Positions 1 to 64,000 of a stretch of DNA of 64,000 nt are shown piece by piece. This DNA is from Desulfuromonadales bacterium (GTDB lineage Bacteria > Desulfobacterota > Desulfuromonadia > Desulfuromonadales > BM103), in the NCBI GenBank assembly GCA_030145205.1, contig JAQYVZ010000019.1, positions 1 to 64,000 of the forward strand, written 5' to 3'. Position 1 is the first letter of the stretch. Each line of letters starts with the position of its first letter. The translations under genes were made by a program, and so were the position numbers. A model generated the notes under the pieces. It was not told the DNA's origin and made no database searches. It saw only the letters and a list, made by a program, of their open reading frames with translations.

Positions 1-998
1 CTGGAATCTTTGTAGATACTGATAATGTTTTGATAATAATCATTCAACGCCTGGGCATCGAGGTTCTTCATTTCAGCATCAATGAGCAGCGGGCCGTATT
101 TTTCGCCTTTGATGTAAAGACCGCCGCAGTTCGTGTTTTGCTCGAAGTGAACCATCTTGCCATCGAAGCGGCTGTTCGACGTCATCTCCATCTTTTCCAT
201 CCTGACCGCTTCCAATTCACCGGTCTCAAACGAAGGGAAGTTCATCTCCATACCGCCGACAACAGCCTTGCTGAGACCAACGTAAAGCATCGGCAAAGCC
301 TTTTGCAGGTCGAATTCCCCGGTAAATCCTTTGCAGGCCATGGAACCGCCTTCAGGCATACTGAATTCGACGCTCTGCATATCGTAGGTGCCGGACACGG
401 CGCCACTGGCCAGCGAGTAGACCATCTCAGACGTAAGCCCGCCAAAGCTGATCTTGCCCTCGTCCAGCGCGTATTCGAACGCCGGAATCTCAAGAAGGCT
501 GTCCATCGTGCCGTCCAGGCGAATTCGGGAGATCTCGATGGAATTATGCAGTTCAGGGATCTCTTCGAGGATATTTTCCAGCCCTTCCTGGTCCGGAGAG
601 AATTTAGTCAGAGTGGTTTCCACCAGGGCGATGGCTGGGCCAAAACCGTACCGGCCAGCAGGACCGCTGCTGTGCGGGAAAGGGCCATGGTACAGGACAT
701 GTTCAAACACCAACTGGAAGGTCTGCTCGGTCACTTCCGCTTCCTGCTCCCCTTCTGCCTCTACATCCTCCGGAATCTTAACGGCGGGGAAATTAATTTC
801 CATGCGCGTTTCTGCCCTGGATTGCAGAAAACCGCGCTCATAACTGGTATTAGTGAAAGTGACGAAACCGAACTGGGATGCGTCCTCAAGCAGGCTGAGA
901 TAGTGCAACTCGGCCTTGTTGCCGACCACGTAAGTGATGCCGCCCCAGACAATTGCCAGGAACACAACTACGGCTAACAGGATGCCCGATTTTTTCAT
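1..998 (-). CDS. DUF945 (YdgA-like) family protein, 3' end cut by window
   Basis: A minus-strand frame stays open from an ATG at 998 to the window edge, giving 332 codons without a stop; the C-terminus lies outside. The start is preceded by AGGAG about five bases upstream. The N-terminus (MKKSGILLAVVVFLAIVWGG) is one hydrophobic segment, a signal anchor, followed by a long beta-rich region with repeated short hydrophobic strands and phrases such as YERGF and a LVEHGPFP-like HVLYHGPFPHSS that are typical of DUF945/YdgA proteins. These are envelope proteins of unknown biochemical role. It is the last member of the long minus-strand run here; nothing nearby suggests a partner. Family assignment is from recall of the pattern, so moderately sure; coding status is secure because the long plus-strand frame over the same DNA is an unlikely His/Arg-rich protein. 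Confidence 0.75.
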   Translation of the reverse strand, partial: MKKSGILLAVVVFLAIVWGGITYVVGNKAELHYLSLLEDASQFGFVTFTNTSYERGFLQSRAETRMEINFPAVKIPEDVEAEGEQEAEVTEQTFQLVFEHVLYHGPFPHSSGPAGRYGFGPAIALVETTLTKFSPDQEGLENILEEIPELHNSIEISRIRLDGTMDSLLEIPAFEYALDEGKISFGGLTSEMVYSLASGAVSGTYDMQSVEFSMPEGGSMACKGFTGEFDLQKALPMLYVGLSKAVVGGMEMNFPSFETGELEAVRMEKMEMTSNSRFDGKMVHFEQNTNCGGLYIKGEKYGPLLIDAEMKNLDAQALNDYYQNIISIYKDS

Positions 999-1055
999 AG
1001 TGTCTCCTAAATTACCTACTGGGAACGGGAAGCGGAGATACCTCCGGAAGGGTAC

Positions 1056-1316
1056 TCACGCATAAGTGTCCCCAATCCAGAAGTGTTTATTGGCAAAAGC
1101 CCGGCCGGAACCAGACTTAAGGTATTTTTCAAAAGCAGCAGCCTTGATTTTATCAGAAAATGCCAGATAGCCGACCAGGCACCATGGCCGATATTTAGCT
1201 GTATGTGTTGATTGGCCAGCGTTGTGGGCGGCGAGTCTCCTGACGACATCGACGGTCATACCTGTGTAGCGTTGTTCCGGGTGTGATTGGCTCTGCAGAA
1301 GGTAAACGTATTGCAT
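1056..1316 (-). CDS. GIY-YIG nuclease superfamily protein (YhbQ/UPF0213-like)
   Basis: An 86-residue protein that is a single GIY-YIG domain: YVYLLQS at the N-terminus, then RYTGMT (the second half of the GIY-YIG signature, here Y-T-G), RRLAAHN (catalytic-type Arg) and a C-terminal FEKYLKSG. Size and order match the YhbQ/UPF0213 family, thought to be structure-specific DNA nucleases of uncertain role. The ATG at 1316 was preferred over the one at 1328 because TGGGGA sits just upstream of it and because the domain begins directly there. It is a single gene between the tmRNA and the DUF945 gene. Confidence 0.85.
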   Translation of the reverse strand: MQYVYLLQSQSHPEQRYTGMTVDVVRRLAAHNAGQSTHTAKYRPWCLVGYLAFSDKIKAAAFEKYLKSGSGRAFANKHFWIGDTYA

Positions 1317-1483
1317 GATTCCCCACAAAAGATTTCATTAAATAACAGTAAAATGCCGCCTTCGCCATAATGCAAAGGATCGGATCAACAATGGTACGGT
1401 TTTGAGAATTAACAAATAAGCCCGCCGTCGCTAAACGCTTTCGCTTCGTTTCAGCAGCTATGGCGCGCACCCTCCGCTAAACA

Positions 1484-1530
1484 GAAGCTTCGACTGGCGA
1501 TGGCTCGCCAGCCAAAGCTTTAGCGAAGGC
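1484..1530. repeat. imperfect inverted repeat abutting the tmRNA 3' end
   Basis: A perfect 6-bp hairpin (TGGCGA 1495-1500, TCGCCA 1505-1510) is nested in a larger imperfect repeat, CTTCG near 1488 against CGAAG at 1524, ending immediately at the tmRNA 3' terminus. It lacks a T-run on the minus strand, so it is a poor intrinsic terminator. It may be an RNA-processing structure or the scar of an insertion at this common integration site. Confidence 0.4.
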
Positions 1531-1882
<352 letters not shown>

Positions 1883-1969
1883 TTTTGTTTGTGAACTGTG
1901 GTCAGTAAACTGTGAACAGGTAAAGGCCGGCTTCAAGCCTTTCCAAATTCACACTTCACTACTCAGTGT

Positions 1970-1998
1970 ATTATCGCACAAAATGCTTATTTTTTAAA
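1970..1998 (-). promoter_or_regulatory. possible promoter of ssrA
   Basis: On the minus strand TTTAAA (1998-1993) is followed after 17 bases by GATAAT (1975-1970), with transcription then expected about 85 bases before the mature tmRNA 5' end, which RNase P would trim. The -35 match is weak, so this is a suggestion only. Confidence 0.35.
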
Positions 1999-2011
1999 GA
2001 GATAACAGATT

Positions 2012-2467
2012 CTAGCTAGAGTGATCTCTCATCGCTCGCGAGGACTCGCGATCCGCCTGCTTGCGCTTGAGCGTCTCGCGCTTGTCGTAGAGCTTCTTAC
2101 CGCGGCCGATACCGATCTCCAGTTTGGCGCGCCGATGTTTGAAGTAGACCTTGATCGGCACAAGGGTCAACCCCTTCTCCTCGATCTTTTTGATCAACTT
2201 GATAATCTCATCATGATGCAGCAACAGCTTGCGCGGGCGCAGCGGCTCGTGGTTCTCGCGGTTGCCCTGCTCGTAAGGACTGATGTTCATGTTCTCGACA
2301 AACACCTCGCCATTGCGAATCCGGCAGTAGGCCTCTTTGATACTGACCTGACCTGCCCGGATCGATTTGACTTCGGTCCCTTGCAGCACCAGGCCCGCCT
2401 CGTATACGTCATCAATGAAGTACTCGTGGTAGGCCTTTTTATTGTTGGCGATAATCTTGATGCCCAT
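2012..2467 (-). CDS. smpB: SsrA-binding protein SmpB
   Basis: 151 residues, the usual SmpB length. SmpB binds the tRNA-like domain of tmRNA and takes it to the ribosomal A site during trans-translation. Family landmarks are [12 protein letters not shown] near the start, the [13 protein letters not shown] strand, the [15 protein letters not shown] segment and the basic C-terminal tail (KRETLKRKQ) that enters the decoding centre. The ATG at 2467 is chosen; a TTG three codons upstream is also possible, and neither has a strong ribosome-binding site. It lies 129 bp upstream of ssrA in the same orientation, a common arrangement. Confidence 0.97.
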
Positions 2468-2494
2468 AATATACAATCAGTGACGAGAGACCTG

Positions 2495-2944
2495 TTACTC
2501 TACATCATTTTGAAGAACTGCGATAATCTTTGGCATAAACTGATCAGCCTGCAGCGCGTTGCTGCCAACCCGGATCACCAGGAAGCTGCCGATCAGGAAA
2601 AAGACGCCGAAAATCGCTGAGAGCAGGTTCGGGTCGATGCCGAAGTCGAACATCACACCGAGCGTGCTGCCAACAATCGCCCCGATCACCAAGGCTACCA
2701 GCGGGACAATATACAGCAAAAACGATGACTGTAAAAAGGTTTTGGTATCTGCGGCGACTTTTACCTTGTCGCCCACCTCGGCACCAATCAGGTTATGTGC
2801 TTCAACCGTGCGCGAACGGCTGTCGTCGCCGAGATTGCAGGCTCCGGACGAGGCGCAACTGTTGCAGAAGCTGCTCTTCTCACAGAGCACCATGGCAGTG
2901 CGTTTTCCTTTAAGTTCGACAACGGTTCCGACTTCTTCAATCAT
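2495..2944 (-). CDS. RseC/MucC-type SoxR-reducing system protein
   Basis: A 149-residue membrane protein of the RseC/MucC family. The N-terminal cytoplasmic part has a Cys cluster (C-x5-C-x2-C-x5-C around residues 21-36: CEKSSFCNSCASSGAC) that probably binds an Fe-S cluster or metal; two hydrophobic helices follow (about 76-97 and 108-130). Relatives act in the RseC-Rsx/Rnf reducing system for SoxR or modulate sigma-E. ATG 2944 is chosen because GAGG stands nine bases upstream; a TTG five codons further up is less likely. No Rnf genes are visible in the window, so the exact role is open. Confidence 0.8.
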   Translation of the reverse strand: MIEEVGTVVELKGKRTAMVLCEKSSFCNSCASSGACNLGDDSRSRTVEAHNLIGAEVGDKVKVAADTKTFLQSSFLLYIVPLVALVIGAIVGSTLGVMFDFGIDPNLLSAIFGVFFLIGSFLVIRVGSNALQADQFMPKIIAVLQNDVE

Positions 2945-2971
2945 TACTTTCTGCCTCAAACTTTGCAGTTT

Positions 2972-3064
2972 CCCCTCTCCCTTGACGGGAGAGGGTCAGG
3001 GTGAGGGTGCCTATTCACACATCATCCCCCTCACCTCAATCCTCTCCCTCCAGGGGAGAGGAAG
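2972..3064. repeat. two inverted copies of the dispersed CCCTCTCCC repeat
   Basis: Copy one (2972-3009) reads CCCCTCTCCC...GGGAGAGGGTCAGGGTGAGGG; copy two (3025-3064) is the same element in opposite orientation. Each is itself palindromic (CCTCTCCC against GGGAGAGG). The pair separates the rseC-like gene from the DUF502 gene, and copy two supplies the last codons and stop of the latter. Related copies occur at 50941, 54483, 56737, 58407, 59352 and 59437. Confidence 0.85.
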
Positions 3065-3731
3065 CTAGATCAACAGGAGTTTCTGAGCGGCATTGACTCT
3101 GCTGCGGCGTAACCATACCACCGGAGATGATCAGTTTGAACGCTTCCTCCACTGTCATGGAAAGTTCAATCATGTCATCTTCCGGAACCAGAATATAGAA
3201 GCCAGAGGTCGGGTTCGGCGTGGTCGGCACGAAGATATTGACCAAGCGCTTACTCGTGACCTCCTGTACCTCCCCTTCGCTGATGCCCGTCACGAACGCC
3301 ACCGCCCAGATATCGCGGCGGGGATACTCAATCAGCACCACCTTGCGGAAAGCTCCGCGGTCGCGACTGATCACTGTGTCGGCGACCTGCTTGAACAAGC
3401 TGTAGATCCCCTTGACGAAAGGGATTTTATCCAGCAGAAACTCATAGAAATGGACCAGCTTGCGGCCGAAGATGTTGGCGGTCAGCACGCCGACCAGCAT
3501 GATCAGCAGCAAGGTGGCAACCAGGCCAAGGCCGGGCACCCACACGCCGAACAGATGGTCTGGTTGCCAGGCTGGCGGTAGCACCCTGCTCAGGTAATGG
3601 TCCATGAAGGTGACAATCCAGCGCACAACCAGAAAGGTCAGCGCGATCGGCACCACCACCAGCAAACCGGTCAAAAAGTAGTTTTTTAGTTTATGTCTGA
3701 GCAGGCGCCCAAATGCCGAGACTTTCGACAT
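3036..3731 (-). CDS. DUF502 family membrane protein
   Basis: A 231-residue protein with two transmembrane helices (about residues 17-42 and 66-90) and a long soluble C-terminal part. Signatures of the DUF502 family include YFLTGLLVVVPIALT at the start, FLLDKIPFVKGIY after the second helix, and VNIFVPTTPNPTSGFY toward the end. The function is unknown; the family is widespread in bacteria and plants (the plant members are called LIKE COV). ATG 3731 has GGAG upstream. The last eight residues (SSPLEGED) are encoded by the neighbouring repeat, so the C-terminus was probably altered by that element. Confidence 0.88.
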   Translation of the reverse strand: MSKVSAFGRLLRHKLKNYFLTGLLVVVPIALTFLVVRWIVTFMDHYLSRVLPPAWQPDHLFGVWVPGLGLVATLLLIMLVGVLTANIFGRKLVHFYEFLLDKIPFVKGIYSLFKQVADTVISRDRGAFRKVVLIEYPRRDIWAVAFVTGISEGEVQEVTSKRLVNIFVPTTPNPTSGFYILVPEDDMIELSMTVEEAFKLIISGGMVTPQQSQCRSETPVDLASSPLEGED

Positions 3732-3816
3732 GATGATCAACTCCGCGAAAAAAGGCTTATCTTAGGAATTCTAGCATGACCGGCGGGGGGATTCACGGAA
3801 TTTAGCGTAAGAAGGC

Positions 3817-5076
3817 TTAGAGCGACTGTCCGGAGAGGAAAACATCCTGTACAGACATCGCCTCACCTTGAGCACAAAGAGATTCTTCCAGGTCGGCCGG
3901 AGAGGCCCCTTCCGGTACCGGCACCACCTGAAAATCGGCCTGTTTCGATACCTCAAGGCTGCCGATCATCAGCTCCAGGCCAAGGGCGCGGGCACCGCCC
4001 AAAGTCGCGATTTCGAGCCATTCAGACGGCGACAGCAACCCGGCAAACCACTGACGGGCAAAAGCAAGCTCACCCCAGATCGACAACGAAGGTGAACTGG
4101 CACGGCTGTCGGTGCCGAGGGCCAGGTTGACTCCGGAAGAATGATATTGTTTCAACGGAGCGCGGGTCTCGCCAAACAAGCTGTTAGAGCGCGGGCAGAG
4201 TGCCACCGAGCAGCCTTGCCGGGCAATCAGTCCTACCTCCTCCGCATTCACGTGAACGCCATGGACAACCAGACCGCCGGTCGGCAGACAGCCGGTACGC
4301 TGCGCCCAGTCGACCGGGCGGTGGCCGCCATCGGCGGCAGTGACTTCCCAGCCTGCCACGGTGTAGAGCATTTCAGCGATCGGCCCTTCAGCCCGTTCCA
4401 GAAAAGCGACCTCTTCGGATGTTTCTGCGAGGTGCATCGTCATGGGCAGATCGTGAGCTGCTGCATATGCAGAAATCTGCAGAGCGGTTGTTTCCGCGAG
4501 CGTATAGGGCGCATGGGGTGAAACCCCCCAGGCAAGCTCTGTAGTGGGCGGAGTCGCTATCAAACCGTCGAGCTGAGAGAGGCGTGTGGCGACCTGCTGT
4601 GGATCGCGACCAAGCAGTTCGCAGAAGACCCGGCCACGCAATCGGCTGCCGCCATAGGCGGAAGCGATGTCATAGCTGGTCAGGATATCGCCGACCGCAC
4701 CAACCCCGGCTGCCAGCGAGTCGCGCATACCGGTGAGCAACGAAGTCTGCAGTTGTTCTACTTCAACCTGTTTCCTGACACGGACCAGGTGCAGTATCCA
4801 GTCGACAAAGCTTCCTGAGTCGGGCGAAGCACCGCAGGCATCAGCCCAGGCAGGGAAACAGGTCAACTCCAGGTGGGTGTGGGCGTTGACCATCGACGGC
4901 AGCAAGACCGCGTCACCGAAATCCACCCTGACAGCCCCTGCATGTTCAGCAGCGAGCACCGACCTCGTTCCGACAGCAACTATTTTCCCGTCTGAAACGA
5001 GTAAAGCCCCGTCCTCGATTGGCGGGGCTGTGATCGGCAGCAGGTATTTGGCAGTGAACAGTGTCGGTCTATCCAT
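3817..5076 (-). CDS. metal-dependent amidohydrolase (deaminase type)
   Basis: 419 residues in the cytosolic amidohydrolase superfamily, subgroup of SAH/MTA and aminodeoxyfutalosine deaminases. Metal ligands are visible: HTH (H66, H68), a His in HLAET and the Asp of LGTDSRAS, plus the substrate-loop SPHAPYT. In this phylum such enzymes often take part in the futalosine menaquinone route or purine-nucleoside salvage, but the substrate cannot be fixed from sequence. The ATG at 5076 is preferred, 11 bases after the panP-like stop; longer starts would overlap that gene by more than 40 bp. It is the last gene of the pan run but probably not functionally tied to it. Confidence 0.85.
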   Translation of the reverse strand: MDRPTLFTAKYLLPITAPPIEDGALLVSDGKIVAVGTRSVLAAEHAGAVRVDFGDAVLLPSMVNAHTHLELTCFPAWADACGASPDSGSFVDWILHLVRVRKQVEVEQLQTSLLTGMRDSLAAGVGAVGDILTSYDIASAYGGSRLRGRVFCELLGRDPQQVATRLSQLDGLIATPPTTELAWGVSPHAPYTLAETTALQISAYAAAHDLPMTMHLAETSEEVAFLERAEGPIAEMLYTVAGWEVTAADGGHRPVDWAQRTGCLPTGGLVVHGVHVNAEEVGLIARQGCSVALCPRSNSLFGETRAPLKQYHSSGVNLALGTDSRASSPSLSIWGELAFARQWFAGLLSPSEWLEIATLGGARALGLELMIGSLEVSKQADFQVVPVPEGASPADLEESLCAQGEAMSVQDVFLSGQSL

Positions 5077-5087
5077 CAACACACCCG

Positions 5088-6755
5088 TCAGGCACACGCA
5101 GTCTTGGGTGACACATCGATGTCTACACAAAGACTCTCAGCCTGTTCAAGCAGTTCCTGTATGTCCTGTTGGAGCACGATCTCACACTGTTCCTGCAGGA
5201 CGGAATCAAGGATTTCTTCAGTGGTCAACGGGTTGGCCAGGACAGCCCGCAAAACCGTTATCTGTTGAACATAGTCCCGAACACGCAGCCTGGTTCGAGA
5301 AACAAACGTCTTCCCTGCTTCACGCTGGTCTTTCTGCAGCAACTGGTTGACCATATCAAGGAGCTGGTTAATCCTCTGGCTCTGTTCGTCTGTCGCCCAC
5401 CTCAAAGCCTGCTGGATGTGAACCGGGCAGTAACGGTATGTCAGAATGTTCAATTCGGGAATGCTGGTCAATTCGAAGTCCGGGTGCTGCCGTATCTTCT
5501 CTGCATAGGTTTTCGCTTTTTCGATCCCCATGTCGATCAGCAGCTCATAACCTCTGCGGCCGATAATCGACAATCCGGCATGAACCAACAGAGCCTTGCC
5601 AGGACGCGACCCTTCCAGAGTATGACTGCCGAGATCCTTTGAACCATGCCGCAGGATGTAGTTGGCGTGGTGCTGAATCGCAGAAAGGGCTGTCGGGTCC
5701 TTGAAAACCACCATGCCGGCCCCCATGGGCGCATAAAGCTGCTTATGTGCGTCGATGGTCACCGAATCGGCCCGTTCAATACCCTTAAGAAGGGGTCCAT
5801 GAGTTTCAGAAAAGAGCGTCGGACCGCCCCAGGCCGCATCGACATGGAAATGACAACCGAATTCGGTGGCCAGGTCAGCCATCTCTTCCAGCGGATCGAT
5901 GTTGCCGGTCTCCGTTGTCCCGGCAATGCCAACCAGGGCCAGCGGGCGAATATTCTCATCTTGCAGGCGCAGACACTCGGCCCTGAGCTTTTTCATATCG
6001 ATACGGCAGTGACTGTCCGTATCGATCAAAACCAGGTTGTCGCGGCCAAGGCCGAGCAGGTCAATCGCCTTGGCGAGCGAGTAGTGGCCACGTCGGGACA
6101 CCAGAACGGCAAGGCCGTCGCAACCGAGATGCTTGAGGCCTTTCAGCAAGCCTTCCTGGGCAACTCCGCGGAACGAACCATTCGGCGCCAAAAGGCGATT
6201 ACGCGCCACCCACAGCCCCGTTACGTTGGCAATAGTTCCTCCGGAACAGAAGGCCCCAAGCGCGTTGGTGCTATCGTGAATCCACTGCTCGTAAAAACCG
6301 TCGTCACGCCGGTAGACAAGCCGGTGCAGCATGGCAAGCACCTGGCGTTCCAGAGGCGTAAAGGCCTTGGAGGTTTCCACCTTGACCAGGTTCTGGTTCA
6401 GCGCCGTCATAATGCGAGATAGCGGCAGCATGAAATAGGGTAGAGCCGATGTCATATGACCAATGAAACCAGGTGCAGAAGTATGGACCGAGTGAGCAAC
6501 CAGGTTTTCCTTGACGAACTCGGTGTAGTCCGAAACGAAGGTCGGTTCTTCAGGGATGAGCGACGAAGAATAATCTGCCTCGATATCCTCTAAGCTACGC
6601 TCGATAGCGACGATGTGATTCTGCAGGAACCCTGCGACATCTTCGGTGATGGCGTGGTCAACACCCCCCAGGGTCGATTCGGGCGCTTCCGGGACTGTGA
6701 AAATCCGGTAGAGATTCTCCAGCGTAGCGCGTGCTGCTTCACGACTTTTTGGCAT
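5088..6755 (-). CDS. panP: PLP-dependent aspartate 1-decarboxylase, PanP type
   Basis: A 555-residue group II PLP decarboxylase. The PLP lysine is in IDAHKQLYAPMGAG, preceded by the HVDAAWGG aspartate that contacts the pyridine nitrogen, and GTTETGNIDP lies before it. Its length and sequence style match PanP (547 residues in Vibrio), which makes beta-alanine from aspartate when the pyruvoyl enzyme PanD is absent. Location is the strongest support: it starts five bases after panC, which follows panB, so beta-alanine would be made next to the enzyme that uses it. Glutamate decarboxylase is the main alternative by fold. Confidence 0.85.
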   Translation of the reverse strand: MPKSREAARATLENLYRIFTVPEAPESTLGGVDHAITEDVAGFLQNHIVAIERSLEDIEADYSSSLIPEEPTFVSDYTEFVKENLVAHSVHTSAPGFIGHMTSALPYFMLPLSRIMTALNQNLVKVETSKAFTPLERQVLAMLHRLVYRRDDGFYEQWIHDSTNALGAFCSGGTIANVTGLWVARNRLLAPNGSFRGVAQEGLLKGLKHLGCDGLAVLVSRRGHYSLAKAIDLLGLGRDNLVLIDTDSHCRIDMKKLRAECLRLQDENIRPLALVGIAGTTETGNIDPLEEMADLATEFGCHFHVDAAWGGPTLFSETHGPLLKGIERADSVTIDAHKQLYAPMGAGMVVFKDPTALSAIQHHANYILRHGSKDLGSHTLEGSRPGKALLVHAGLSIIGRRGYELLIDMGIEKAKTYAEKIRQHPDFELTSIPELNILTYRYCPVHIQQALRWATDEQSQRINQLLDMVNQLLQKDQREAGKTFVSRTRLRVRDYVQQITVLRAVLANPLTTEEILDSVLQEQCEIVLQQDIQELLEQAESLCVDIDVSPKTACA

Positions 6756-6760
6756 AATGA

Positions 6761-7615
6761 CTATACCTTCGCAATCAAGTAGTTGTTATCGATCAGCCGG
6801 GTCGTGCCGGCCTTAACAGCCAGCAGCATGACCGACCGCTGGTCAACTATTTCAACGTCTTCAAGAGTGTCGGCATTGCAGATTTTGACGTAGTCGACAA
6901 CCAGGTCCGGCTCGGTGGTTAAACGCTTGAGAGAAACCTCAAGGATTTTATGCGCGTTCGACTCACCTCCGCGTGCCAATTCAGCAGCAAGGGTCAAAGA
7001 CTGGTTCAGGGCCAGAGACTGCCTGCGTTCATCGTCCGAGAGGTAAACATTACGCGAGCTCATCGCCAGGCCATCGGTTTCGCGGATGATCGGCATGCCC
7101 TTGATTTCGACAGGCATATTGAAGTCGCGTACCATCTGGCGGATCATCGCCAGCTGCTGAAAATCCTTGCGCCCGAACAGGGCGACATGCGGCTGGACGA
7201 TATTAAACAGCTTGGCGACCACCGTGGCCACGCCACGAAAATGCCCGGGACGACAGGCCCCCTCGAGGGTTTCTGTCAGGGAGCCTTCAACCGACAGGTA
7301 GCTGCAGTAATTCGCGGGATAGACAGTTTCGGCGGTCGGATAGAAGATCAGGTCGACGCCCGCTTCACGCGCCAGGCTTTCGTCGCGTTCGAAATCGCGC
7401 GGGTAGGTGTCAAGATCCTCCCCTTCCCCGAACTGGGTCGGGTTGACGAAGATTGATAGGACCAGAACATCGCCCTGTTTGCGGCCCTCCTGCAGCAGGG
7501 AAAGGTGTCCTTCATGTAGAAAGCCCATGGTGGGCACAAAGGCGATGCGCTTGCCCGCCTCTCGCAAGGCCAGGCAGCGCCGCTGCATCTCTGTAATATC
7601 GCTAACAGTATCCAT
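6761..7615 (-). CDS. panC: pantothenate synthetase
   Basis: 284 residues, normal for PanC. It joins pantoate and beta-alanine using ATP through a pantoyl-adenylate. The nucleotidyltransferase HxGH motif is in GFLHEGHLSLL near residue 33, VFVNPTQF follows, and the KMSKS-equivalent region is MSSRNVYLS. LFGRKDFQQLAMIRQMVRDF in the middle is also typical. It lies between panB (47 bp upstream) and panP (5 bp downstream), forming a panB-panC-panP operon. Recognition is secure. Confidence 0.97.
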   Translation of the reverse strand: MDTVSDITEMQRRCLALREAGKRIAFVPTMGFLHEGHLSLLQEGRKQGDVLVLSIFVNPTQFGEGEDLDTYPRDFERDESLAREAGVDLIFYPTAETVYPANYCSYLSVEGSLTETLEGACRPGHFRGVATVVAKLFNIVQPHVALFGRKDFQQLAMIRQMVRDFNMPVEIKGMPIIRETDGLAMSSRNVYLSDDERRQSLALNQSLTLAAELARGGESNAHKILEVSLKRLTTEPDLVVDYVKICNADTLEDVEIVDQRSVMLLAVKAGTTRLIDNNYLIAKV

Positions 7616-7662
7616 TATCTTATCTCAGCACTCATTGCTCAGGGTATAGAACCCGAGGCTGT

Positions 7663-8475
7663 TTAGAAGCTATGTTCGTCTGCCGGAAAGACGCCGTCCT
7701 TGACCTCGTTGATATACGTCGATATGCCGTCAGAAATCGTACCGGAGATATCAGCATAACGTTTGACGAACTTCGGCGAGTACTTCTCACAAAGCCCGAG
7801 AATATCGTGGATCACCAGGACCTGGCCATCACAGTCCACTCCGGCGCCAATGCCAATGGTGGGGATAGCCACTGTCTCCGTAATCTCTTTGGCCAAGTCC
7901 GCCGGGATACCTTCTAGCACCATGGCGAACGCTCCGGCATCAGCCACTGCGCGGGCATCCGCAAGCAGCTGTTCCGCCTGGGCCTTGGCGCGGCCCTGGA
8001 TGCGATAGCCACCCATGCGATGCACCGATTGGGGGGTCAGGCCGATATGTCCGACAACAGGGATATCCATATTGACGATCGACCGGATGGTTTCCGCCAC
8101 ATGCACGCCGCCTTCAAGTTTGACGGCGTGAGCGCCGCCCTCCTTAATCAGCTGCCCGGCGTTGCGTCGTGCCTCAACCAGGTCGATCTGGTACGACAGA
8201 AACGGCATGTCCGCAACAATCAGGGCCTGTTGTGCAGCCCTGACCACGGCACGCGTGTGATAAAGCATTTCCTCCATGGTAACCGGCAAGGTTGTGTCAT
8301 AGCCCGCCACGACCGAACCGACGGAATCGCCGACCAGGATCACATCGATCCCGGCCTGATCCATCAGGCGGGCCAGAGGATAATCGTAAGCGGTCAGTAC
8401 CGAAATTTTCTCACCCTGCGTCTTCATCTGCTGCAGGTCGAGAATGGTCCGCCGTTTGACCTTATGTTGACTCAC
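7663..8475 (-). CDS. panB: 3-methyl-2-oxobutanoate hydroxymethyltransferase
   Basis: PanB transfers a hydroxymethyl group from methylene-tetrahydrofolate to 2-oxoisovalerate, the first step of pantothenate synthesis. Motifs: VLTAYDYPLARL at the start, ILVGDSVGSVVAGYDTT (Mg ligand Asp), KLEGG, GHIGLTPQS and the C-terminal GIGAGVDCDGQVLV. A GTG at 8475 gives 270 residues, the family length, and begins just before KRRTILDL; a start at 8553 would add 26 residues without family resemblance. It heads the pan operon. Confidence 0.95.
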   Translation of the reverse strand: MSQHKVKRRTILDLQQMKTQGEKISVLTAYDYPLARLMDQAGIDVILVGDSVGSVVAGYDTTLPVTMEEMLYHTRAVVRAAQQALIVADMPFLSYQIDLVEARRNAGQLIKEGGAHAVKLEGGVHVAETIRSIVNMDIPVVGHIGLTPQSVHRMGGYRIQGRAKAQAEQLLADARAVADAGAFAMVLEGIPADLAKEITETVAIPTIGIGAGVDCDGQVLVIHDILGLCEKYSPKFVKRYADISGTISDGISTYINEVKDGVFPADEHSF

Positions 8476-8676
8476 AGTCCAACCCCAGTGTGCTCTCGCA
8501 AAAAAATTAAATTCTCTCGAAACAAAAAAACCTCCCGGACCAGCGGAAGGCAAACGTGGGCAAACGGAGAGTGTCGTTCACCAGGAATGCCGTCCCGGTC
8601 TTTCGATCCAGGCGGTATGTATTAAAACACCGCTTCATCCTTCGGCTCCGGCACATGTTCCGGGCCAGAAACGGCT

Positions 8677-8694
8677 ATTGCCTACGAAGGCAAT
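8677..8694. repeat. 7-bp perfect hairpin in the gap upstream of panB
   Basis: ATTGCCT (8677-8683) and AGGCAAT (8688-8694) with a four-base loop lie in the 290-bp gap between the flavin reductase stop and panB. There is no T-run on the minus strand, so a terminator function for the flavin reductase gene is doubtful. Nothing else is recognised in this gap. Confidence 0.35.
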
Positions 8695-8765
8695 ATGTCT
8701 ATAACATAGACGTCGGGCGCTGTCCAGACAGAATTAACGATTTTTTATGTGCCAATAACATCGTT

Positions 8766-9338
8766 TCATTTCGCAAATTGCAAACCAGCCCGGTAAGCAT
8801 CGGCCTGTTTGCTGCCAAGCGACCAGTATTCCTTGACCCCACCGAGATAAACCAACGGGTCGAACACCTCAACATCGAGAGAGCCATCCTCACGGAGAGC
8901 GGCTTCATCGACATGGATATCGAGAATTTCGCCGAGAACCAGACGATAATCACCGAGCTCGACGAATCGTTCAAAGCGGCACTCAACCGACAGAGGTGAC
9001 TCTGCCAGAAGCGGCACTCCCTGTGCGCTGTTCTCAAAATGCAGACCAAGCGTTGCAGCCTTGTCCATCTTCTGCCCCGAGGCGATACCACAGAAATCCG
9101 CTTCGGCAGCCAGGCTGGCAGGGACCATATTGATTGAGAACACACCGGTCTCGCTGATGTTCTCGAAGGTTTTCCGGCTCTGATGCAGGGAAACAGCCAT
9201 CGTGGGGGGCGTCTTGCTGACAATTCCTGCCCAGGATGCCATCATCAGGTTGGTCTGGCCCTGCTGGTCGAGAGTCGCCACCAAGGTGGCTGGCTGCGGG
9301 AAAAAGGTCACACAGGGGCCAAGTTGTCTTTTTTTCAT
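8766..9338 (-). CDS. flavin reductase-like FMN-binding protein
   Basis: 190 residues of the flavin-reductase split-barrel family. The segments NLMMASWAGIVSKTPPTMAVSL and TFENISETGVFSINMV are the FMN-binding parts; YLGGVKEYWSLG is near the end. Members bind FMN and act as NAD(P)H:flavin oxidoreductases or small flavoprotein electron carriers in anaerobes. It starts 49 bp after the glutamate dehydrogenase stop. The specific partner is unknown. Confidence 0.88.
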   Translation of the reverse strand: MKKRQLGPCVTFFPQPATLVATLDQQGQTNLMMASWAGIVSKTPPTMAVSLHQSRKTFENISETGVFSINMVPASLAAEADFCGIASGQKMDKAATLGLHFENSAQGVPLLAESPLSVECRFERFVELGDYRLVLGEILDIHVDEAALREDGSLDVEVFDPLVYLGGVKEYWSLGSKQADAYRAGLQFAK

Positions 9339-9386
9339 GCGTTCCAGATCTTTCTTTTCCAGGGCGGCACGCCGCCGAGTTTATCT

Positions 9387-12300
9387 TTAATCGAGGTTCT
9401 CCAGGGCCTGCTGCAAAACAGTAAAGGCACTGATCACCGGCGTCGCCGCAGACCGGACCCCACTCAGCAGCTCCAGATAATAGTTGAAGCGCCGCCGGCG
9501 CTCAGCCAGGTAGGCGTCCGGCGTCTGTCCCTGCTCAACAACCGCCCGCGCCAGGATCACAATCTGCTGTCGCAGGGAGCTGTACAACGACGTCTGGGCC
9601 ATCCTCTCCCAGCGATTACGGGTCGAGACCTCCGCAAGGGTTTCGAACAGGTAGGCATAGTCGAGCTTGACGTGCAGAACCTTCAAGACGTTGATCACGT
9701 CGAGCAGACCGCTGTCGGTGGACGAAGCGATCTGCACGGCCGGCAGGAAACTCTCGAGATGATGCAGTCGGGAAATCTGTCCGGCGCTTTGCTTGTCAAA
9801 GCCCTCTTTACGCAGGGCCGCGGCCTCCTCTTCGCACACCTGCCACTCCTCTTTGCTGAGCAGCGTCTTCAGGTGATCGCAGTATTGGGTGAAGGTCACA
9901 CCGTAGCCATCCACGCACGCTGTCTCGAGCTCAACCGGCAAGTCAAGATCAATCGCCTGAACACACAATCCATCCAGGGTATTTTCAAGCTTCAGCAGGA
10001 CCTCGTACTGTTTCTCACTCGTCATTTTGTTGTCAGCAGCGAACACCTGCTGACGGATTTCGCGCACGCCCAGCACCCGGTCGAACAGCAGGTAGGCTTT
10101 GACCCCCTGCCAGTAGGTCGCGCCGGTCTGACGGGTCAAACGGTTCAGGAACGCGCAGCCGGCATGATCGACCACGTAGTTCGTCAACATGGTCGCGATA
10201 ATCTCGCGCCGCAACGGGTGTTGCACGATATAGCGACCGTAGCGCTTGCCAATCAACTCCGGGAAATAACCTCTCAGAACGACTTGGGCCGCCTCCTGAT
10301 CGGGCAGATCGCTCTTGAGCAGCGAGTCGAACAGGTGCATCTTGCTGTAGCTCATCAGGATCGCCAGCTCTGGCCGGGCATACGCCTGGTCCCTAGCTAG
10401 GACATCCTTGCGATTCGGCAGAAATTCCCCCTCCAGATCGAGCAGACCAGCGTTCACAAGGCGGTCAGAAACATCGATAAAGGCCTCGATATTCCGTTCG
10501 CAGCGCAGCTGGTCCAGTGACAGTGCGAGGCTCTGAGTATAGTTGTTGTTCAAAACCATTCGGCAGACATCGTCTTCGATTTCCTTGAGCACCTTATTGC
10601 GGGTCCGCTCGGTTTTGACAATTTCCAGTTCTTTCAGCGTCTGCATGAAAATCTTGAGGTTGACCTCATGGTCCGAGATATCAACTCCGGCCGAGTTGTC
10701 AACCGCGTCGGTGTTGATGCGGCCGCCGCCAAGAGCGTACTCAATACGGGCGCGCTGTGTGAGGCCGAGATTGCCTCCCTCACCGATCACGCGGGCGCGG
10801 ACCTGACCGGCGCTGACCCGGACCGCGTCATTCGCTTTATCGCCGGCATCTTCATTGCTTTCACCTGCCCCCTTGACATAAGTCCCGATGCCGCCGTTCC
10901 AGAGCAGCTCCACATCGGCGGTCAGAATCGCCTTGATCAAGGTCTCGCCATCCGTGGAGGCATGCCGCAGGCCGAGCCGCTTGCGAACTTCCGGCGAGAG
11001 CGGGATATCCTTTTCGGTGCGCGGCCAGACGCCGCCGCCTGCGGAGATCAGCTCCGCGTTGTAATCGGCCCAGGTTGAGCGGGCCAGGCTGAACAAGCGT
11101 TTACGTTCTTTCCAGGAGGCCGCCGCTGCCGGATTCGGATCGAGGAACACATGGCGATGATCGAACGCCGCCACCAGGCAGGTATGTTTCGACAGCAGCA
11201 TGCCGTTGCCGAACACATCGCCGCTCATATCGCCGATGCCGACCGCCGTGAAATCCTCATTCTGGATATCCTTGCCCAGCTCCCGGAAATGCCGCTTGAC
11301 GCACTCCCAGGCACCCCGGGCAGTAATGCCGAGTTTCTTGTGGTCGTAGCCGTGCGAACCACCGCTGGCAAAGGCGTCGTTCAACCAGAAACCGTAGTCG
11401 ATACTGACGCTGTTAGCCGTATCAGGCAGATGGGCGGTGCCCTTGTCTGCGGCAACTACAAGATAGGGGTCGGGCTCGTCATGCACGACAATCCCGGCCG
11501 GCTGGACGACTGTCCCTTCGATTCGGTTGTCAACCAGGTCGAGCAGACCGCGCATCAGGGTGATATAGGCCTCACGCGACAGCCGCGCCCCCTCTTCCCG
11601 GGTCTCAAAGGGCGTCTTGACCACAAAGCCGCCCTTCGAGCCGACCGGCACGATCAGAGCGTTCTTGGTCATCTGGGTTTTCATCAGGCCGAGGACTTCC
11701 GTCCGGAAATCGTCAGGCCGGTCCGACCAGCGGATACCGCCCCGGGCCACCAAACCGCCACGCAGGTGAATGCCTTCCATATCGGCCGAATGGACGTAAG
11801 TTTCGTACAGCGGCCGCGGGAACGGCATATCCATGATGCCGATCGCGCTGATCTTGAACGCCAGAAAATAATCGTCGTCGTCGCAACGTTTGAAAAAGTT
11901 GGTGCGAATCGTCGAATCGATCAGGTTGAACAGGCTGCGCAGGATGCGGTCCTCGTTGATGTCTTCCACAAGGTTGAGGGCTTCGGCCAGCTCCATCCGA
12001 ACCGGCATCAGGGCCTGTAACTCCCGTTCCATCGTATCGGTCCAGGCTTCCTCAGGTTTGAAGCGCGCCTCGAAGTAGCGGTACAGCAGCGTCGCGATCC
12101 GCGGATTGTTGATCAGGGTAGAGGCAACGCGGCTCTTGGTGAACGGATTGCCGATCTGGAAATAGTAATTGCGGTAGGCACGGAAAATGTCGATCTGCTT
12201 CCAGCTCAAGCCGGTCAGGATCAGCAATCGGTTAAGGTAGTCGTTTTCCACTTCGCCGCTGCGCAGTGCGTGCAGAAGATCGAGCAGGAGCGCGCGCAAC

Positions 12301-14132
12301 TCCGACAAGGGCTGTGCGCCGGGCCCACTGCGGACATTGAAGCTTTTGAGGTAGGCCATGCGGCCATTGATACTGACGTTGGCGTCGAACTCACCGACAA
12401 CCGTCAACCCGAGATTCTCCAGGTACGGCATCAATTCGTTCAGGAAGCTCTCCCGCAGGCTGTAAAACTGCAGCCGGAAATATTCCTCCTGCTCCTGAAA
12501 CGGCCCCCAGAGGTCAAAACGCTCGGCACCATCATCCAGCAGAAGCTCGATCGAGGCCACGTCACGGATGGCAAACCGGGGGTGGGTCAACGCCTTGTAT
12601 TCCCGTGCAAAGCCTTCGGCGTAAAGCGGCCAGAGTCGACAGGCCCGGTCGCTGCCAAACTTGCGACTCATCTGCTGCAGCAGGCGATCTTCCCAGGGAC
12701 GCGCCAACTCCGTCATGATTCGTTCCATGGCGTCGATGTCGATCTTGACCTGACCGGACTGCGGGACCACCCGGACCTGCATGCTCAGATAGTCTGAATA
12801 GAAATGAACCAGCCGCGTATCAACGGCATCCGCCTTGAGATAGCGTCGCAGATAGTTATCCAGCCGCCGCGCCGTTTCCTGGGTGTAATAGGAGCGCGGC
12901 ATGATCACCAGCAGGGTCACATCCCGCAGGCTCAACCAGCGCGTCACGACGACCTTGACTGCCTGGCGACGCTGCAGAGATACAAAGGAACGCACCAACT
13001 GGTCCAGATCCTTGTCTTCCAGGAAGAAGAGCTCCACCTTCGGAAACATATCGAAGATTTCGACGACTTTCCGGAAATCGTAGGAATTCACCAAGATGTG
13101 CTGGCGCTGCAGCGCACGCATGATTTTCTCACGCAACGGGGCTGCATGCGTAATCTGTGCATTGATGCTCTTCTTCGAGAACAGGCCGATAAAAGCATGT
13201 TCACGCCAGTGGTTCTTGCCGATGGTCTCGCGGAAGCCGAGATAGACCAGCGGTTCATGCCGAAGAATCGGACTCTTGTGATCGAGGGGTTCATACAGGA
13301 CCGCCCCGGCCCGGTTCAAACGGAGACGCGCGTTCCTGGTCAGCTTGCGCGCTTCGCCGCTCCGGTATTCCTGCTTTTCGATCGCCCGACACGGCAGGCC
13401 GCATGGCTCCGTCGCATAGGTCACCAGAGCGTGACCGCGTGCCTGCTTCTGGACGTCCAGGGCCGCATAGCTGAAACAATGGAAGTTGCCGTCCCGCAGC
13501 CATTCGATAAACTCGGGCTGCTCATTGCAATCATCAACCTCGCACATGGTGCCGAGCCGTGCATCCAGGTCCGGATGGATCTGACCGACGGCTTGCACCA
13601 GTTCACAGCGCTCCTGGAGCTGAGCCAGCAGCGGGTCGTTCGCAGCGAGGGGCCGGTCGATATCAATCACCATGACCGATTCGTGCTGACCGCTGCCCCC
13701 CCCCCGACGCAGATCGGTCAAGCGACCCGCGCTGCGTTCCATCACAAGAATCGGGTGGGAGATAATCGTCGCCCTTTCGTTCAGCTCATGGAACAGCATA
13801 TTCACGGAATCGATCAGGAAGGGAGCGTCTAAAAGGTTGATCAGGATGAACGTCTTACCATGTTCATCGAAAGAGACTGGCACAACGCTGAGAGCGGTGT
13901 CACGATGATCCAAAATGTCAAGGAAACGGCGCAGAAGCGCCAGCAGTTCTTCCGCTGGCAGGGCGAGCAAGGCATGCGAGTGACTGTAGACCAGCAGGCT
14001 TTCGGCGAGAGAGATCAACCAGTCAGCTGACGGCACCTTCCGTTCCTCGCTGAGAAGGGTTTTGATCTCTTCGAGCTTATCATGAAAATGCTGCTGAAAA
14101 GCGAGTCCGTGGCCTTCAATTACGACATCCAT
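9387..14132 (-). CDS. NAD-specific glutamate dehydrogenase, large (180-kDa) type
   Basis: At 1581 residues this is the largest gene here and fits the GDH180/GdhB family, which oxidatively deaminates glutamate to 2-oxoglutarate with NAD. An N-terminal regulatory half with ACT-like folds precedes the catalytic half, which contains GGLVARGGIRWSDRPDDFR, QMTKNALIVPVGSKGGF (substrate lysine) and GIGDMSGDVFGNGMLLS. ATG 14132 has GGAG seven bases upstream. These enzymes usually run in the catabolic direction and are allosterically tuned. It is a single-gene unit between the parvulin and the flavin reductase. A His-rich 405-codon frame over its 3' part on the other strand is not a gene. Confidence 0.96.
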   Translation of the reverse strand: MDVVIEGHGLAFQQHFHDKLEEIKTLLSEERKVPSADWLISLAESLLVYSHSHALLALPAEELLALLRRFLDILDHRDTALSVVPVSFDEHGKTFILINLLDAPFLIDSVNMLFHELNERATIISHPILVMERSAGRLTDLRRGGGSGQHESVMVIDIDRPLAANDPLLAQLQERCELVQAVGQIHPDLDARLGTMCEVDDCNEQPEFIEWLRDGNFHCFSYAALDVQKQARGHALVTYATEPCGLPCRAIEKQEYRSGEARKLTRNARLRLNRAGAVLYEPLDHKSPILRHEPLVYLGFRETIGKNHWREHAFIGLFSKKSINAQITHAAPLREKIMRALQRQHILVNSYDFRKVVEIFDMFPKVELFFLEDKDLDQLVRSFVSLQRRQAVKVVVTRWLSLRDVTLLVIMPRSYYTQETARRLDNYLRRYLKADAVDTRLVHFYSDYLSMQVRVVPQSGQVKIDIDAMERIMTELARPWEDRLLQQMSRKFGSDRACRLWPLYAEGFAREYKALTHPRFAIRDVASIELLLDDGAERFDLWGPFQEQEEYFRLQFYSLRESFLNELMPYLENLGLTVVGEFDANVSINGRMAYLKSFNVRSGPGAQPLSELRALLLDLLHALRSGEVENDYLNRLLILTGLSWKQIDIFRAYRNYYFQIGNPFTKSRVASTLINNPRIATLLYRYFEARFKPEEAWTDTMERELQALMPVRMELAEALNLVEDINEDRILRSLFNLIDSTIRTNFFKRCDDDDYFLAFKISAIGIMDMPFPRPLYETYVHSADMEGIHLRGGLVARGGIRWSDRPDDFRTEVLGLMKTQMTKNALIVPVGSKGGFVVKTPFETREEGARLSREAYITLMRGLLDLVDNRIEGTVVQPAGIVVHDEPDPYLVVAADKGTAHLPDTANSVSIDYGFWLNDAFASGGSHGYDHKKLGITARGAWECVKRHFRELGKDIQNEDFTAVGIGDMSGDVFGNGMLLSKHTCLVAAFDHRHVFLDPNPAAAASWKERKRLFSLARSTWADYNAELISAGGGVWPRTEKDIPLSPEVRKRLGLRHASTDGETLIKAILTADVELLWNGGIGTYVKGAGESNEDAGDKANDAVRVSAGQVRARVIGEGGNLGLTQRARIEYALGGGRINTDAVDNSAGVDISDHEVNLKIFMQTLKELEIVKTERTRNKVLKEIEDDVCRMVLNNNYTQSLALSLDQLRCERNIEAFIDVSDRLVNAGLLDLEGEFLPNRKDVLARDQAYARPELAILMSYSKMHLFDSLLKSDLPDQEAAQVVLRGYFPELIGKRYGRYIVQHPLRREIIATMLTNYVVDHAGCAFLNRLTRQTGATYWQGVKAYLLFDRVLGVREIRQQVFAADNKMTSEKQYEVLLKLENTLDGLCVQAIDLDLPVELETACVDGYGVTFTQYCDHLKTLLSKEEWQVCEEEAAALRKEGFDKQSAGQISRLHHLESFLPAVQIASSTDSGLLDVINVLKVLHVKLDYAYLFETLAEVSTRNRWERMAQTSLYSSLRQQIVILARAVVEQGQTPDAYLAERRRRFNYYLELLSGVRSAATPVISAFTVLQQALENLD

Positions 14133-14268
14133 GTGCGGCTCCGTGCGTTCTGGAGACCCTTGCGAGTCTCAAGCAAAGAATACCTCGACTCTCCCCAAAA
14201 AGAGGCTCTATTTTCAGACGTCTTCGCCGGGCACATCCGCGCCAGATGCTGTCGGCGAAAGCATGGTT

Positions 14269-15144
14269 CTATTCAATCAGCTCAACCGTGGCGACACGCC
14301 GCAGACCCTGCACCCATTCATCCAGGCGGCGTGATGCCGCCGCACGCTTGCAGAAAGTCACGATGTTCGAGCGCGCCTCATCCAGGGTCAGGGGCGCGGG
14401 AATGCGCTTCTCCTCAACCAGAAGGAGATGCAGACCGAACGGCGTGCGGATCGGTCCGCCCACCTCCCCGACCGGCAGCTGAAAAGCCGCCTCGGCGAAA
14501 GCAGGATCCAGATCTTCATGCCGGACAAAACCGAGGTCGCCACCACCAGCTGCTGAAGGACAAACGGAATGCTGCCTGGCCAGCTCGGCGAAATTTTCCT
14601 GTGTAGCGACGGTACGCAGCTCCGCGATGATCTTTTCCGAGGCCTCTTGCAGATTAGGATCCCCTGGCAGCAGGATGTGTCGAACCCGAACCTTGGGCGG
14701 ACTCTTGAGCTTGTCCGTATGGTCATTGAAAAACTGTTTGATCTCTATTTCTGTCGGTTCGGGAATCTGTTCGATGATCCGTGCCGTCATCTGCTCAACG
14801 GTGACATCCTTGCGGACCATGCGGGCGAAGAGGTCTTCATCGATTCCTGCTGCAGCCAGTTTCTTCCAGAAATCCTCCGGACTGCCCATCTGTCGCAAAA
14901 TTCGCTGGGTCTCTGCCTCGACATCGGCGGGAGATGCAACCACCCCCTCGGCCATGGCGGCCTGAAACATCAACTCCCGCGCGATCAGACGTTCGACCGC
15001 CATCTGGCGAAGCGCCTCGCGAGACCCGTCCGGGACCTCCTCATAGCGCATTTTGAATTGTTCGCTGGCCAGACTCTGCAGCGTTGTCTGCAGGTCTTGC
15101 TCCGTAATGGGCGAGCCATTCACGGTCGCGATCGTCTGGGTCAT
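14269..15144 (-). CDS. parvulin-type peptidyl-prolyl isomerase, cytoplasmic (NifM-like layout)
   Basis: 291 residues: an N-terminal SurA/trigger-like helical region (about 1-150) and one C-terminal parvulin domain (VRVRHILLPG through TPFGLHLLLVEEK). The parvulin hallmarks VRHIL, FAELARQHSVCPSAAGGGDLGF and the FGLHLLLV strand are clear. There is no signal peptide, unlike SurA or PrsA, so it is probably cytoplasmic; NifM has this architecture, but no nitrogenase genes are near. ATG 15144 is chosen over the TTG before it because AAAGGAG is seven bases upstream. Confidence 0.88.
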   Translation of the reverse strand: MTQTIATVNGSPITEQDLQTTLQSLASEQFKMRYEEVPDGSREALRQMAVERLIARELMFQAAMAEGVVASPADVEAETQRILRQMGSPEDFWKKLAAAGIDEDLFARMVRKDVTVEQMTARIIEQIPEPTEIEIKQFFNDHTDKLKSPPKVRVRHILLPGDPNLQEASEKIIAELRTVATQENFAELARQHSVCPSAAGGGDLGFVRHEDLDPAFAEAAFQLPVGEVGGPIRTPFGLHLLLVEEKRIPAPLTLDEARSNIVTFCKRAAASRRLDEWVQGLRRVATVELIE

Positions 15145-15222
15145 CAAAAAACTCCTTTAGTAGAAAACCCGGAGCTCAACAAGGATTTCTCCCCGGAATC
15201 CGGGCAAACTTCACAAGTGCCA

Positions 15223-16017
15223 TTACGCCTTGTTATGCGTCAAAAAACGACTCAAACGGGCAAACTCCTCAAGTTGAAGCGTCTCCCCCCGCCGCTGCGG
15301 GTCGATCCCTTCCGCGCTCAGCATCGCGTCAATCACAGCAGCAGACCAACCGGATGCCATCAAACTGTTGCGCAGGGTTTTGCGCCGCTGGGTGAAAGCG
15401 CCGCGTACAAACTTACGATAAACCTCTTCATCGTCGATTGTAAAGCGCGTTTCAGGCAACGGCAGAAATTGCAGCACCACCGAATCAACCTTCGGCGGCG
15501 GCGAGAAAGATCCGGGGCCAACCTGGGCCACACGACGGACCTCGTACCAGGTCTGCATCAACACCGAGAGGATGCCGTAATCACGGCTGCCAGCCGAGGC
15601 GAGCAGGCGATCGCCGACCTCTTTCTGGAACATCAAGACCATGCGGCTGAACATTTCGCGGTGGTCGAGGACTTTAAACAGTACCTGACTGGAAATATTG
15701 TAAGGCAGGTTCGCCACCAGCTTGCAGGGCGTCGTTGAAAGCAGGTGGCTCCAGTTGAGCCTCAGAACATCACCTTCCACGACTGTCAGGCGGGGGTTGT
15801 TCCTCTCCTGCAGCATGGCAATCAGGTCAGTATCAACCTCTACGGCGCAGAGCTTGACCTCCGCCTGCAGCAGGCGATCTGTCAAAGCTCCCAGGCCCGG
15901 GCCGATCTCCATCACCTGCTCATCGATCTGCAGGTCGGCAGCAGCCAGGATCTTGTCGATCACGTGGATGTTCTTGAGGAAGTTTTGACCGAAACGTTTT
16001 TTGGCGCGCACAGACAT
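15223..16017 (-). CDS. rsmA: 16S rRNA (adenine1518/1519-N6)-dimethyltransferase
   Basis: 264 residues, normal for RsmA/KsgA, which dimethylates two adjacent adenines in the 3' hairpin of 16S rRNA during small-subunit maturation. Visible motifs are KRFGQNFLKN at the start, the SAM loop MEIGPGLGALTDRLL, and the catalytic motif IV NLPYNISSQVLFK. It sits with tsaD and a DUF2062 gene in a translation-related stretch, 36 bp after DUF2062. Recognition is secure. Confidence 0.97.
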   Translation of the reverse strand: MSVRAKKRFGQNFLKNIHVIDKILAAADLQIDEQVMEIGPGLGALTDRLLQAEVKLCAVEVDTDLIAMLQERNNPRLTVVEGDVLRLNWSHLLSTTPCKLVANLPYNISSQVLFKVLDHREMFSRMVLMFQKEVGDRLLASAGSRDYGILSVLMQTWYEVRRVAQVGPGSFSPPPKVDSVVLQFLPLPETRFTIDDEEVYRKFVRGAFTQRRKTLRNSLMASGWSAAVIDAMLSAEGIDPQRRGETLQLEEFARLSRFLTHNKA

Positions 16018-16053
16018 ATCTCAACCAGTTCGGAGCAAGAATCTCCCGACCCT

Positions 16054-16542
16054 TCACTTCTTCCGGTGCCAGTGGCGGCGCGGCCAGCGAGGGATGCGCC
16101 ACTCTTTGACCAGCGGGACAAGGCGCAAAGTGACAAAATAAGCCAGGCTACCGAACAGAACACCGGCGACCATGCCGCCCAGCCAGAGAGGCGCGAGAAT
16201 CTCGTAACCAAGATCCCGGAAAGCACCAAACGAGAATTCACCGGGCAGATTGACGCGAGGCATATCGAGCAGAATCCGCCCGACCTCGTATTCAATCGCG
16301 TAAATTACCGGGGCCGTGATCGGGTTGGTGACCCAGACACCGATCAGCGCCGCCAGACGGTTTTCGCGGAGCAGATAAGCGAAGAAGATCGCCAACACCA
16401 TCTGCAGGCCGAAGGTCGGGGTCATACCGATAAAGATGCCAAGCGCGATCCCTTTGGCGACCTCCTCGGGCAAGCCGCGTAAACGCACGAAGCGCACCAG
16501 CAACAACTTGGTTTGACGAAAAAACCCGATACCCCGCCACAT
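16054..16542 (-). CDS. DUF2062 domain membrane protein
   Basis: 162 residues. The LPEEVAKGIALGIFIGMTP segment and WVTNPITAPVIY are the signature of DUF2062; hydrophobic stretches at about 32-52, 60-80 and 118-140 suggest three membrane passes, and the tail is strongly basic. The function is unknown; in other species the domain occurs near glycosyltransferases or alone. ATG 16542 is preceded by GGAG. It lies between tsaD and rsmA and is probably cotranscribed. Confidence 0.88.
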   Translation of the reverse strand: MWRGIGFFRQTKLLLVRFVRLRGLPEEVAKGIALGIFIGMTPTFGLQMVLAIFFAYLLRENRLAALIGVWVTNPITAPVIYAIEYEVGRILLDMPRVNLPGEFSFGAFRDLGYEILAPLWLGGMVAGVLFGSLAYFVTLRLVPLVKEWRIPRWPRRHWHRKK

Positions 16543-16615
16543 CAGCGTATCTCCGCGACCTTACACATCCAACCAAGAGGCGTGCTGTCCTGTTACCAGT
16601 GACAGCGCAAATGAA

Positions 16616-17638
16616 TCACAACGCCCCGGAACCGACAGTGTCGAGCGGCCAACTGGCGACGGCATTAACATCACCACCGGAGGCCTGCCCGGACGACAGG
16701 TAATAATCGGCCGGCACCCCCAGCATCGCCGCATTGTCCCCGCACAACGAGGGACTCGGGAAAACGACCTGCAGAGCATGTTTTTCAGCCAGTTGCGCGA
16801 AACGCTCCCGAAGACCACGATTGCAAGCAACGCCACCGGCGACCACAATCCGGCTCAAACCCTCCGCCTTGGCAGCCGCAACTGTTTTGGCGGTCAACAC
16901 ATCCACTACAGCGGCCTGGAAGCTGGCGGCAAGATCGGCCAGATGCGTCCCGGTGACAGGTTCAGACTGCTGTTCGACGTAACGGTTTACAGCCGACTTG
17001 ATACCGCTAAAGCTGAATTCAAAACCGGGCTTGTGCAGCATCGGCCGAGGGAAACTGATTGCCGTCGGATCACCTTCGGCCGCCAGCTGATCAATCTTGG
17101 CGCCACCCGGATAGCCAAGGCCAAGCAGCTTGGCGACCTTGTCGTAAGCCTCACCGGAGGCGTCATCGCGGGTCTGCCCCAGGGTCGTGTACTGACCAAT
17201 GCCATCCACACGATACAGGTGCGTATGCCCTCCCGAAACCGCCAGGGCAAGAAAAGGGAACTCCAGTTCCGTCTCGAGCAGGGGCGCCAGGATATGGCCT
17301 TCCATATGGTGGATGGCGGCCAGCGGCAACTGCCGTGCCCAGGCCAGCGCCCTGGCGGTCGACAACCCGACCAGAAGAGCCCCGATCAGCCCGGGACCGC
17401 GCGTCACGCCGATGCCCTCGATCTGATCCAGAGACGTGCCGGCTGCCGTCAGTGCTTCGCGCACGACCAGACTGATCGCCTCGACATGTTTGCGCGAAGC
17501 AATCTCCGGGACGACCCCTCCGAAGCGGGCATGGACATCCACCTGCGAGGCGATAATGTTCGACAACACCTCGCGGCCATCACGCACAACTGCGGCTGCC
17601 GTTTCATCACACGACGATTCGATACAAAGAAGAAGCAT
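16616..17638 (-). CDS. tsaD: tRNA N6-adenosine threonylcarbamoyltransferase
   Basis: 340 residues. TsaD transfers the threonylcarbamoyl group to A37 of ANN-decoding tRNAs, with TsaB and TsaE. The Kae1/TsaD motifs are clear: CIESSCDETAAAVV, the metal-binding AAIHHMEGH, FLALAVSGGHTHLY and VVAGGVACNRGLRE. Start ATG 17638 has GGAG four bases upstream. A partner modification enzyme, the ms2t6A methylthiotransferase MtaB, is encoded at 33964-35307, so the window carries two successive steps of the same tRNA modification. Confidence 0.97.
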   Translation of the reverse strand: MLLLCIESSCDETAAAVVRDGREVLSNIIASQVDVHARFGGVVPEIASRKHVEAISLVVREALTAAGTSLDQIEGIGVTRGPGLIGALLVGLSTARALAWARQLPLAAIHHMEGHILAPLLETELEFPFLALAVSGGHTHLYRVDGIGQYTTLGQTRDDASGEAYDKVAKLLGLGYPGGAKIDQLAAEGDPTAISFPRPMLHKPGFEFSFSGIKSAVNRYVEQQSEPVTGTHLADLAASFQAAVVDVLTAKTVAAAKAEGLSRIVVAGGVACNRGLRERFAQLAEKHALQVVFPSPSLCGDNAAMLGVPADYYLSSGQASGGDVNAVASWPLDTVGSGAL

Positions 17639-17695
17639 AATACTCCGAGGTGCGGTGCCGGAGAAGGGTCTCGCCCCGCGTCTCTGACCTCTGGT

Positions 17696-19012
17696 TTATA
17701 AAAGATTCGCCGCCAGTTCCGCAAGACAGGAGCGCTCACCCTTGGTCAAGGTGACATGTCCGGCAATTTCCTGGTCTTTAAATTTTTCCACGGCAAAGGA
17801 CAAGCCGTTGCTCGAAGAATCAATGTAGGGGTTGTCAATCTGGTAGGGATCGCCGGTCAACACAATCTTGGTGCCCTCACCGGCGCGCGTGATGATCGTC
17901 TTGATCTCGTGAGGCGTCAGGTTCTGGGCTTCATCGACGATCATGTACTGTTTCGGGATTGAGCGGCCGCGGATATAGGTCAAAGGTTCAATCTCCAATA
18001 AACCCAGATCGACCAGCTCCTTGTAGCCGCGCTTGCGTTTGCCCTGCTCTTCCACCGAGCCGAGCAGCAATTCGACGTTGTCGAAGATCGGCTGCATCCA
18101 GGGAGACAGCTTCTCTTCGATATCACCCGGCAGAAAGCCGAGGTCGCGGCCGAGCGGGAAAATGGGGCGAGAGACCAGCAAACGGCTGTAGTGGCCTTCA
18201 TCCGCTGATTTGAACAAGCCTGCGGCGATCGCCAGCAGAGTCTTGCCGGTACCTGCCAGGCCGACCAGGGAGACCAACTGGACATCTTCGCTAAGCAACA
18301 GGTCGAAGGCAAACTGCTGTTCACGGTTGCGCGGCTGAATACCCCAGAGGCCGTCTTTCGGAGCGCGCACCAGAGGAAGAACTCGCTGCAAACCATGATT
18401 GTAGCGTCCCAGCGCCGTATGTGAAGGGTTCTCCGCATCGATCAGGGTGACGCATTGATTGGCTCGCAACTCGTCCTGGACATCCAGGAAGCCCTGTTCG
18501 TAGAAGGCGTCAACCGATTCCCGCGACACAATCAGGTCTGCGGTTCCGGAATACAGTTCGTCGATAGAGACCTTATCAGAGGCATAATCCTCCGCTTTCA
18601 GGCCGACGACATCCGCCTTGATCCGCAGGTTGGTATCTTTGGTCACAAAAACAACCGGCTTGTTGTTGCCGTTCCGCAAGGCCAGGGCGACCGCCAGAAT
18701 GCGGTTATCTCCGCGATCGTTCTGAAGCTCCGGCGGCAGGCTTTTCAGATGATCTTGCGTATAGAGCTCTACCTTGAGACAGCCTCCGGTCTCCAGCTGG
18801 ACACCTTCAACAAGGTCTCCCTGAGTCCGCAGCTGGTCGATCAAACGGGAAAAATGACGGGCATTGCGGCCGGTCTCATTCAAATCTTTTTTGAAGCGGT
18901 CGATTTCTTCGATGACGGTCATCGGAATGACCAGGTCGTTTTCTTCAAACCGGTAAAGAGCCTGGGGGTCGTGCAACAGAACATTGGTATCGAGAACGTA
19001 TGTTTTGAGCAT
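17696..19012 (-). CDS. PIN domain / PhoH-type ATPase fusion protein
   Basis: 438 residues: an N-terminal PIN-like RNase domain (TYVLDTNVLLHDP near residue 3, then further acidic residues to about 135) and a C-terminal PhoH P-loop ATPase with Walker A GLAGTGKTLLA and Walker B MIVDEAQNLTPHEIK. PhoH2/YlaK-type proteins with this order act as RNA helicase/nucleases in studied cases. ATG 19012 begins directly at the PIN domain; a start 15 codons further up has no family support. It lies between the aminotransferase and tsaD. Confidence 0.92.
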   Translation of the reverse strand: MLKTYVLDTNVLLHDPQALYRFEENDLVIPMTVIEEIDRFKKDLNETGRNARHFSRLIDQLRTQGDLVEGVQLETGGCLKVELYTQDHLKSLPPELQNDRGDNRILAVALALRNGNNKPVVFVTKDTNLRIKADVVGLKAEDYASDKVSIDELYSGTADLIVSRESVDAFYEQGFLDVQDELRANQCVTLIDAENPSHTALGRYNHGLQRVLPLVRAPKDGLWGIQPRNREQQFAFDLLLSEDVQLVSLVGLAGTGKTLLAIAAGLFKSADEGHYSRLLVSRPIFPLGRDLGFLPGDIEEKLSPWMQPIFDNVELLLGSVEEQGKRKRGYKELVDLGLLEIEPLTYIRGRSIPKQYMIVDEAQNLTPHEIKTIITRAGEGTKIVLTGDPYQIDNPYIDSSSNGLSFAVEKFKDQEIAGHVTLTKGERSCLAELAANLL

Positions 19013-19070
19013 GAAGTTTCCATTCTGGCCGTGTCTGAGACACGGAACGGGGATCATCGATTAAACAGAC

Positions 19071-20216
19071 TCAATCGGCACTGATCAACGTCTGCAGGGC
19101 AGCAAGGAATGCGTCAATATCCTGGCTTGTATTGAAATAGCCGGGGCTGACCCGAACCGTGCCCTCGGGGTAGCTGCCGATGGACTTATGCGCCTCGGGC
19201 GCGCAGTGCAGCCCGACCCGACAAGAGATATCATATTCGCGGTCCAAGCGAAAGCCCAAGGTCGACGGATCGACCGATTTCACCGTGAAGGAAACGGCGC
19301 TGCCATGCCGTTCGGGCTGAAGGGGACCGTGCAGGGTGACCTCGGGCAGGTCGGAGAGGCCCTGCAGCAGCTGCTGCACCAGCGCGACCTCGTGCGTCCG
19401 GATCCGCTCCCGGCCTTCCTGCTCGATGTAGTCGATAGCGGTCCCCAGTCCGGCCAAACCGATGGTGTTCAGGGTACCGCTTTCCAGACGTTCCGGCAGT
19501 TGGTCCGGCTGTTGGTCCGAGTCGGACAGAACACCCGTGCCGCCGTACACCAGCGGCTGCAGGTCCAGATCTGGCCGGATATACAGGAAGCCGGTCCCCG
19601 GCGGACCCATCAGGCCCTTGTGGCCTGACGCGGCCAGCAGGTCGATCCCCATTTCTTCGACATGAATCGGCAGCAAACCGGCACTTTGTGCCGCATCGAC
19701 CATGAACAGAATACCCTGGGAACGGCACCAGGCACCGACCTCTGCGATCTCCTGCACGGTTCCGGTGACGTTCGAACAGTGCGTCATGACGACCAGCCGC
19801 GGCTTCGGCGTCGCGGCCACCATCAGGTCGGCGGGCACCACGAAACCGTCACGGTCTGCGAGCACCTTGATAACCTCGACGCCTTGATCCTGCAGCCTCC
19901 GCAACGGGCGCACCACAGCGTTGTGCTCCATGGAGGTAGTGAGCACACGATCCCCCGGCTTCAAAAGGCCGAACAGCCCCTGATTGATCGCCTGGGTTGC
20001 GCTCGGGGTAAACACGATTCGGGAGGAGTCGGCAACGCCGAAAAAACGGGCCACGGCCTCGCGCGTTGTCATGACCTGGCGGGCAGCATCAAGAGCCTGC
20101 TTATGACCACCGCGTCCCGGGTTGGCGGTCAACAGGCGCATCGCCTGCGCCACGGCGTCACACACCACGTCCGGCTTCGGGAAGGAGGTTGCCGCATTAT
20201 CGAGATATATGCTCAT
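19071..20216 (-). CDS. cysteine desulfurase-like class V aminotransferase
   Basis: 381 residues, fold type I, close to the cysteine desulfurase family-protein group rather than IscS. It has YLDNAATSFPKPD at the start, TPSATQAINQGL, the PLP lysine in ASGHKGLMGPPG and a Cys in VGLHCAPEAH in the position of the persulfide-carrying residue. Partners in this subgroup are often selenium- or sulfur-transfer proteins; none is adjacent. ATG 20216 is used because the family starts at MxIYLDN; a GTG at 20243, three bases after the upstream stop, is an alternative. A true IscS is at 36929. Confidence 0.85.
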   Translation of the reverse strand: MSIYLDNAATSFPKPDVVCDAVAQAMRLLTANPGRGGHKQALDAARQVMTTREAVARFFGVADSSRIVFTPSATQAINQGLFGLLKPGDRVLTTSMEHNAVVRPLRRLQDQGVEVIKVLADRDGFVVPADLMVAATPKPRLVVMTHCSNVTGTVQEIAEVGAWCRSQGILFMVDAAQSAGLLPIHVEEMGIDLLAASGHKGLMGPPGTGFLYIRPDLDLQPLVYGGTGVLSDSDQQPDQLPERLESGTLNTIGLAGLGTAIDYIEQEGRERIRTHEVALVQQLLQGLSDLPEVTLHGPLQPERHGSAVSFTVKSVDPSTLGFRLDREYDISCRVGLHCAPEAHKSIGSYPEGTVRVSPGYFNTSQDIDAFLAALQTLISAD

Positions 20217-20246
20217 GGACGTTTCAGCTCGCTCAAAGTGCACTCT

Positions 20247-21341
20247 TCACGAGAGAGGGCCCTGGTCGGACAGAACCGTTTCGTCGACCTGTCGATCCCG
20301 GTGAAACACCTTGTTCTTGCCATCCTCTTTCGCCAGGTACATCAACTCGTCAACACGTTTCAACAAGGTGTCGTGACTTTCGCCATCTTCAGGGAAAGCC
20401 GCCACGCCAATGCTGACGGTCACGCCATGAGTCTTGGTGATACCGGTCAAAAACCGCGGAGATTCTGTCTCTACGAAAATCCGGATCCGTTCGGCCACCA
20501 TGAGCGCCTGCTGCAGGCGCGTTTCCGGCAGCAGCGCAATGAACTCTTCGCCGCCGTAACGGTAGATCAGGTCACAGTCGCGCAACAACTCACGCAGCAG
20601 CTGCGCCAGCTCGCGCAGCACGATATCCCCGTTCGGATGCCCGTAGGAATCATTGAATTTCTTGAAATCATCGACATCCAGCATGATGATCGACAACGGA
20701 GTCTGGTAGCGCTCCGCCCTGCGAAACTCTTCGTGAAAGTCGCGTTTGAACTGCCGATGATTGAACAAACTGGTCAAGCCGTCGGTGCAGGCCAATTCGA
20801 GCGTCTGGTGATGCAACCGGGCATTGTCGATGCTCATGGTCGCAAAAGAGGCTAAAATAGAGAGCAAACGCAGACGATCTTCCTGCAAGGGGCGTGGCAC
20901 AAAATCATCGACATACAGGATGCCGACCAGACTCTCCTGAAAAATCAGCGGCACGGCGATCAGGGCGCGAATCCCTTCCTTGAGCGCCAGGGGGTTCATC
21001 GTAATGGCGGCCAGATCCGTATCCTGGACCACAAAAGGCTCGCCATGCTCGATAATCCGCGACGTCAGCCCGCCCTTCTCGACCCCCCAGCACTTCTTCG
21101 CGATGAAGGCGTCGCTCAAGCCGGCATGAGCATGCAGATACAGAGAATCGTCCGCCTTTTCGTAAAGCGCGATACTCCCCGCCGGATAGTCCATGATCGC
21201 CATGGCGCTGTGCAGAATATTCTGCAGCACCTCGTCCAGGTCAAGCGACGAAACAACGACCTGCGCCACGCTGAGAATATTTTTCAGCCCCTGGACTTCG
21301 TCGCGCAACGCCTGCCCTTTCAATTCAATGTCACGTCCCAT
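20247..21341 (-). CDS. GAF-GGDEF diguanylate cyclase
   Basis: 364 residues: a GAF sensor domain (about 25-170) and a GGDEF domain (about 180-345). The active site is GGEEF at 263-267, so cyclic di-GMP synthesis is expected, and RxxD (R254-D257) exactly five residues before it forms the allosteric I-site, implying product inhibition. There is no transmembrane segment, so it senses a cytoplasmic signal through the GAF domain, whose ligand cannot be predicted. A PilZ protein, a possible receptor, is encoded at 62938. Start ATG 21341 follows a GGGGGG ribosome-binding site. Confidence 0.95.
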   Translation of the reverse strand: MGRDIELKGQALRDEVQGLKNILSVAQVVVSSLDLDEVLQNILHSAMAIMDYPAGSIALYEKADDSLYLHAHAGLSDAFIAKKCWGVEKGGLTSRIIEHGEPFVVQDTDLAAITMNPLALKEGIRALIAVPLIFQESLVGILYVDDFVPRPLQEDRLRLLSILASFATMSIDNARLHHQTLELACTDGLTSLFNHRQFKRDFHEEFRRAERYQTPLSIIMLDVDDFKKFNDSYGHPNGDIVLRELAQLLRELLRDCDLIYRYGGEEFIALLPETRLQQALMVAERIRIFVETESPRFLTGITKTHGVTVSIGVAAFPEDGESHDTLLKRVDELMYLAKEDGKNKVFHRDRQVDETVLSDQGPLS

Positions 21342-21525
21342 AAAAATGAACCCCCCTTAACTGTCCTGCATCCCTAGTTTTTATAGCACAACCCGGCGAA
21401 TCCAGCAAAACCAATCCAGTTTTATTTTCTGGCAAAAATTCGGGTACGACACAGATGGTTCAGCATTACTGAAATCACCAGCGACAACAGCGCCCTTAAT
21501 GAACAAACAATAAACATTTATGGCG

Positions 21526-21557
21526 TTGACACCCACCACATCTTGTGGTTTAAATAT
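21526..21557 (+). promoter_or_regulatory. promoter of nrdJ
   Basis: TTGACA at 21526-21531 is a perfect -35 box. After 17-19 bases follow TTTAAA/TAAATA (21549-21556), a fair -10. The first NrdR-like box fills the spacer, so repressor binding would block RNA polymerase directly. Confidence 0.6.
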
Positions 21558-21579
21558 CGCGTCACACTACATCTTCTAT
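21533..21579 (+). promoter_or_regulatory. tandem NrdR-box-like operators upstream of nrdJ
   Basis: Two 16-bp sites, CCACCACATCTTGTGG (21533-21548) and ACACTACATCTTCTAT (21564-21579), share CAC-ACATCTT and are exactly 31 bp apart, three helical turns. That is the known layout of NrdR boxes in front of ribonucleotide reductase genes. NrdR is an ATP/dATP-sensing zinc-finger repressor; its gene is not in the window. Box two is only a partial palindrome. Confidence 0.75.
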
Positions 21580-21624
21580 TATTTCTGATAATTCAAACAA
21601 TTCAATTACTGCAGGAAGGCTGAT

Positions 21625-23850
21625 ATGACTGAAAAAACACACGCCGCCGGGACTGATCTGTCTGCAAACGCCGTCACAGTTCTGGAACGACGCTATCTGC
21701 GCAGGGACAAAGAGGGGAAAGTCCTGGAAGCGCCTCTGGACATGTTCAAGCGGGTCGCCACGACCATCGCGGAGGCCGAAAAGAACTTCAAAACCGGCCG
21801 CGTCCCCTCCGAATTAAGTAAAGAATTTCTCGGGATGATGACTTCTCTCGAGTTTATGCCCAACTCACCGACCCTGATGAACGCCGGCCGCGAGTTAGGG
21901 CAGTTATCCGCCTGTTTTGTTCTGCCGATCGGCGATTCCATGGAAGAGATCTTCGAATCGATCAAGCAAACCGCCCTGATCCACAAGAGCGGTGGAGGCA
22001 CCGGATTCTCTTTCTCACGCATTCGTCCTGCCAACGATGTCGTCCTTTCCACCAAAGGCGTGTCGTCCGGTCCCCTCTCCTTCATGAACGTCTTTGATGC
22101 GGCAACCGAAACGATCAAGCAAGGCGGCACGCGACGCGGCGCCAACATGGGGATTCTGCGGGTCGATCATCCCGACATCATCGACTTCATCATGTGCAAA
22201 CGGGATCAAACCGTCCTGACTAATTTCAATATCTCGGTCGGCATGACTGAAGCCTTCATGGAGGCTGTTGAAAAAGACCAGGACTATGACATCATCAACC
22301 CACGCACGGGAGAAGTGGCCACACAACGTTCCGCCCGCAAGGTCTTCGATCGCATCGTCGACCTCGCCTGGACCAACGGTGAGCCGGGGATTATCTTCCT
22401 CGACCGTCTTAATCGCGACAACCCCACGCCACATATCGGCGAGATCGAGGCAACTAACCCCTGCGGCGAGCAGCCGTTACTTCCGTACGAATCGTGTAAC
22501 CTCGGTTCGATCAACCTGGCAAAGCTGATTACTGACGATCAGCAGGTCAACTGGGACCGCCTCGCACAGATCGTGGAGCTTTCAGTCCGTTTCCTGGATA
22601 ACGTCATCGAAGTCAACAAGTATCCGATTGAACAGATTTCCGAAATGACCCGCGCCAACCGTAAAATAGGCCTGGGTGTTATGGGCTGGGCCGACATGCT
22701 GATCCAACTCGGCATCCCTTACAACAGCGAGGACGCTGTTGAGCTCGGCGAAAAAGTCATGAAGTTCATCAACGACACGGCGCACGCCATGTCGCACACC
22801 CTGGCGAGCGAGCGTGGCTCCTTCCCGAACCATGCCGGCAGCGTGTTTGGTAAGCGCGGCGAACAGATTCGCAACGCGACCTGCACCACCATCGCACCGA
22901 CCGGAACCATCTCGATTATCTGCTCGACCTCGAGCGGCGTTGAGCCTTTGTTTGCGGTTTCGTACGTACGCCAGGTCCTCGACAAAGATATTCTGGTCGA
23001 GGTTCACCCCCTCTTTGAAAAGATCGCCGTGGAACGCGGCTTCTATTCACAGGAGCTGATGAAGAAAATCGCCCAGGTCGGAACGATTCAGGATATGACG
23101 GAGATTCCGGAGGATATCCGGAACATTTTCGTGACCTCCCACGACATCACTCCTGAAGACCACATCCGGATGCAGTCGGCATTCCAGAAGCACACTGACA
23201 ACGCCGTCTCCAAGACGGTCAACTTCTGCAACACCGCCACCCGTGATGATGTCTCCACTGTGTACCGACTCGCCTATCAGTCAGGCTGCAAAGGTGTGAC
23301 CATCTACCGCGACGGATCACGCGACATGCAGGTCCTGTCGGTGCAAAAAGAGGAGTCCCGCCCGGAGGATACGGTCCCGCGTGAGACCGGTAAGCAGCGC
23401 GTCAAACGTGATCGGCCACGCGCCCTGTCCGGCTCAACCTACCAGATGCAAACCGGCTGCGGACCGCTCTACGTCACCATCAACGAGGACCAAAACGGTT
23501 TATTCGAGCTGTTCACCACCATGGGCAAAGCCGGTGGTTGCGCTTCCTCACAATGCGAAGCGATTGGTCGGCTGGTTTCGCTGGCATGGCGGAGCGGTGT
23601 CCAGGCGCGTCAGGCAGTCAAGCAGATGATCGGTATCACCTGTCACAAACCGGCAGGCTTCGGTGAAAACCGCATCACCTCCTGCTCCGACGCCGTGGCC
23701 AAGGCGATCCAGATGCATATGGTTCAGCATGGTGAAGATGACGTGACCCATGCCAACAACGGCGGTGCCTGCCCGGACTGCGGTGGCCCGGTCGAGCATG
23801 AAGGCGGCTGTTGCGTCTGCCACGCCTGCGGCTTCTCGGAGTGTGCCTAA
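21625..23850 (+). CDS. nrdJ: adenosylcobalamin-dependent ribonucleotide reductase (class II)
   Basis: 741 residues. It reduces ribonucleotides to deoxyribonucleotides using an adenosylcobalamin radical, and so works with or without oxygen. Motifs: MPNSPTLMNAGRELGQLSACFVLP (first active-site Cys), SGGGTGFSFSRIRP, NPCGEQPLLPYESCNLGSINL (radical Cys) and GTISIICSTSSGVEP. The C-terminus ends in a Cys-rich CPDCGGPVEHEGGCCVCHACG segment, probably zinc-binding or for reduction of the active site. ATG 21625 follows AGGAAGG. It is monocistronic: a strong terminator lies 27 bp downstream. With HgcA it is one of two corrinoid-dependent proteins here. Confidence 0.97.
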   Translation: MTEKTHAAGTDLSANAVTVLERRYLRRDKEGKVLEAPLDMFKRVATTIAEAEKNFKTGRVPSELSKEFLGMMTSLEFMPNSPTLMNAGRELGQLSACFVLPIGDSMEEIFESIKQTALIHKSGGGTGFSFSRIRPANDVVLSTKGVSSGPLSFMNVFDAATETIKQGGTRRGANMGILRVDHPDIIDFIMCKRDQTVLTNFNISVGMTEAFMEAVEKDQDYDIINPRTGEVATQRSARKVFDRIVDLAWTNGEPGIIFLDRLNRDNPTPHIGEIEATNPCGEQPLLPYESCNLGSINLAKLITDDQQVNWDRLAQIVELSVRFLDNVIEVNKYPIEQISEMTRANRKIGLGVMGWADMLIQLGIPYNSEDAVELGEKVMKFINDTAHAMSHTLASERGSFPNHAGSVFGKRGEQIRNATCTTIAPTGTISIICSTSSGVEPLFAVSYVRQVLDKDILVEVHPLFEKIAVERGFYSQELMKKIAQVGTIQDMTEIPEDIRNIFVTSHDITPEDHIRMQSAFQKHTDNAVSKTVNFCNTATRDDVSTVYRLAYQSGCKGVTIYRDGSRDMQVLSVQKEESRPEDTVPRETGKQRVKRDRPRALSGSTYQMQTGCGPLYVTINEDQNGLFELFTTMGKAGGCASSQCEAIGRLVSLAWRSGVQARQAVKQMIGITCHKPAGFGENRITSCSDAVAKAIQMHMVQHGEDDVTHANNGGACPDCGGPVEHEGGCCVCHACGFSECA

Positions 23851-23876
23851 TTTCTCAATAAATCCAACAATCTGCA

Positions 23877-23918
23877 ACGGGAGTTGTCTTCTTACGAGAC
23901 AGCTCCCGTTCTTTTTTG
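23877..23918 (+). terminator. intrinsic terminator of nrdJ
   Basis: ACGGGAGTTGTC (23877-23888) pairs with GACAGCTCCCGT (23898-23909) with one G-U, followed by TCTTTTTTG. A classical rho-independent terminator. Confidence 0.93.
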
Positions 23919-23960
23919 CTAGTATGTCGCGTCCATTCAACCTCACCAGAAGGATTTCGC

Positions 23961-24449
23961 GTGAAAAAATTACTATTATTCCTCGGAATAATCGCAACTG
24001 CAGCCGCACTCTGTTTTTTCGGCATCAAGTACTACAAAACCTACCAGGCCGAAAAATACGATGTCATAGCCATCCCCTATATGGAAACACTCATCCCGAA
24101 GATCTCAACCTGGCAGGGAGAAGTCATATGGGAGAACTTGGCCTTCCGTGCACGCAAGCAGCTCGACCCGGAAAGGTTTTCGGCGATCATCGCCGAATTC
24201 TCCAAGCTGGGGGAACTGAAAAGTTTTTCAACCCCAAAATTTGAAGTGGTCTCGAGAGGCATGACAGAGAAAGAGGACATGTATCGCGATGAAGATGATT
24301 TGAAGACCATCCTGACCTACACGTCAGATGCCGTCTACGAACATGGCGACGCGAAAATCACCTTCATGCTTGCAGTCAAGGAAGAGCAACTCGAGCTCTA
24401 CTACTTCACTATCATGTCAAACGTCCTGCTGCAGGGTTCTGGCGGCTGA
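23961..24449 (+). CDS. hypothetical membrane-anchored protein
   Basis: 162 residues from a GTG at 23961, chosen because AAGGA stands six bases upstream and because it puts a clean signal anchor (KKLLLFLGIIATAAALCFFG) at the N-terminus. The rest is soluble and presumably periplasmic, with many charged residues and no Cys. I do not recognise a family. It is followed closely by another small membrane protein and a DksA-like gene on the same strand. Confidence 0.7.
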   Translation: MKKLLLFLGIIATAAALCFFGIKYYKTYQAEKYDVIAIPYMETLIPKISTWQGEVIWENLAFRARKQLDPERFSAIIAEFSKLGELKSFSTPKFEVVSRGMTEKEDMYRDEDDLKTILTYTSDAVYEHGDAKITFMLAVKEEQLELYYFTIMSNVLLQGSGG

Positions 24450-24483
24450 GACCAACGGCACGAAGAGATCCTCATCACGGACA

Positions 24484-24867
24484 ATGGGAGGCACCTTGCT
24501 TCAGTACTTTAAAGAGTATTATCTTCTTGAAGATAAATATCAGCGGATCGCCCAGAACTCCGGAGGCTTCGGCCTGGTCTCTGGGTTCTTCCTTTATTGG
24601 ATTGGTTGGGGAAAGCTGCTCAGCCTCGTCATCGGGCAGGCGCCTATCGGCCAGCCCAGAGAGCTTTCCGGCTGGGTAGGCTTCCTGGTTTTTATCGGCC
24701 TGCCGCTCTCGATCTGGGCAGGGATGATTGCCATGGCGTTTCTGTTCGCGGTTCGCGGCCAGATCACCACCAGCGACGCGGTCTCTCTCGGCTTTAAGTT
24801 CACCTATCCACGGCACTGGCTGAAGAACCCTCCCGCAACGACGACACATGATGACGCCACTGACTGA
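24484..24867 (+). CDS. hypothetical two-TM membrane protein
   Basis: 127 residues with hydrophobic helices at about 26-48 and 63-88 and a short cytoplasmic-looking tail rich in Thr and Asp. No family recognised. The ATG at 24484 is the first one that begins a plausible protein; longer starts in this frame read through the end of the preceding gene and give a Ser-rich sequence without character. It overlaps the start of the next gene by 20 bp, suggesting coupled translation. Confidence 0.6.
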   Translation: MGGTLLQYFKEYYLLEDKYQRIAQNSGGFGLVSGFFLYWIGWGKLLSLVIGQAPIGQPRELSGWVGFLVFIGLPLSIWAGMIAMAFLFAVRGQITTSDAVSLGFKFTYPRHWLKNPPATTTHDDATD

Positions 24868-25201
24868 ACAACAGATCAATGAATTGCGAGTGAACCTGCT
24901 GAGTCTGCAGGTCGAATTCACGGCACTTCTTGAAGGCGCCACCAAGGGCGCGGAAACCGTCAGTCTTGACCAACCGATCGGCCGCCTGTCGCGCATGGAT
25001 GCCATGCAGCAGCAGAGCATGGCCCAGGCGAACACACGCATCGCCCGACAAAGACTGGCTCAAATACGGGCGGCATTAACGCGTTACGATCAGGATGAGT
25101 ACGGTCTGTGCGTTGATTGCGGCGAGGATATCGGCTTCGGCCGACTGAAAGCTCGCCCGGAATCACCCTTCTGCCTGGAATGCCAGAAACAGCGGGAATA
25201 G
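24848..25201 (+). CDS. TraR/DksA family zinc-finger protein
   Basis: 117 residues. An N-terminal coiled-coil-like helical region (about 5-80) is followed by a C4 zinc finger, CVDCGEDIGFGRLKARPE...CLEC, with C-x2-C and C-x2-C pairs 17 residues apart, the DksA/TraR layout. Such proteins enter the RNA polymerase secondary channel and alter promoter kinetics, usually with ppGpp. The protein is shorter than DksA (151) and so closer to TraR/YbiI-like members. Start is at the first of two consecutive ATGs. Confidence 0.88.
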   Translation: MMTPLTEQQINELRVNLLSLQVEFTALLEGATKGAETVSLDQPIGRLSRMDAMQQQSMAQANTRIARQRLAQIRAALTRYDQDEYGLCVDCGEDIGFGRLKARPESPFCLECQKQRE

Positions 25202-25299
25202 CCCCGACAACGCTCGCCCGTATTGCGCCTGCCCCCGCCGTCTGGTAATAATTGAATCACAGCTTTATTTCATCACTATTTCCAAAGGATACTGCAGCG

Positions 25300-26106
25300 A
25301 TGATGAACCAGAGAAGCACAACCCGGATTACAATTCTCCTCATTATTTTGTTGCTGGCCGGTGCCACCCAAAGCATGGCTGCGCTGGGCATCTTTGAAAA
25401 AAAGCCTGTAAACGAAAAGGAACGGGTCGAAACCATCGAGCGGATCCAGGACGTTCAGGAGAAGCTGAAATTGCTGCAAGACAAGCTGCGTGCCCTGGAA
25501 CGCCGCAAAGCCGCAAAGGGAGAGACAGTCGACGGCGCGGTTCCGAGTGCAGAGAACTGGCAGGCCATAGATGAAGCGACAACCGATCCGGGCGAGTTCG
25601 GTGTTTACAGCTACTTGCTCTATGCAGGAGGGCTCGACGATACAGTGGCAATCGGCGTTCTGGAAGACCTGATCCTGACCATTGAGACTCTTCCTGAAAC
25701 GGAAGTCCCGGCAACACTGGGCAGCCGCTTTCTGGTCCCGGTCGAGCAGCCCCAGTCGACTATCGATCTGGGCCGGCGACCATATAATTACGCTCTCAGC
25801 ACGGCCTATCTGAAAAGCCTGGGACTTGAAAAGGTCGGCACAGGTCCGGTGCTGGTCGCGGCAGCTGTGCCGATCGACCCTTACGCAGTAACAGCACAGC
25901 CGCCGGTTCTTGCAGTCAGCCTGGAAGGGCTAACTCCAGCGACCGCCCAGCAGCTCCTGCAACGCTGGCATCACTATGAGACATCATTAACCGCGACCAA
26001 CGGACACCCCTTGGCCGGACTCTTTATGACTCTGTTGCAAGACGCCGGTCCAACACGGACTGAAGTCAGTGCAGATCGCCTGCAGATTGACTTCAGCGCC
26101 AAGTGA
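25300..26106 (+). CDS. hypothetical secreted protein with coiled coil
   Basis: 268 residues. A typical signal peptide (basic start, TRITILLIILLLAG, AALG cleavage region) precedes a predicted coiled coil (residues about 30-72, VETIERIQDVQEKLKLLQDK) and a globular part with many Val/Leu strands. The ATG at 25300 follows AAAGGA; a TTG at 25252 is less likely. No family recognised. Its stop overlaps the GTG of the next gene (GTGA), so the two are cotranscribed. Confidence 0.7.
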   Translation: MMNQRSTTRITILLIILLLAGATQSMAALGIFEKKPVNEKERVETIERIQDVQEKLKLLQDKLRALERRKAAKGETVDGAVPSAENWQAIDEATTDPGEFGVYSYLLYAGGLDDTVAIGVLEDLILTIETLPETEVPATLGSRFLVPVEQPQSTIDLGRRPYNYALSTAYLKSLGLEKVGTGPVLVAAAVPIDPYAVTAQPPVLAVSLEGLTPATAQQLLQRWHHYETSLTATNGHPLAGLFMTLLQDAGPTRTEVSADRLQIDFSAK

Positions 26107-26375
26107 CGCCCTGGGAAGAGCTCTGTAACCGTTGCGGTCTCTGCTGTTTCGAAAAGAAGCTTGATGCGCGAGGTCGCAACGTCACAACCCCGGTCCCCTG
26201 CCGCCACCTCGATATTGTGTCGCGGGAGTGCCGGGTATACAAAAAACGCTTCGAGGTCGGCGAAGGCTGCCTGCAGCTCACCCCGGAGATCGTTGCGAAA
26301 GCGGATTGGTTGCCGGAGGATTGTGCTTATCGTGGGGTTGTTGGAGCGTCAGATGAGGACATCAAAGACGTTTAA
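26103..26375 (+). CDS. YkgJ-type cysteine-cluster protein (paralogue 1)
   Basis: 90 residues with the CxxCGxCC signature (LCNRCGLCCFEK near residue 8), then PCRHLD, CRVY and CLQL, ending in LPEDCAY. These are the eight-Cys features of the YkgJ/YcgN (UPF0153/UPF0260) group, proposed to bind zinc or an Fe-S cluster. It starts with GTG in a GTGA overlap with the preceding stop. A second copy with the same Cys layout is at 58462-58749. Function unknown. Confidence 0.82.
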   Translation: MTPWEELCNRCGLCCFEKKLDARGRNVTTPVPCRHLDIVSRECRVYKKRFEVGEGCLQLTPEIVAKADWLPEDCAYRGVVGASDEDIKDV

Positions 26376-26382
26376 AACCTTT

Positions 26383-26491
26383 TTGGACGCTGATCAAATC
26401 TGATTTATAAGCAAAACCACAAACTCAATGGCCACGACTGAATCCTTTGTTTTTGACTGATCAGCTTTTATCAGATTTGATCAGCGTCCAA
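26383..26491. repeat. 22-bp perfect inverted repeat, 65-bp spacer (MITE-like)
   Basis: Arm one (26383-26404) starts TTGGACGCTGATCAAATC; arm two (26470-26491) is its exact reverse complement over 22 bp. The spacer is AT-rich and contains a further GATCAG, so the whole could fold in more than one way. It lies between the YkgJ-like gene and the MFS gene. There is no T-run for an intrinsic terminator on either side, and no ORF inside, so it looks like a small non-autonomous element or an intergenic repeat. Confidence 0.85.
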
Positions 26492-26524
26492 CAAAGCCTT
26501 TGATTTGCTTGCGAGGTTTCGCTG

Positions 26525-27808
26525 TTGAATCCGACCTCTCCGAAAAAAGCCCGTTTCGCCTGGTGTCTGTACGACTGGGCAAACTCTGCTTTCGCCACAG
26601 TGATCCTGGCTGCGGTCCTGCCGGTCTATTTCGCCGGTATCGTCCCGGCGGAAGGCATCACCCCACCGTGGAGTTCCCAGCCGATTCCCGCGACAGCTTT
26701 CTGGGGGTATACCGTCTCCGCCTCAATGGCACTGGTCGCCTGCATCGCACCTGGGATCGGTAACCTGGCGGACCACCGCGGCTGGCGACGCCCGCTTCTG
26801 GCTATCTTCTGCACTTTCGGCGCTGTATCAACCTGCGCTCTCTGGCTGACCGGACCGGGACATTACTGGCAGGTCGCCCTGCTGTTCATCCTCGGCAACA
26901 TCGGCTTCGCCGCCGGCAACATCTTCTACAACGCCTTCCTGCCAAGCCTGGCAACCGGTCACGACGCCGACCGGTTGTCCGCACGCGGCTTCGCCTTCGG
27001 CTACCTGGGTGGCGGCCTGATGCTGCTGATCGTGTTCATCCTGATCAAAGGGTACGCCTGGTTCGGCTTTGCAGACATCGGTCAGGCCACCCGCTTCGGA
27101 TTCCTGCTGACCGGTGCCTGGTGGCTTGGCTTTGCCATGCCCTGTTTTATATGGGTTAATGACGATAAACCTTCACAATCTTCAACAATTGCCCTACGTT
27201 CGTTGAAAGATTTTATGAGCGCTTTTCTACACCTGAAACAGTACCCCGATCTACTACGCTTCCTCCTGGCGTTCCTGCTCTACAACGATGGCATCCAGAC
27301 CATCATCGCGGTGTCGGCGATCTTCGCCCGTGAAGAGCTTGGCCTGAGCCAGGGAACCATTCTCGGTTGTTTCCTGATGATCCAGTTCGTAGCCACGCCC
27401 GGCGCCCTGCTGTTTGCCCGCATCGCTGGTCGCTACGGTGCGCGCAAAGCGATCCTGATCTGCCTTGTGATCTTCAGCCTGATCACTCTCTATGCGGCGA
27501 CCATGCATTCCGCCACGGAGTTCTGGCTGCTCGGCTTCGTGGTCGCACTGGTTCTCGGCGGTAGCCAGGCGATCAGTCGCTCCTTCTTTGCCTCAATGGT
27601 CCCAAGGCAACGGAGTGCCGAATTCTTCGGTTTCTATGCCATCAGCTCCAAATTCGCTTCAATTTTGGGGCCTTTTCTGTTTGCAGTCCTCATAGAAATG
27701 ACCGGCTCCAACCGGGTGGCGATCTTCGCTCTGGCAGTATTTTTTATCCTTGGCATCGCCTTGTTGTTGACAGTCAATGTCAAGCGTGGACAGGCGTTAG
27801 TCACATAA
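26525..27808 (+). CDS. MFS transporter, UMF1/Atg22-like
   Basis: 427 residues with about twelve hydrophobic segments. The start (FAWCLYDWANSAFATVILA) is the signature of the bacterial UMF1/Atg22-like family, and LPSLATGHDADRLSARGFAFGYLGGGL and NDGIQTIIAVSAIFAREELG follow in the usual places. Substrates are unknown in bacteria; the yeast relative exports amino acids from the vacuole. The start is TTG 26525, with GAGG nine bases upstream; no ATG or GTG occurs before the first helix. Confidence 0.9.
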   Translation: MNPTSPKKARFAWCLYDWANSAFATVILAAVLPVYFAGIVPAEGITPPWSSQPIPATAFWGYTVSASMALVACIAPGIGNLADHRGWRRPLLAIFCTFGAVSTCALWLTGPGHYWQVALLFILGNIGFAAGNIFYNAFLPSLATGHDADRLSARGFAFGYLGGGLMLLIVFILIKGYAWFGFADIGQATRFGFLLTGAWWLGFAMPCFIWVNDDKPSQSSTIALRSLKDFMSAFLHLKQYPDLLRFLLAFLLYNDGIQTIIAVSAIFAREELGLSQGTILGCFLMIQFVATPGALLFARIAGRYGARKAILICLVIFSLITLYAATMHSATEFWLLGFVVALVLGGSQAISRSFFASMVPRQRSAEFFGFYAISSKFASILGPFLFAVLIEMTGSNRVAIFALAVFFILGIALLLTVNVKRGQALVT

Positions 27809-28254
27809 CCCTGACTTCAAGACTTACCTGAAACAGAGATCTTCCTTAGAGCCAGCCGGAATCCAAACAAGAGTAATATCTCAGGGATCAAATCCAATTA
27901 TTGTTGGGGTTGCCGCAAGGAATCGCTTGGAGACCGAGTTCCATGGTATGGCAACCCTGTGTAGCACCGACTTCACGATGAGCCTATTTTTTCGATACTT
28001 GCGTTAGAGGGAGTGACTGAAGTGGTTGGCGCGTCAGACAAACCAGGAGCTCTGAGGAGCTCCTGGTTATCTTCACTGACGGATATTTTTATTTAAAAGA
28101 GCCCTCGGCAGCAGAGATCGTGATCGCATCTACACCACGGCGGGCTCAGTCTCAAAATCGGGTTAGAGTGAACACCAATCAAGCCTTGGAACTGAACCCG
28201 ACCAACTCGCAACCGAGGAAAAGGTCAAGTCAACTCTGGATCTTCATCTCACAA
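27809..28254. other. 446-bp gap with one strong hairpin
   Basis: No coding frame of any quality is visible. The notable element is a perfect 12-bp hairpin, AACCAGGAGCTC (28041-28052) against GAGCTCCTGGTT (28057-28068), loop TGAG. It lies between convergent genes (MFS on plus, the Sel1 lipoprotein on minus) and may end transcription from either side, though the following bases are not T-rich. Confidence 0.5.
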
Positions 28255-29076
28255 CTACCAGGGAAGCCAGCTTTTCGAGTTTAGTTCCTCGAGAAGTTCG
28301 GCCGTCGCACGACCATCAACTTCCAGCCCTTTTTTTTGCTGAAAAGCCTGAATAGCTTTTTTGGTTTTACTCCCATAAAGACCGTCCGCCGACCCGGGAT
28401 TGTAGCCGAGCTTTGCCAACTTTTCCTGAATTTCCCGGACCATTTTTTGCCGTAAAATAGCTTCACTCTGTTTTTGTTTTACACGCGTGCTAACACGTTT
28501 TATGTGGCGCTGTATACCCGCTTCTGACAACAGTTGTTCGTCGACAGGAAAGCCCTGCGCACGGGCCTTCCGGAACCACCTGAGCGCTTCTGTGTTGCTT
28601 TGTTCTACCCCTGCTCCATTCGCATACATCAATCCCAGCATGTGCATGGATGAACCGTGTTCTTTCCTGGCGGCAGCCTTAAAATAGTTCACGGCAGTGA
28701 TTGGATATTTTGGTAAAGACGCTCTTCCCATCAGGTAATTTGCCGGTGGATAGTTATTGTCGGCAGACAGCTTCAGCCAACGAAAGGATTCTCGAGTGTT
28801 ACGTTGAACCCCCTCACCCGCTAAGTACATATTGGCTAGCATAAATTGTCCATGAGCATTACCAAATTCAGCTGCTGCCTGATAGCTTACAAACGCAGCT
28901 TTATAGTCTTTTTTCTGATACGCAGCATTTCCTTTTTGCTGTTCTGCATCTGCCTTGATGAAGTTGACAGCATTGCTATACGAGGACTTAACGGAATCAA
29001 CAGTCCCGGCACAACCAGAAAGGATGAGAAGAACAAACAGCAGCGTTACGGTGGACCTCAATCGGTATATAAACAT
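28255..29076 (-). CDS. lipoprotein with Sel1-like repeats and a peptidoglycan-binding domain
   Basis: 273 residues. Signal peptide with lipobox LSGC, so a lipoprotein. Three to four Sel1/TPR-like repeats follow (AAEFGNAHGQFMLANMYLAGEGV, LMYANGAGVEQSNTEALRWFRKA), then a basic linker and a C-terminal PG_binding_1 domain (VREIQEKLAKLGYNPGSADG through KAIQAFQQKKGLEVDG). It probably tethers a protein-binding scaffold to the cell wall. ATG 29076 follows GGGAG; a start 14 codons further up would break the signal peptide. It lies just downstream of the Hint lipoprotein. Confidence 0.88.
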   Translation of the reverse strand: MFIYRLRSTVTLLFVLLILSGCAGTVDSVKSSYSNAVNFIKADAEQQKGNAAYQKKDYKAAFVSYQAAAEFGNAHGQFMLANMYLAGEGVQRNTRESFRWLKLSADNNYPPANYLMGRASLPKYPITAVNYFKAAARKEHGSSMHMLGLMYANGAGVEQSNTEALRWFRKARAQGFPVDEQLLSEAGIQRHIKRVSTRVKQKQSEAILRQKMVREIQEKLAKLGYNPGSADGLYGSKTKKAIQAFQQKKGLEVDGRATAELLEELNSKSWLPW

Positions 29077-29139
29077 GGTCGACTCCCAAGCGTTCAGGCG
29101 TATGTAATTAAAGAACAATAGCTCGTCACTGACCCTACC

Positions 29140-29994
29140 TTATTTACCCCCTCCTTCGCCCCCACCACCAGTGTTGTGAACAAGATACTTCGTGCCGTCA
29201 GCAGTCGACACATAAAAATTATGTGTGTCTTCGACTTGCATATTATGCAGCTTCCGGTTGATGCGTTGATAGCTGATGGAGAGAACCTCAATCATTTCTC
29301 CATTAACGTGGACAACATCACCTTCCTTTATACTTCTCACCTCTTTCCAACCATCCTGACTGAGAAGTCGTTCCCCGCCTGTGGTTCTAAATTCACCATT
29401 GATTGTATAAAGATGATTGGCTTCGACAGTGTAAAGTTCAACAACCCGTCGACTTGCCAGCTTTGCGTAACCAATATCGTAGGTCATGACCTTGTCGCCA
29501 GCTTCGATTGCTGCAAAAGGTTTGAATGAACCATCATCCATTTGCACGAGTGTCTCCGGCAGGAAGCAACCACTTGATTGAGCCAGCAAACCCGATTTTG
29601 CGTTTCTTGCTTCGACCAGTTGCTTTTTGAGCCGGACGATTTCCTTCTCGGTTGCTGCTGCCTGTCCGTAGTGATGGTTCTTTAAATCTTCATAAGTTGG
29701 GTGTCCATCCAATTTCACGGCATGAAAGGTATTGGTATCTTTCACATCGTAAATAACCCCCAGCGATCTTTGTTCGGTCTCAAAAGCTTCAAGATTCTTG
29801 ATGTGCTTTTGCAGGTAATCAATTTTCTTATCCGCTTCCTCTACCGACGAGAAAAGTGGCGGTTCAGCTTTTTTAGGAGGAGGAGCAGATGAACCTCCCG
29901 AGCCAGGAACAACGCAGCCGCTCAACGATAGAATCAGGCAAAGAAAGAGAATTAAACTGAATATCTTCTTGAGAGGGGATAGAGGGTTTTTCAT
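29140..29994 (-). CDS. lipoprotein with C-terminal intein-like Hint domain
   Basis: 284 residues. A signal peptide with lipobox LSLSGC (Cys27) is followed by a Pro-rich linker, a coiled coil (about 50-135) and a complete Hint fold: nucleophile Cys143 in SSGCFLPETLVQM, GDKVMTYD, the TTGGERLLSQDGW block, and the C-terminal THNFYVSTADGTKYLVHN. The canonical terminal His-Asn is at 273-274; only ten Gly-rich residues follow, so no toxin or extein is attached. The block B His normally found after Thr seems to be Glu, which may reduce cleavage. ATG 29994 follows GGAG. Hint domains release or splice proteins; here the role is unknown. Confidence 0.85.
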   Translation of the reverse strand: MKNPLSPLKKIFSLILFLCLILSLSGCVVPGSGGSSAPPPKKAEPPLFSSVEEADKKIDYLQKHIKNLEAFETEQRSLGVIYDVKDTNTFHAVKLDGHPTYEDLKNHHYGQAAATEKEIVRLKKQLVEARNAKSGLLAQSSGCFLPETLVQMDDGSFKPFAAIEAGDKVMTYDIGYAKLASRRVVELYTVEANHLYTINGEFRTTGGERLLSQDGWKEVRSIKEGDVVHVNGEMIEVLSISYQRINRKLHNMQVEDTHNFYVSTADGTKYLVHNTGGGGEGGGK

Positions 29995-30410
29995 AAACTG
30001 TCTCCGCACGCAATACAGGTTGACAACGAGGTGACGTTGAAGCAGTTGACGATATTCCACATGGTGCCATGTGAAATATCGTCTGCCACGCAGCTATGGT
30101 AAAAACCGCTAAATGTTAGGGCGTTCACATCTTGTTTCGCGGCAGTCTATCCTGAAACGACTGGTGAGTCAAAATTTTGAGTAACTCCCCCCCCGTAAGC
30201 TTCCAAATTTATTGACAGTTTAAACAAGACAAGCCACCCGCTACTCTACGGATGGCTTGTGGTCATCATCAAGTAGGTCTGAGTTTTTCGCAGGAGCGGG
30301 GAGGCTCGAGATGGTCATAATTAAAGCCCCCGGCCCGAAGACCAGGGGCTTTTCTCTTATCAACAACACCAGCGCCAAGAGCGCATGGATAACGCTACAA
30401 CCAAAAGTCG
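29995..30410. other. 416-bp intergenic region
   Basis: No gene seen. It contains an 8-bp hairpin pair ACAAGCCA (30229-30236) / TGGCTTGT (30253-30260) and the terminator at 30323-30352. The upstream half must hold the promoter of the Hint lipoprotein gene, but no convincing -35/-10 pair stands out. Confidence 0.5.
30323..30358. terminator. terminator downstream of the TPR-ccs operon
   Basis: AAAGCCCC (30323-30330) pairs with GGGGCTTT (30345-30352), with TTTTCTCTT on the plus side and a shorter TTTAATTAT on the minus side. The gene it serves is the minus-strand TPR gene, so it probably works in both directions. Confidence 0.75.
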
Positions 30411-30959
30411 TTAATGATCTTTTTCCAAATGGTCAAGCATCGACCGGACGCCCTCCTTCCTTTTTCCTTCCGGAGCGATCGCCACATACCTGGTCCAGGC
30501 CGCTTTCGCCTTCACGGTATCCCTCAAATCATCGCGATACACAAGCCCCATATTGAACAGCGACTGCTGATGGGCGGGGTTCAGTTGATTGGCCTGGGCG
30601 AAGTTCTCAATCGCTTTATCAAACCAGCCGACCCGACGAAACATGACGCCTTGATCGGTCAAAACATTGGGGTCGTTACCATCCAGTTCCAAGGCTTTGT
30701 CGTAGGCTTCAATCGCCTCTATCGGCTGCCCGGAATCAAAATAGCTATGTCCCAGTTGCACCCAGGCGCCACGATTGACAGGTTCTTTGCTAACCACCTC
30801 TTTCAGCATTTCGATTTTCTTCTGATAGTCGACCACCGCTGCAGCGCTGGCCGGCTGATTTTCCACTGACGGTCTTTTCTGGCTATTGGTCGCCATCATG
30901 CCGACCAGACCACCGACCACCAGGGTTATGACAAGCAGTAATATCGTTTCTTTTTTCAT
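30411..30959 (-). CDS. membrane-anchored TPR protein
   Basis: 182 residues: an N-terminal signal anchor (ETILLLVITLVVGGLVGMM) and three tetratricopeptide repeats (about 62-165: WVQLGHSYFDSGQPIEAIEAY, NVLTDQGVMFRRVGWFDKAIEN, SLFNMGLVYRD). The TPR part is probably periplasmic. It follows ccsB by 36 bp and so is likely in the same operon as resB-ccsB; TPR proteins such as CcmI (NrfG) present apocytochrome c in system I, and this could be a comparable helper for system II. That role is inference from position. Confidence 0.82.
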   Translation of the reverse strand: MKKETILLLVITLVVGGLVGMMATNSQKRPSVENQPASAAAVVDYQKKIEMLKEVVSKEPVNRGAWVQLGHSYFDSGQPIEAIEAYDKALELDGNDPNVLTDQGVMFRRVGWFDKAIENFAQANQLNPAHQQSLFNMGLVYRDDLRDTVKAKAAWTRYVAIAPEGKRKEGVRSMLDHLEKDH

Positions 30960-30994
30960 AAATTATCCTTTATCAATAAATCTCTATCTGCTGG

Positions 30995-31846
30995 TTATGA
31001 GCCGTAGGAGTGGAGTCCGGACAACACCAGATTGACCCCCAGGTAGCAGAAAATCGTCGCCGCAAAACCGAAGATCGACAGCCAGGCGGCACGCCGACCA
31101 ACCCAGCCGCGCGTAAAACGGGCGTGCAGGAAAGCCGCGTAGATGAACCAGACGATCAGGCTCCAGGTTTCCTTCGGGTCCCAACTCCAATAGGTCCCCC
31201 AGGCATAGTTGGCCCAGGCGGCGCCGGTGATGATGCCGAGAGTCAACATCGGGAAACCGACCATAATCGCCTTGTAGTTCAGATCATCGAGGACCTTGGC
31301 GCTCGGGAACATGCCGAGGAGACCGCCAGCCGGTGACCCTTCTGCCGACTTTTCTTCTTTGCCGACCTTGATCAGGTACATGATCGAAACACCACATGCC
31401 ATAGCAAAAGCAGCATAACCGATAAAGCAGGTAATCACGTGATAGGTCAGCCAATTGCTCTGCAAAGCCGGCACCAGCGGCTGAATCGTCGCATCAAGGC
31501 GCCATTGAGCCCAGAGCATGCCGCCAAAGGCAAATGGAATGACAAACGCCCCGACTGCGCGATACCGGTACTTGAGATCGAAGGCCAGGTAGATCAGCAG
31601 AATCGACCAGGCAAAAAACACCACCGACTCGTACAGGTTTGAGAGCGGCGCCTGCTCGAACCCCATGGCGTAAGCTTCATACCAGCGCATGCCGATAGCA
31701 CCTGTATTGGCAACAAAACCGGCCCAACAGGCCAGCGTGGCACCAAAACCGATCGTTTGATTTCTTGAGGTCAGGTAAACAATGAAGACGACCATTGCCA
31801 CAAAGTAGGCAACGGTGGTGATGTTAAACAAGAATGAACTGGTCAT
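30995..31846 (-). CDS. ccsB: cytochrome c biogenesis protein CcsB (ResC, CcsA-type heme handler)
   Basis: 283 residues with about eight membrane helices. The heme-handling WWD-type motif appears as WGTYWSWDPKETWS near residue 213, the hallmark of the CcsA/ResC/CcmC superfamily. With ResB it forms the system II synthetase that exports heme and attaches it to CxxCH apocytochromes. ATG 31846 is preferred: GGAGG is eight bases upstream, whereas the ATG at 31861 overlaps the resB stop and would contain the ribosome-binding site inside its own coding region. Confidence 0.93.
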   Translation of the reverse strand: MTSSFLFNITTVAYFVAMVVFIVYLTSRNQTIGFGATLACWAGFVANTGAIGMRWYEAYAMGFEQAPLSNLYESVVFFAWSILLIYLAFDLKYRYRAVGAFVIPFAFGGMLWAQWRLDATIQPLVPALQSNWLTYHVITCFIGYAAFAMACGVSIMYLIKVGKEEKSAEGSPAGGLLGMFPSAKVLDDLNYKAIMVGFPMLTLGIITGAAWANYAWGTYWSWDPKETWSLIVWFIYAAFLHARFTRGWVGRRAAWLSIFGFAATIFCYLGVNLVLSGLHSYGS

Positions 31847-31860
31847 GCTGTATTCCTCCA

Positions 31861-33225
31861 TCAGGACGCAAGCCCGTCGTTAAGGTCTTTTTTCAGTTGA
31901 TCGAAGAAGAGTGTAAATGCGGGCTGGTTACGATGGGCCGCACCCCCGAACGTGACACCGGTTTCTCCTTCAAGTGTCTCGAGCGTGACCCAGATGCGAC
32001 GATGGGAAAAGAAAAAGGCAATCACCGAACCGAAAACCAGAAGCAGGCAACCGGTCCAGACCACCCAGACTCCGGGGTCTTTGACCACCTGCAGGCCGGT
32101 GTAGTAGCTCTGTTGCCCGCTGACCAGAGTGACTGCGTACGCGCCACCCCGCTTTTCATCGAATTGCGGATAGTTCTGAAGAACGATAAATGGCTTGCCA
32201 TGTTTATGGTCGCCGAGATCGATATTCACCTGTGCGGCAGGACCGAAGTTCTGATAGCTTTCAGCATACCCCATTGGGATCAAGGCAGCACCGTCAGGCA
32301 GCGACAGGTGTTCGCCCTGCCGCCCGGTGAGATCGACCGTCTCCCCGGTTTCACGGACTTTGACCCGAAACTGGTAGGTCGGGTCAGCAGCTTGACCGTA
32401 GCTGGCCTGATAGAAGGTCAAACCCTTGTAGGTCAGCGGGTCATTGACCTCGATGGTCTTCTTCAGAACCTCCTGGCCGTTCTCAAGGACAACCAGATCA
32501 CTGGTGTACTCCTTCGGTCGGCCGCCGCCTTCATAGAAGCTGACCTCGAAGTTGTCACAGCGCACTTCAAAATCAATCGGCAGCGGTTCACCGCCGGAGC
32601 GCAACCAGATCTGGTCAACCGTATCCCCTTCCGTGATATTGACGAAGCCCTTAAAACCCCACACATTGCCGATCATGGCGCCGAGGAAAATGATCAAAAT
32701 CGACGTATGAGTGACATAAACACCGAAGCGGGAAAAAGCGCCTTTTTGTGAGAACAGGTACACCTTGTCATCCTGCTCTGTGACCACCGGTGCTGAGAAG
32801 CTTTGTTCGAGCAGCGCAATCGCTTTGTCGCGCGTACTCTCCAGGGTTCCTGTTGTCACAAGTTCGCCACGATTGGGCAAGGTCCGAAAATGACCATCGT
32901 CGGCCGTCAGCACCGGTTCGCGCACCGTTTTGATGATCCGCGGCAGACGCTTGATCGAACAACAGATCAGGTTGACGGCAAAGCAGCCCATCAGGGAAAG
33001 GAACCACCAGGAATGATACATGTCAAAAAACTGCAAGGCGTCTAGGGTCCGGTAGGTCGACTCGCTCATGCCAAGCTTCTGCATGTACTCCTCAGGAGCC
33101 AGGTTCTGCTGGACAACCGTACCGATAATCGAGGTTAGCGCAAGCAGGAGTAGCGTCATAATCGCCAGTTTCAGGGAACAGAAGAAGTCCCATAGCTGGT
33201 CTGTAAAGCTTTGTTTTTTACTCAA
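31861..33225 (-). CDS. resB: cytochrome c biogenesis protein ResB/Ccs1
   Basis: 454 residues. Three N-terminal helices (LAIMTLLLLALTSIIGTVV, the HSWWFLSLMGCFAVNLICC segment, FGVYVTHTSILIIFLGAMIG), a large periplasmic domain (GGEPLPIDFEVRCDNFEV and LTYKGLTFYQASYG) and a last helix near residue 385 are the ResB/Ccs1 pattern. It is the apocytochrome chaperone half of cytochrome c maturation system II. The start is a TTG with AGGAG seven bases upstream; no ATG lies in frame nearby. The stop overlaps the ccsB leader, so the genes are coupled. Multihaem cytochromes are expected in this organism. Confidence 0.94.
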   Translation of the reverse strand: MSKKQSFTDQLWDFFCSLKLAIMTLLLLALTSIIGTVVQQNLAPEEYMQKLGMSESTYRTLDALQFFDMYHSWWFLSLMGCFAVNLICCSIKRLPRIIKTVREPVLTADDGHFRTLPNRGELVTTGTLESTRDKAIALLEQSFSAPVVTEQDDKVYLFSQKGAFSRFGVYVTHTSILIIFLGAMIGNVWGFKGFVNITEGDTVDQIWLRSGGEPLPIDFEVRCDNFEVSFYEGGGRPKEYTSDLVVLENGQEVLKKTIEVNDPLTYKGLTFYQASYGQAADPTYQFRVKVRETGETVDLTGRQGEHLSLPDGAALIPMGYAESYQNFGPAAQVNIDLGDHKHGKPFIVLQNYPQFDEKRGGAYAVTLVSGQQSYYTGLQVVKDPGVWVVWTGCLLLVFGSVIAFFFSHRRIWVTLETLEGETGVTFGGAAHRNQPAFTLFFDQLKKDLNDGLAS

Positions 33226-33247
33226 ATCATTTCTCCTAAATCAATCG

Positions 33248-33334
33248 TTAACGAGCTGAAAATATGAATTCGGGTAACCACAGGACAACAGGAGTCATCC
33301 GACGTTCCTGTCTGCAGCAGTACAAGCTCGTTAA
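33248..33334. repeat. 10-bp inverted repeat upstream of resB
   Basis: TTAACGAGCT (33248-33257) and AGCTCGTTAA (33325-33334) are exact reverse complements 67 bp apart, just outside the resB start. They could form a long-range stem or be two half-sites of a regulator; the promoter must lie in or above this block. Confidence 0.5.
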
Positions 33335-33471
33335 ATTGTAAGGATGTCGACGCAGATATTTTTCAGACCAGTCAGGACTGAAAATGCGCGACTTCCTTTG
33401 TCGCTTAATTCAAAACGAGGAAGAAACCAGGATGAAAGCATAAAGCTTCCGCAGGCTTCAAAAGAGGGGAA

Positions 33472-33912
33472 TCAATTCAGAAGAACAATTGTACGGTGAG
33501 TAAGAATAGCTTGAGAAATTCTTGGTGGCGGTTGTGAAGCAAGGTTACTAACAATCAGGTTGGCGCTTTGAGCAGAAATTGCGGAGAACCCACTTGGAGT
33601 TAACGCGTTGACTGAAACAGACGAACTCTTCTTGAGGCGCTTAAAAAAAACGGCCTCACCCTGTTGAGCCGGCAAATCAAGGCATGGCCCGCAGCGCTCT
33701 TTGCTAAGCTCTGGAACGACTGAGCTCTTCTCGTCGGTATGCATTCCGTCTTCGGAATCATCGGAACAGCACCCCTTGCTCGCGGCATACTTGATATCGA
33801 CATGGCCATCATCACCAAAACACCAGGAATAGCCGAGGGCGCTGCTGACGCTGGTGACGAGAAACAGCGGCAGAAGCAACAGAATTGTAATTTTAGAATA
33901 AGCAGGCTTCAT
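33472..33912 (-). CDS. small secreted Cys-containing protein, function unknown
   Basis: 146 residues with a clear signal peptide (KITILLLLPLFLVTSVSSALG). The mature part has SWCFGDDGHVDIKY, GCCSDD and CGPCLDLP: four to five Cys spread over about 60 residues, then a low-complexity Ser/Ala stretch and a RTIVLL end. I recall similar small proteins beside metal-resistance genes in related genomes, but no metal gene is adjacent here. It is divergent in style from its neighbours and probably monocistronic. Confidence 0.65.
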   Translation of the reverse strand: MKPAYSKITILLLLPLFLVTSVSSALGYSWCFGDDGHVDIKYAASKGCCSDDSEDGMHTDEKSSVVPELSKERCGPCLDLPAQQGEAVFFKRLKKSSSVSVNALTPSGFSAISAQSANLIVSNLASQPPPRISQAILTHRTIVLLN

Positions 33913-33963
33913 AATGTACCATTTTAATGCGGATCATGATCAAAACGCAAGGCTTCGCACAGG

Positions 33964-35307
33964 TTACCGGGGACGTCCCTTCTGCGCTGTCAGATGGGCA
34001 CCATCTGCACCGGTAATTTCAACGAGGACGCTCTTGCCACGCAGCTCTTTCGGACCTTTAAACAGGACATCGAGATAATTCCGGGAGACGCCTTTCAGCT
34101 GTTGTCCGGTTCCACCAGTTTCTACCACAACCTCGAGAGAACGGCCGACAAAAGCAGCCGCAAAGTGCTGCAACTTCTGATCACCCAGTTCGCGCAGTCG
34201 AGCCGCACGCGCCTTACTGACAACCCCAGGCACCTGGTTCGGCATGCTTGCCGCCGGAGTTCCAGGCCGCTTGCTGAAGGGGAACACGTGCAGGTGCGTG
34301 ACCGGTAGTTCCTCGAGAAGTGCGCAGGTATTGGCAAACTCCTCTTCGGTCTCGCCGGGAAAACCGGTGATCACATCGACGCCGATCGCTGCATCGGGTA
34401 AAGCCGCGCGAATCCGCAGCACCCGTTCTCGAAAGAAGGTGCGGTCATAGTGGCGCCCCATGCGCTGCAACACAGCATCGTCACCCGCCTGCAGTGGAAT
34501 GTGAAAATGTGGGCAAATGATGGCGGATGCCGCAACCACATCAATCAGATCATCGGGAATTTCGGTCGGTTCCACCGAACCAAGTCGCAGCCGGGAGAGA
34601 TCCGTTTCCTGTTCAATCCGCTGAATCAGGGTAAGCAGACTGGTCGGCGGCGTCAGGTCGAGGCCGTAACCGCCGATATGGATGCCGGTCAGAACGACTT
34701 CGGGATAACCACCCTCAACCAGCGTATTGACCTGCTGAAGGACTTCACCCGGAGATGCGGAGCGACTCGCGCCGCGCGCATAGGGGATAATACAGTAGCT
34801 GCAGAAAGCGTCGCAGCCGTTCTGGATCTGCACAAAAGCTCGGCTGCGACCGGCAAAGCTGGTCAAAGGGGGCAAGCAGGCGGTCTCTACCTGGCGAATG
34901 TCAGAAACGGCAACTGCAACCTTGTCAGCCTTGGCGGTCAACAGGGCAACCAACTGCTTCTTCTCTTCGTTACCGATCACCAGGGCGACACCTGGCAGAT
35001 CGGCGAAGACCTGCGGGTTAACCTGAGCATAACAGCCGGTCACAACGATCCGGCAGTCCGGATTGGTCCGGCGGGCACGACGCACCAGGTTGCGCGACTG
35101 GGCATCGGTTGCACCAGTCACAGTGCAGGTATTGATGACAATCAGTTCTGCGCCCTCATCGAATGACATCACCCGGAAGCCGGCATTCACCAACTGCTCC
35201 TGCATCGCCGCCGTCTCGAACTGGTTAGTCTTGCAGCCGAGCGTTGCAAAGGCGACTGTTTGAGAGGCCATACTTAATTTTTGATTTTGCTCTGATGATG
35301 GTGTCAT
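33964..35307 (-). CDS. mtaB: tRNA t6A37 methylthiotransferase MtaB
   Basis: 447 residues. MtaB converts t6A37 to ms2t6A37 by radical SAM chemistry. An N-terminal MTTase domain with three cluster Cys (ATLGCKTNQFE, INTCTVT, VVTGCYAQ) is followed by the radical SAM CDAFCSYC motif (CxxxCxxC) and a C-terminal TRAM domain. MtaB rather than MiaB is indicated by the ATLGCKTNQ start and IIPYARG. A start at 35271 (MASQTV) is also possible; neither has a strong ribosome-binding site. It begins 11 bp after mnmA. TsaD, which makes its substrate, is encoded at 16616. Confidence 0.93.
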   Translation of the reverse strand: MTPSSEQNQKLSMASQTVAFATLGCKTNQFETAAMQEQLVNAGFRVMSFDEGAELIVINTCTVTGATDAQSRNLVRRARRTNPDCRIVVTGCYAQVNPQVFADLPGVALVIGNEEKKQLVALLTAKADKVAVAVSDIRQVETACLPPLTSFAGRSRAFVQIQNGCDAFCSYCIIPYARGASRSASPGEVLQQVNTLVEGGYPEVVLTGIHIGGYGLDLTPPTSLLTLIQRIEQETDLSRLRLGSVEPTEIPDDLIDVVAASAIICPHFHIPLQAGDDAVLQRMGRHYDRTFFRERVLRIRAALPDAAIGVDVITGFPGETEEEFANTCALLEELPVTHLHVFPFSKRPGTPAASMPNQVPGVVSKARAARLRELGDQKLQHFAAAFVGRSLEVVVETGGTGQQLKGVSRNYLDVLFKGPKELRGKSVLVEITGADGAHLTAQKGRPR

Positions 35308-35318
35308 TGGCCCGGCAC

Positions 35319-36440
35319 TCAGTTCTGAGCCCTCAGCACGGTATCCAGGATCCAGCCTCCCCCCAGCACACAGTCACCATCATAAAATACGGCGGCCTGC
35401 CCGGGAGTGACACCCTGCTGCGGCGTATCGAAACAGACATCGACGGAACCATCTGCACAGGGAGTAATCGTCGCTGGAACTTCCTGGTGACGATAACGAA
35501 TGCGACAAGCTGTCCGGAAAGGCTCCTGCGGGACAGGGATAGACCAAGTCAGATCGCCGACCCGACAAATGGTGACAGAGAGGTGCGACTTTTCACCGAC
35601 AATGACGCGCCGGTTCGGGGCGTCCAACGCCACGACATAGAGCGGCTCCGGCCAACTCAGGCCGAGCCCCCGGCGCTGACCAATGGTGTAGCGGTAGATC
35701 CCGGCATGCGTGCCAAGCACGGTGCCATTGACATGAACGATGTCGCCATTCATGGTGCCGGCGCCACGCTGTTCCTCAAGGAAGCGGACGTAGTCCCCGT
35801 CCGGCACAAAACAGATATCCTGGCTCTCCGGCTTTTCCGCAACACGCAAGCCGAGCCGTGCCGCATGCTGACGCACTTCGTCCTTGGTGATATCGGCCAG
35901 GGGGAAACGAACGAACTGCATCTGCTCCTGGGTCAGGGTGAAGAGGAAGTAACTCTGGTCCTTGCTGTGATCCTCACCTTTACAAAGATGATAATGTTCA
36001 CCATCATGCCGGATGCGGGCGTAGTGCCCGGTTACCAGGTAATCTGCCTCAAGCTCTCGGGCACGACGCAGTAAAGTTTCGAATTTGAGGATCTGATTGC
36101 AGAGAACGCAGGGGTTTGGGGTTCTGCCGCTGAAGTAGTCATCGCAGAACTTGTCGATTACGCTCTTTTCGAATTCCTCTTCAAAATTGACGACATAGAA
36201 AGGAATACCCAAACCGTCCGCCACCCGGCGGGCATCATGAACATCATCCAGCGAGCAGCAGGTCCCGAAGGTATCCCCTTGCTTGGCCGTGAAGTTGGCA
36301 TAATCCCAGATCTGCATGGTCATACCGATCACCTCGCAGCCTTGTTCCTGCAGGAGTGCGGCAGCGACCGAAGAATCCACGCCACCGCTCATGGCGACGA
36401 CAACTCTTTTGCCTGCTTCAATGTCCAGATGCTGTTTCAT
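35319..36440 (-). CDS. mnmA: tRNA-specific 2-thiouridylase MnmA
   Basis: 373 residues. MnmA thiolates U34 of Lys, Glu and Gln tRNAs. The PP-loop [10 protein letters not shown] is near residue 20, and the two catalytic Cys lie in [12 protein letters not shown] and [21 protein letters not shown] and GQRRGLG are other family marks. Sulfur reaches it from IscS, encoded three genes upstream in the same run, so the operon joins sulfur mobilisation to its use in tRNA. Confidence 0.97.
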
Positions 36441-36537
36441 CTCATCGCGCCCGACTTGACCGTGGATGCCAAAACAAAGGAGAGTGACCCGCAGCGGGCC
36501 ACCCTCCAGACTTCATTTTGTTAATTAACTTCCAGTT

Positions 36538-36906
36538 CTAACCATTTGCTTCTTTGTAGTTTTTTATCGCCTCATGCAGAGCATCAGCGGCCAGGTTGGA
36601 ACAGTGCATTTTCTTGGCAGGCAGACCGTCCAGTGCTTCGGCAACCGCCTGATTGGACAGCTCGAGCGCCTCTTCTATGGTCTTGCCGATTGCCATTTCG
36701 GTTACCATGGACGACGTGGCAATGGCGGCACCACAACCAAAGGTCTTGAACTTGACATCCTTGATGATATTGTCTTCCACCTTAAGGTAAATCTTCATGA
36801 TATCGCCACAGGATGCATTGCCGACTTCGCCGACGCCGTTGGCATCGTCGATCGAGCCGACATTGCGCGGATTGGTAAAGTGATCCATGACTTTGTCTGT
36901 GTACAT
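36538..36906 (-). CDS. iscU: iron-sulfur cluster scaffold protein (IscU/NifU N-terminal type)
   Basis: 122 residues, the single-domain scaffold. The three cluster Cys are in NASCGD, TFGCGAAIATSS and MHCSNLA, with the essential Asp after the first. The opening MYTDKVMDHFTNPRNVG is typical. It receives sulfur from the desulfurase 22 bp upstream and builds [2Fe-2S]/[4Fe-4S] clusters. GGAGG lies ahead of ATG 36906. No hscAB, iscA or fdx genes follow, so this is a reduced isc operon. Confidence 0.95.
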   Translation of the reverse strand: MYTDKVMDHFTNPRNVGSIDDANGVGEVGNASCGDIMKIYLKVEDNIIKDVKFKTFGCGAAIATSSMVTEMAIGKTIEEALELSNQAVAEALDGLPAKKMHCSNLAADALHEAIKNYKEANG

Positions 36907-36928
36907 AACCCTTCCTCCGGGACTGATT

Positions 36929-38146
36929 TTATATTCGCCTGACTGTTTCGCAGATCAGGCACGCTTCCGATGATGACTTTCCACAATTATACAACGGACT
37001 CATGTCGCGCAACCGCTGTACGGCTGCGGGCAGGACTTCGAGAACCGTATCGATCTCTTCTTCCGTGGTTTCCGGACCGAGGCTGAAGCGGGTGCTTGAA
37101 TGAGCCAGGGTAATTTCAACGCACATGGCACCCATCACGTGAGAGGGTTCAAGCGAGCCGGAGGAACAAGCCGAACCGGACGATGCGGCGATGCCGTGCA
37201 TGTCCATGTTCATCAACAAAGACTCGCCTTCAATGTAAGCAAAGCTGACATTCAGAGTGTTCGGCAGACGATGGTCCCGATCAGGCGTCCCGTTCAACTT
37301 GATCTCCGGGATCTGTGCCAAAAGACCGTCTTCCAGTTTGTCGCGCAGAGTACGCATCCGCTGGTAGACTTCTTCACGCTCAGCCGCCGCAATCTCACAG
37401 GCCACACCAAGGCCGACAATCCCGGCGACATTCTGCGTCCCGGCGCGCCGGTTGCGCTCCTGATGGCCACCATGCAGCAACGGCACCATCCGAGAGCCAC
37501 GGCGCACATAGATTGCGCCGACACCTTTGGGAGCACCGATCTTGTGACCAGACAGCACCAGCAGGTCAACGTTCGCCTTCTGTACATCGATCGGCAGCTT
37601 ACCCACAGCTTGCACAGCATCCGTATGGAAACGAATATTATGTTTCTTGGCAATCGCGCCAATCTCTTCGATCCGATAGATATTGCCGGTTTCATTATTG
37701 GCCCACATCACTGAGATTAAAACTGTCTGGTCAGTGATCGCCGCTTCCAGGTCTTCCAAGTTAAGCCTGCCGTCGCAATCGACCGGGAGGTAAGTAACAT
37801 CGTAACCGTTTTTCTCGAGATACTGGCAGGTCTCCAACACGGCCGGATGTTCAACCGCGGTGGTGATAATGTGGTTGCCCTTCCCTTTAAGCGCCTCCAG
37901 GGTCCCTTTGATCGCCATATTGTCGCCTTCGCTACCGCAGGAGACGAACACAATCTCCGCAGGTGAGGCATTGAGTAGCGCGGCGACCTGCTCACGTGCC
38001 TTCTCAATGGCTCCGGCCACAGCGCGACCGGCCCAGTGAACGCTTGAAGGGTTGCCAAACTGCTCTTTATAAAACGGCAGCATTGCCTCCAGAACTTCCG
38101 GTCGAACCGGCGTGGTGGCATTATAGTCGAGATAAATCTGCTTCAC
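36929..38146 (-). CDS. iscS: cysteine desulfurase (IscS/NifS)
   Basis: 405 residues, PLP enzyme that takes sulfur from cysteine. IYLDYNATTPV opens the protein; the PLP lysine is in VLSGHKIGAPKG, and the persulfide Cys in SSGSACSSGSLEPSHVM. It is a GTG start with AGGAGG six bases upstream. It lies between the iscR-like regulator and iscU. The more divergent desulfurase-like enzyme at 19071 has no scaffold beside it. IscS and NifS cannot be separated with confidence by sequence alone. Confidence 0.95.
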   Translation of the reverse strand: MKQIYLDYNATTPVRPEVLEAMLPFYKEQFGNPSSVHWAGRAVAGAIEKAREQVAALLNASPAEIVFVSCGSEGDNMAIKGTLEALKGKGNHIITTAVEHPAVLETCQYLEKNGYDVTYLPVDCDGRLNLEDLEAAITDQTVLISVMWANNETGNIYRIEEIGAIAKKHNIRFHTDAVQAVGKLPIDVQKANVDLLVLSGHKIGAPKGVGAIYVRRGSRMVPLLHGGHQERNRRAGTQNVAGIVGLGVACEIAAAEREEVYQRMRTLRDKLEDGLLAQIPEIKLNGTPDRDHRLPNTLNVSFAYIEGESLLMNMDMHGIAASSGSACSSGSLEPSHVMGAMCVEITLAHSSTRFSLGPETTEEEIDTVLEVLPAAVQRLRDMSPLYNCGKSSSEACLICETVRRI

Positions 38147-38231
38147 TGCTTTCCTCCTGAATGGGATATTGTATCGTCGGGAAAGAAGAACTTTTTCAGC
38201 CCCGGCAAGTCTTGCTGTTTTCTTTACGAAC

Positions 38232-38672
38232 TCATGATTCAGTCAGATCCTGACCGGGTAGTTTTTCCCGTGCCTCATTGGTCAGGTCGGCCAGAGTGAC
38301 AGACCCCAGGAAAGAGCGGATCCGTTCTGCCAATCCTTGCCACACCGTATGCGTCACACAGTGACTGCCGCAGGAGCAACAGCCCTCATCATCCATACAG
38401 GACACTGGCACCAACGTTTCTTCCACGCTGTCGATAATCTGGTCAACCCGGATCTGATCAGCAGGCCGGGCCAGCATATACCCGCCGCCCGGACCGCGCA
38501 CGCTATTGACGATCTCACCCCGCCGCAGCTTAACGAACAACTGCTCGAGATAGGTCAGGGAGATCTCTTCCCAGCGCGAGATATCCTTCAGGGCAATGGC
38601 CTGCCCTTCGGAATGGAGGCTGAGGCGAACCATAGCCCTGACGGCATATTGTGCCTTGGTCGATAAGCGCAT
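38232..38672 (-). CDS. iscR: Rrf2 family regulator, IscR-like
   Basis: 146 residues with an N-terminal winged helix (MRLSTKAQYAVRAMVRLSLH, VRGPGGGYMLARP) and a Cys cluster (CMDDEGCCSCGSHCVTHTVW) with the spacing of the IscR [2Fe-2S] ligands, including the following His. It senses cluster supply and should repress the cysE-iscR-iscS-iscU operon. It lies three bases after cysE, and an IscR-type palindrome is present in front of cysE. It could also be a CymR-like cysteine regulator, but the Cys cluster favours IscR. Confidence 0.9.
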   Translation of the reverse strand: MRLSTKAQYAVRAMVRLSLHSEGQAIALKDISRWEEISLTYLEQLFVKLRRGEIVNSVRGPGGGYMLARPADQIRVDQIIDSVEETLVPVSCMDDEGCCSCGSHCVTHTVWQGLAERIRSFLGSVTLADLTNEAREKLPGQDLTES

Positions 38673-38675
38673 GGA

Positions 38676-39392
38676 TCAGGCAGACTTCCGTTTCGTCGTT
38701 GACGTCGCTCCGGCACGCGGCTTGCGGGCCGGCTTATCAGCGACAAGCTGTTCGGTCAGATCCTGAACTTTTTTCTCCAGGTTACGAACCTGCTCGAACA
38801 GACAGGCGATCGCCTTGGCTTCAGGGTCAGGCAACTGGCCGTGCTCCAGGTCAGGCTTCTCATCATCAACTTTTACATCGGCCTGGATCACAACCCGCCC
38901 AGGGATACCGACAACAGTCGAGTTTTCGGGAACTTCCTTAACAACCACGGAATTGGAACCGATCTTGGCATCGTCTCCCACCGTAAAGGGTCCGAGGATT
39001 TTGGCACCGGAGCCGATCACGACGTTGTTGCCGAGAGTCGGGTGACGCTTCTCTTTCGCCCAGGAGGTCCCGCCGAGTGTGACTTGGTGATACAGGGTGC
39101 AATTGTCGCCGATCTCGGCGGTCTCGCCAATCACCACGCCCATGCCATGGTCGATAAAAAACCCCTGGCCGATCTTTGCCCCGGGGTGGATCTCAATGCC
39201 GGTCAAAAAACGCCCGATATGCGAAGAGAACCGGGCCAGAAAATAGAATTGCCGGGTCCAGAGTGCGTGGGCCAGACGATAGATCAGAATGGCGTGGAAA
39301 CCCGGGTAGCAAAAAAACACCTCAAGCTTGCTCCGTACCGCCGGGTCACGATCGAACACCACCTTGATATCCTGTTTGATTGTATTAAACAC
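38676..39392 (-). CDS. cysE: serine O-acetyltransferase
   Basis: 238 residues of the short, EpsC-like CysE type, with a left-handed beta helix: [31 protein letters not shown] and [11 protein letters not shown] are the active-site turns. It acetylates serine for cysteine synthesis. The C-terminal 60 residues after the helix are charged and end in a Lys/Arg-rich tail ([16 protein letters not shown]), unusual for the family. Start is GTG 39392, with GGGAG upstream. It is the first gene of the run that leads cysteine on to IscS and MnmA. Confidence 0.94.
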
Positions 39393-39440
39393 TTTGATTG
39401 TCTCCCAACTGCACTCGGGTAATAACTGTCTTGCTGGTGT

Positions 39441-39468
39441 ATATGACGACTATATAAGTCGTGAATAT
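39441..39468. promoter_or_regulatory. IscR-type palindromic operator in front of cysE-iscR
   Basis: CGACTATATAAGTCG (39447-39461) differs at one position from the type 1 IscR core YGACTRWWWYAGTCR, flanked by ATA/TAT-like bases. It lies about 55 bp upstream of the cysE start and overlaps TATATA, a likely -10 on the minus strand. The gene for an IscR-like protein is second in the operon, so autoregulation is expected. Confidence 0.7.
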
Positions 39469-39584
39469 GCTCAACAATTAACATACCTGAGTGAAACTGT
39501 CAATTATTTTTGAGAGGGTTTTAACAGATATGGGAACTGAATGCAAGCACTTAAAAAACAACAAAAAACACAGGCAAAAAAAGA

Positions 39585-41093
39585 CTACAAAAAGAGTTGG
39601 TAAGCGGAGTTCTCGGTCTCCTCGACATAACGGTATCCGAGGCTGTCGAGGAAGTGCCGCAGAGCATCATCCTGGCCTTCAGCAATTTCGAGACCGATCA
39701 GAACACGCCCGAAATCGCTACCCTGGGTGCGATAGTGGAACAGGGAGATATTCCACCCGGCTCCCATGGTTTCGAGGAAACGGGAAAGAGCTCCCGGGCG
39801 CTCTGGAAACCAGAACCTGAAGAGACGTTCGCCACAGGTCTGGGTGGAGCGACCACCAACCATGTGACGGATGTGTGTTTTGGCCAACTCATTCTCAGTC
39901 AGGTCGATACAGGCGTACCCCTGTTTATTCAACAGACGACCGAACGCAAAGCGTTCTTCTTCATCGCGGACAGCAATGCCGACAAAGATATGGGCGGCAT
40001 CACGCCTGGCAAGACGGTAATTGAATTCGGTAATATTGCGTGCACCGACCAGGTCCCGGCAGAAGCGGCGTAGCGCGCCGGGCGTCTCGGGGATTGAAAC
40101 GGCAAACAGAGCTTCCTGCTTTTCACCGATCATGGTCCGCTCGGCAACATAGCGCAAACGATCGAAATTCATATTGGCGCCGGAGTTGATCGCCACCAGC
40201 GTCTGATCCGTAATGCTGCGCTCCCGTACGTACTTCTTTAAGCCTGCCAGGGCCAGGGCGCCAGCAGGTTCGACAATGGTCCGGGTCGCCTGGTAGGCAC
40301 TCTTGATACCGCTGCAGATCTCGTCAATTTCAACGCAGATGATCTCGTCGACATGCTTGCGGCAGATCTCAAAGGTCAGCTGACCAACTTCCAGCACTGC
40401 CACGCCATCAGCAAAAATCCCGACCGAATCGAGTTTGACGCGCCGACCAGCCGCCAGAGAGCGTGCCATGGCATCACTGTCGACCGGCTCGACACCGACA
40501 ATGCGTACTTCGGGGCAAAGCTGCTTCAGGTAACCCGCCATGCCGGCAATCAGACCGCCGCCGCCAACCGGAACAAATACCACATCCATTTTCCCGGCGG
40601 TCTGGCGCAGCAGTTCATCAGCAACCGTGCCCTGCCCGGCAATCACCAGTTCGTCATCAAAGGGATGGATGAATGTCATGTTGGTCTCGGCGATCAACTC
40701 GTCGCAACGCTCGGCTGCCTCGGAGTAGTTGTCGCCATGCAGAATCACCTGCCCTCCCAGACGCTGAACAGCCGACACCTTGATAGCTGGTGTGGTCACC
40801 GGCATCACAATTGTCGCTGCAATCCCGAGCTGACGTGCAGAATAGGCAACACCCTGAGCATGGTTGCCAGCCGATGCAGCGATAATCCCTTTAGCACGCT
40901 CATCCTCGCTGAGGTGGGCGATCTTGTTATAGGCGCCACGCAACTTGAAAGAAAAGATCGGCTGCATATCCTCGCGCTTAAGCAGAACCCGATTACCAAG
41001 CGCTTTTGACAGAGCCGGTGAATCTTCAAGCGGTGTCTCGACTGCGGCCTCGTAAACCCGCGAGGTCAGGATATTTCTCAAAAGTTTCTGCAT
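39585..41093 (-). CDS. ilvA: threonine ammonia-lyase (biosynthetic)
   Basis: 502 residues, the long regulated form: a PLP domain with the lysine in FSFKLRGAYNK near residue 50 and the glycine-rich phosphate loop (VPVGGGGLIAG), then two ACT-like regulatory domains (from about 325, FAVSIPETPGALRRFC and FRFWFPERPGALSRFL), the second also ending the protein. It makes 2-oxobutanoate for isoleucine and is normally inhibited by isoleucine. Single gene between cysE and fumA. Confidence 0.96.
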   Translation of the reverse strand: MQKLLRNILTSRVYEAAVETPLEDSPALSKALGNRVLLKREDMQPIFSFKLRGAYNKIAHLSEDERAKGIIAASAGNHAQGVAYSARQLGIAATIVMPVTTPAIKVSAVQRLGGQVILHGDNYSEAAERCDELIAETNMTFIHPFDDELVIAGQGTVADELLRQTAGKMDVVFVPVGGGGLIAGMAGYLKQLCPEVRIVGVEPVDSDAMARSLAAGRRVKLDSVGIFADGVAVLEVGQLTFEICRKHVDEIICVEIDEICSGIKSAYQATRTIVEPAGALALAGLKKYVRERSITDQTLVAINSGANMNFDRLRYVAERTMIGEKQEALFAVSIPETPGALRRFCRDLVGARNITEFNYRLARRDAAHIFVGIAVRDEEERFAFGRLLNKQGYACIDLTENELAKTHIRHMVGGRSTQTCGERLFRFWFPERPGALSRFLETMGAGWNISLFHYRTQGSDFGRVLIGLEIAEGQDDALRHFLDSLGYRYVEETENSAYQLFL

Positions 41094-41229
41094 GGCGAAA
41101 AAATAGCGGGGATGCCGGGGAAAGTCAAGAAGTCAGGACGTGTCGCTGGAGGATCGAAACTTGGAGCAGGAGAAGAGCAGCCCCGGCCACCGGTCATGCG
41201 TCACTAGTCACTGTTTTTTAAAGTTAATA

Positions 41230-41258
41230 TCGACAAATGTATACAATTTCGCTATAGT
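41230..41258 (+). promoter_or_regulatory. promoter of the fumarase gene with a TGTATACA palindrome
   Basis: TCGACA (41230-41235), 17-bp spacer, TATAGT (41253-41258): a good sigma-70 promoter. The spacer holds TGTATACA (41238-41245), a perfect 8-bp palindrome that may be a GntR-type operator. The transcript leader would be about 70 nt. Confidence 0.6.
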
Positions 41259-41333
41259 ACTTTTTGTTTTTCAAGTCTGTGGGCGTGCCTGTCAGACGCC
41301 ATCCAATACTATTTCCTTTAAAGGAGAGAGAAC

Positions 41334-42953
41334 ATGCCGGAATTCTTCTACCAGGACCCATTCCCACTGGGCAAAGACGAAACCAAGTACCGTAAGCTTG
41401 AAGGCTCTGAGAAGTACGTCAGCACGGTTGATTTTGATGGCCAACAGGTCCTCAAGGTCGACCCCGAAGCTCTGACCGTACTGTCCAATGAAGCGTTTCG
41501 CGATGTATCCTTCCTGCTGCGCGCCGAGCACAACGAGCAGGTCGCCAAGATCCTGAGCGATCCGGAAGCTCCGCCCAATGAGAAAGGCGTCGCCATCGCT
41601 TTCCTGCGCAACGCCGAAGTCGCCGCCCAATTCGAACTGCCGACCTGTCAGGACACCGGCACCGCAACTGTCGTCGCCAAAAAGGGTGAGAATGTTTTTA
41701 CCGGCGGTAATGACGCCGAAAGACTCTCCGAAGGCGTGTACAAGACCTATACCGAGGAGAACCTGCGCTACTCGCAGACGGTTGCCCTCGATATGTACAC
41801 CGAGAAGAACACCGGCACCAACCTGCCAGCCCAGATTGACATCTACGCTGACCAGGGCGATGCCTACAAGTTCCTGTTCATCACCAAGGGTGGTGGTTCC
41901 GCCAACAAGACTTATCTCTACCAGGAAACCAAGGCCCTGCTGAACCCGGAGAAACTCGAGAAATTCATGATCGAGAAGATGAAGTCTTTGGGGACTGCGG
42001 CCTGCCCGCCGTACCATCTCGCCTTCTGCGTTGGCGGCACCAGCGCCGATGCCTGCCTGAAAACGGTCAAAATGGCATCGACCAAGTATTACGATGCCCT
42101 GCCGACTGAAGGCAACGAGCATGGCCAAGCCTTCCGCGATATTGAACTTGAAAACAAAATCCAGAAACTGGCCGAAGGCCTCGGTATCGGCGCCCAGTTT
42201 GGCGGCAAGTATTTCACGCACGACATTCGCATTGTGCGCATGCCTCGTCATGGTGCATCCTGTCCGGTCGGCATCGGCGTCTCCTGCTCGGCAGACCGCA
42301 ATATCAAAGCAAAGATCACCAAAGACGGCCTGTTTGTCGAGGAAATGGATCGCAACCCGGGTCGTCTGATCCCTGACAAATATCGCGTCAAGCGCGGCGG
42401 TCACGGAGTCAAGCTTGACCTGAACCAGCCGATGGAAGACATTTTGGCCGAACTGACCAAGCATCCGGTTGCCACATCATTGATGCTGACCGGAACAATC
42501 ATCGTCGGTCGCGACATTGCTCATGCCAAGTTCAAGGAACTGCTGGACGCCGGCAAGCCCTTGCCTGACTACCTGAAGAACCACCCGATCTACTACGCGG
42601 GTCCGGCCAAGACTCCGGAAGGCAAGCCGTCCGGCTCCTTCGGCCCGACCACGGCTGGTCGTATGGACTCTTACGTCGGTCTGCTGCAGGAGAACGGCGG
42701 CTCGATGGTGATGATCGCGAAGGGCAACCGCTCCCAGCAAGTCACCGATGCCTGCAAGAAGAACGGTGGTTTCTACCTCGGTTCGATCGGCGGCCCCGCT
42801 GCCTTGCTGGCTGAGGAAAACATCAAAAAGGTCGAATGTCTTGACTACCCGGAACTCGGCATGGAAGCCGTCTGGAAGATCGAAGTGGTTGACTTCCCGG
42901 CCTTCATCCTGGTTGATGACAAGGGGAACGACTTCTTTGAAGGTCTTCTGTAA
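41334..42953 (+). CDS. fumA: fumarate hydratase class I, single-chain [4Fe-4S] type
   Basis: 539 residues, iron-sulfur fumarase with the alpha (TtdA-like) part first and the beta part second. [16 protein letters not shown], the [11 protein letters not shown] segment and [17 protein letters not shown] carry the cluster Cys; [12 protein letters not shown] and KGNRSQQV mark the beta part. It interconverts fumarate and malate in the TCA cycle. AAAGGAG is ahead of ATG 41334 and a strong terminator follows, so it is monocistronic. The oxygen-sensitive class I enzyme suits an anaerobe. Confidence 0.96.
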
Positions 42954-42977
42954 TCGTCATGTGAAGTATTGAATATG

Positions 42978-43008
42978 AAAAGCCCCGGACACAGTCCGGG
43001 GCTTTTTT
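42978..43008. terminator. bidirectional terminator between fumA and hgcB
   Basis: AAAAGCCCCGGAC and GTCCGGGGCTTTTTT around a three-base ACA loop; six Ts follow on the plus side and TTTT on the minus side. It ends fumA and probably also hgcAB, which converge here. Confidence 0.93.
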
Positions 43009-43052
43009 ACGCACTTCGAAAAAAATGGCGGACTCCTCTGTTCGTTACAGGA

Positions 43053-43337
43053 TCAACAGCACCCTCCCCCTCGGCTCAGCTTTCTCTCCCGCAACCATTC
43101 AGAAATAAATCCGGAAGCACAGCCGACTCCGGCCTCAACCGTAATCGCTGTAACCGGACAGTTCCGTGCACAGGCACCGCATTCCATGCAGGCGTCAATC
43201 TCAACAAGCACCGCCCGACTGTCTCGCAATGCAAAAACACCGTGCGGGCAAACCTCCACACAGCGACTGCAGCCGATACAGAGGGCCTGATCGTATTTCA
43301 ACGTTGCCACATTTTTCAGATAATGAAACCCATCCAT
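43053..43337 (-). CDS. hgcB: mercury methylation ferredoxin HgcB
   Basis: 94 residues. Two [4Fe-4S] motifs (CIGCSRCVEVCP and CMECGACARNCP) are followed by a conserved lone Cys in GVGCASG and by the terminal vicinal Cys pair (GGGCC at the very end), features that separate HgcB from ordinary 2[4Fe-4S] ferredoxins. HgcB reduces the corrinoid of HgcA and is thought to bind Hg(II) or methylmercury through its C-terminal Cys. It starts nine bases after the hgcA stop. Confidence 0.95.
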   Translation of the reverse strand: MDGFHYLKNVATLKYDQALCIGCSRCVEVCPHGVFALRDSRAVLVEIDACMECGACARNCPVTAITVEAGVGCASGFISEWLRERKLSRGGGCC

Positions 43338-43346
43338 CGTTTTGTC

Positions 43347-44492
43347 TCACCCCACCTGGGTCATAAGAGCCAGCCCCCAAAACAGGACGGCACTGAGCAG
43401 CGCAACCGCCATGGTCGGCAAAGCGATGCGCACTTCTTTACGGACACCGGACAAGGAGGTATAAGGCGTGGCGCCGGTAAAGTTCATGGCACAATATGCA
43501 CTGACAACGGTCAACGCCAGGATTGACCCTGCTGTTGACAACGGACTGAGTCCCTGCCCCACTGTCAAAACAAACAAAGCGTTCCAAACCAGACCAATCA
43601 GCATCCCCTTGAGCGAGAAGAGGGAGCCGGGTAGCCATGGCAACAGCAGCGGCGTCACGACCGTACCGGCAGTCACCGCTCCCAGCAGAGCGGCGCACGC
43701 CATCGTTCCCGATGCAACATCGCCAAGCATCCAACCGACAAGAAACAGCAACGCAAAAACCGGCAACAAGGCGCGCACGGACAAAACCAGTTCGACCGGG
43801 GCCAGGATCAGTCGTTCGCGCAACGAAAACGTCATCTTGCGCATGGCGGGCGTCGTCCGCATGCCGTTATCGAGGTATTCAGAAAGATCTGCTGCCCGGA
43901 GCGCTGCATAATGAACTTTAAAGCCCGTCTGTATAGCCACTTCATGAGCAGCAACACCTGGCGCACCAAGAATTGGCAACAGGATGGCTCGGTGACTAAC
44001 CAACTGCTCCAGGCCAGACTGCTGCAGGCGCTGCACCAGCTCCTCCGTCCCAAAGCTCCCCTTGCCGGCTGCGCACCAGACGTTGATGCCGAAGGTTTCC
44101 AGAATCAGCAACCAGGCCTCCCGACCGACAAGGCTGCTGCGTACGAGGTCATAACTCATCTTGTAGTTGGCTGTGACAACCACCGGAGCTTCAGGCCCGG
44201 GCTCACCGATGGCATAAAGGCCTGGCGGGACCAGGTAGGAGGAGCGCCCTATGCCCCAGCGCACTCGCCAGGAACCGATTCGATCGGAAAACGTCAGGTG
44301 AGAGGAAATTTGCGGGACACGGCCGGCCGAGGTCTGTAGCCAGCCGCAGAATCCTGGTACCCGATCTGTGATTTCTCCGCCACCGACGGAGACTTTTGGG
44401 CCTCAGCAGGGCGGCTTCTCGGTGTCTTGCTGGGAGGAATCAGGCTTCAATTCCGCGCAGGCGGTGTCCTCTCCAAGTTTATCCGTCGGCAT
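43347..44492 (-). CDS. hgcA: mercury methylation corrinoid protein HgcA, candidate selenoprotein (in-frame UGA at codon 30)
   Basis: HgcA methylates Hg(II). The cap-helix motif NVWCAAGK lies at residues 137-144 (Co-coordinating Cys140), TANYKMSYD before it, and about five membrane helices follow, with MNFTGATPYTSLSGV near the end. Only a GTG at 44264 could start the open frame, but the conserved upstream part (TSAGRVPQISSHLTFSDRIG, residues 54-73) would be lost, and that GTG has no ribosome-binding site. Continuing upstream the frame meets UGA at 44403-44405, right after a Cys codon, and then ATG 44492 with GAGAGG eight bases ahead. The motif reads PPC-UGA-GP where, as I recall, relatives often have CCGP. 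A SECIS-like stem follows the UGA. Total 381 residues. A sequencing error or nonsense mutation would be the alternatives. Confidence 0.8.
44374..44392 (-). promoter_or_regulatory. candidate bacterial SECIS hairpin in hgcA
   Basis: The mRNA forms UCUCCGUC (44392-44385), loop GGU, GGCGGAGA (44381-44374): eight pairs, one of them U-G. The loop starts 18 nt after the UGA and opens with GG, which meets the SelB-binding rules (loop 16-37 nt away, G among the first two loop bases). Confidence 0.65.
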
Positions 44493-44625
44493 CCTGTTTG
44501 CCTCTCGTTTCAGTCGTTGCGGGCATCCGCTGCCTGCCAGGCGATCAAAAAAACGACTCTATGCGTCCATTCTATCATGGCGGTTCTGCCAGCGACAGAG
44601 GCACAAAACAGAGGACGATCCACGC

Positions 44626-45030
44626 TCAATTTTGCCCAAGGGCCTCTCGAAACAGCTCCGGTAACCGCCGCGGCTTGCGGGCCTCGTAATCGAAGCAGAC
44701 CAGCGACGTCCAACCTTCCGCCGTCGCCTCGCCGCTGCGCTCAATTCGGTACTCCAGAACGAAAGAAGAGCGACTGACCTTCGACACCCGCACACCAAGC
44801 TCCAACACATCGCCCAGAAACATCTCCGCCAGATAGTTGACATGTGCCTCCGGCAGGATCACACCGCAACCGTTGCCGAGATCGAGTTCAGAAAAGTCAC
44901 CCAACTGCTTCAGATAAGCGATCCGGGCATCCTGAAAAAAGTTCAGCACCGCAGAGTTGGCGACGTGGCCGCCATAATTAACATCAACAACCCGCACCAC
45001 GTAGGGCAGTGTAAATTCATATCCGTCCAC
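44626..45030 (-). CDS. acyl-CoA thioesterase, 4HBT hotdog fold
   Basis: 134 residues, one hotdog domain of the 4-hydroxybenzoyl-CoA thioesterase/YbgC group. VRVVDVNYGGHVANSAVLNFFQDAR is the active-site helix, with Asp replaced context-wise by D-V-N before GGHV. Substrate not predictable. It follows mutM by 62 bp and precedes hgcA by 133 bp on the same strand. Confidence 0.85.
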   Translation of the reverse strand: MDGYEFTLPYVVRVVDVNYGGHVANSAVLNFFQDARIAYLKQLGDFSELDLGNGCGVILPEAHVNYLAEMFLGDVLELGVRVSKVSRSSFVLEYRIERSGEATAEGWTSLVCFDYEARKPRRLPELFREALGQN

Positions 45031-45092
45031 AAGACCTCCTGCAATGGTTCATTATCAGCGTCTCAAGCCGGAGACAGTTTGTCACTTAGTGA

Positions 45093-45908
45093 TCACTTCT
45101 GACATTTCGGACAGAAATAGGTCGATCGCTGCCCAAGCCGGATTTGCCGAATCGGTTCATGGCAGATTGTGCATGGTAGCCCTTCCCGGCCATAAACACG
45201 CAACTCTTGTTTAAAATAGCCCGGATTCCCTTCCGTATCGGCGAAATCACGAATGGTCGTTCCGCCGGCAGCGATCGCCTCGGTGAGAATGTGTCGGGTT
45301 ACCGTGACCAGCTTCTGCAGCCTGGAACGACTGACTTTACCCGCTTCGCACTGGGGAGAGATGCCAGCCCGGAACAGGGCTTCATTGGCGTAAATGTTGC
45401 CGACCCCGACCACCACACTGGCATTCATCAGAAAGACTTTGATGGCGACAGAACGGTTGCGCGACTTATCAAACAGATAGTTAGCGGTGAAACCCTCCCC
45501 TAGAGGCTCCGGCCCCAGGTTGCGCAGCCGCTCATGCTGCAAGGGGTCATGACCCGTCCAGAAGATGGCGCCAAACCGACGGGAATCGTTGTAGCAGAGA
45601 CAGGTCCCATCATCGAAGCAAAGCTCAACATGATCATGCTTGCGGCGCTCGACGTCAGCCTGGGCCAACCGCAGATGACCCGTCATGCCGAGGTGAACGA
45701 TCAGAGTCCCTTTCTCCAATTGGAACAGGAGATATTTAGAACGACGTGCGACACCGAGGATCGCCTGTCCGGGCAGAATTTCCGGCAGAAAATCGGGAAC
45801 TGGCCAGCGTAGGCTGCCGTTGCGAATGGTGACAGAAGCGACGATTTTGCCTTTGACCAGAGGTTCGATGCCGCGCCGGGTCGTTTCAACTTCTGGGAGT
45901 TCAGGCAT
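45093..45908 (-). CDS. mutM: formamidopyrimidine-DNA glycosylase
   Basis: 271 residues. The catalytic N-terminus PELPEVETTRRG (Pro1 and Glu2 after Met removal), the H2TH segment VGVGNIYANEALFRAGISP and the C-terminal zinc finger CTICHEPIRQ...YFCPKC are all intact. It excises 8-oxoguanine and nicks the abasic site. Identification is secure; the only rival, Nei, differs in the N-terminal sequence. Confidence 0.97.
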   Translation of the reverse strand: MPELPEVETTRRGIEPLVKGKIVASVTIRNGSLRWPVPDFLPEILPGQAILGVARRSKYLLFQLEKGTLIVHLGMTGHLRLAQADVERRKHDHVELCFDDGTCLCYNDSRRFGAIFWTGHDPLQHERLRNLGPEPLGEGFTANYLFDKSRNRSVAIKVFLMNASVVVGVGNIYANEALFRAGISPQCEAGKVSRSRLQKLVTVTRHILTEAIAAGGTTIRDFADTEGNPGYFKQELRVYGREGLPCTICHEPIRQIRLGQRSTYFCPKCQK

Positions 45909-45952
45909 AAGAAGAAACCAGTGCTGAAGACTGATAAAACGTGCTGAGAGAC

Positions 45953-46369
45953 TTAAAATATTGCTTTCTCGCCGATCTGGTCGAAGGTATCAAAATCGAT
46001 TTGATCGAGTGGACAAGGAAGCTCGTCTGCTGTGATTTTCTGGCCACGATGGTAGCGCCAGGCACCCTCTTCCCGCTGCAGCCAGGCCAGTTCAGCGTAG
46101 GCCTGACATTGACCGGATATCTCGAATTCCATGAAGTAGATAACGCGTGCCCCAGATGAGGCGACATCTTCTTTGAGAACGCGGCATTCACGGATCCGGA
46201 ACTCTTTACCGAGGTTGGCCCAACCGAAGTGGATGTACTCATCCCGGTCCGTGAACTGCTGGCGGAACATCGAATCAGTGTGGTAGCTGTCGAACACGAA
46301 ACCGTAATCCGCCTGTTTAAAGGCTTCGGCTCGTGCCTGGATGAATTCTGAAGGACGATCCTGTGTCAT
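45953..46369 (-). CDS. YchJ-like NTF2-fold protein
   Basis: 138 residues. The sequence resembles the NTF2-like middle domain of YchJ (SEC-C associated), for example YIHFGWANLGKEFRIRECRVL, VIYFMEFEISGQCQAYAELAWLQREEGAWRY, but lacks the Cys-rich SEC-C ends. Function unknown. ATG 46369 is used; a TTG two codons earlier is possible. Confidence 0.65.
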   Translation of the reverse strand: MTQDRPSEFIQARAEAFKQADYGFVFDSYHTDSMFRQQFTDRDEYIHFGWANLGKEFRIRECRVLKEDVASSGARVIYFMEFEISGQCQAYAELAWLQREEGAWRYHRGQKITADELPCPLDQIDFDTFDQIGEKAIF

Positions 46370-46507
46370 GTTCAATCTCTACCAGGTTCTCACACCCATT
46401 CGCTACGTCCGCAGAGTAAAATCAAGGACTTTAGTTTAACCGACAGGTTCTGGTTTAAGCTTTGCGAACTTTGCGAACTCCGCGTGAAACGATCTTGCTT
46501 ATCAGGG

Positions 46508-47350
46508 TTAATCTTTAATTCTCGGATCCATCGCGTCCCGGATGCCTTCGCCGAGCAGGTTGTAACCGAGCACGGTGATCAGAATCGCCAGCCCGGGAAA
46601 CACCGACAGCCACCAGGCCGTACCGAGGGTCTGTTTGCCGGCGATCAGCATATTGCCCCAAGAGGGTGTCGGCGGCTGCACACCGATGCCAAGGAAAGAG
46701 AGTGCGCTTTCGGTCAGAATGGCACCCGCGACTCCGAGGGTGGCTGAAACCAGAACCGGTGAGAGGGCATTCGGCAGGATGTGCCGGAAAATAATCCGGG
46801 CGTCGCGTGCACCAAGGGCACGGGCTGCTAAAACAAAATCACGCTCGCGCAGCGAAAGGAACTCCGCGCGGACCAAGCGGGCGACCCCCATCCAACCGGT
46901 CAGGCCGATGATGATCATGATGTTCCAGATGGAAGGTTCCAGAAAGGCGATCACCGCTAGGATCAGAAAGAAGGAGGGAAAACAGAGCATGATGTCGACA
47001 AAGCGCATGATCACCACATCGACCCAACGTCCGTAGTAGCCCGCCAGGGCGCCAAGCAGGATACCGATAGAGGTCGCGATACCGACCGCGACGAAGCCGA
47101 CCAACAGGGAAATGCGGGCGCCGTAAAGGATGCGCACCAGGACATCACGCCCCAGATCGTCCGTCCCCAGCGGATGACCCCAGTTGGGTGACTGCAGACG
47201 CCTGGCGATGTCAATCGCCCCCGGGTCATTGTTGACCAGCGGGGCGATGGTCGCCAGCACAAACATGCCGAACACAATCAGAGCGCCAGCCATTGCCATG
47301 CGATTGCGTCTCAGCTTCTGCCAGAGAACTTCACGGAAGAAAGCAGACAT
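46508..47350 (-). CDS. ABC transporter permease, OppC/DppC type, without visible partners
   Basis: 280 residues. The N-terminal OppC_N segment and six helices, with the coupling motif EFLSLRERDFVLAARALGARDARIIFRHILPN, define the second permease of a peptide or nickel importer. The usual OppB, ATPases and binding protein are missing on both sides: ugd precedes it by 31 bp and a YchJ-like gene follows. The partners must be encoded elsewhere, or this is a displaced remnant. The sequence itself looks intact. Confidence 0.9.
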   Translation of the reverse strand: MSAFFREVLWQKLRRNRMAMAGALIVFGMFVLATIAPLVNNDPGAIDIARRLQSPNWGHPLGTDDLGRDVLVRILYGARISLLVGFVAVGIATSIGILLGALAGYYGRWVDVVIMRFVDIMLCFPSFFLILAVIAFLEPSIWNIMIIIGLTGWMGVARLVRAEFLSLRERDFVLAARALGARDARIIFRHILPNALSPVLVSATLGVAGAILTESALSFLGIGVQPPTPSWGNMLIAGKQTLGTAWWLSVFPGLAILITVLGYNLLGEGIRDAMDPRIKD

Positions 47351-47381
47351 CTGTTTCCTGACGGTTCAGGAGAAAACAACT

Positions 47382-48716
47382 CTACCGACGGCCAATCCCG
47401 CAATACTCGAAACCCTCTTCCTTGAGGGCAACGGGATCATACTGGTTGCGACCATCAAACACGATGGGTGTTTTCATCATGCCCTTCATGGCGTTAAAAT
47501 CAGGATGGCGGAACGGCTTCCATTCCGTCACCAGGGCCAAAGCGTCAACATCCTCAAGGGCCTCATACTGGTTGCGCGACAGAGTCACCTTGCCGCTATC
47601 AAACCATTCGGCCGGGAATTCCCGCTGTGCCGACTCCGCTGCCTCCGGGTCATAGGCCTTGACGGTCGCCCCAGCTTCGAGCAGCGCCTCGATCAGCACC
47701 TGGGCCGGCGCTTCACGGATATCATCGGTGCCTGGTTTGAAAGCAATTCCCCAGATACCGAACACGCGGCCGGACAGATCCTCGCCGAAGCGGTCAACAA
47801 CCTTCTGGAAGAGGACATGCTTCTGGTCCTCGTTACGCTGATGCACCGCGTGCAGGAGAGTCGGTTTCACACCGTTGGCCCGCGCTGTATGGATCAAGGC
47901 GCGGACATCTTTCGGGAAGCAGGAGCCACCATAGCCGCAGCCGGGGTAGATAAACGAATAGCCGATCCGGCTGTCTGAGCCGATTCCGAGCCGAACCTGT
48001 TCGACATCGACACCAACCTGGTCGCAAATGGTCGCCACTTCATTCATGAAGGAAATCTTGGTGGCCAGCATCGAATTGCTGGCGTACTTGGTCATCTCGG
48101 CATCACGGACGCCCATAAACAGAATCCGGTCGTGGTTACGACTGAAATCTTTATAAAGCTCGCGCATACTCTGTTTCGCCCGGTCGCTCTCAACGCCAAC
48201 CACGATCCGGTCTGGCTTCATGAAGTCCTCAACAGCAGCCCCTTCCTTCAGAAATTCGGGGTTACTGACGACATCGAAAGGGATTTCGTCCCCCCGCGAA
48301 GCCAACGCCTCGGAGACTGCAGCCTTCACCTTGTCCGCAGTTCCAACCGGCACAGTCGACTTGGTCACGACAATCTTATATTCGTCCATATTGGCGCCAA
48401 TCTCGCGCGCAACCGCCAACACGTAACCGAGGTCGGCCGAGCCGTCCTCACCCGGCGGCGTGCCAACCGCAATAAAGATCACTTCTGCGTCGACCATGGC
48501 CTCAGCCAGGGAGGTCGTAAACGCCAAACGCGCATCCTCGACATTCCGCAACACCAGCTGCCTCAAGCCGGGTTCGTAAATCGGGAGGATCCCGTCGTGT
48601 AAGTTGGCAACCTTTTCCTGGTCGATGTCCACACAGGTCACGTGATGGCCCATCTCTGCAAAGCAGGTCCCGGTAACCAATCCAACATATCCTGTTCCAG
48701 CAATCGCTAACTTCAT
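47382..48716 (-). CDS. ugd: UDP-glucose 6-dehydrogenase
   Basis: 444 residues. The Rossmann start AIAGTGYVGLVTGTCFAEMG, NPEFLKEGAAVEDF and the catalytic Cys in YPGCGYGGSCFPKD identify the enzyme, which oxidises UDP-glucose twice to UDP-glucuronate. It closes the nucleotide-sugar cluster whose other members are galE and a UDP-glucuronate epimerase that would use its product. Confidence 0.96.
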   Translation of the reverse strand: MKLAIAGTGYVGLVTGTCFAEMGHHVTCVDIDQEKVANLHDGILPIYEPGLRQLVLRNVEDARLAFTTSLAEAMVDAEVIFIAVGTPPGEDGSADLGYVLAVAREIGANMDEYKIVVTKSTVPVGTADKVKAAVSEALASRGDEIPFDVVSNPEFLKEGAAVEDFMKPDRIVVGVESDRAKQSMRELYKDFSRNHDRILFMGVRDAEMTKYASNSMLATKISFMNEVATICDQVGVDVEQVRLGIGSDSRIGYSFIYPGCGYGGSCFPKDVRALIHTARANGVKPTLLHAVHQRNEDQKHVLFQKVVDRFGEDLSGRVFGIWGIAFKPGTDDIREAPAQVLIEALLEAGATVKAYDPEAAESAQREFPAEWFDSGKVTLSRNQYEALEDVDALALVTEWKPFRHPDFNAMKGMMKTPIVFDGRNQYDPVALKEEGFEYCGIGRR

Positions 48717-48839
48717 ACAACCTCCGAAGCGCGACTCGCAACATGCGAACCGCGAATCCTTTATTGATGTTTTGCAACCCGCTTCAACGAAGCGGTAACA
48801 GTTATAACGAAATCCTGCGCGAAGAACAAACAGAAAGCT

Positions 48840-50895
<2,056 letters not shown>

Positions 50896-50940
50896 AAACA
50901 AAACTCCAAATTACGAGTAGATCACATGTTCGCAGAACGT

Positions 50941-50979
50941 CCCCTCGCCCCTCCGCGGGAGAGGGTCAGGATGAGGGGA
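50941..50979. repeat. dispersed palindromic repeat copy at the manB 3' end
   Basis: CCCCTCGCCCCTCCGCGGGAG followed by AGGGTCAGGATGAGGGGA: a copy of the family described at 2972. It encodes the last residues and stop codon of the downstream end of manB (stop at 50966). Confidence 0.8.
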
Positions 50980-52333
50980 GACTCGCAAACTGTTCCAGAA
51001 ACTTCAACAGCTCATCCGTCTTGCCCCGCATCAGGTCCTCGTCGCCACGCGATTCAACATTCAACCGCACCACCGGCTCAGTATTCGACATCCGCACGTT
51101 GAAGCGCCAGTTCTCAAAATCGACAGACAGCCCGTCGGTGTGGTCCACAGCAAGCGCGCCTTCGGCGTAAACTTGCTCGACCGCAGCAATGGCAGCCGCC
51201 GGATCGGCCAAGGTGCGATTGATCTCGCCGCTGGCCGGGAATTTCTGAATTCGCTCGTCAACCAGCTGCGACAACAGGGCGCGCTTGCGGCACATCAATT
51301 CGACCACCAGCAGCCAGGGAATCATGCCGCTATCACAGTAGGCAAAATCCTTGAAATAGTGATGAGCGCTCATTTCCCCGCCGTACACCGCATCTTCAGC
51401 GCGCATCCGCTCCTTGATGAAGGCGTGACCCGTCTTGCTCATGATCGCCTGCCCACGCCCCTGCTCCGCGATATCAAGCGTGTTCCAGGTCAGGCGTGGA
51501 TCATGAATGATTTTTGCCCCGGGGTGCCTCGACAGGAAAGCTTCAGCCAGCAGTCCGACGATGTAGTAGCCTTCGATGAAGCGGCCCTGCTCATCGAACA
51601 GGAAGCAGCGGTCGAAATCACCATCCCAAGCGATGCCGAGTCCGGCCTTGTGCTCCAAAACAGCGTCCCGGGTTATATCACGGTTTTCAGGTAGGATCGG
51701 ATTGGGGATGCCGTTCGGGAAGGTGCCATCCGGCTCGTTGCAAATCTTGATAATTTCAAGCGGCAGCTGTTTTTCGAGCAGGTCAATCACCGGACCGGCG
51801 CAGCCGTTACCGGCATTGACCACCACCCTGAGTGGCGTCAGGGACGTCAGGTCAACATAGCTGAGCAGATGCCGGAGATACGGCCCCCTCATTTCGAGTC
51901 CTTCAATTGTACCAACCGTGCCGGTCGCGCTGAAGTCGCCCTGTTCGGCCAAGGCTCTGATCTCGTTCAGACCGGTATCGCCGCTGATCGGCCGGGAACC
52001 CTCGCGGACCAGCTTCATGCCGTTATAATCCGCCGGGTTGTGACTGGCGGTCACCATGATACCGCCATCCGCCTTGGCGTAAAAGGTCGCGAAGTAGACC
52101 TCTTCCGTGCCGCACAGGCCGATATCGAGCACGTCGGCGCCGCCTTCCGTCAGACCGCGCATCAATGCTGCCGCCATCGTTTCACTGGAGAGGCGTATAT
52201 CCCGGCCAACAATCACCTTCCCCGGTTTGAGAAAGTCGACGTAAGCCCGGCCGATGCGATAGGCAATCTCCTCGTTCAGCTGATCGGGAATCCGCCCGCG
52301 GATATCGTATGCTTTGAAACATTCTATCTTCAT
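50966..52333 (-). CDS. manB: phosphomannomutase/phosphoglucomutase
   Basis: 455 residues of the AlgC/ManB type. [17 protein letters not shown] at the start, the phosphoserine loop [13 protein letters not shown], the metal loop DGDFDRC and the sugar-binding GGEMSAHH are all present, and the C-terminal [14 protein letters not shown] binds phosphate. It follows manC by 34 bp, forming with it the route from mannose-6-phosphate to GDP-mannose. The final residues SLPSS come from the inserted repeat. A second, different mutase is at 56956. Confidence 0.94.
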
Positions 52334-52367
52334 TTATTCACCATAGAGTTCACGGAGGATACAGAGG

Positions 52368-53789
52368 TTACCTGCCGTAATTATCGTCAAATCGCTCGAT
52401 ATCATCCTCGCCCAGATAGCCACCTGTCTGAACCTCGATAATTTCGAGCAGATCCTCACCCGGATTTTCCAGGCGGTGTTTATCGCCAATCGGGATGTAC
52501 ACCGACTGGTTGGCCGTGCGATCGACCACCATCTCTTCCAGGGTAATCCGCGCAGTGCCGCGAACGACCACCCAGTGCTCCGCCCGCTGCTGATGGCGCT
52601 GCAACGACAGGCTGGCCCCGGGATTGACAGTAATCCGCTTGACCAGGAAACCATCGCCGGCATCCAACCCTTCGTAAGCGCCCCAAGGACGGTTGACCCG
52701 CCGGTGCAGCAAGTGCTCTTCACGACCGGCATTACGCAAGGCTTCGACAACCTGCTTGACATCCTGAACCCGGTCCTTGGCAGCAACCAGAACCGCATCG
52801 GCCGTTTCGACCACCACGACATCATCCAGACCGACGCTGGCGACCAGGCGGGAGCCGGCATAGAGATAGGTGTTCCGCGTATCGACAGCGATCACATCCC
52901 CTTTGCAGACATTCCCTTGAGCATCCGATTCACCGACCTCCCAGAGCGCTGCCCAAGAGCCAACATCGTTCCAGCCGGCATCCAGGGGAACGATCACGGC
53001 CCGATCCGTTTTCTCCATCACGGCATAATCGATGGAATCGGAGGGACAGGCGGCAAAATGGTCTGCGTCAAGACGCGTGAAGTCCAGATCCTCTTGGCGG
53101 TTTTCCCAGGCCAGTCGGCTTGCCGCAGCCATTTCCGGAGCAAACCGTTGCAGTTCTGCCAGGAAGGTCGATGCCCGGAACAGGAACATGCCGCTGTTCC
53201 AATAGTAACGCCCCGAGGCCAGGTACCCCTTTGCCTTGGCGCGGTCAGGCTTTTCAACAAATTCGGCCACTGAAAATGCGTGCAGACCCGAGGAAGGCAG
53301 ACTCTGGAGTTTTTCGCCGGCACAAATGTAGCCATAGCCGGTTTCAGGGGCGTCCGGCACAATACCGAAGGTCAGCAGAGCTTCCGCAGCATAAGGCAGC
53401 GCCCCCGCAATGGTTGCGCACAAAGCCTGGGCATCCCGGATCACATGATCGGCCGGCAAGACCAGCAGATAAGGGTCCTCCTCCCGGGAGAGCGCCTGCA
53501 AGGCAGCAACGGCAACAGCTGGTGCCGTATTGCGGCCCACCGGCTCCAGCAGAATAGCAGAGGCGGGTTGACCAATCTGCCGCAACTGCTCCGCCACCAT
53601 GAAGCGATGTTCTTCGTTGCAGACCACCAGCGGCTCGGCAAGGTCATCGAGACCCGCCAACCGTCGGGCGGTTTCTTGCAGCATGGTCTGCTCTCCCGCC
53701 AGGGGCAACAACTGTTTGGGGTATTGTTCGCGGGACAACGGCCACAACCGAGTGCCCGCCCCACCGGATAAAATCACTGGAACAATCAT
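52368..53789 (-). CDS. manC: mannose-1-phosphate guanylyltransferase / mannose-6-phosphate isomerase
   Basis: 473 residues, bifunctional type II: an N-terminal nucleotidyltransferase (VILSGGAGTRLWPLSREQYPK, ILLEPVGRNTAPAV) and a C-terminal cupin isomerase (RPWGAYEGLDAG, VNPGASLSLQRHQQRAEHWVVV). It makes GDP-mannose for polysaccharide. First gene of the cluster. Its ATG overlaps (ATGA) the stop of an older coding remnant at 53786-53907. Confidence 0.96.
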   Translation of the reverse strand: MIVPVILSGGAGTRLWPLSREQYPKQLLPLAGEQTMLQETARRLAGLDDLAEPLVVCNEEHRFMVAEQLRQIGQPASAILLEPVGRNTAPAVAVAALQALSREEDPYLLVLPADHVIRDAQALCATIAGALPYAAEALLTFGIVPDAPETGYGYICAGEKLQSLPSSGLHAFSVAEFVEKPDRAKAKGYLASGRYYWNSGMFLFRASTFLAELQRFAPEMAAASRLAWENRQEDLDFTRLDADHFAACPSDSIDYAVMEKTDRAVIVPLDAGWNDVGSWAALWEVGESDAQGNVCKGDVIAVDTRNTYLYAGSRLVASVGLDDVVVVETADAVLVAAKDRVQDVKQVVEALRNAGREEHLLHRRVNRPWGAYEGLDAGDGFLVKRITVNPGASLSLQRHQQRAEHWVVVRGTARITLEEMVVDRTANQSVYIPIGDKHRLENPGEDLLEIIEVQTGGYLGEDDIERFDDNYGR

Positions 53790-53907
53790 AAAACCTCAAT
53801 ATGTTTCTGGTCAGCGTGAGCCGAATAGCTGCTCAGGGTATAGACCTTTGCATTGATAACATATTTTCGGCCGTCGAGCACCACGGAACCTCCAGATAGA
53901 CTGTATT
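53786..53907 (-). pseudogene. fragment of an MBL-fold RNA exonuclease (RMMBL domain)
   Basis: An uninterrupted minus-strand stretch ends in LSGGSVVLDGRKYVIN and AKVYTLSSYSAHADQKHIEVL. SYSAHADQ with the preceding AKV strand is the RMMBL segment of beta-CASP RNA exonucleases. The catalytic MBL domain is absent: upstream the frame turns into unrelated sequence and no domain precedes it. It is a relic left beside the manC promoter, and nothing indicates expression as a protein. The rest of the 400-bp gap to the FmdB gene shows no other gene. Confidence 0.6.
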
Positions 53908-54188
53908 TCTGGAGGTCCATCCCCATGATGAAACAGCTGAAAACCGGACAAAACCGCTGATTGCGTTTCAAAATTATCGGCAACTATTTTCAAAATCAAA
54001 AACCTTGCAAAAATGACACAGAGGCAGAGACAAGCGTGATGTGACAGCCGGACGAATCCCCGGCACGTTCCCCCCTCAAGGACCCGGAATTTATACCAAA
54101 AAATCCTTCAAAAAGGAAGAATCATTCCATCAGCTTGACTATATGCGTTTTTTCGAATACATTGTCCGCAACTTCTAGGGAGAGTCTT

Positions 54189-54377
54189 ATGCCTTTGTAC
54201 GAATATCGTTGTCAGATGTGTGAAGAAACCTTCGAAAAACTCCAGCGCCAACCGGAGCAGGAAGCCCCCTGCCCACACTGCGGCAAACCGGCCAAACGTG
54301 CGGTCTCTATTTTCTCCGGTTCGGCTGATGGCAATGGCGGCGGCTGTAGCAGCCCGTCCGGTTCCGGCTTCGGCTGA
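54189..54377 (+). CDS. FmdB-type zinc-ribbon protein
   Basis: 62 residues. MPLYEYRCQMCEETFEKL and CPHCGKPAKRAVSIFSG form the FmdB/CxxC_CxxC_SSSS zinc ribbon, followed by a Gly/Ser-rich tail. The name comes from a putative formamidase regulator; the role is unknown. GGGAG precedes ATG 54189, and a terminator follows at 54421. Confidence 0.92.
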   Translation: MPLYEYRCQMCEETFEKLQRQPEQEAPCPHCGKPAKRAVSIFSGSADGNGGGCSSPSGSGFG

Positions 54378-54420
54378 GCGGTCTGATACCGGAACGCGTT
54401 GCGTTTCAATAAAACCAGGA

Positions 54421-54451
54421 AGGAGTCTGCTCATGGCAGGCTCCTTTTTTT
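54421..54451 (+). terminator. intrinsic terminator after the FmdB gene
   Basis: AGGAGTCTGC and GCAGGCTCCT form a ten-pair stem (one T-G) around TCATG, with TTTTTTT following. Confidence 0.9.
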
Positions 54452-54482
54452 ATGCTCAAAATGAGATAATTGTTCATCAGGT

Positions 54483-54537
54483 CCCCCTCACCCTAACCCT
54501 CTCCTTTAGGCCCTGTGGGTCCGCCAGGGGAGAGGGG
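54483..54537. repeat. long-form dispersed repeat copy
   Basis: CCCCTCACCCTAACCCTCTCC, then TTTAGGCCCTGTGGGTCCG and CCAGGGGAGAGGGG: the long version of the family, with an 18-bp extra block in the loop compared with the copies at 2972, 50941 and 59437. Confidence 0.8.
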
Positions 54538-54623
54538 ACTTTGGGCTTTCACCATCTCTTCAGTCGGAACAGAAGGTCCTCTTGCTCCCTCTTCCTTGAC
54601 AATTTTCATCTATTATGGCCAAC

Positions 54624-54643
54624 TAGTGTTCAAATGAACACTA
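54624..54643 (+). promoter_or_regulatory. LexA operator (SOS box) of the lexA-dinB cassette
   Basis: TAGTGTTCAAATGAACACTA is a perfect palindrome (8-bp arms, 4-bp centre), 10 bp before the lexA start. Its position over the start region suits autorepression. The half-site TAGTGTTC differs from the E. coli CTGT box, as expected for a different LexA type. Confidence 0.85.
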
Positions 54644-54653
54644 TGGAGTCACC

Positions 54654-55262
54654 ATGTCTGAATTGACCGCACGACAACAGAAAGTCCTCGACTATATCGC
54701 CCGCTTTATCGATAAGCACGGCTACGCCCCCACCCTGCGCGACATTGCTGCACACATGAGGATTCGCAGCACCTTCGGTGTGACCCGGCATCTCGATGCG
54801 CTTGAAAAGAAGGGCCACCTCACCCGTTCCGGCCAGGCTCGCAGCATTGTTCTGTCGCGGTCCCGCGACAGCAGGGTGGAGCTGCCGATTGTCGGAACGG
54901 TTCGTGCCGGGGCGCTGCACCCTGCCATTGAAGATATTCAGGGGCATTTCGCCATCGACCCCAGCCGGGTCAAAAGCAGAGACAGCTTCTTCCTGCGGGT
55001 TGTCGGCGACTCGATGATTGAAGCGGGAATTCTCGATGGCGACCTGGCCTTGATTCATCCGCAATCAACCGCCAATGACAAGGACATCATCGTCGCCCTG
55101 GTGGACGCTGAGGCAACCCTCAAACGCTTCTTTCGGGAGACGGACCATATCCGCCTGGAGCCAGCCAATCGCCGGCTGAAACCGATCCAGGTCGGCCCTG
55201 ACCGAGACTTTGCCGTCATCGGCCGGGTCACCGGCATTTATCGCGACCTGGATCTCTCATGA
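54654..55262 (+). CDS. lexA: LexA repressor
   Basis: 202 residues. An N-terminal winged helix (ELTARQQKVLDYIARFIDKHGYAPTLRDIA) is followed by the self-cleavage domain: cleavage Ala-Gly in TVRAGALHP, Ser in VGDSMIEAGI and Lys in EATLKRFF. DNA damage triggers its RecA-aided cleavage. It heads a three-gene unit with overlapping ATGA junctions, so a polymerase-linked damage response is controlled directly. It may be a second LexA besides a housekeeping one. Confidence 0.96.
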   Translation: MSELTARQQKVLDYIARFIDKHGYAPTLRDIAAHMRIRSTFGVTRHLDALEKKGHLTRSGQARSIVLSRSRDSRVELPIVGTVRAGALHPAIEDIQGHFAIDPSRVKSRDSFFLRVVGDSMIEAGILDGDLALIHPQSTANDKDIIVALVDAEATLKRFFRETDHIRLEPANRRLKPIQVGPDRDFAVIGRVTGIYRDLDLS

Positions 55263-55507
55263 AGCCCCTGAACACGCCCCTGCGGGTGGCAACCATCTTC
55301 AGCCCAGGCCCGACCATCCGGCCGATCTGGTTCGAATGGCGTCGTCAGAAACGCACCATCAAGGAGGTCACCTACTCCTGGCAGGAGAAAACCGGCCAGG
55401 CGACCCTGCTGCACTACTGTGTTACCGATGGCGAAACGCTCTACGAACTGGTGTATGACACGACCCGGCAGACCTGGTTCCTGACCGGCATCGAGGCGGC
55501 ATCATGA
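55259..55507 (+). CDS. small protein between lexA and dinB, unknown function
   Basis: 82 residues, with PGPTIRPIWFEWRRQKRTIKEVTYSW, HYCVTDGETLYELVYD and TRQTWFLTGIEA: a small beta-rich domain with conserved aromatics, reminiscent of the DUF6504-like proteins found beside Y-family polymerases. It overlaps lexA by ATGA and dinB by ATGA, so all three are translationally coupled. The position between a repressor and an error-prone polymerase suggests a helper role in SOS mutagenesis; that is inference. Confidence 0.8.
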   Translation: MKPLNTPLRVATIFSPGPTIRPIWFEWRRQKRTIKEVTYSWQEKTGQATLLHYCVTDGETLYELVYDTTRQTWFLTGIEAAS

Positions 55508-56736
55508 GTGACAGAATCATCATGCACTGCGACATGAACGCCTTCTTTGCCTCGGTGGAACAGCAGAGCAACCCGGAGTTGCGCGGCAAACCGGTCGGCG
55601 TGATCGGTGCGTCACATCGCACCATTATCACTACGGCCTCCTACGAGGCGCGCAAGTATGGCGTCAAGACCGGCATGGCCAAGTGGGAAGCACTGCAGTG
55701 CTGCCCCGACCTGATCCTGGTGGTGGGCAACAATCGCAAGTACACCGCCACATCTACACGCATCTTTGCCATGATGCAGGAATATACGCCTTTGGTGGAG
55801 GTCTTCTCCATTGATGAGGCGTTTCTGGATGTGACCGGCTCCCTCGCCCTGTTCGGCAGCGCTGACAATATCGCCTACCGCCTCAAGGCCCGTATCCTCC
55901 ACCATTTCGGGCTGACCTGTTCGGTCGGCATCGCCCCCAACAAGCTGTTGGCCAAGCTCGCCTCGGAGATGCAGAAGCCGGATGGGTTGACCATCATTCG
56001 GCCGGATGAGGTTGTCCCTGTGATGGAACGGACCCCGATCGGCGACCTGTGTGGCATCGGGCGTCGCACCCGGCAACAACTCCAGCAGCTCGGCATCGCG
56101 ACCTGTGGTCAGCTGGGGCGATATCCCCTGGACATCCTGCGCCAGAAATTCGGGATCGTCGGCGACAAGCTGCATCACATGGGACGGGGGATCGATTCTT
56201 CTCCCGTCATCCCGGAGGAGAAATCGGAGCCGGTCAAAACCGTCGGGCACAGCATGACCCTGCCGCGTGACATTAGCGCCGAGGACGAGATCTGTCGGTA
56301 TCTGTTGCAACTTGCCGAGATGGTTGGCAGGCGGGCGCGACGTTACGGCGTCTCCGGCAAAACCATCCACTTGGGCATCCGCTACGCCGACTTTGAAACC
56401 AGCTTCGGCCGGCAGGTCACCCTGCCAGGTCATATCGATTGCAGTGACGACATTTACCAGACGATCCTGCGGATTCTGCGCAGTTTCGAGCGACCGCAGC
56501 CGGTCAGGATGCTCGGCGTCCGGCTCTCCAACCTGAGGCATCAAAACAGCCAACTGCCGCTCTTACCGGAAGAGCACCGCAAAAAACTGGCAACAGCGGC
56601 CATGGATGAAGTCAACAACCGCTATGGTGATTTCAAGGTGACCTTCGGATCGTTGCTGGGTGATGAGGAGAAAGGTGCGGCCGTGATCTCACCGGCCTGG
56701 AAGCCACAGGGGATACGAAATGTGGATGTGAGATGA
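55504..56736 (+). CDS. dinB: DNA polymerase IV (Y family)
   Basis: 410 residues. The palm opens with MHCDMNAFFASVEQQSNPEL (metal Asp), SIDEAFLDVTGS supplies the catalytic Asp-Glu, SVGIAPNKLLAKLAS follows, and the little finger ends near residue 380. It performs error-prone translesion synthesis. It is under the LexA operator at 54624 through the overlapping cassette. A clear terminator built from the dispersed repeat follows. Confidence 0.96.
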   Translation: MSDRIIMHCDMNAFFASVEQQSNPELRGKPVGVIGASHRTIITTASYEARKYGVKTGMAKWEALQCCPDLILVVGNNRKYTATSTRIFAMMQEYTPLVEVFSIDEAFLDVTGSLALFGSADNIAYRLKARILHHFGLTCSVGIAPNKLLAKLASEMQKPDGLTIIRPDEVVPVMERTPIGDLCGIGRRTRQQLQQLGIATCGQLGRYPLDILRQKFGIVGDKLHHMGRGIDSSPVIPEEKSEPVKTVGHSMTLPRDISAEDEICRYLLQLAEMVGRRARRYGVSGKTIHLGIRYADFETSFGRQVTLPGHIDCSDDIYQTILRILRSFERPQPVRMLGVRLSNLRHQNSQLPLLPEEHRKKLATAAMDEVNNRYGDFKVTFGSLLGDEEKGAAVISPAWKPQGIRNVDVR

Positions 56737-56775
56737 GTTCACCCTCACCCGTCAAGGGAGAGGGTGAACTTTTTT
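56737..56775 (+). terminator. repeat-derived intrinsic terminator of the SOS cassette
   Basis: GTTCACCCTC (56737-56746) and GAGGGTGAAC (56760-56769) are perfect arms followed by TTTTTT. The stem and loop are the dispersed CCCTCACCC repeat, here serving as a terminator directly after the dinB stop. Confidence 0.9.
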
Positions 56776-56940
56776 AACGCTGAGCCGCAAAGACGCAGAG
56801 AGGGCCACACACAAAAGCAGGAGGGCTTTACTCTTGTGATTGGCTTATACAATTCAAAGCATTGAGATTTCCCTGCGCCTCAGCGCCTCGCCTCATGGCG
56901 CCTACTTTTGGTGAGTAAGCATAGCGAACGGGCGTTAAAG
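56776..56940. repeat. imperfect inverted CGCTGAG-CGCA repeat
   Basis: AACGCTGAGCCGCAAAGACG near 56776 and CTGCGCCTCAGCGCC near 56874 are imperfect reverse complements. No gene lies here; this is a GC-rich intergenic repeat of unknown role. Confidence 0.45.
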
Positions 56941-56955
56941 CCTTTGGCGCAACGC

Positions 56956-58374
56956 TCACCCTTCAATAAACGCGACCGCGGCATCCATCAGAGTCTTCAG
57001 CTCCCGCTCACTGCGAGCTTCGGCGTACACCCGGACCACCGGCTCAGTCCCTGACTTGCGGAACAGGATCCAGGTCCAGTCTTCGAACAGCAGCTTGACG
57101 CCATCGGTGGTGATCACCCGATCGACCCGTTTGCCAGCCAGTTTTTCCGGAGGGGACGCCAGCTTCCCCCCGACAGCTTCCTCCAACTGGCGGGACAGAT
57201 GCAGGTTCTGCCGCGCCGTATGATACTCGCCGACGCGCTCGTAGAGATTAGCCAGCAGCTCACGGATCGACTTCCCCTCCACAGCGACCATCTCGGCGAC
57301 CAGCAGGCAGGCCAAGACACCATCCTTGTCCGGGACATGCCCGCGCATGCTCAGCCCGGCACTCTCTTCCCCGCCGATCACAATCTCACCATCGCGGATA
57401 AATTCACCGATATACTTAAACCCAACCGGGGTCTCCCGCACAGCGTAACCGTGATGGGCCGCAACAGCATCCAGGAAATGCGAGGTGGCTACGGAACGCG
57501 CGGCGTCACCCTTCTCGCCCCGTTTCAGGAGGTAATCATAGAGCAGTGCGAGAATGTAATTCGGTTCAATGAAGGTCCCGTCAGCGTCGACGATGCCATA
57601 CCGGTCAGCGTCTCCGTCCGTAGCCAGACCAAGGGTGACTTGAGGGTTGCCCTTGACCTGGGCGATCAAGTCCCCCAGATGTGCTTCGGAGGGGTCGGGA
57701 GAGACACCACCGAAGTAAGGGTCACGCTGACTGTTGATCGTCTGGACCATGAGCCCGGCCTCAACCAGTAAGGCATCGACATAATCACGACCGGCACCGA
57801 ACATGGGGTCGACAATCACGGTCATGCCGGAGCGCCCGATCGCATCAAGGTCAACCTTGCTGCGGATCGCGTCGAGATAATCCGGTTTCGGGTCAATCTC
57901 GGCAACCAAACCGGAGCGAACAGCCTGATCAAGAGGCATGTCGCGATAACAGACTTCCCCGAGCATAGCGTTGGCCCGCTGCTCAATGTCGGCCGTGGTT
58001 TCCGGGAGCGCCGGCCCGCCCCAGGAGGGCGAGAACTTGATACCGTTGTATTCATGCGGATTATGGCTGGCGGTAAAATTAATCGCCCCGCCGCAACCCC
58101 GCCGCAACAGTTCAAAAGCGATCACTGGTGTCGGTGCGTCGTCCTGACACAACAACGAAGGGACGCCAGCACCAGCCAGAATTCTGGCCGTTTCCCGGGC
58201 AAAGCGCTCACCAAAAAAACGGCTATCATGGCCAATCAGGACCCCCTTCTCCGCTTCTCCCACAGATTTGAGATGATCGGCGATTGCCTGGGTCACTACC
58301 CGGACATTTTCCAGGGTAAAATCCTCGGCCAGGACTCCGCGCCAGCCGGATGTGCCGAATTTGATCGGTTGCAT
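56956..58374 (-). CDS. phosphohexomutase (phosphoglucomutase/phosphomannomutase family)
   Basis: 472 residues, second member of the alpha-D-phosphohexomutase family here. FGTSGWRGVLAEDFT, the phosphoserine loop FTASHNPHEYNGIKFS, the metal loop DGDADRYG, the sugar loop GGEESAGLS and RKSGTEPVVRVYAE are intact. The DGDADRYG/GGEESAG pattern suits a phosphoglucomutase more than ManB, so glucose-1-phosphate for UDP-glucose is likely. Monocistronic between two dispersed repeats. Confidence 0.93.
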   Translation of the reverse strand: MQPIKFGTSGWRGVLAEDFTLENVRVVTQAIADHLKSVGEAEKGVLIGHDSRFFGERFARETARILAGAGVPSLLCQDDAPTPVIAFELLRRGCGGAINFTASHNPHEYNGIKFSPSWGGPALPETTADIEQRANAMLGEVCYRDMPLDQAVRSGLVAEIDPKPDYLDAIRSKVDLDAIGRSGMTVIVDPMFGAGRDYVDALLVEAGLMVQTINSQRDPYFGGVSPDPSEAHLGDLIAQVKGNPQVTLGLATDGDADRYGIVDADGTFIEPNYILALLYDYLLKRGEKGDAARSVATSHFLDAVAAHHGYAVRETPVGFKYIGEFIRDGEIVIGGEESAGLSMRGHVPDKDGVLACLLVAEMVAVEGKSIRELLANLYERVGEYHTARQNLHLSRQLEEAVGGKLASPPEKLAGKRVDRVITTDGVKLLFEDWTWILFRKSGTEPVVRVYAEARSERELKTLMDAAVAFIEG

Positions 58375-58406
58375 ATTCTTCTCTCCTTATTCACTTCAAC
58401 AGTCAT

Positions 58407-58463
58407 CCCCTCTCCCCTGGAGGACCCACAGGGCCTAAAGGAGAGGGATAGAGTGAGAGGGTC
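58407..58463. repeat. long-form dispersed repeat copy
   Basis: CCCCTCTCCCCTGGAGGACCC and AAAGGAGAGGGATAGAGTGA flank the ACCCACAGGGCCTAAAG block: the long form in reverse orientation, just before the YkgJ-like gene 3' end. Confidence 0.8.
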
Positions 58464-58749
58464 ATTCAGACTCTGGCTCACCATCCATCACGGGCTCCGG
58501 ATATTCCTCCACATCAGCCACATAAGGGCAGTCAGCAGGGAGATACCCTCTTTTCACCAGTTCAGGCGTCAACGGCACACAGCCGGGACGCTGGCGGGCA
58601 CGATCCGGGTAAACCTTGCAAAGGCAGGTCTGCAAATCGAGGTATTCACAAGGGACCTGCGTATAATAGATCTTCCCCTGAAAGTCGACCTTCTCATAGC
58701 AGCAGCGTCCGCAACGCTCACAGACTTTTTCCCATGCCTCGTCATTCAT
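58462..58749 (-). CDS. YkgJ-type cysteine-cluster protein (paralogue 2)
   Basis: 95 residues. KVCERCGRCCYEK near residue 8, VPCEYLD, CLCKVYP, GCVPL and LPADCPY repeat the Cys layout of the protein at 26103. ATG 58749 follows AGGGG; upstream starts in this frame give no family-like sequence. The acidic tail (EEYPEPVMDGEPESE) runs into the dispersed repeat at 58407. Cluster or zinc binding is likely, function unknown. Confidence 0.85.
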   Translation of the reverse strand: MNDEAWEKVCERCGRCCYEKVDFQGKIYYTQVPCEYLDLQTCLCKVYPDRARQRPGCVPLTPELVKRGYLPADCPYVADVEEYPEPVMDGEPESE

Positions 58750-58957
58750 CGTTGCCCCTGAACAATCATTATACCCGATGCCGTGAAGTTTGTGATTATA
58801 CCAAGAGTCACCCACTTCAGGGGCAATAAAGTCCTTTCACCTGCCGACAATGAAAAAACCTGTAAAAACATCCTTTCTCCCTTGACAGAAACAGCACAAA
58901 CAGAGTAGAAAGTGGAGTTTCAAGAATCAGTCATCGACGTAACAAAGGAGCAACCAC

Positions 58958-59236
58958 ATGCAGTGTCAAACCGTTCTTCCCGGTACCGAGTGTACTTTTT
59001 GGACAAAAAAAGGCTGTAGCGCCGAAGGTGGCAGCTGCCAGAACGTGATCGAGGAATGTGAAGGCTGCGAGCGCATCTTGGAAGGCAGTATCGGCCCCGT
59101 TTGCTCGGCCGCGCCCTCTCCCGTCAAAAAATGGATGTCCGGTCTTTGCAACTTCGCAACTCACCGCAAGGTTGAGATCAAGGTCGAAGAGCTCAAGATC
59201 AACCCGCTCAAAGCATCCAAGCGCGCCGGCCGCTAA
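58958..59236 (+). CDS. PxxKW family cysteine-rich protein
   Basis: 92 residues. CQTVLPGTECTFWTKKGCSAEGGSCQ, CEGCERI and the PSPVKKWMSGLCNFATH segment (P-x-x-K-W) identify the small family common in Desulfuromonadales and relatives, function unknown; nine Cys suggest metal or cluster binding. The C-terminal INPLKASKRAGR is also conserved. AAAGGAG precedes ATG 58958, and the strong terminator after it points to a separate, well-expressed transcript. Confidence 0.92.
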   Translation: MQCQTVLPGTECTFWTKKGCSAEGGSCQNVIEECEGCERILEGSIGPVCSAAPSPVKKWMSGLCNFATHRKVEIKVEELKINPLKASKRAGR

Positions 59237-59294
59237 ACCACTTTTCGTCAACACGGTTTTCCGGAACGGACTTTGGTCCGACCCAATCAAAAAA

Positions 59295-59329
59295 GAAACC
59301 CCGCTACTTCTGTGGCGGGGTTTCTTTTT
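59295..59329 (+). terminator. intrinsic terminator of the PxxKW gene
   Basis: GAAACCCCGC and GCGGGGTTTC with ten-base loop and TTTTT following. Confidence 0.92.
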
Positions 59330-59351
59330 CTTCAAAGCTTAATGATGGATG

Positions 59352-59474
59352 GTCACCCTCACCCCAACCCTCTCCTTTAGGCCCTGTGGGTCCGTCAAGG
59401 GAGAGGAAGTTAAACAGGTAAAGGCTCTAAGCAGGTTCCCTCTCCCCTGGCGGGAGAGGGTCAGGGTGAGGGGG
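59352..59474. repeat. inverted pair of dispersed repeat copies
   Basis: A long-form copy (59352-59409, with TTTAGGCCCTGTGGGTCCG) and a short-form copy (59437-59474) face each other. The pair lies between the PxxKW terminator and the small zinc protein, repeating the inverted-pair arrangement seen at 2972-3064. Confidence 0.8.
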
Positions 59475-59482
59475 CTAATGGT

Positions 59483-59668
59483 TTATCGACGAAACTGGCA
59501 GTCATACATCATGGCCAGCCGGCCCCGACTTGTCAGACATTCCGCACAGACCTGCCCTTCGTCATTAAACCGTTCCCTCGCCAGAAGCAGCCCGACCTGG
59601 ATTTCCGGGGAATCAGGCAACTCTTCCGGGTCGAACATCTGGCCGCAATGCAGGCACTCAACCATCAT
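59483..59668 (-). CDS. small CxxC/CxxC zinc-ribbon-like protein
   Basis: 61 residues with CLHCGQMF and CAECLTS, a likely zinc site, and an otherwise charged sequence (DPEELPDSPE). Its start codon overlaps the hemH stop (ATGA), so it is cotranscribed with hemH; the second ATG at 59665 has better spacing from GGAGG. No family known to me. Confidence 0.65.
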   Translation of the reverse strand: MMVECLHCGQMFDPEELPDSPEIQVGLLLARERFNDEGQVCAECLTSRGRLAMMYDCQFRR

Positions 59669-60639
59669 GCCTCCGTCAAACGTGTCGCCGCCAGGTCAGC
59701 CAGTGCCTGAAGGAAGTCATCATGATCATTCAACGACGGGCTGCGTTCAAATGCTGGCAGACCAGATTTTTCGGCATGCATCCGGAACTCGAAATCAATT
59801 TCCTGCAAAGTTTCAATATGATCCGAAACGAATGAGATCGGCACGATCAGCGCACCGGAGAAGCCCTCTTCCGCCGCCTGGTCAATCACATCGAGCGTAT
59901 CCGGTTCCATCCACTGCACCGGGCCGGTGCGGCTCTGAAAACCCAACTTCCAGGGATTGCCGTGGAGACGCTCCATAACGCCACGCACCGTACAGATGAC
60001 ATGGTCGAGATAGGGGTCGCCGCGATCGATGAATTTCTGCGGCAGGGCATGCGCCGAAAACAGGATCAGGGTTTCATTGCGTGCCAACTCGTGGAACTGC
60101 TCAAGGCCCTCGTGCACCCGTGCGGCCAGGGCGTCCAGATAGCCTGGCCAGTCATACCATTCCTTGATCACCCTGTACTCGAGCTCAGGATGAACAGCCT
60201 GCGCTGCACGCTCAAAGTCCTTGATGCTGCTGCCGGTGGTTGCACCGGTATAATGCGGATACATCGAAACAACAACGGCCTGTTCAATCCCGTCCGCCTT
60301 GATCTGGCGCAGCACATCTTCCGCCCGAGGCCGCCAGTAGCGCATCACCACGTAGGGTTTGACATGTTCACCAAGTCGCCTGGCAGCGCCCTCCGCCTGC
60401 TTTGTCGTCCACTCCAACTGCGGGGTTTTCCCGCCAATCGAAGCGTAATTGGCGCGGACACCGGGGGCCCGCAACCGGCTGATCAGCCACGCAAACGGCT
60501 TCTGAAGCACGCTGCCTGCCGGCAGCTGGATCAGGTCGCGGTCGGAGAACAGGTTGTAGAGAAACGGCTTGACCGCTTTCAGGGAATCAGGCCCGCCCAT
60601 GTTCAGCAGGATCAGCGCCGTTGGTTTATCAGGCTTCAT
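59665..60639 (-). CDS. hemH: ferrochelatase
   Basis: 324 residues. LLNMGGPDSLKAVKPFLYNLFSDRD opens the protein; the catalytic His is in ALVVSMYPHYTGATTGS-like SMYPHYTGATTGS and Glu in IVPISFVSDHIETLQEID. It inserts iron into protoporphyrin (or coproporphyrin) to make heme. It follows hemE by 50 bp. Confidence 0.96.
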   Translation of the reverse strand: MKPDKPTALILLNMGGPDSLKAVKPFLYNLFSDRDLIQLPAGSVLQKPFAWLISRLRAPGVRANYASIGGKTPQLEWTTKQAEGAARRLGEHVKPYVVMRYWRPRAEDVLRQIKADGIEQAVVVSMYPHYTGATTGSSIKDFERAAQAVHPELEYRVIKEWYDWPGYLDALAARVHEGLEQFHELARNETLILFSAHALPQKFIDRGDPYLDHVICTVRGVMERLHGNPWKLGFQSRTGPVQWMEPDTLDVIDQAAEEGFSGALIVPISFVSDHIETLQEIDFEFRMHAEKSGLPAFERSPSLNDHDDFLQALADLAATRLTEA

Positions 60640-60689
60640 CGTCTCTTACTCTTAGATACGTCTTTGTCGTTTTTGACTGGTACGTCCTG

Positions 60690-61718
60690 CTATTTACCGC
60701 TGAGACGATGAACGCACTCCACCATGAACTTGGCATGCTCGGGATCAACCGTCGGCAGGATGCCATGCCCCAGATTGAAGATGTGCCCAGGACGGCCAGC
60801 GTTCTCGTCGAGAATGCGCTTAACCTCGGTCTCGATGTGCGCCTTGGGTGCATAGAGCACTGTCGGGTCGAGATTGCCCTGCACGGCGATGTCCGGGCCG
60901 ATGATGTCGCGGGCCTGGCCAAGGTTGACGTGCCAATCGAGGCCCATAACGTCGGAACCAGCTTTGGCAACAGTGTCCAGCATGGTGCCGGAGCCCTTAA
61001 CAAAATGGATAATCGGCACGTTGGCACGATCAAGGCCATCGATCAGTTTCTTCGTGTACGGCAAGATGAAACGCTCATAGTCAAGCGGCGACATAATTCC
61101 ACCCCAGGTATCGAAAATCTGGATCACCTGGGCACCCGCCTTGATCTGGGCGTTGAGGTACAGGCGATCCATCTCGGTCACCTTCTCCATCAACTGGGCG
61201 TAGAGCTCAGGTGCGCCGTACATCATCCGCTTGATCTGCGCAAAATCCTTGCTGCCCTTGCCTTCGACCATATAGCACGCCAGCGTAAAGGGCGCACCGC
61301 CGAAGCCGATCAGTGGGACGCGGCCTTCAAACTCACGCCGCAGGATCTTGATCGTCTCCAGGACATAGGGAACGTCCTCTTCCATCTCCGGAATCCGTAG
61401 GGCATCCACGTCGGCCTGGGTTCGCACCGGATTCTCGAACACCGGGCCAGGCACGAAGTCAAGCTTCAGCCCCATCGGCTCGACCGGCGTCAGGATATCC
61501 GAAAAGAGAATCGCAGCGTCAGCATTCAGGTAGTCGATCGGCTGAATGGTAACTTCCGCAGCCAGTTCCGGCGTCTTGCACAGTTCGAGGAAGCTGACGT
61601 TCTTGCGCACGGCCATGTACTGGGGCAGGTAACGACCTGCCTGGCGCATCAGCCAAACCGGAGTATAGTCAGTCGCTTCACCGCGACACGCTTTCAAAAA
61701 TGTGTAGTCTGTCGACAT
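60690..61718 (-). CDS. hemE: uroporphyrinogen decarboxylase
   Basis: 342 residues. The N-terminal PVWLMRQAGRYLPQY with the Arg pair, ILFSDILTPVEPMG, and GFGGAPFTLACYMVEG are conserved HemE motifs. It decarboxylates uroporphyrinogen III to coproporphyrinogen III. AGGGAG precedes ATG 61718. It heads the hemE-hemH unit and is followed upstream by a radical SAM gene. Confidence 0.97.
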   Translation of the reverse strand: MSTDYTFLKACRGEATDYTPVWLMRQAGRYLPQYMAVRKNVSFLELCKTPELAAEVTIQPIDYLNADAAILFSDILTPVEPMGLKLDFVPGPVFENPVRTQADVDALRIPEMEEDVPYVLETIKILRREFEGRVPLIGFGGAPFTLACYMVEGKGSKDFAQIKRMMYGAPELYAQLMEKVTEMDRLYLNAQIKAGAQVIQIFDTWGGIMSPLDYERFILPYTKKLIDGLDRANVPIIHFVKGSGTMLDTVAKAGSDVMGLDWHVNLGQARDIIGPDIAVQGNLDPTVLYAPKAHIETEVKRILDENAGRPGHIFNLGHGILPTVDPEHAKFMVECVHRLSGK

Positions 61719-61794
61719 TGAATCAATCTCCCTAAAGTTAAAATATATGCCTTTGTCAGCGCCTGTATCAGAACACTGACTAGTTTTTGTCCGC

Positions 61795-62880
61795 TTATTC
61801 CTTCATCCGCTTCAAGGTCCGCTGCGGAATATAGTTACAGAAAGGCTCTTCGGCCATGTAGTCACCATAAACCGCATCGGCGCGGGCGCGGCAACCGCCG
61901 CAAACGTTGATAAATTCGCACTCGCCGCACTTGCCCGTATACTTACTGAAATCACGCAAATCGTTAAAGACCTTGGAGTTGAACCAGAGGTCCTTGAACG
62001 GCACCTGTTTGACGTTGCCAACCGAGGAGTGGAAATAGGAGCAAGGCTTCAGGTTGCCGAAGCAGTCGACCAGGCAAATTGTCTGGGCAGCAATACACCC
62101 TTTACCACCGCCCGTGGAAAAGGTCAGTGAACGACGCTTGAAATCGACACCTTCCGCCTTGGCCATCTGCGGCACGATCCGGTAATAATGTGGCGCGCAG
62201 GTCGGCCGCATCAGAATATCGTCCTCATGCTTCTCCTGCTCGTAATGCCACGCAAGGATTTCCTCGTAATCTTCCTTGGTAATCAGTTCATTCATGATCT
62301 CTTCGCCGCGACCGGTCGGCACAATCATAAACATGTACCAGGCCGTGGCGCCAATGCTCTTGGCCAACTTGAAGGTTTCACCGATATCTGCTTGATTCCG
62401 CTTGGTAAATGACGAGTTAACCAGAAACTTGATACCGTTCCGTTTCAATGTTTCCGCACCACGAATGGTGCCTTCGAAAGCACCTTCGCAATTCCGAAAA
62501 TCGTCATGAATAGCGGCGGTCGAGCCGTCCAGCGACAAGGAGACCATTTTGATGTCAGCCTCTATCATCTTGGCGCAAATCTCATCGGTGATCAGCGTCC
62601 CGTTGGTCGCCATACACATCCGCAGGCCCTGCTCGGTCCCATACCGGGCGATTTCAAAAATATCCTTGCGCAGCAAGGGTTCACCGCCTGACAACACCAT
62701 CACCGGCTTGCTGACTTCGCAGATGTCGTCAATCAGCTTGAATGCTTCTTCAGTCGTAAAATCACCAATGGACGAATCCATATCGGACGAGCAGCGGCAA
62801 TGCACGCAGCTCAAATTGCAACGCTGAGTGGTCTCCCAGGCAATCCATTTCGGGATAAATTCATCATTCTTTGAAATCAT
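61795..62880 (-). CDS. radical SAM/SPASM protein, AhbC/AhbD/NirJ-like
   Basis: 361 residues. The radical SAM CxxxCxxC is in [10 protein letters not shown] near residue 21; GGEPLLR binds SAM, and a C-terminal SPASM region carries further cluster Cys ([45 protein letters not shown]). This pattern matches the heme d1/alternative heme enzymes NirJ, AhbC and AhbD. Position next to hemE and hemH supports a tetrapyrrole substrate. Which one cannot be decided; with hemE/hemH present, a siroheme-derived product or a maturation role are both possible. Confidence 0.82.
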
Positions 62881-62937
62881 TTTTACCTCACTCTATTTCG
62901 ACAGGCCAGTTGGCCTGCAAACGAATAAAATCCGTTC

Positions 62938-63651
62938 TTACTGTTCCAATTTTGCCAGCACACTTTCAACGACGGCATCAATGCGCGACTGATCACGTTC
63001 AAGGATATTGATAAAACGCATCCCGGTCGGAATACGACCTTGGTCATCTGCACAGCCGGCCCAGACGACTTCAGCAAGGCCGCAGATGATCCCCTGCTTG
63101 TCGCCAATCGACAGAAACAGCAAGAGCAGGTCCGCGGGTTCAGACGGTTCATTAATCGGCAGACGCAAGCCGCCTCCCGCAAGGTTGATCGGGTATTTGA
63201 CAAACTCTGTCAAGTCAGCCGCCGAGACACCAGCCTTCAGTTTTGCAAGCATTTCCTGCCACTTGGCACGCATCTCGGCGAGGCCCTGACCGGTCCGTTC
63301 AATACCCACCCAAGCGTTCACATCCACCCTGCGGTACATCCGGCGGGAAATAAACTGCAGGTTGCCTTCATACTTTAAACGGATGTCTTTTTGACTGGTT
63401 CTTTCCTGAAAAGAAGCCCTGAGATTCAGGCCCATGCCGTTGTGGTCCGTCAGCAGCTCAAACATCATCCCTTCTTCGAAAGGGTATGCCGTGGCTGCGT
63501 CGGAACCATAAGGCAGGGAGAGATCAAGATGGTCAGCGCTACCCCTCATGGCGTAGGTCGTGATCGAGTCGATCGCCTCGCGTTCCTCCTCGGCAAAAAC
63601 CCGCTTCAGGAACACCTTCTGCCCATTTGAAAAGTATTTGCTATACGACAT
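62938..63651 (-). CDS. PilZ domain protein
   Basis: 237 residues: an N-terminal YcgR-like region (about 1-100) and a PilZ domain from RRMYRRVDV (the RxxxR c-di-GMP motif) to INLAGGGLRL (the second motif, D/N-x-S-x-x-G-like). Probably a cyclic di-GMP receptor controlling motility or surface polymers. The diguanylate cyclase at 20247 could supply the signal. It precedes the radical SAM gene by 57 bp. Confidence 0.88.
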   Translation of the reverse strand: MSYSKYFSNGQKVFLKRVFAEEEREAIDSITTYAMRGSADHLDLSLPYGSDAATAYPFEEGMMFELLTDHNGMGLNLRASFQERTSQKDIRLKYEGNLQFISRRMYRRVDVNAWVGIERTGQGLAEMRAKWQEMLAKLKAGVSAADLTEFVKYPINLAGGGLRLPINEPSEPADLLLLFLSIGDKQGIICGLAEVVWAGCADDQGRIPTGMRFINILERDQSRIDAVVESVLAKLEQ

Positions 63652-63692
63652 GAGCTGATACCATAGAGATCTCGAAAAAAAACCGTCTCAAT

Positions 63693-64000
63693 TTATGCAC
63701 CCGGCTCCAGAAAGCCGGTACCACACACCTGTTCCTCGATCTGATGGGCAATTTCATCGGCCGTACGGCCCTGCCCTGGCACCACCAGATCAGCATAACG
63801 CTGGTAGAGTGGTTGTCGACGCCGGTAGAGGTCCAGGTAGGTTTCACCGGGATCCACAACGACTCCGCGCGTGTCCATATCCCGAACACGTGCCTCCAGC
63901 GTATCGACAGGCACATCAATATAAACCAGCCGCCCCAGCGACTGCAAACGCTGCATAGCGGACTCACTGTAAACGGCTGAACCGCCGGTGGCGATTACCG
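63693..64000 (-). CDS. shikimate kinase-like protein, 5' end outside the window
   Basis: The last 102 residues of a P-loop kinase: VIATGGSAVYSESAMQRL (Asp/Gly-rich Walker-B-equivalent region), LVYIDVPVDTLEARV, then YLDLYRRRQPLYQRYADLVV. These are the middle and end of shikimate kinase (AroK). The Walker A loop lies outside. Gluconate kinase is less likely. It is followed by the PilZ gene. Confidence 0.75.
   Translation of the reverse strand, partial: VIATGGSAVYSESAMQRLQSLGRLVYIDVPVDTLEARVRDMDTRGVVVDPGETYLDLYRRRQPLYQRYADLVVPGQGRTADEIAHQIEEQVCGTGFLEPGA

Follow-up and report, generated by a model that had tools for sequence, protein, structure and literature searches.

How does an hgcA gene whose reading frame is interrupted by UGA give rise to a complete protein, and what could the residue inserted there be for? 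Microbes need two genes, hgcA and hgcB, to methylate mercury (PMC5038027; PMC7305189). The hgcA gene studied here lies on a 64,000-nucleotide stretch of DNA (the window, which always means this whole stretch), and a preliminary description of it had suggested that HgcA is probably a selenoprotein. Comparative sequence analysis supports this suggestion: UGA 44405–44403 is very probably decoded as selenocysteine (Sec), making the HgcA of the window a selenoprotein. We prefer this reading because the UGA is conserved, Cys takes its place in some relatives, the downstream hairpin is under selection, and the Sec machinery is present in the same genome.

The hgcA reading frame

The features on which the argument rests are these:

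43350..44492, minus strand: hgcA, coding for 381 residues when the UGA is read through, with predicted Sec30 (NF040863, 428 bits against a cut-off of 275)
43349–43347, minus strand: hgcA stop codon, TGA
44501..44506, minus strand: GAGAGG, resembling a ribosome-binding site, 8 nt 5′ of ATG 44492 (from the sequence)
44406..44492, minus strand: putative N-terminal extension, 29 codons 5′ of the UGA, ending KPPC (from dN/dS in relatives)
44403..44405, minus strand: in-frame UGA, probable Sec codon, residue 30 of a CUGP motif (from UGA or Cys in relatives)
44374..44392, minus strand: SECIS-type hairpin with an 8-bp stem and a GGU loop (from folding, codon choice and covariation)
43053..43337, minus strand: hgcB, encoding a dicluster ferredoxin, directly downstream of hgcA (NF040864, 125.2 bits against a cut-off of 99)

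The first 29 hgcA codons, from ATG 44492, encode MPTDKLGEDTACAELKPDSSQQDTEKPPC, with Cys29 directly before the UGA; GPKVSVGGG follows, and conserved HgcA sequence then continues to the stop, the read-through product beginning MPTDKLGEDTACAELKPDSSQQDTEKPPC-U-GPKVSVGGG. Without read-through (table 11, with ATG, GTG or TTG as starts), the frame has no opening before GTG 44264, which corresponds to residue 77; a protein begun there would omit RVPQISSHLTFSDRIG. The preliminary description had noted that conserved HgcA sequence extends upstream of this only start, and it does: the NF040863 match, which reaches 428.9 bits in the genome search, spans residues 59–373 of the read-through protein, and the GTG falls inside it. 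Codon-by-codon reading likewise bears out the rest of that account: between GTG 44264 and the UGA, which immediately follows TGC, there is no ATG, GTG or TTG (one CTG is present), and beyond the UGA 29 open codons lead to ATG 44492, with GAGAGG at 44506–44501, 8 nt upstream.

The read-through protein has the hallmarks of its family. It carries NVWCAAGKG, which we take to be the HgcA cap-helix Cys motif, with the Cys at position 140. In HgcA a conserved Cys (Cys93 in strain ND132) binds cobalamin as an axial ligand (PMC7305189), and the C-terminal domain comprises five transmembrane helices (PMC11588087); the AlphaFold2 model (mean pLDDT 85.2) has five long predicted helices between residues 224 and 380, in agreement with such a domain. 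Seven sequences of solved structures match. Four are corrinoid/iron-sulfur proteins, aligned with the corrinoid domain; three are of ferredoxin type and align with the hgcB part of P0001. None of the seven is HgcA by name. The window also holds a tmRNA gene (tag ADNDVRYALAA) at 1531–1882 on the minus strand.

The UGA codon in relatives

Is the UGA a peculiarity of one assembly? A scan of GTDB genomes returned 94 relatives, and the best 80 of them formed the analysis set. In these best 80 of 94 relatives the homologous codon sits 107 or 108 codons 5′ of the cap-helix motif and is TGA in 70, a Cys codon (TGC or TGT) within CCGP in eight, and unscorable in two, as one contig (L057) starts past the site and one gene (L083) lacks CxGP. 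The latter, the HgcA gene of a Pelotomaculum MAG, encodes a Cys-rich N-terminal region with CC and CCC. The earlier idea that Sec replaces the second Cys of a Cys-Cys-Gly-Pro motif found in relatives is supported: the Cys forms (for example L015, L017 and L078) have their CCGP at the same place and among the same neighbors, and differ in having TGC or TGT for TGA and in lacking a strictly defined SECIS-type hairpin (0 of 8). Thirteen TGA loci among the best 80 of 94 relatives belong to genomes whose labels name strains, not MAGs (Geomonas, Oryzomonas, Geotalea, Pelotalea, Citrifermentans and Geobacter), which makes an assembly error very unlikely. That the UGA is a sequencing error or the mark of a broken gene, as the draft state of the source genome (3.72 Mb in 317 contigs) might suggest, has a negligible chance of being right against the same-codon UGA in 70 of 80 other genomes, these 13 strain loci included.

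Sequences on both sides of the UGA behave like protein. dN/dS is 0.29 over the last 12 codons 5′ of the UGA and 0.24 over 46 codons 3′ of it, pooled over 14 close, non-independent pairs (more than 80% identical) drawn from 71 UGA sequences; such values are as would be expected of translated sequence. The stretch between the UGA and GTG 44264 is kept as protein in relatives, in UGA and Cys forms alike. In the protein alignment made for the structure model (45 of 75 prepared references), four positions do not vary: Cys29, residue 30 (Sec or Cys), Gly31 and Pro32. For Cys29, Gly31 and Pro32 this is in part by construction, because the rows were found by that very motif: the row finder for the GTDB set required C, then Cys or a stop, then GP or AP, a pattern that 78 of the 80 satisfied.

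A hairpin downstream of the UGA

After a 10-nt spacer, the UGA is followed by an 8-bp stem closed by a GGU loop that begins 18 nt past the UGA, just as originally reported. This hairpin is both the minimum free energy and the centroid structure of the folded 40 nt, at −11.5 kcal/mol. It agrees with the bSECIS model, as set out in PMC13188914, in its 3-nt apical loop with G first, the placement of this loop 18 nt past the UGA, its 8-bp stem, and an energy below −7.5 kcal/mol; no rule differs, and what the present hairpin adds is conservation through a gene family. As a fold alone it is unremarkable (energy z of −1.41; 16 of 200 shuffles fold equally well or better), and it is conservation that raises it above chance.

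A strict rule, fixed after the first hairpins had been inspected (loop start 17–20 nt past the UGA, a G-rich loop and at least five closing pairs), is passed by 98 of 102 UGA genes (a count with three duplicates, L140 = L039, L150 = L054 and L151 = L046), by none of the eight Cys genes and by 2.6% of 4000 background UGAs; the four UGA genes that fail are L020, L088, L157 and L166. A rule of the published bSECIS type is passed by 97 of the 102 UGA genes, two of the eight Cys genes and 37.6% of 500 background UGAs, or 54.8% of 500 background UGAs with GC of at least 0.6. Because the hairpin energy is weak by itself and the published-type rule discriminates poorly, we rely on conservation, codon choice and covariation.

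Codon choice and covariation were assessed in 71 UGA sequences (70 GTDB loci and the window). Relative to the codon usage of the same genes, codons that form the stem are strongly preferred: Ser at +5 is TCC in 51 of 55 sequences (14.0 expected), Ala at +6 is GCC in 50 of 62 (27.9), Gly at +8 is GGC in 49 of 60 (22.2), and Gly at +9 is GGA in 46 of 67 (12.1), giving z values near 11 for two of the codons when related genes are treated as independent. The eight stem pairs are intact in 84.9% of cells (77.3% in shuffled and 42–77% in slid alignments); double-change cells number 40 (13.4 in shuffles) and the covariation score is 0.276 (0.157 in shuffles), each unequalled in 500 shuffles. One of the five covariation measures is unexceptional: pairs in which both partners change number five, a value reached in 61 of the 500 shuffles. 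At the outer end of the stem, the last pair is present in just 16 of the 71 sequences. Synonymous differences amount to 0.19 within the hairpin and 0.35–0.37 downstream. Taken together, the alignments argue that the hairpin is selected at the RNA level, codon choice and base-pair changes both preserving it; the SECIS check called for at the outset, carried out as our own rule-based scan with tests of codon choice and covariation, points to a conserved SECIS-type element.

A covariance model trained on these 71 sequences, the window's own included, finds this hairpin as its single site below E 1 in the window (E 8.2e-10; the next best has E 1.7). Run on the phylum loci described below (74 of 80; six without a cap-helix match were left out), it recognizes eight of 31 Sec genes at E below 1e-5, at least three of these duplicating training loci. 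In the remaining Sec genes of the phylum the hairpin differs in sequence (GGCUC-AGGU-GAGCC is frequent), and the strict rule accepts it.

Could the UGA instead be a true stop, with HgcA translation beginning inside the frame, for example at GTG 44264, and what lies upstream being either an untranslated remnant or the code for a brief leader peptide? A table 11 frame does open at this GTG, and the NCBIfam HgcA match begins at residue 59, so the family model is silent on the first 58 residues; however, the GTG, at residue 77, lies within the model's coverage, and the stretch that precedes it, which holds a CTG but no ATG, GTG or TTG, is conserved as protein in UGA and Cys relatives. Together with dN/dS below 0.3 on either side of the UGA and the selection acting on the hairpin as RNA, this makes an internal start highly improbable. 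Sequencing error, a broken gene and an internal start were each rejected for the reasons given.

Selenocysteine machinery

Does the host have the means to read UGA as Sec? All the components named for checking in the preliminary description reside in the same genome: tRNA-Sec (76.8 bits; called tRNA-SeC with anticodon tca by ARAGORN), selA (601.4 bits), selB (401.7 bits) and selD (368.5 bits), with selA, selB and selD consecutive on one contig (C248). The grounds on which that description would have been withdrawn are thus absent in silico: the machinery is there, and relatives share the UGA. The selD gene, which lies behind selA and selB (L098, 1492 onward, plus strand), is itself of the Sec form, with one in-frame TGA in an SGU motif. 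Another contig (C82) gives a second tRNA-Sec match, of 48.2 bits against a gathering score of 47.

If the UGA is decoded as we propose, SelB with Sec-tRNA, directed by the downstream hairpin, would insert selenocysteine at UGA 44405–44403, and the product would be a 381-residue HgcA with Cys29-Sec30-Gly-Pro in a flexible tail preceding the corrinoid domain.

Across the phylum, selB scores above the cut-off in 263 of 297 genomes. Judged by E-value, it is present in all 31 genomes with Sec-type HgcA (each at E 1.1e-93 or better) and in 39 of the 43 whose scored HgcA is non-Sec, with G285 counted in both classes; the association has the right direction and is weak because nearly all genomes have selB. 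In the GTDB set, selB is over the cut-off in six of the eight genomes with Cys forms and in that of the Pelotomaculum MAG; with seven of these nine genomes having it, the Cys forms are not simply due to loss of the machinery.

Published predictions and distribution in the phylum

Is Sec in HgcA new? The preliminary description knew of no such report, and here it has to be corrected. Table 1 of a 2026 AEM review lists the mercury methylation corrinoid protein HgcA, with a CU motif and one Sec, as a high-confidence selenoprotein prediction, with references to Zhang and Gladyshev (2008) and to Haft and Gwadz (2023) (PMC13188914); a 2024 PNAS paper states that, according to recent analyses, some hgcA and hgcB homologs may encode selenoproteins, also citing Haft and Gwadz, 2023 (PMC11588087). 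The known form (NF040863, CU) belongs to the same family and has the same motif and a single Sec; at the level of family, motif and Sec number we found no difference. We found no wording related to HgcA in the main text of Zhang and Gladyshev (2008) or in Peng (2016), and no experimental proof of Sec in HgcA among the literature matches listed, from a library outside which most subscription papers lie. The observation made on the window thus has good support, but Sec in HgcA was a published prediction before it. Its distribution in the phylum, the repeated switching between Sec and non-Sec forms, and the existence of Sec forms that lack the neighboring Cys may go beyond published accounts.

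In a sample of 297 genomes drawn evenly from the phylum, HgcA scores over the cut-off in 83, at 84 places, 80 of which were examined (the window's own copy and the fragments G137, G152 and G083 were left out). Six loci (L121, L124, L126, L129, L149 and L178) have no match to the cap-helix pattern; among the 74 that can be scored, 31 have UGA at the homologous position, 105–111 codons 5′ of the motif, and 43 do not, the latter including L144, assigned by hand as non-Sec since its UGA is at distance 104 and the surrounding sequence has no similarity. By a coarse rule that reads a fixed stretch, in some rows pre-stop or masked (L130), 19 of the 43 non-Sec genes have CC nearby, 12 have one Cys and 12 have none. 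On a quick tree of 154 HgcA rows, built without bootstrap from the alignment past the Sec column, switching between Sec and non-Sec requires 14 changes (43.3 when shuffled), with at least six changes forced by starred branches; the state has therefore changed repeatedly.

Seven of the 102 Sec genes have a residue other than Cys in front of the UGA (L112, L122, L127, L133, L143, L156 and L166), so the CU motif is not universal. Three of the seven (L127, L133 and L156) have Cys directly after the UGA; the other four do not. All seven pass the published-type hairpin rule and six pass the strict one (L166 fails).

Possible roles of the selenol

If Sec is inserted, what does it do? In the AlphaFold2 model residues 29–32 have pLDDT below 50, and Cys29-Sec30-Gly-Pro is predicted to lie in a flexible, unstructured N-terminal tail, 110 residues before Cys140, the equivalent of the axial Cys. 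The axial-Cys loop (136–144) likewise has pLDDT below 50, and because it too is poorly placed, the model does not give the position of the tail relative to the corrinoid. We infer that Sec, usually with an adjacent Cys, would bind Hg(II) or CH3Hg+ near the corrinoid as a mobile arm, which would pass mercury between the methyl-cobalamin site and either solvent or the Cys tail of HgcB. We put the chance of such a mercury-handling role at about even; counting against it are the 12 of 74 HgcA genes that, by the coarse rule, have neither Cys nor Sec in the region.

The partner protein offers a parallel. A C-terminal Cys pair of HgcB has been proposed as a mercury carrier (PMC7305189; PMC11588087), and the window HgcB ends in CC. 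HgcB also has a predicted Sec form (NF040864, with GVGU), listed in Table 1 of PMC13188914 with reference to Haft and Gwadz, 2023; the window HgcB differs from it in having Cys rather than Sec at the Cys73-equivalent (GVGC). Sec at this position is absent from all 142 rows (of 155) matched by a pattern that permitted a stop; each has Cys.

The main rival to mercury handling accepts the Sec and assigns it a redox or regulatory task: Cys and Sec could act as a switch, or selenium could gate the synthesis of HgcA. A redox function is considered the likely one for most uncharacterized selenoproteins (PMC13188914), and termination at the UGA when selenium is lacking would yield just a 29-residue peptide. 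Yet a vicinal Cys-Sec redox pair is disfavored because seven of the 102 UGA genes have no Cys before the UGA, and four of them have none directly after it either; moreover, the comparable flexible Cys pair of HgcB is proposed to move Hg (PMC7305189). We regard a redox or regulatory role as unlikely, if well short of negligible. Returning to mercury handling, the loss of the neighboring Cys in these seven genes, in which UGA and hairpin stay, allows a tentative proposal, to which we give somewhat less than even chances: the key mercury-handling ligand of HgcA may, in much of the phylum, be one selenol carried on a mobile arm at the N terminus.

Possible consequences for methylmercury formation

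With GTG 44264 as the first common start codon past the UGA, full-length HgcA, and with it the formation of methylmercury in this organism, would depend on selenium. Selenium supply would then be a direct biochemical control on methylmercury formation, and, should the single-selenol proposal be true, methylmercury formation would hinge on selenium supply and the Sec machinery together. Selenium also binds mercury, an effect separate from control through Sec-HgcA. If the Sec reading is true, any gene model or recombinant construct begun past the UGA would be truncated, and gene models of this kind would lack the proposed Sec ligand. Selenium-free cultures would call for care if full-length HgcA needs Sec; one recent study of Geobacter sulfurreducens left selenium out of the medium (PMC12915048). 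The confirmed methylator G. sulfurreducens PCA is absent from the best 80 of 94 GTDB relatives. In the phylum sample, one genome (G285) has two hgcA copies, one with the UGA (L143) and one without it (L153), possibly a selenium-dependent and a selenium-independent pair.
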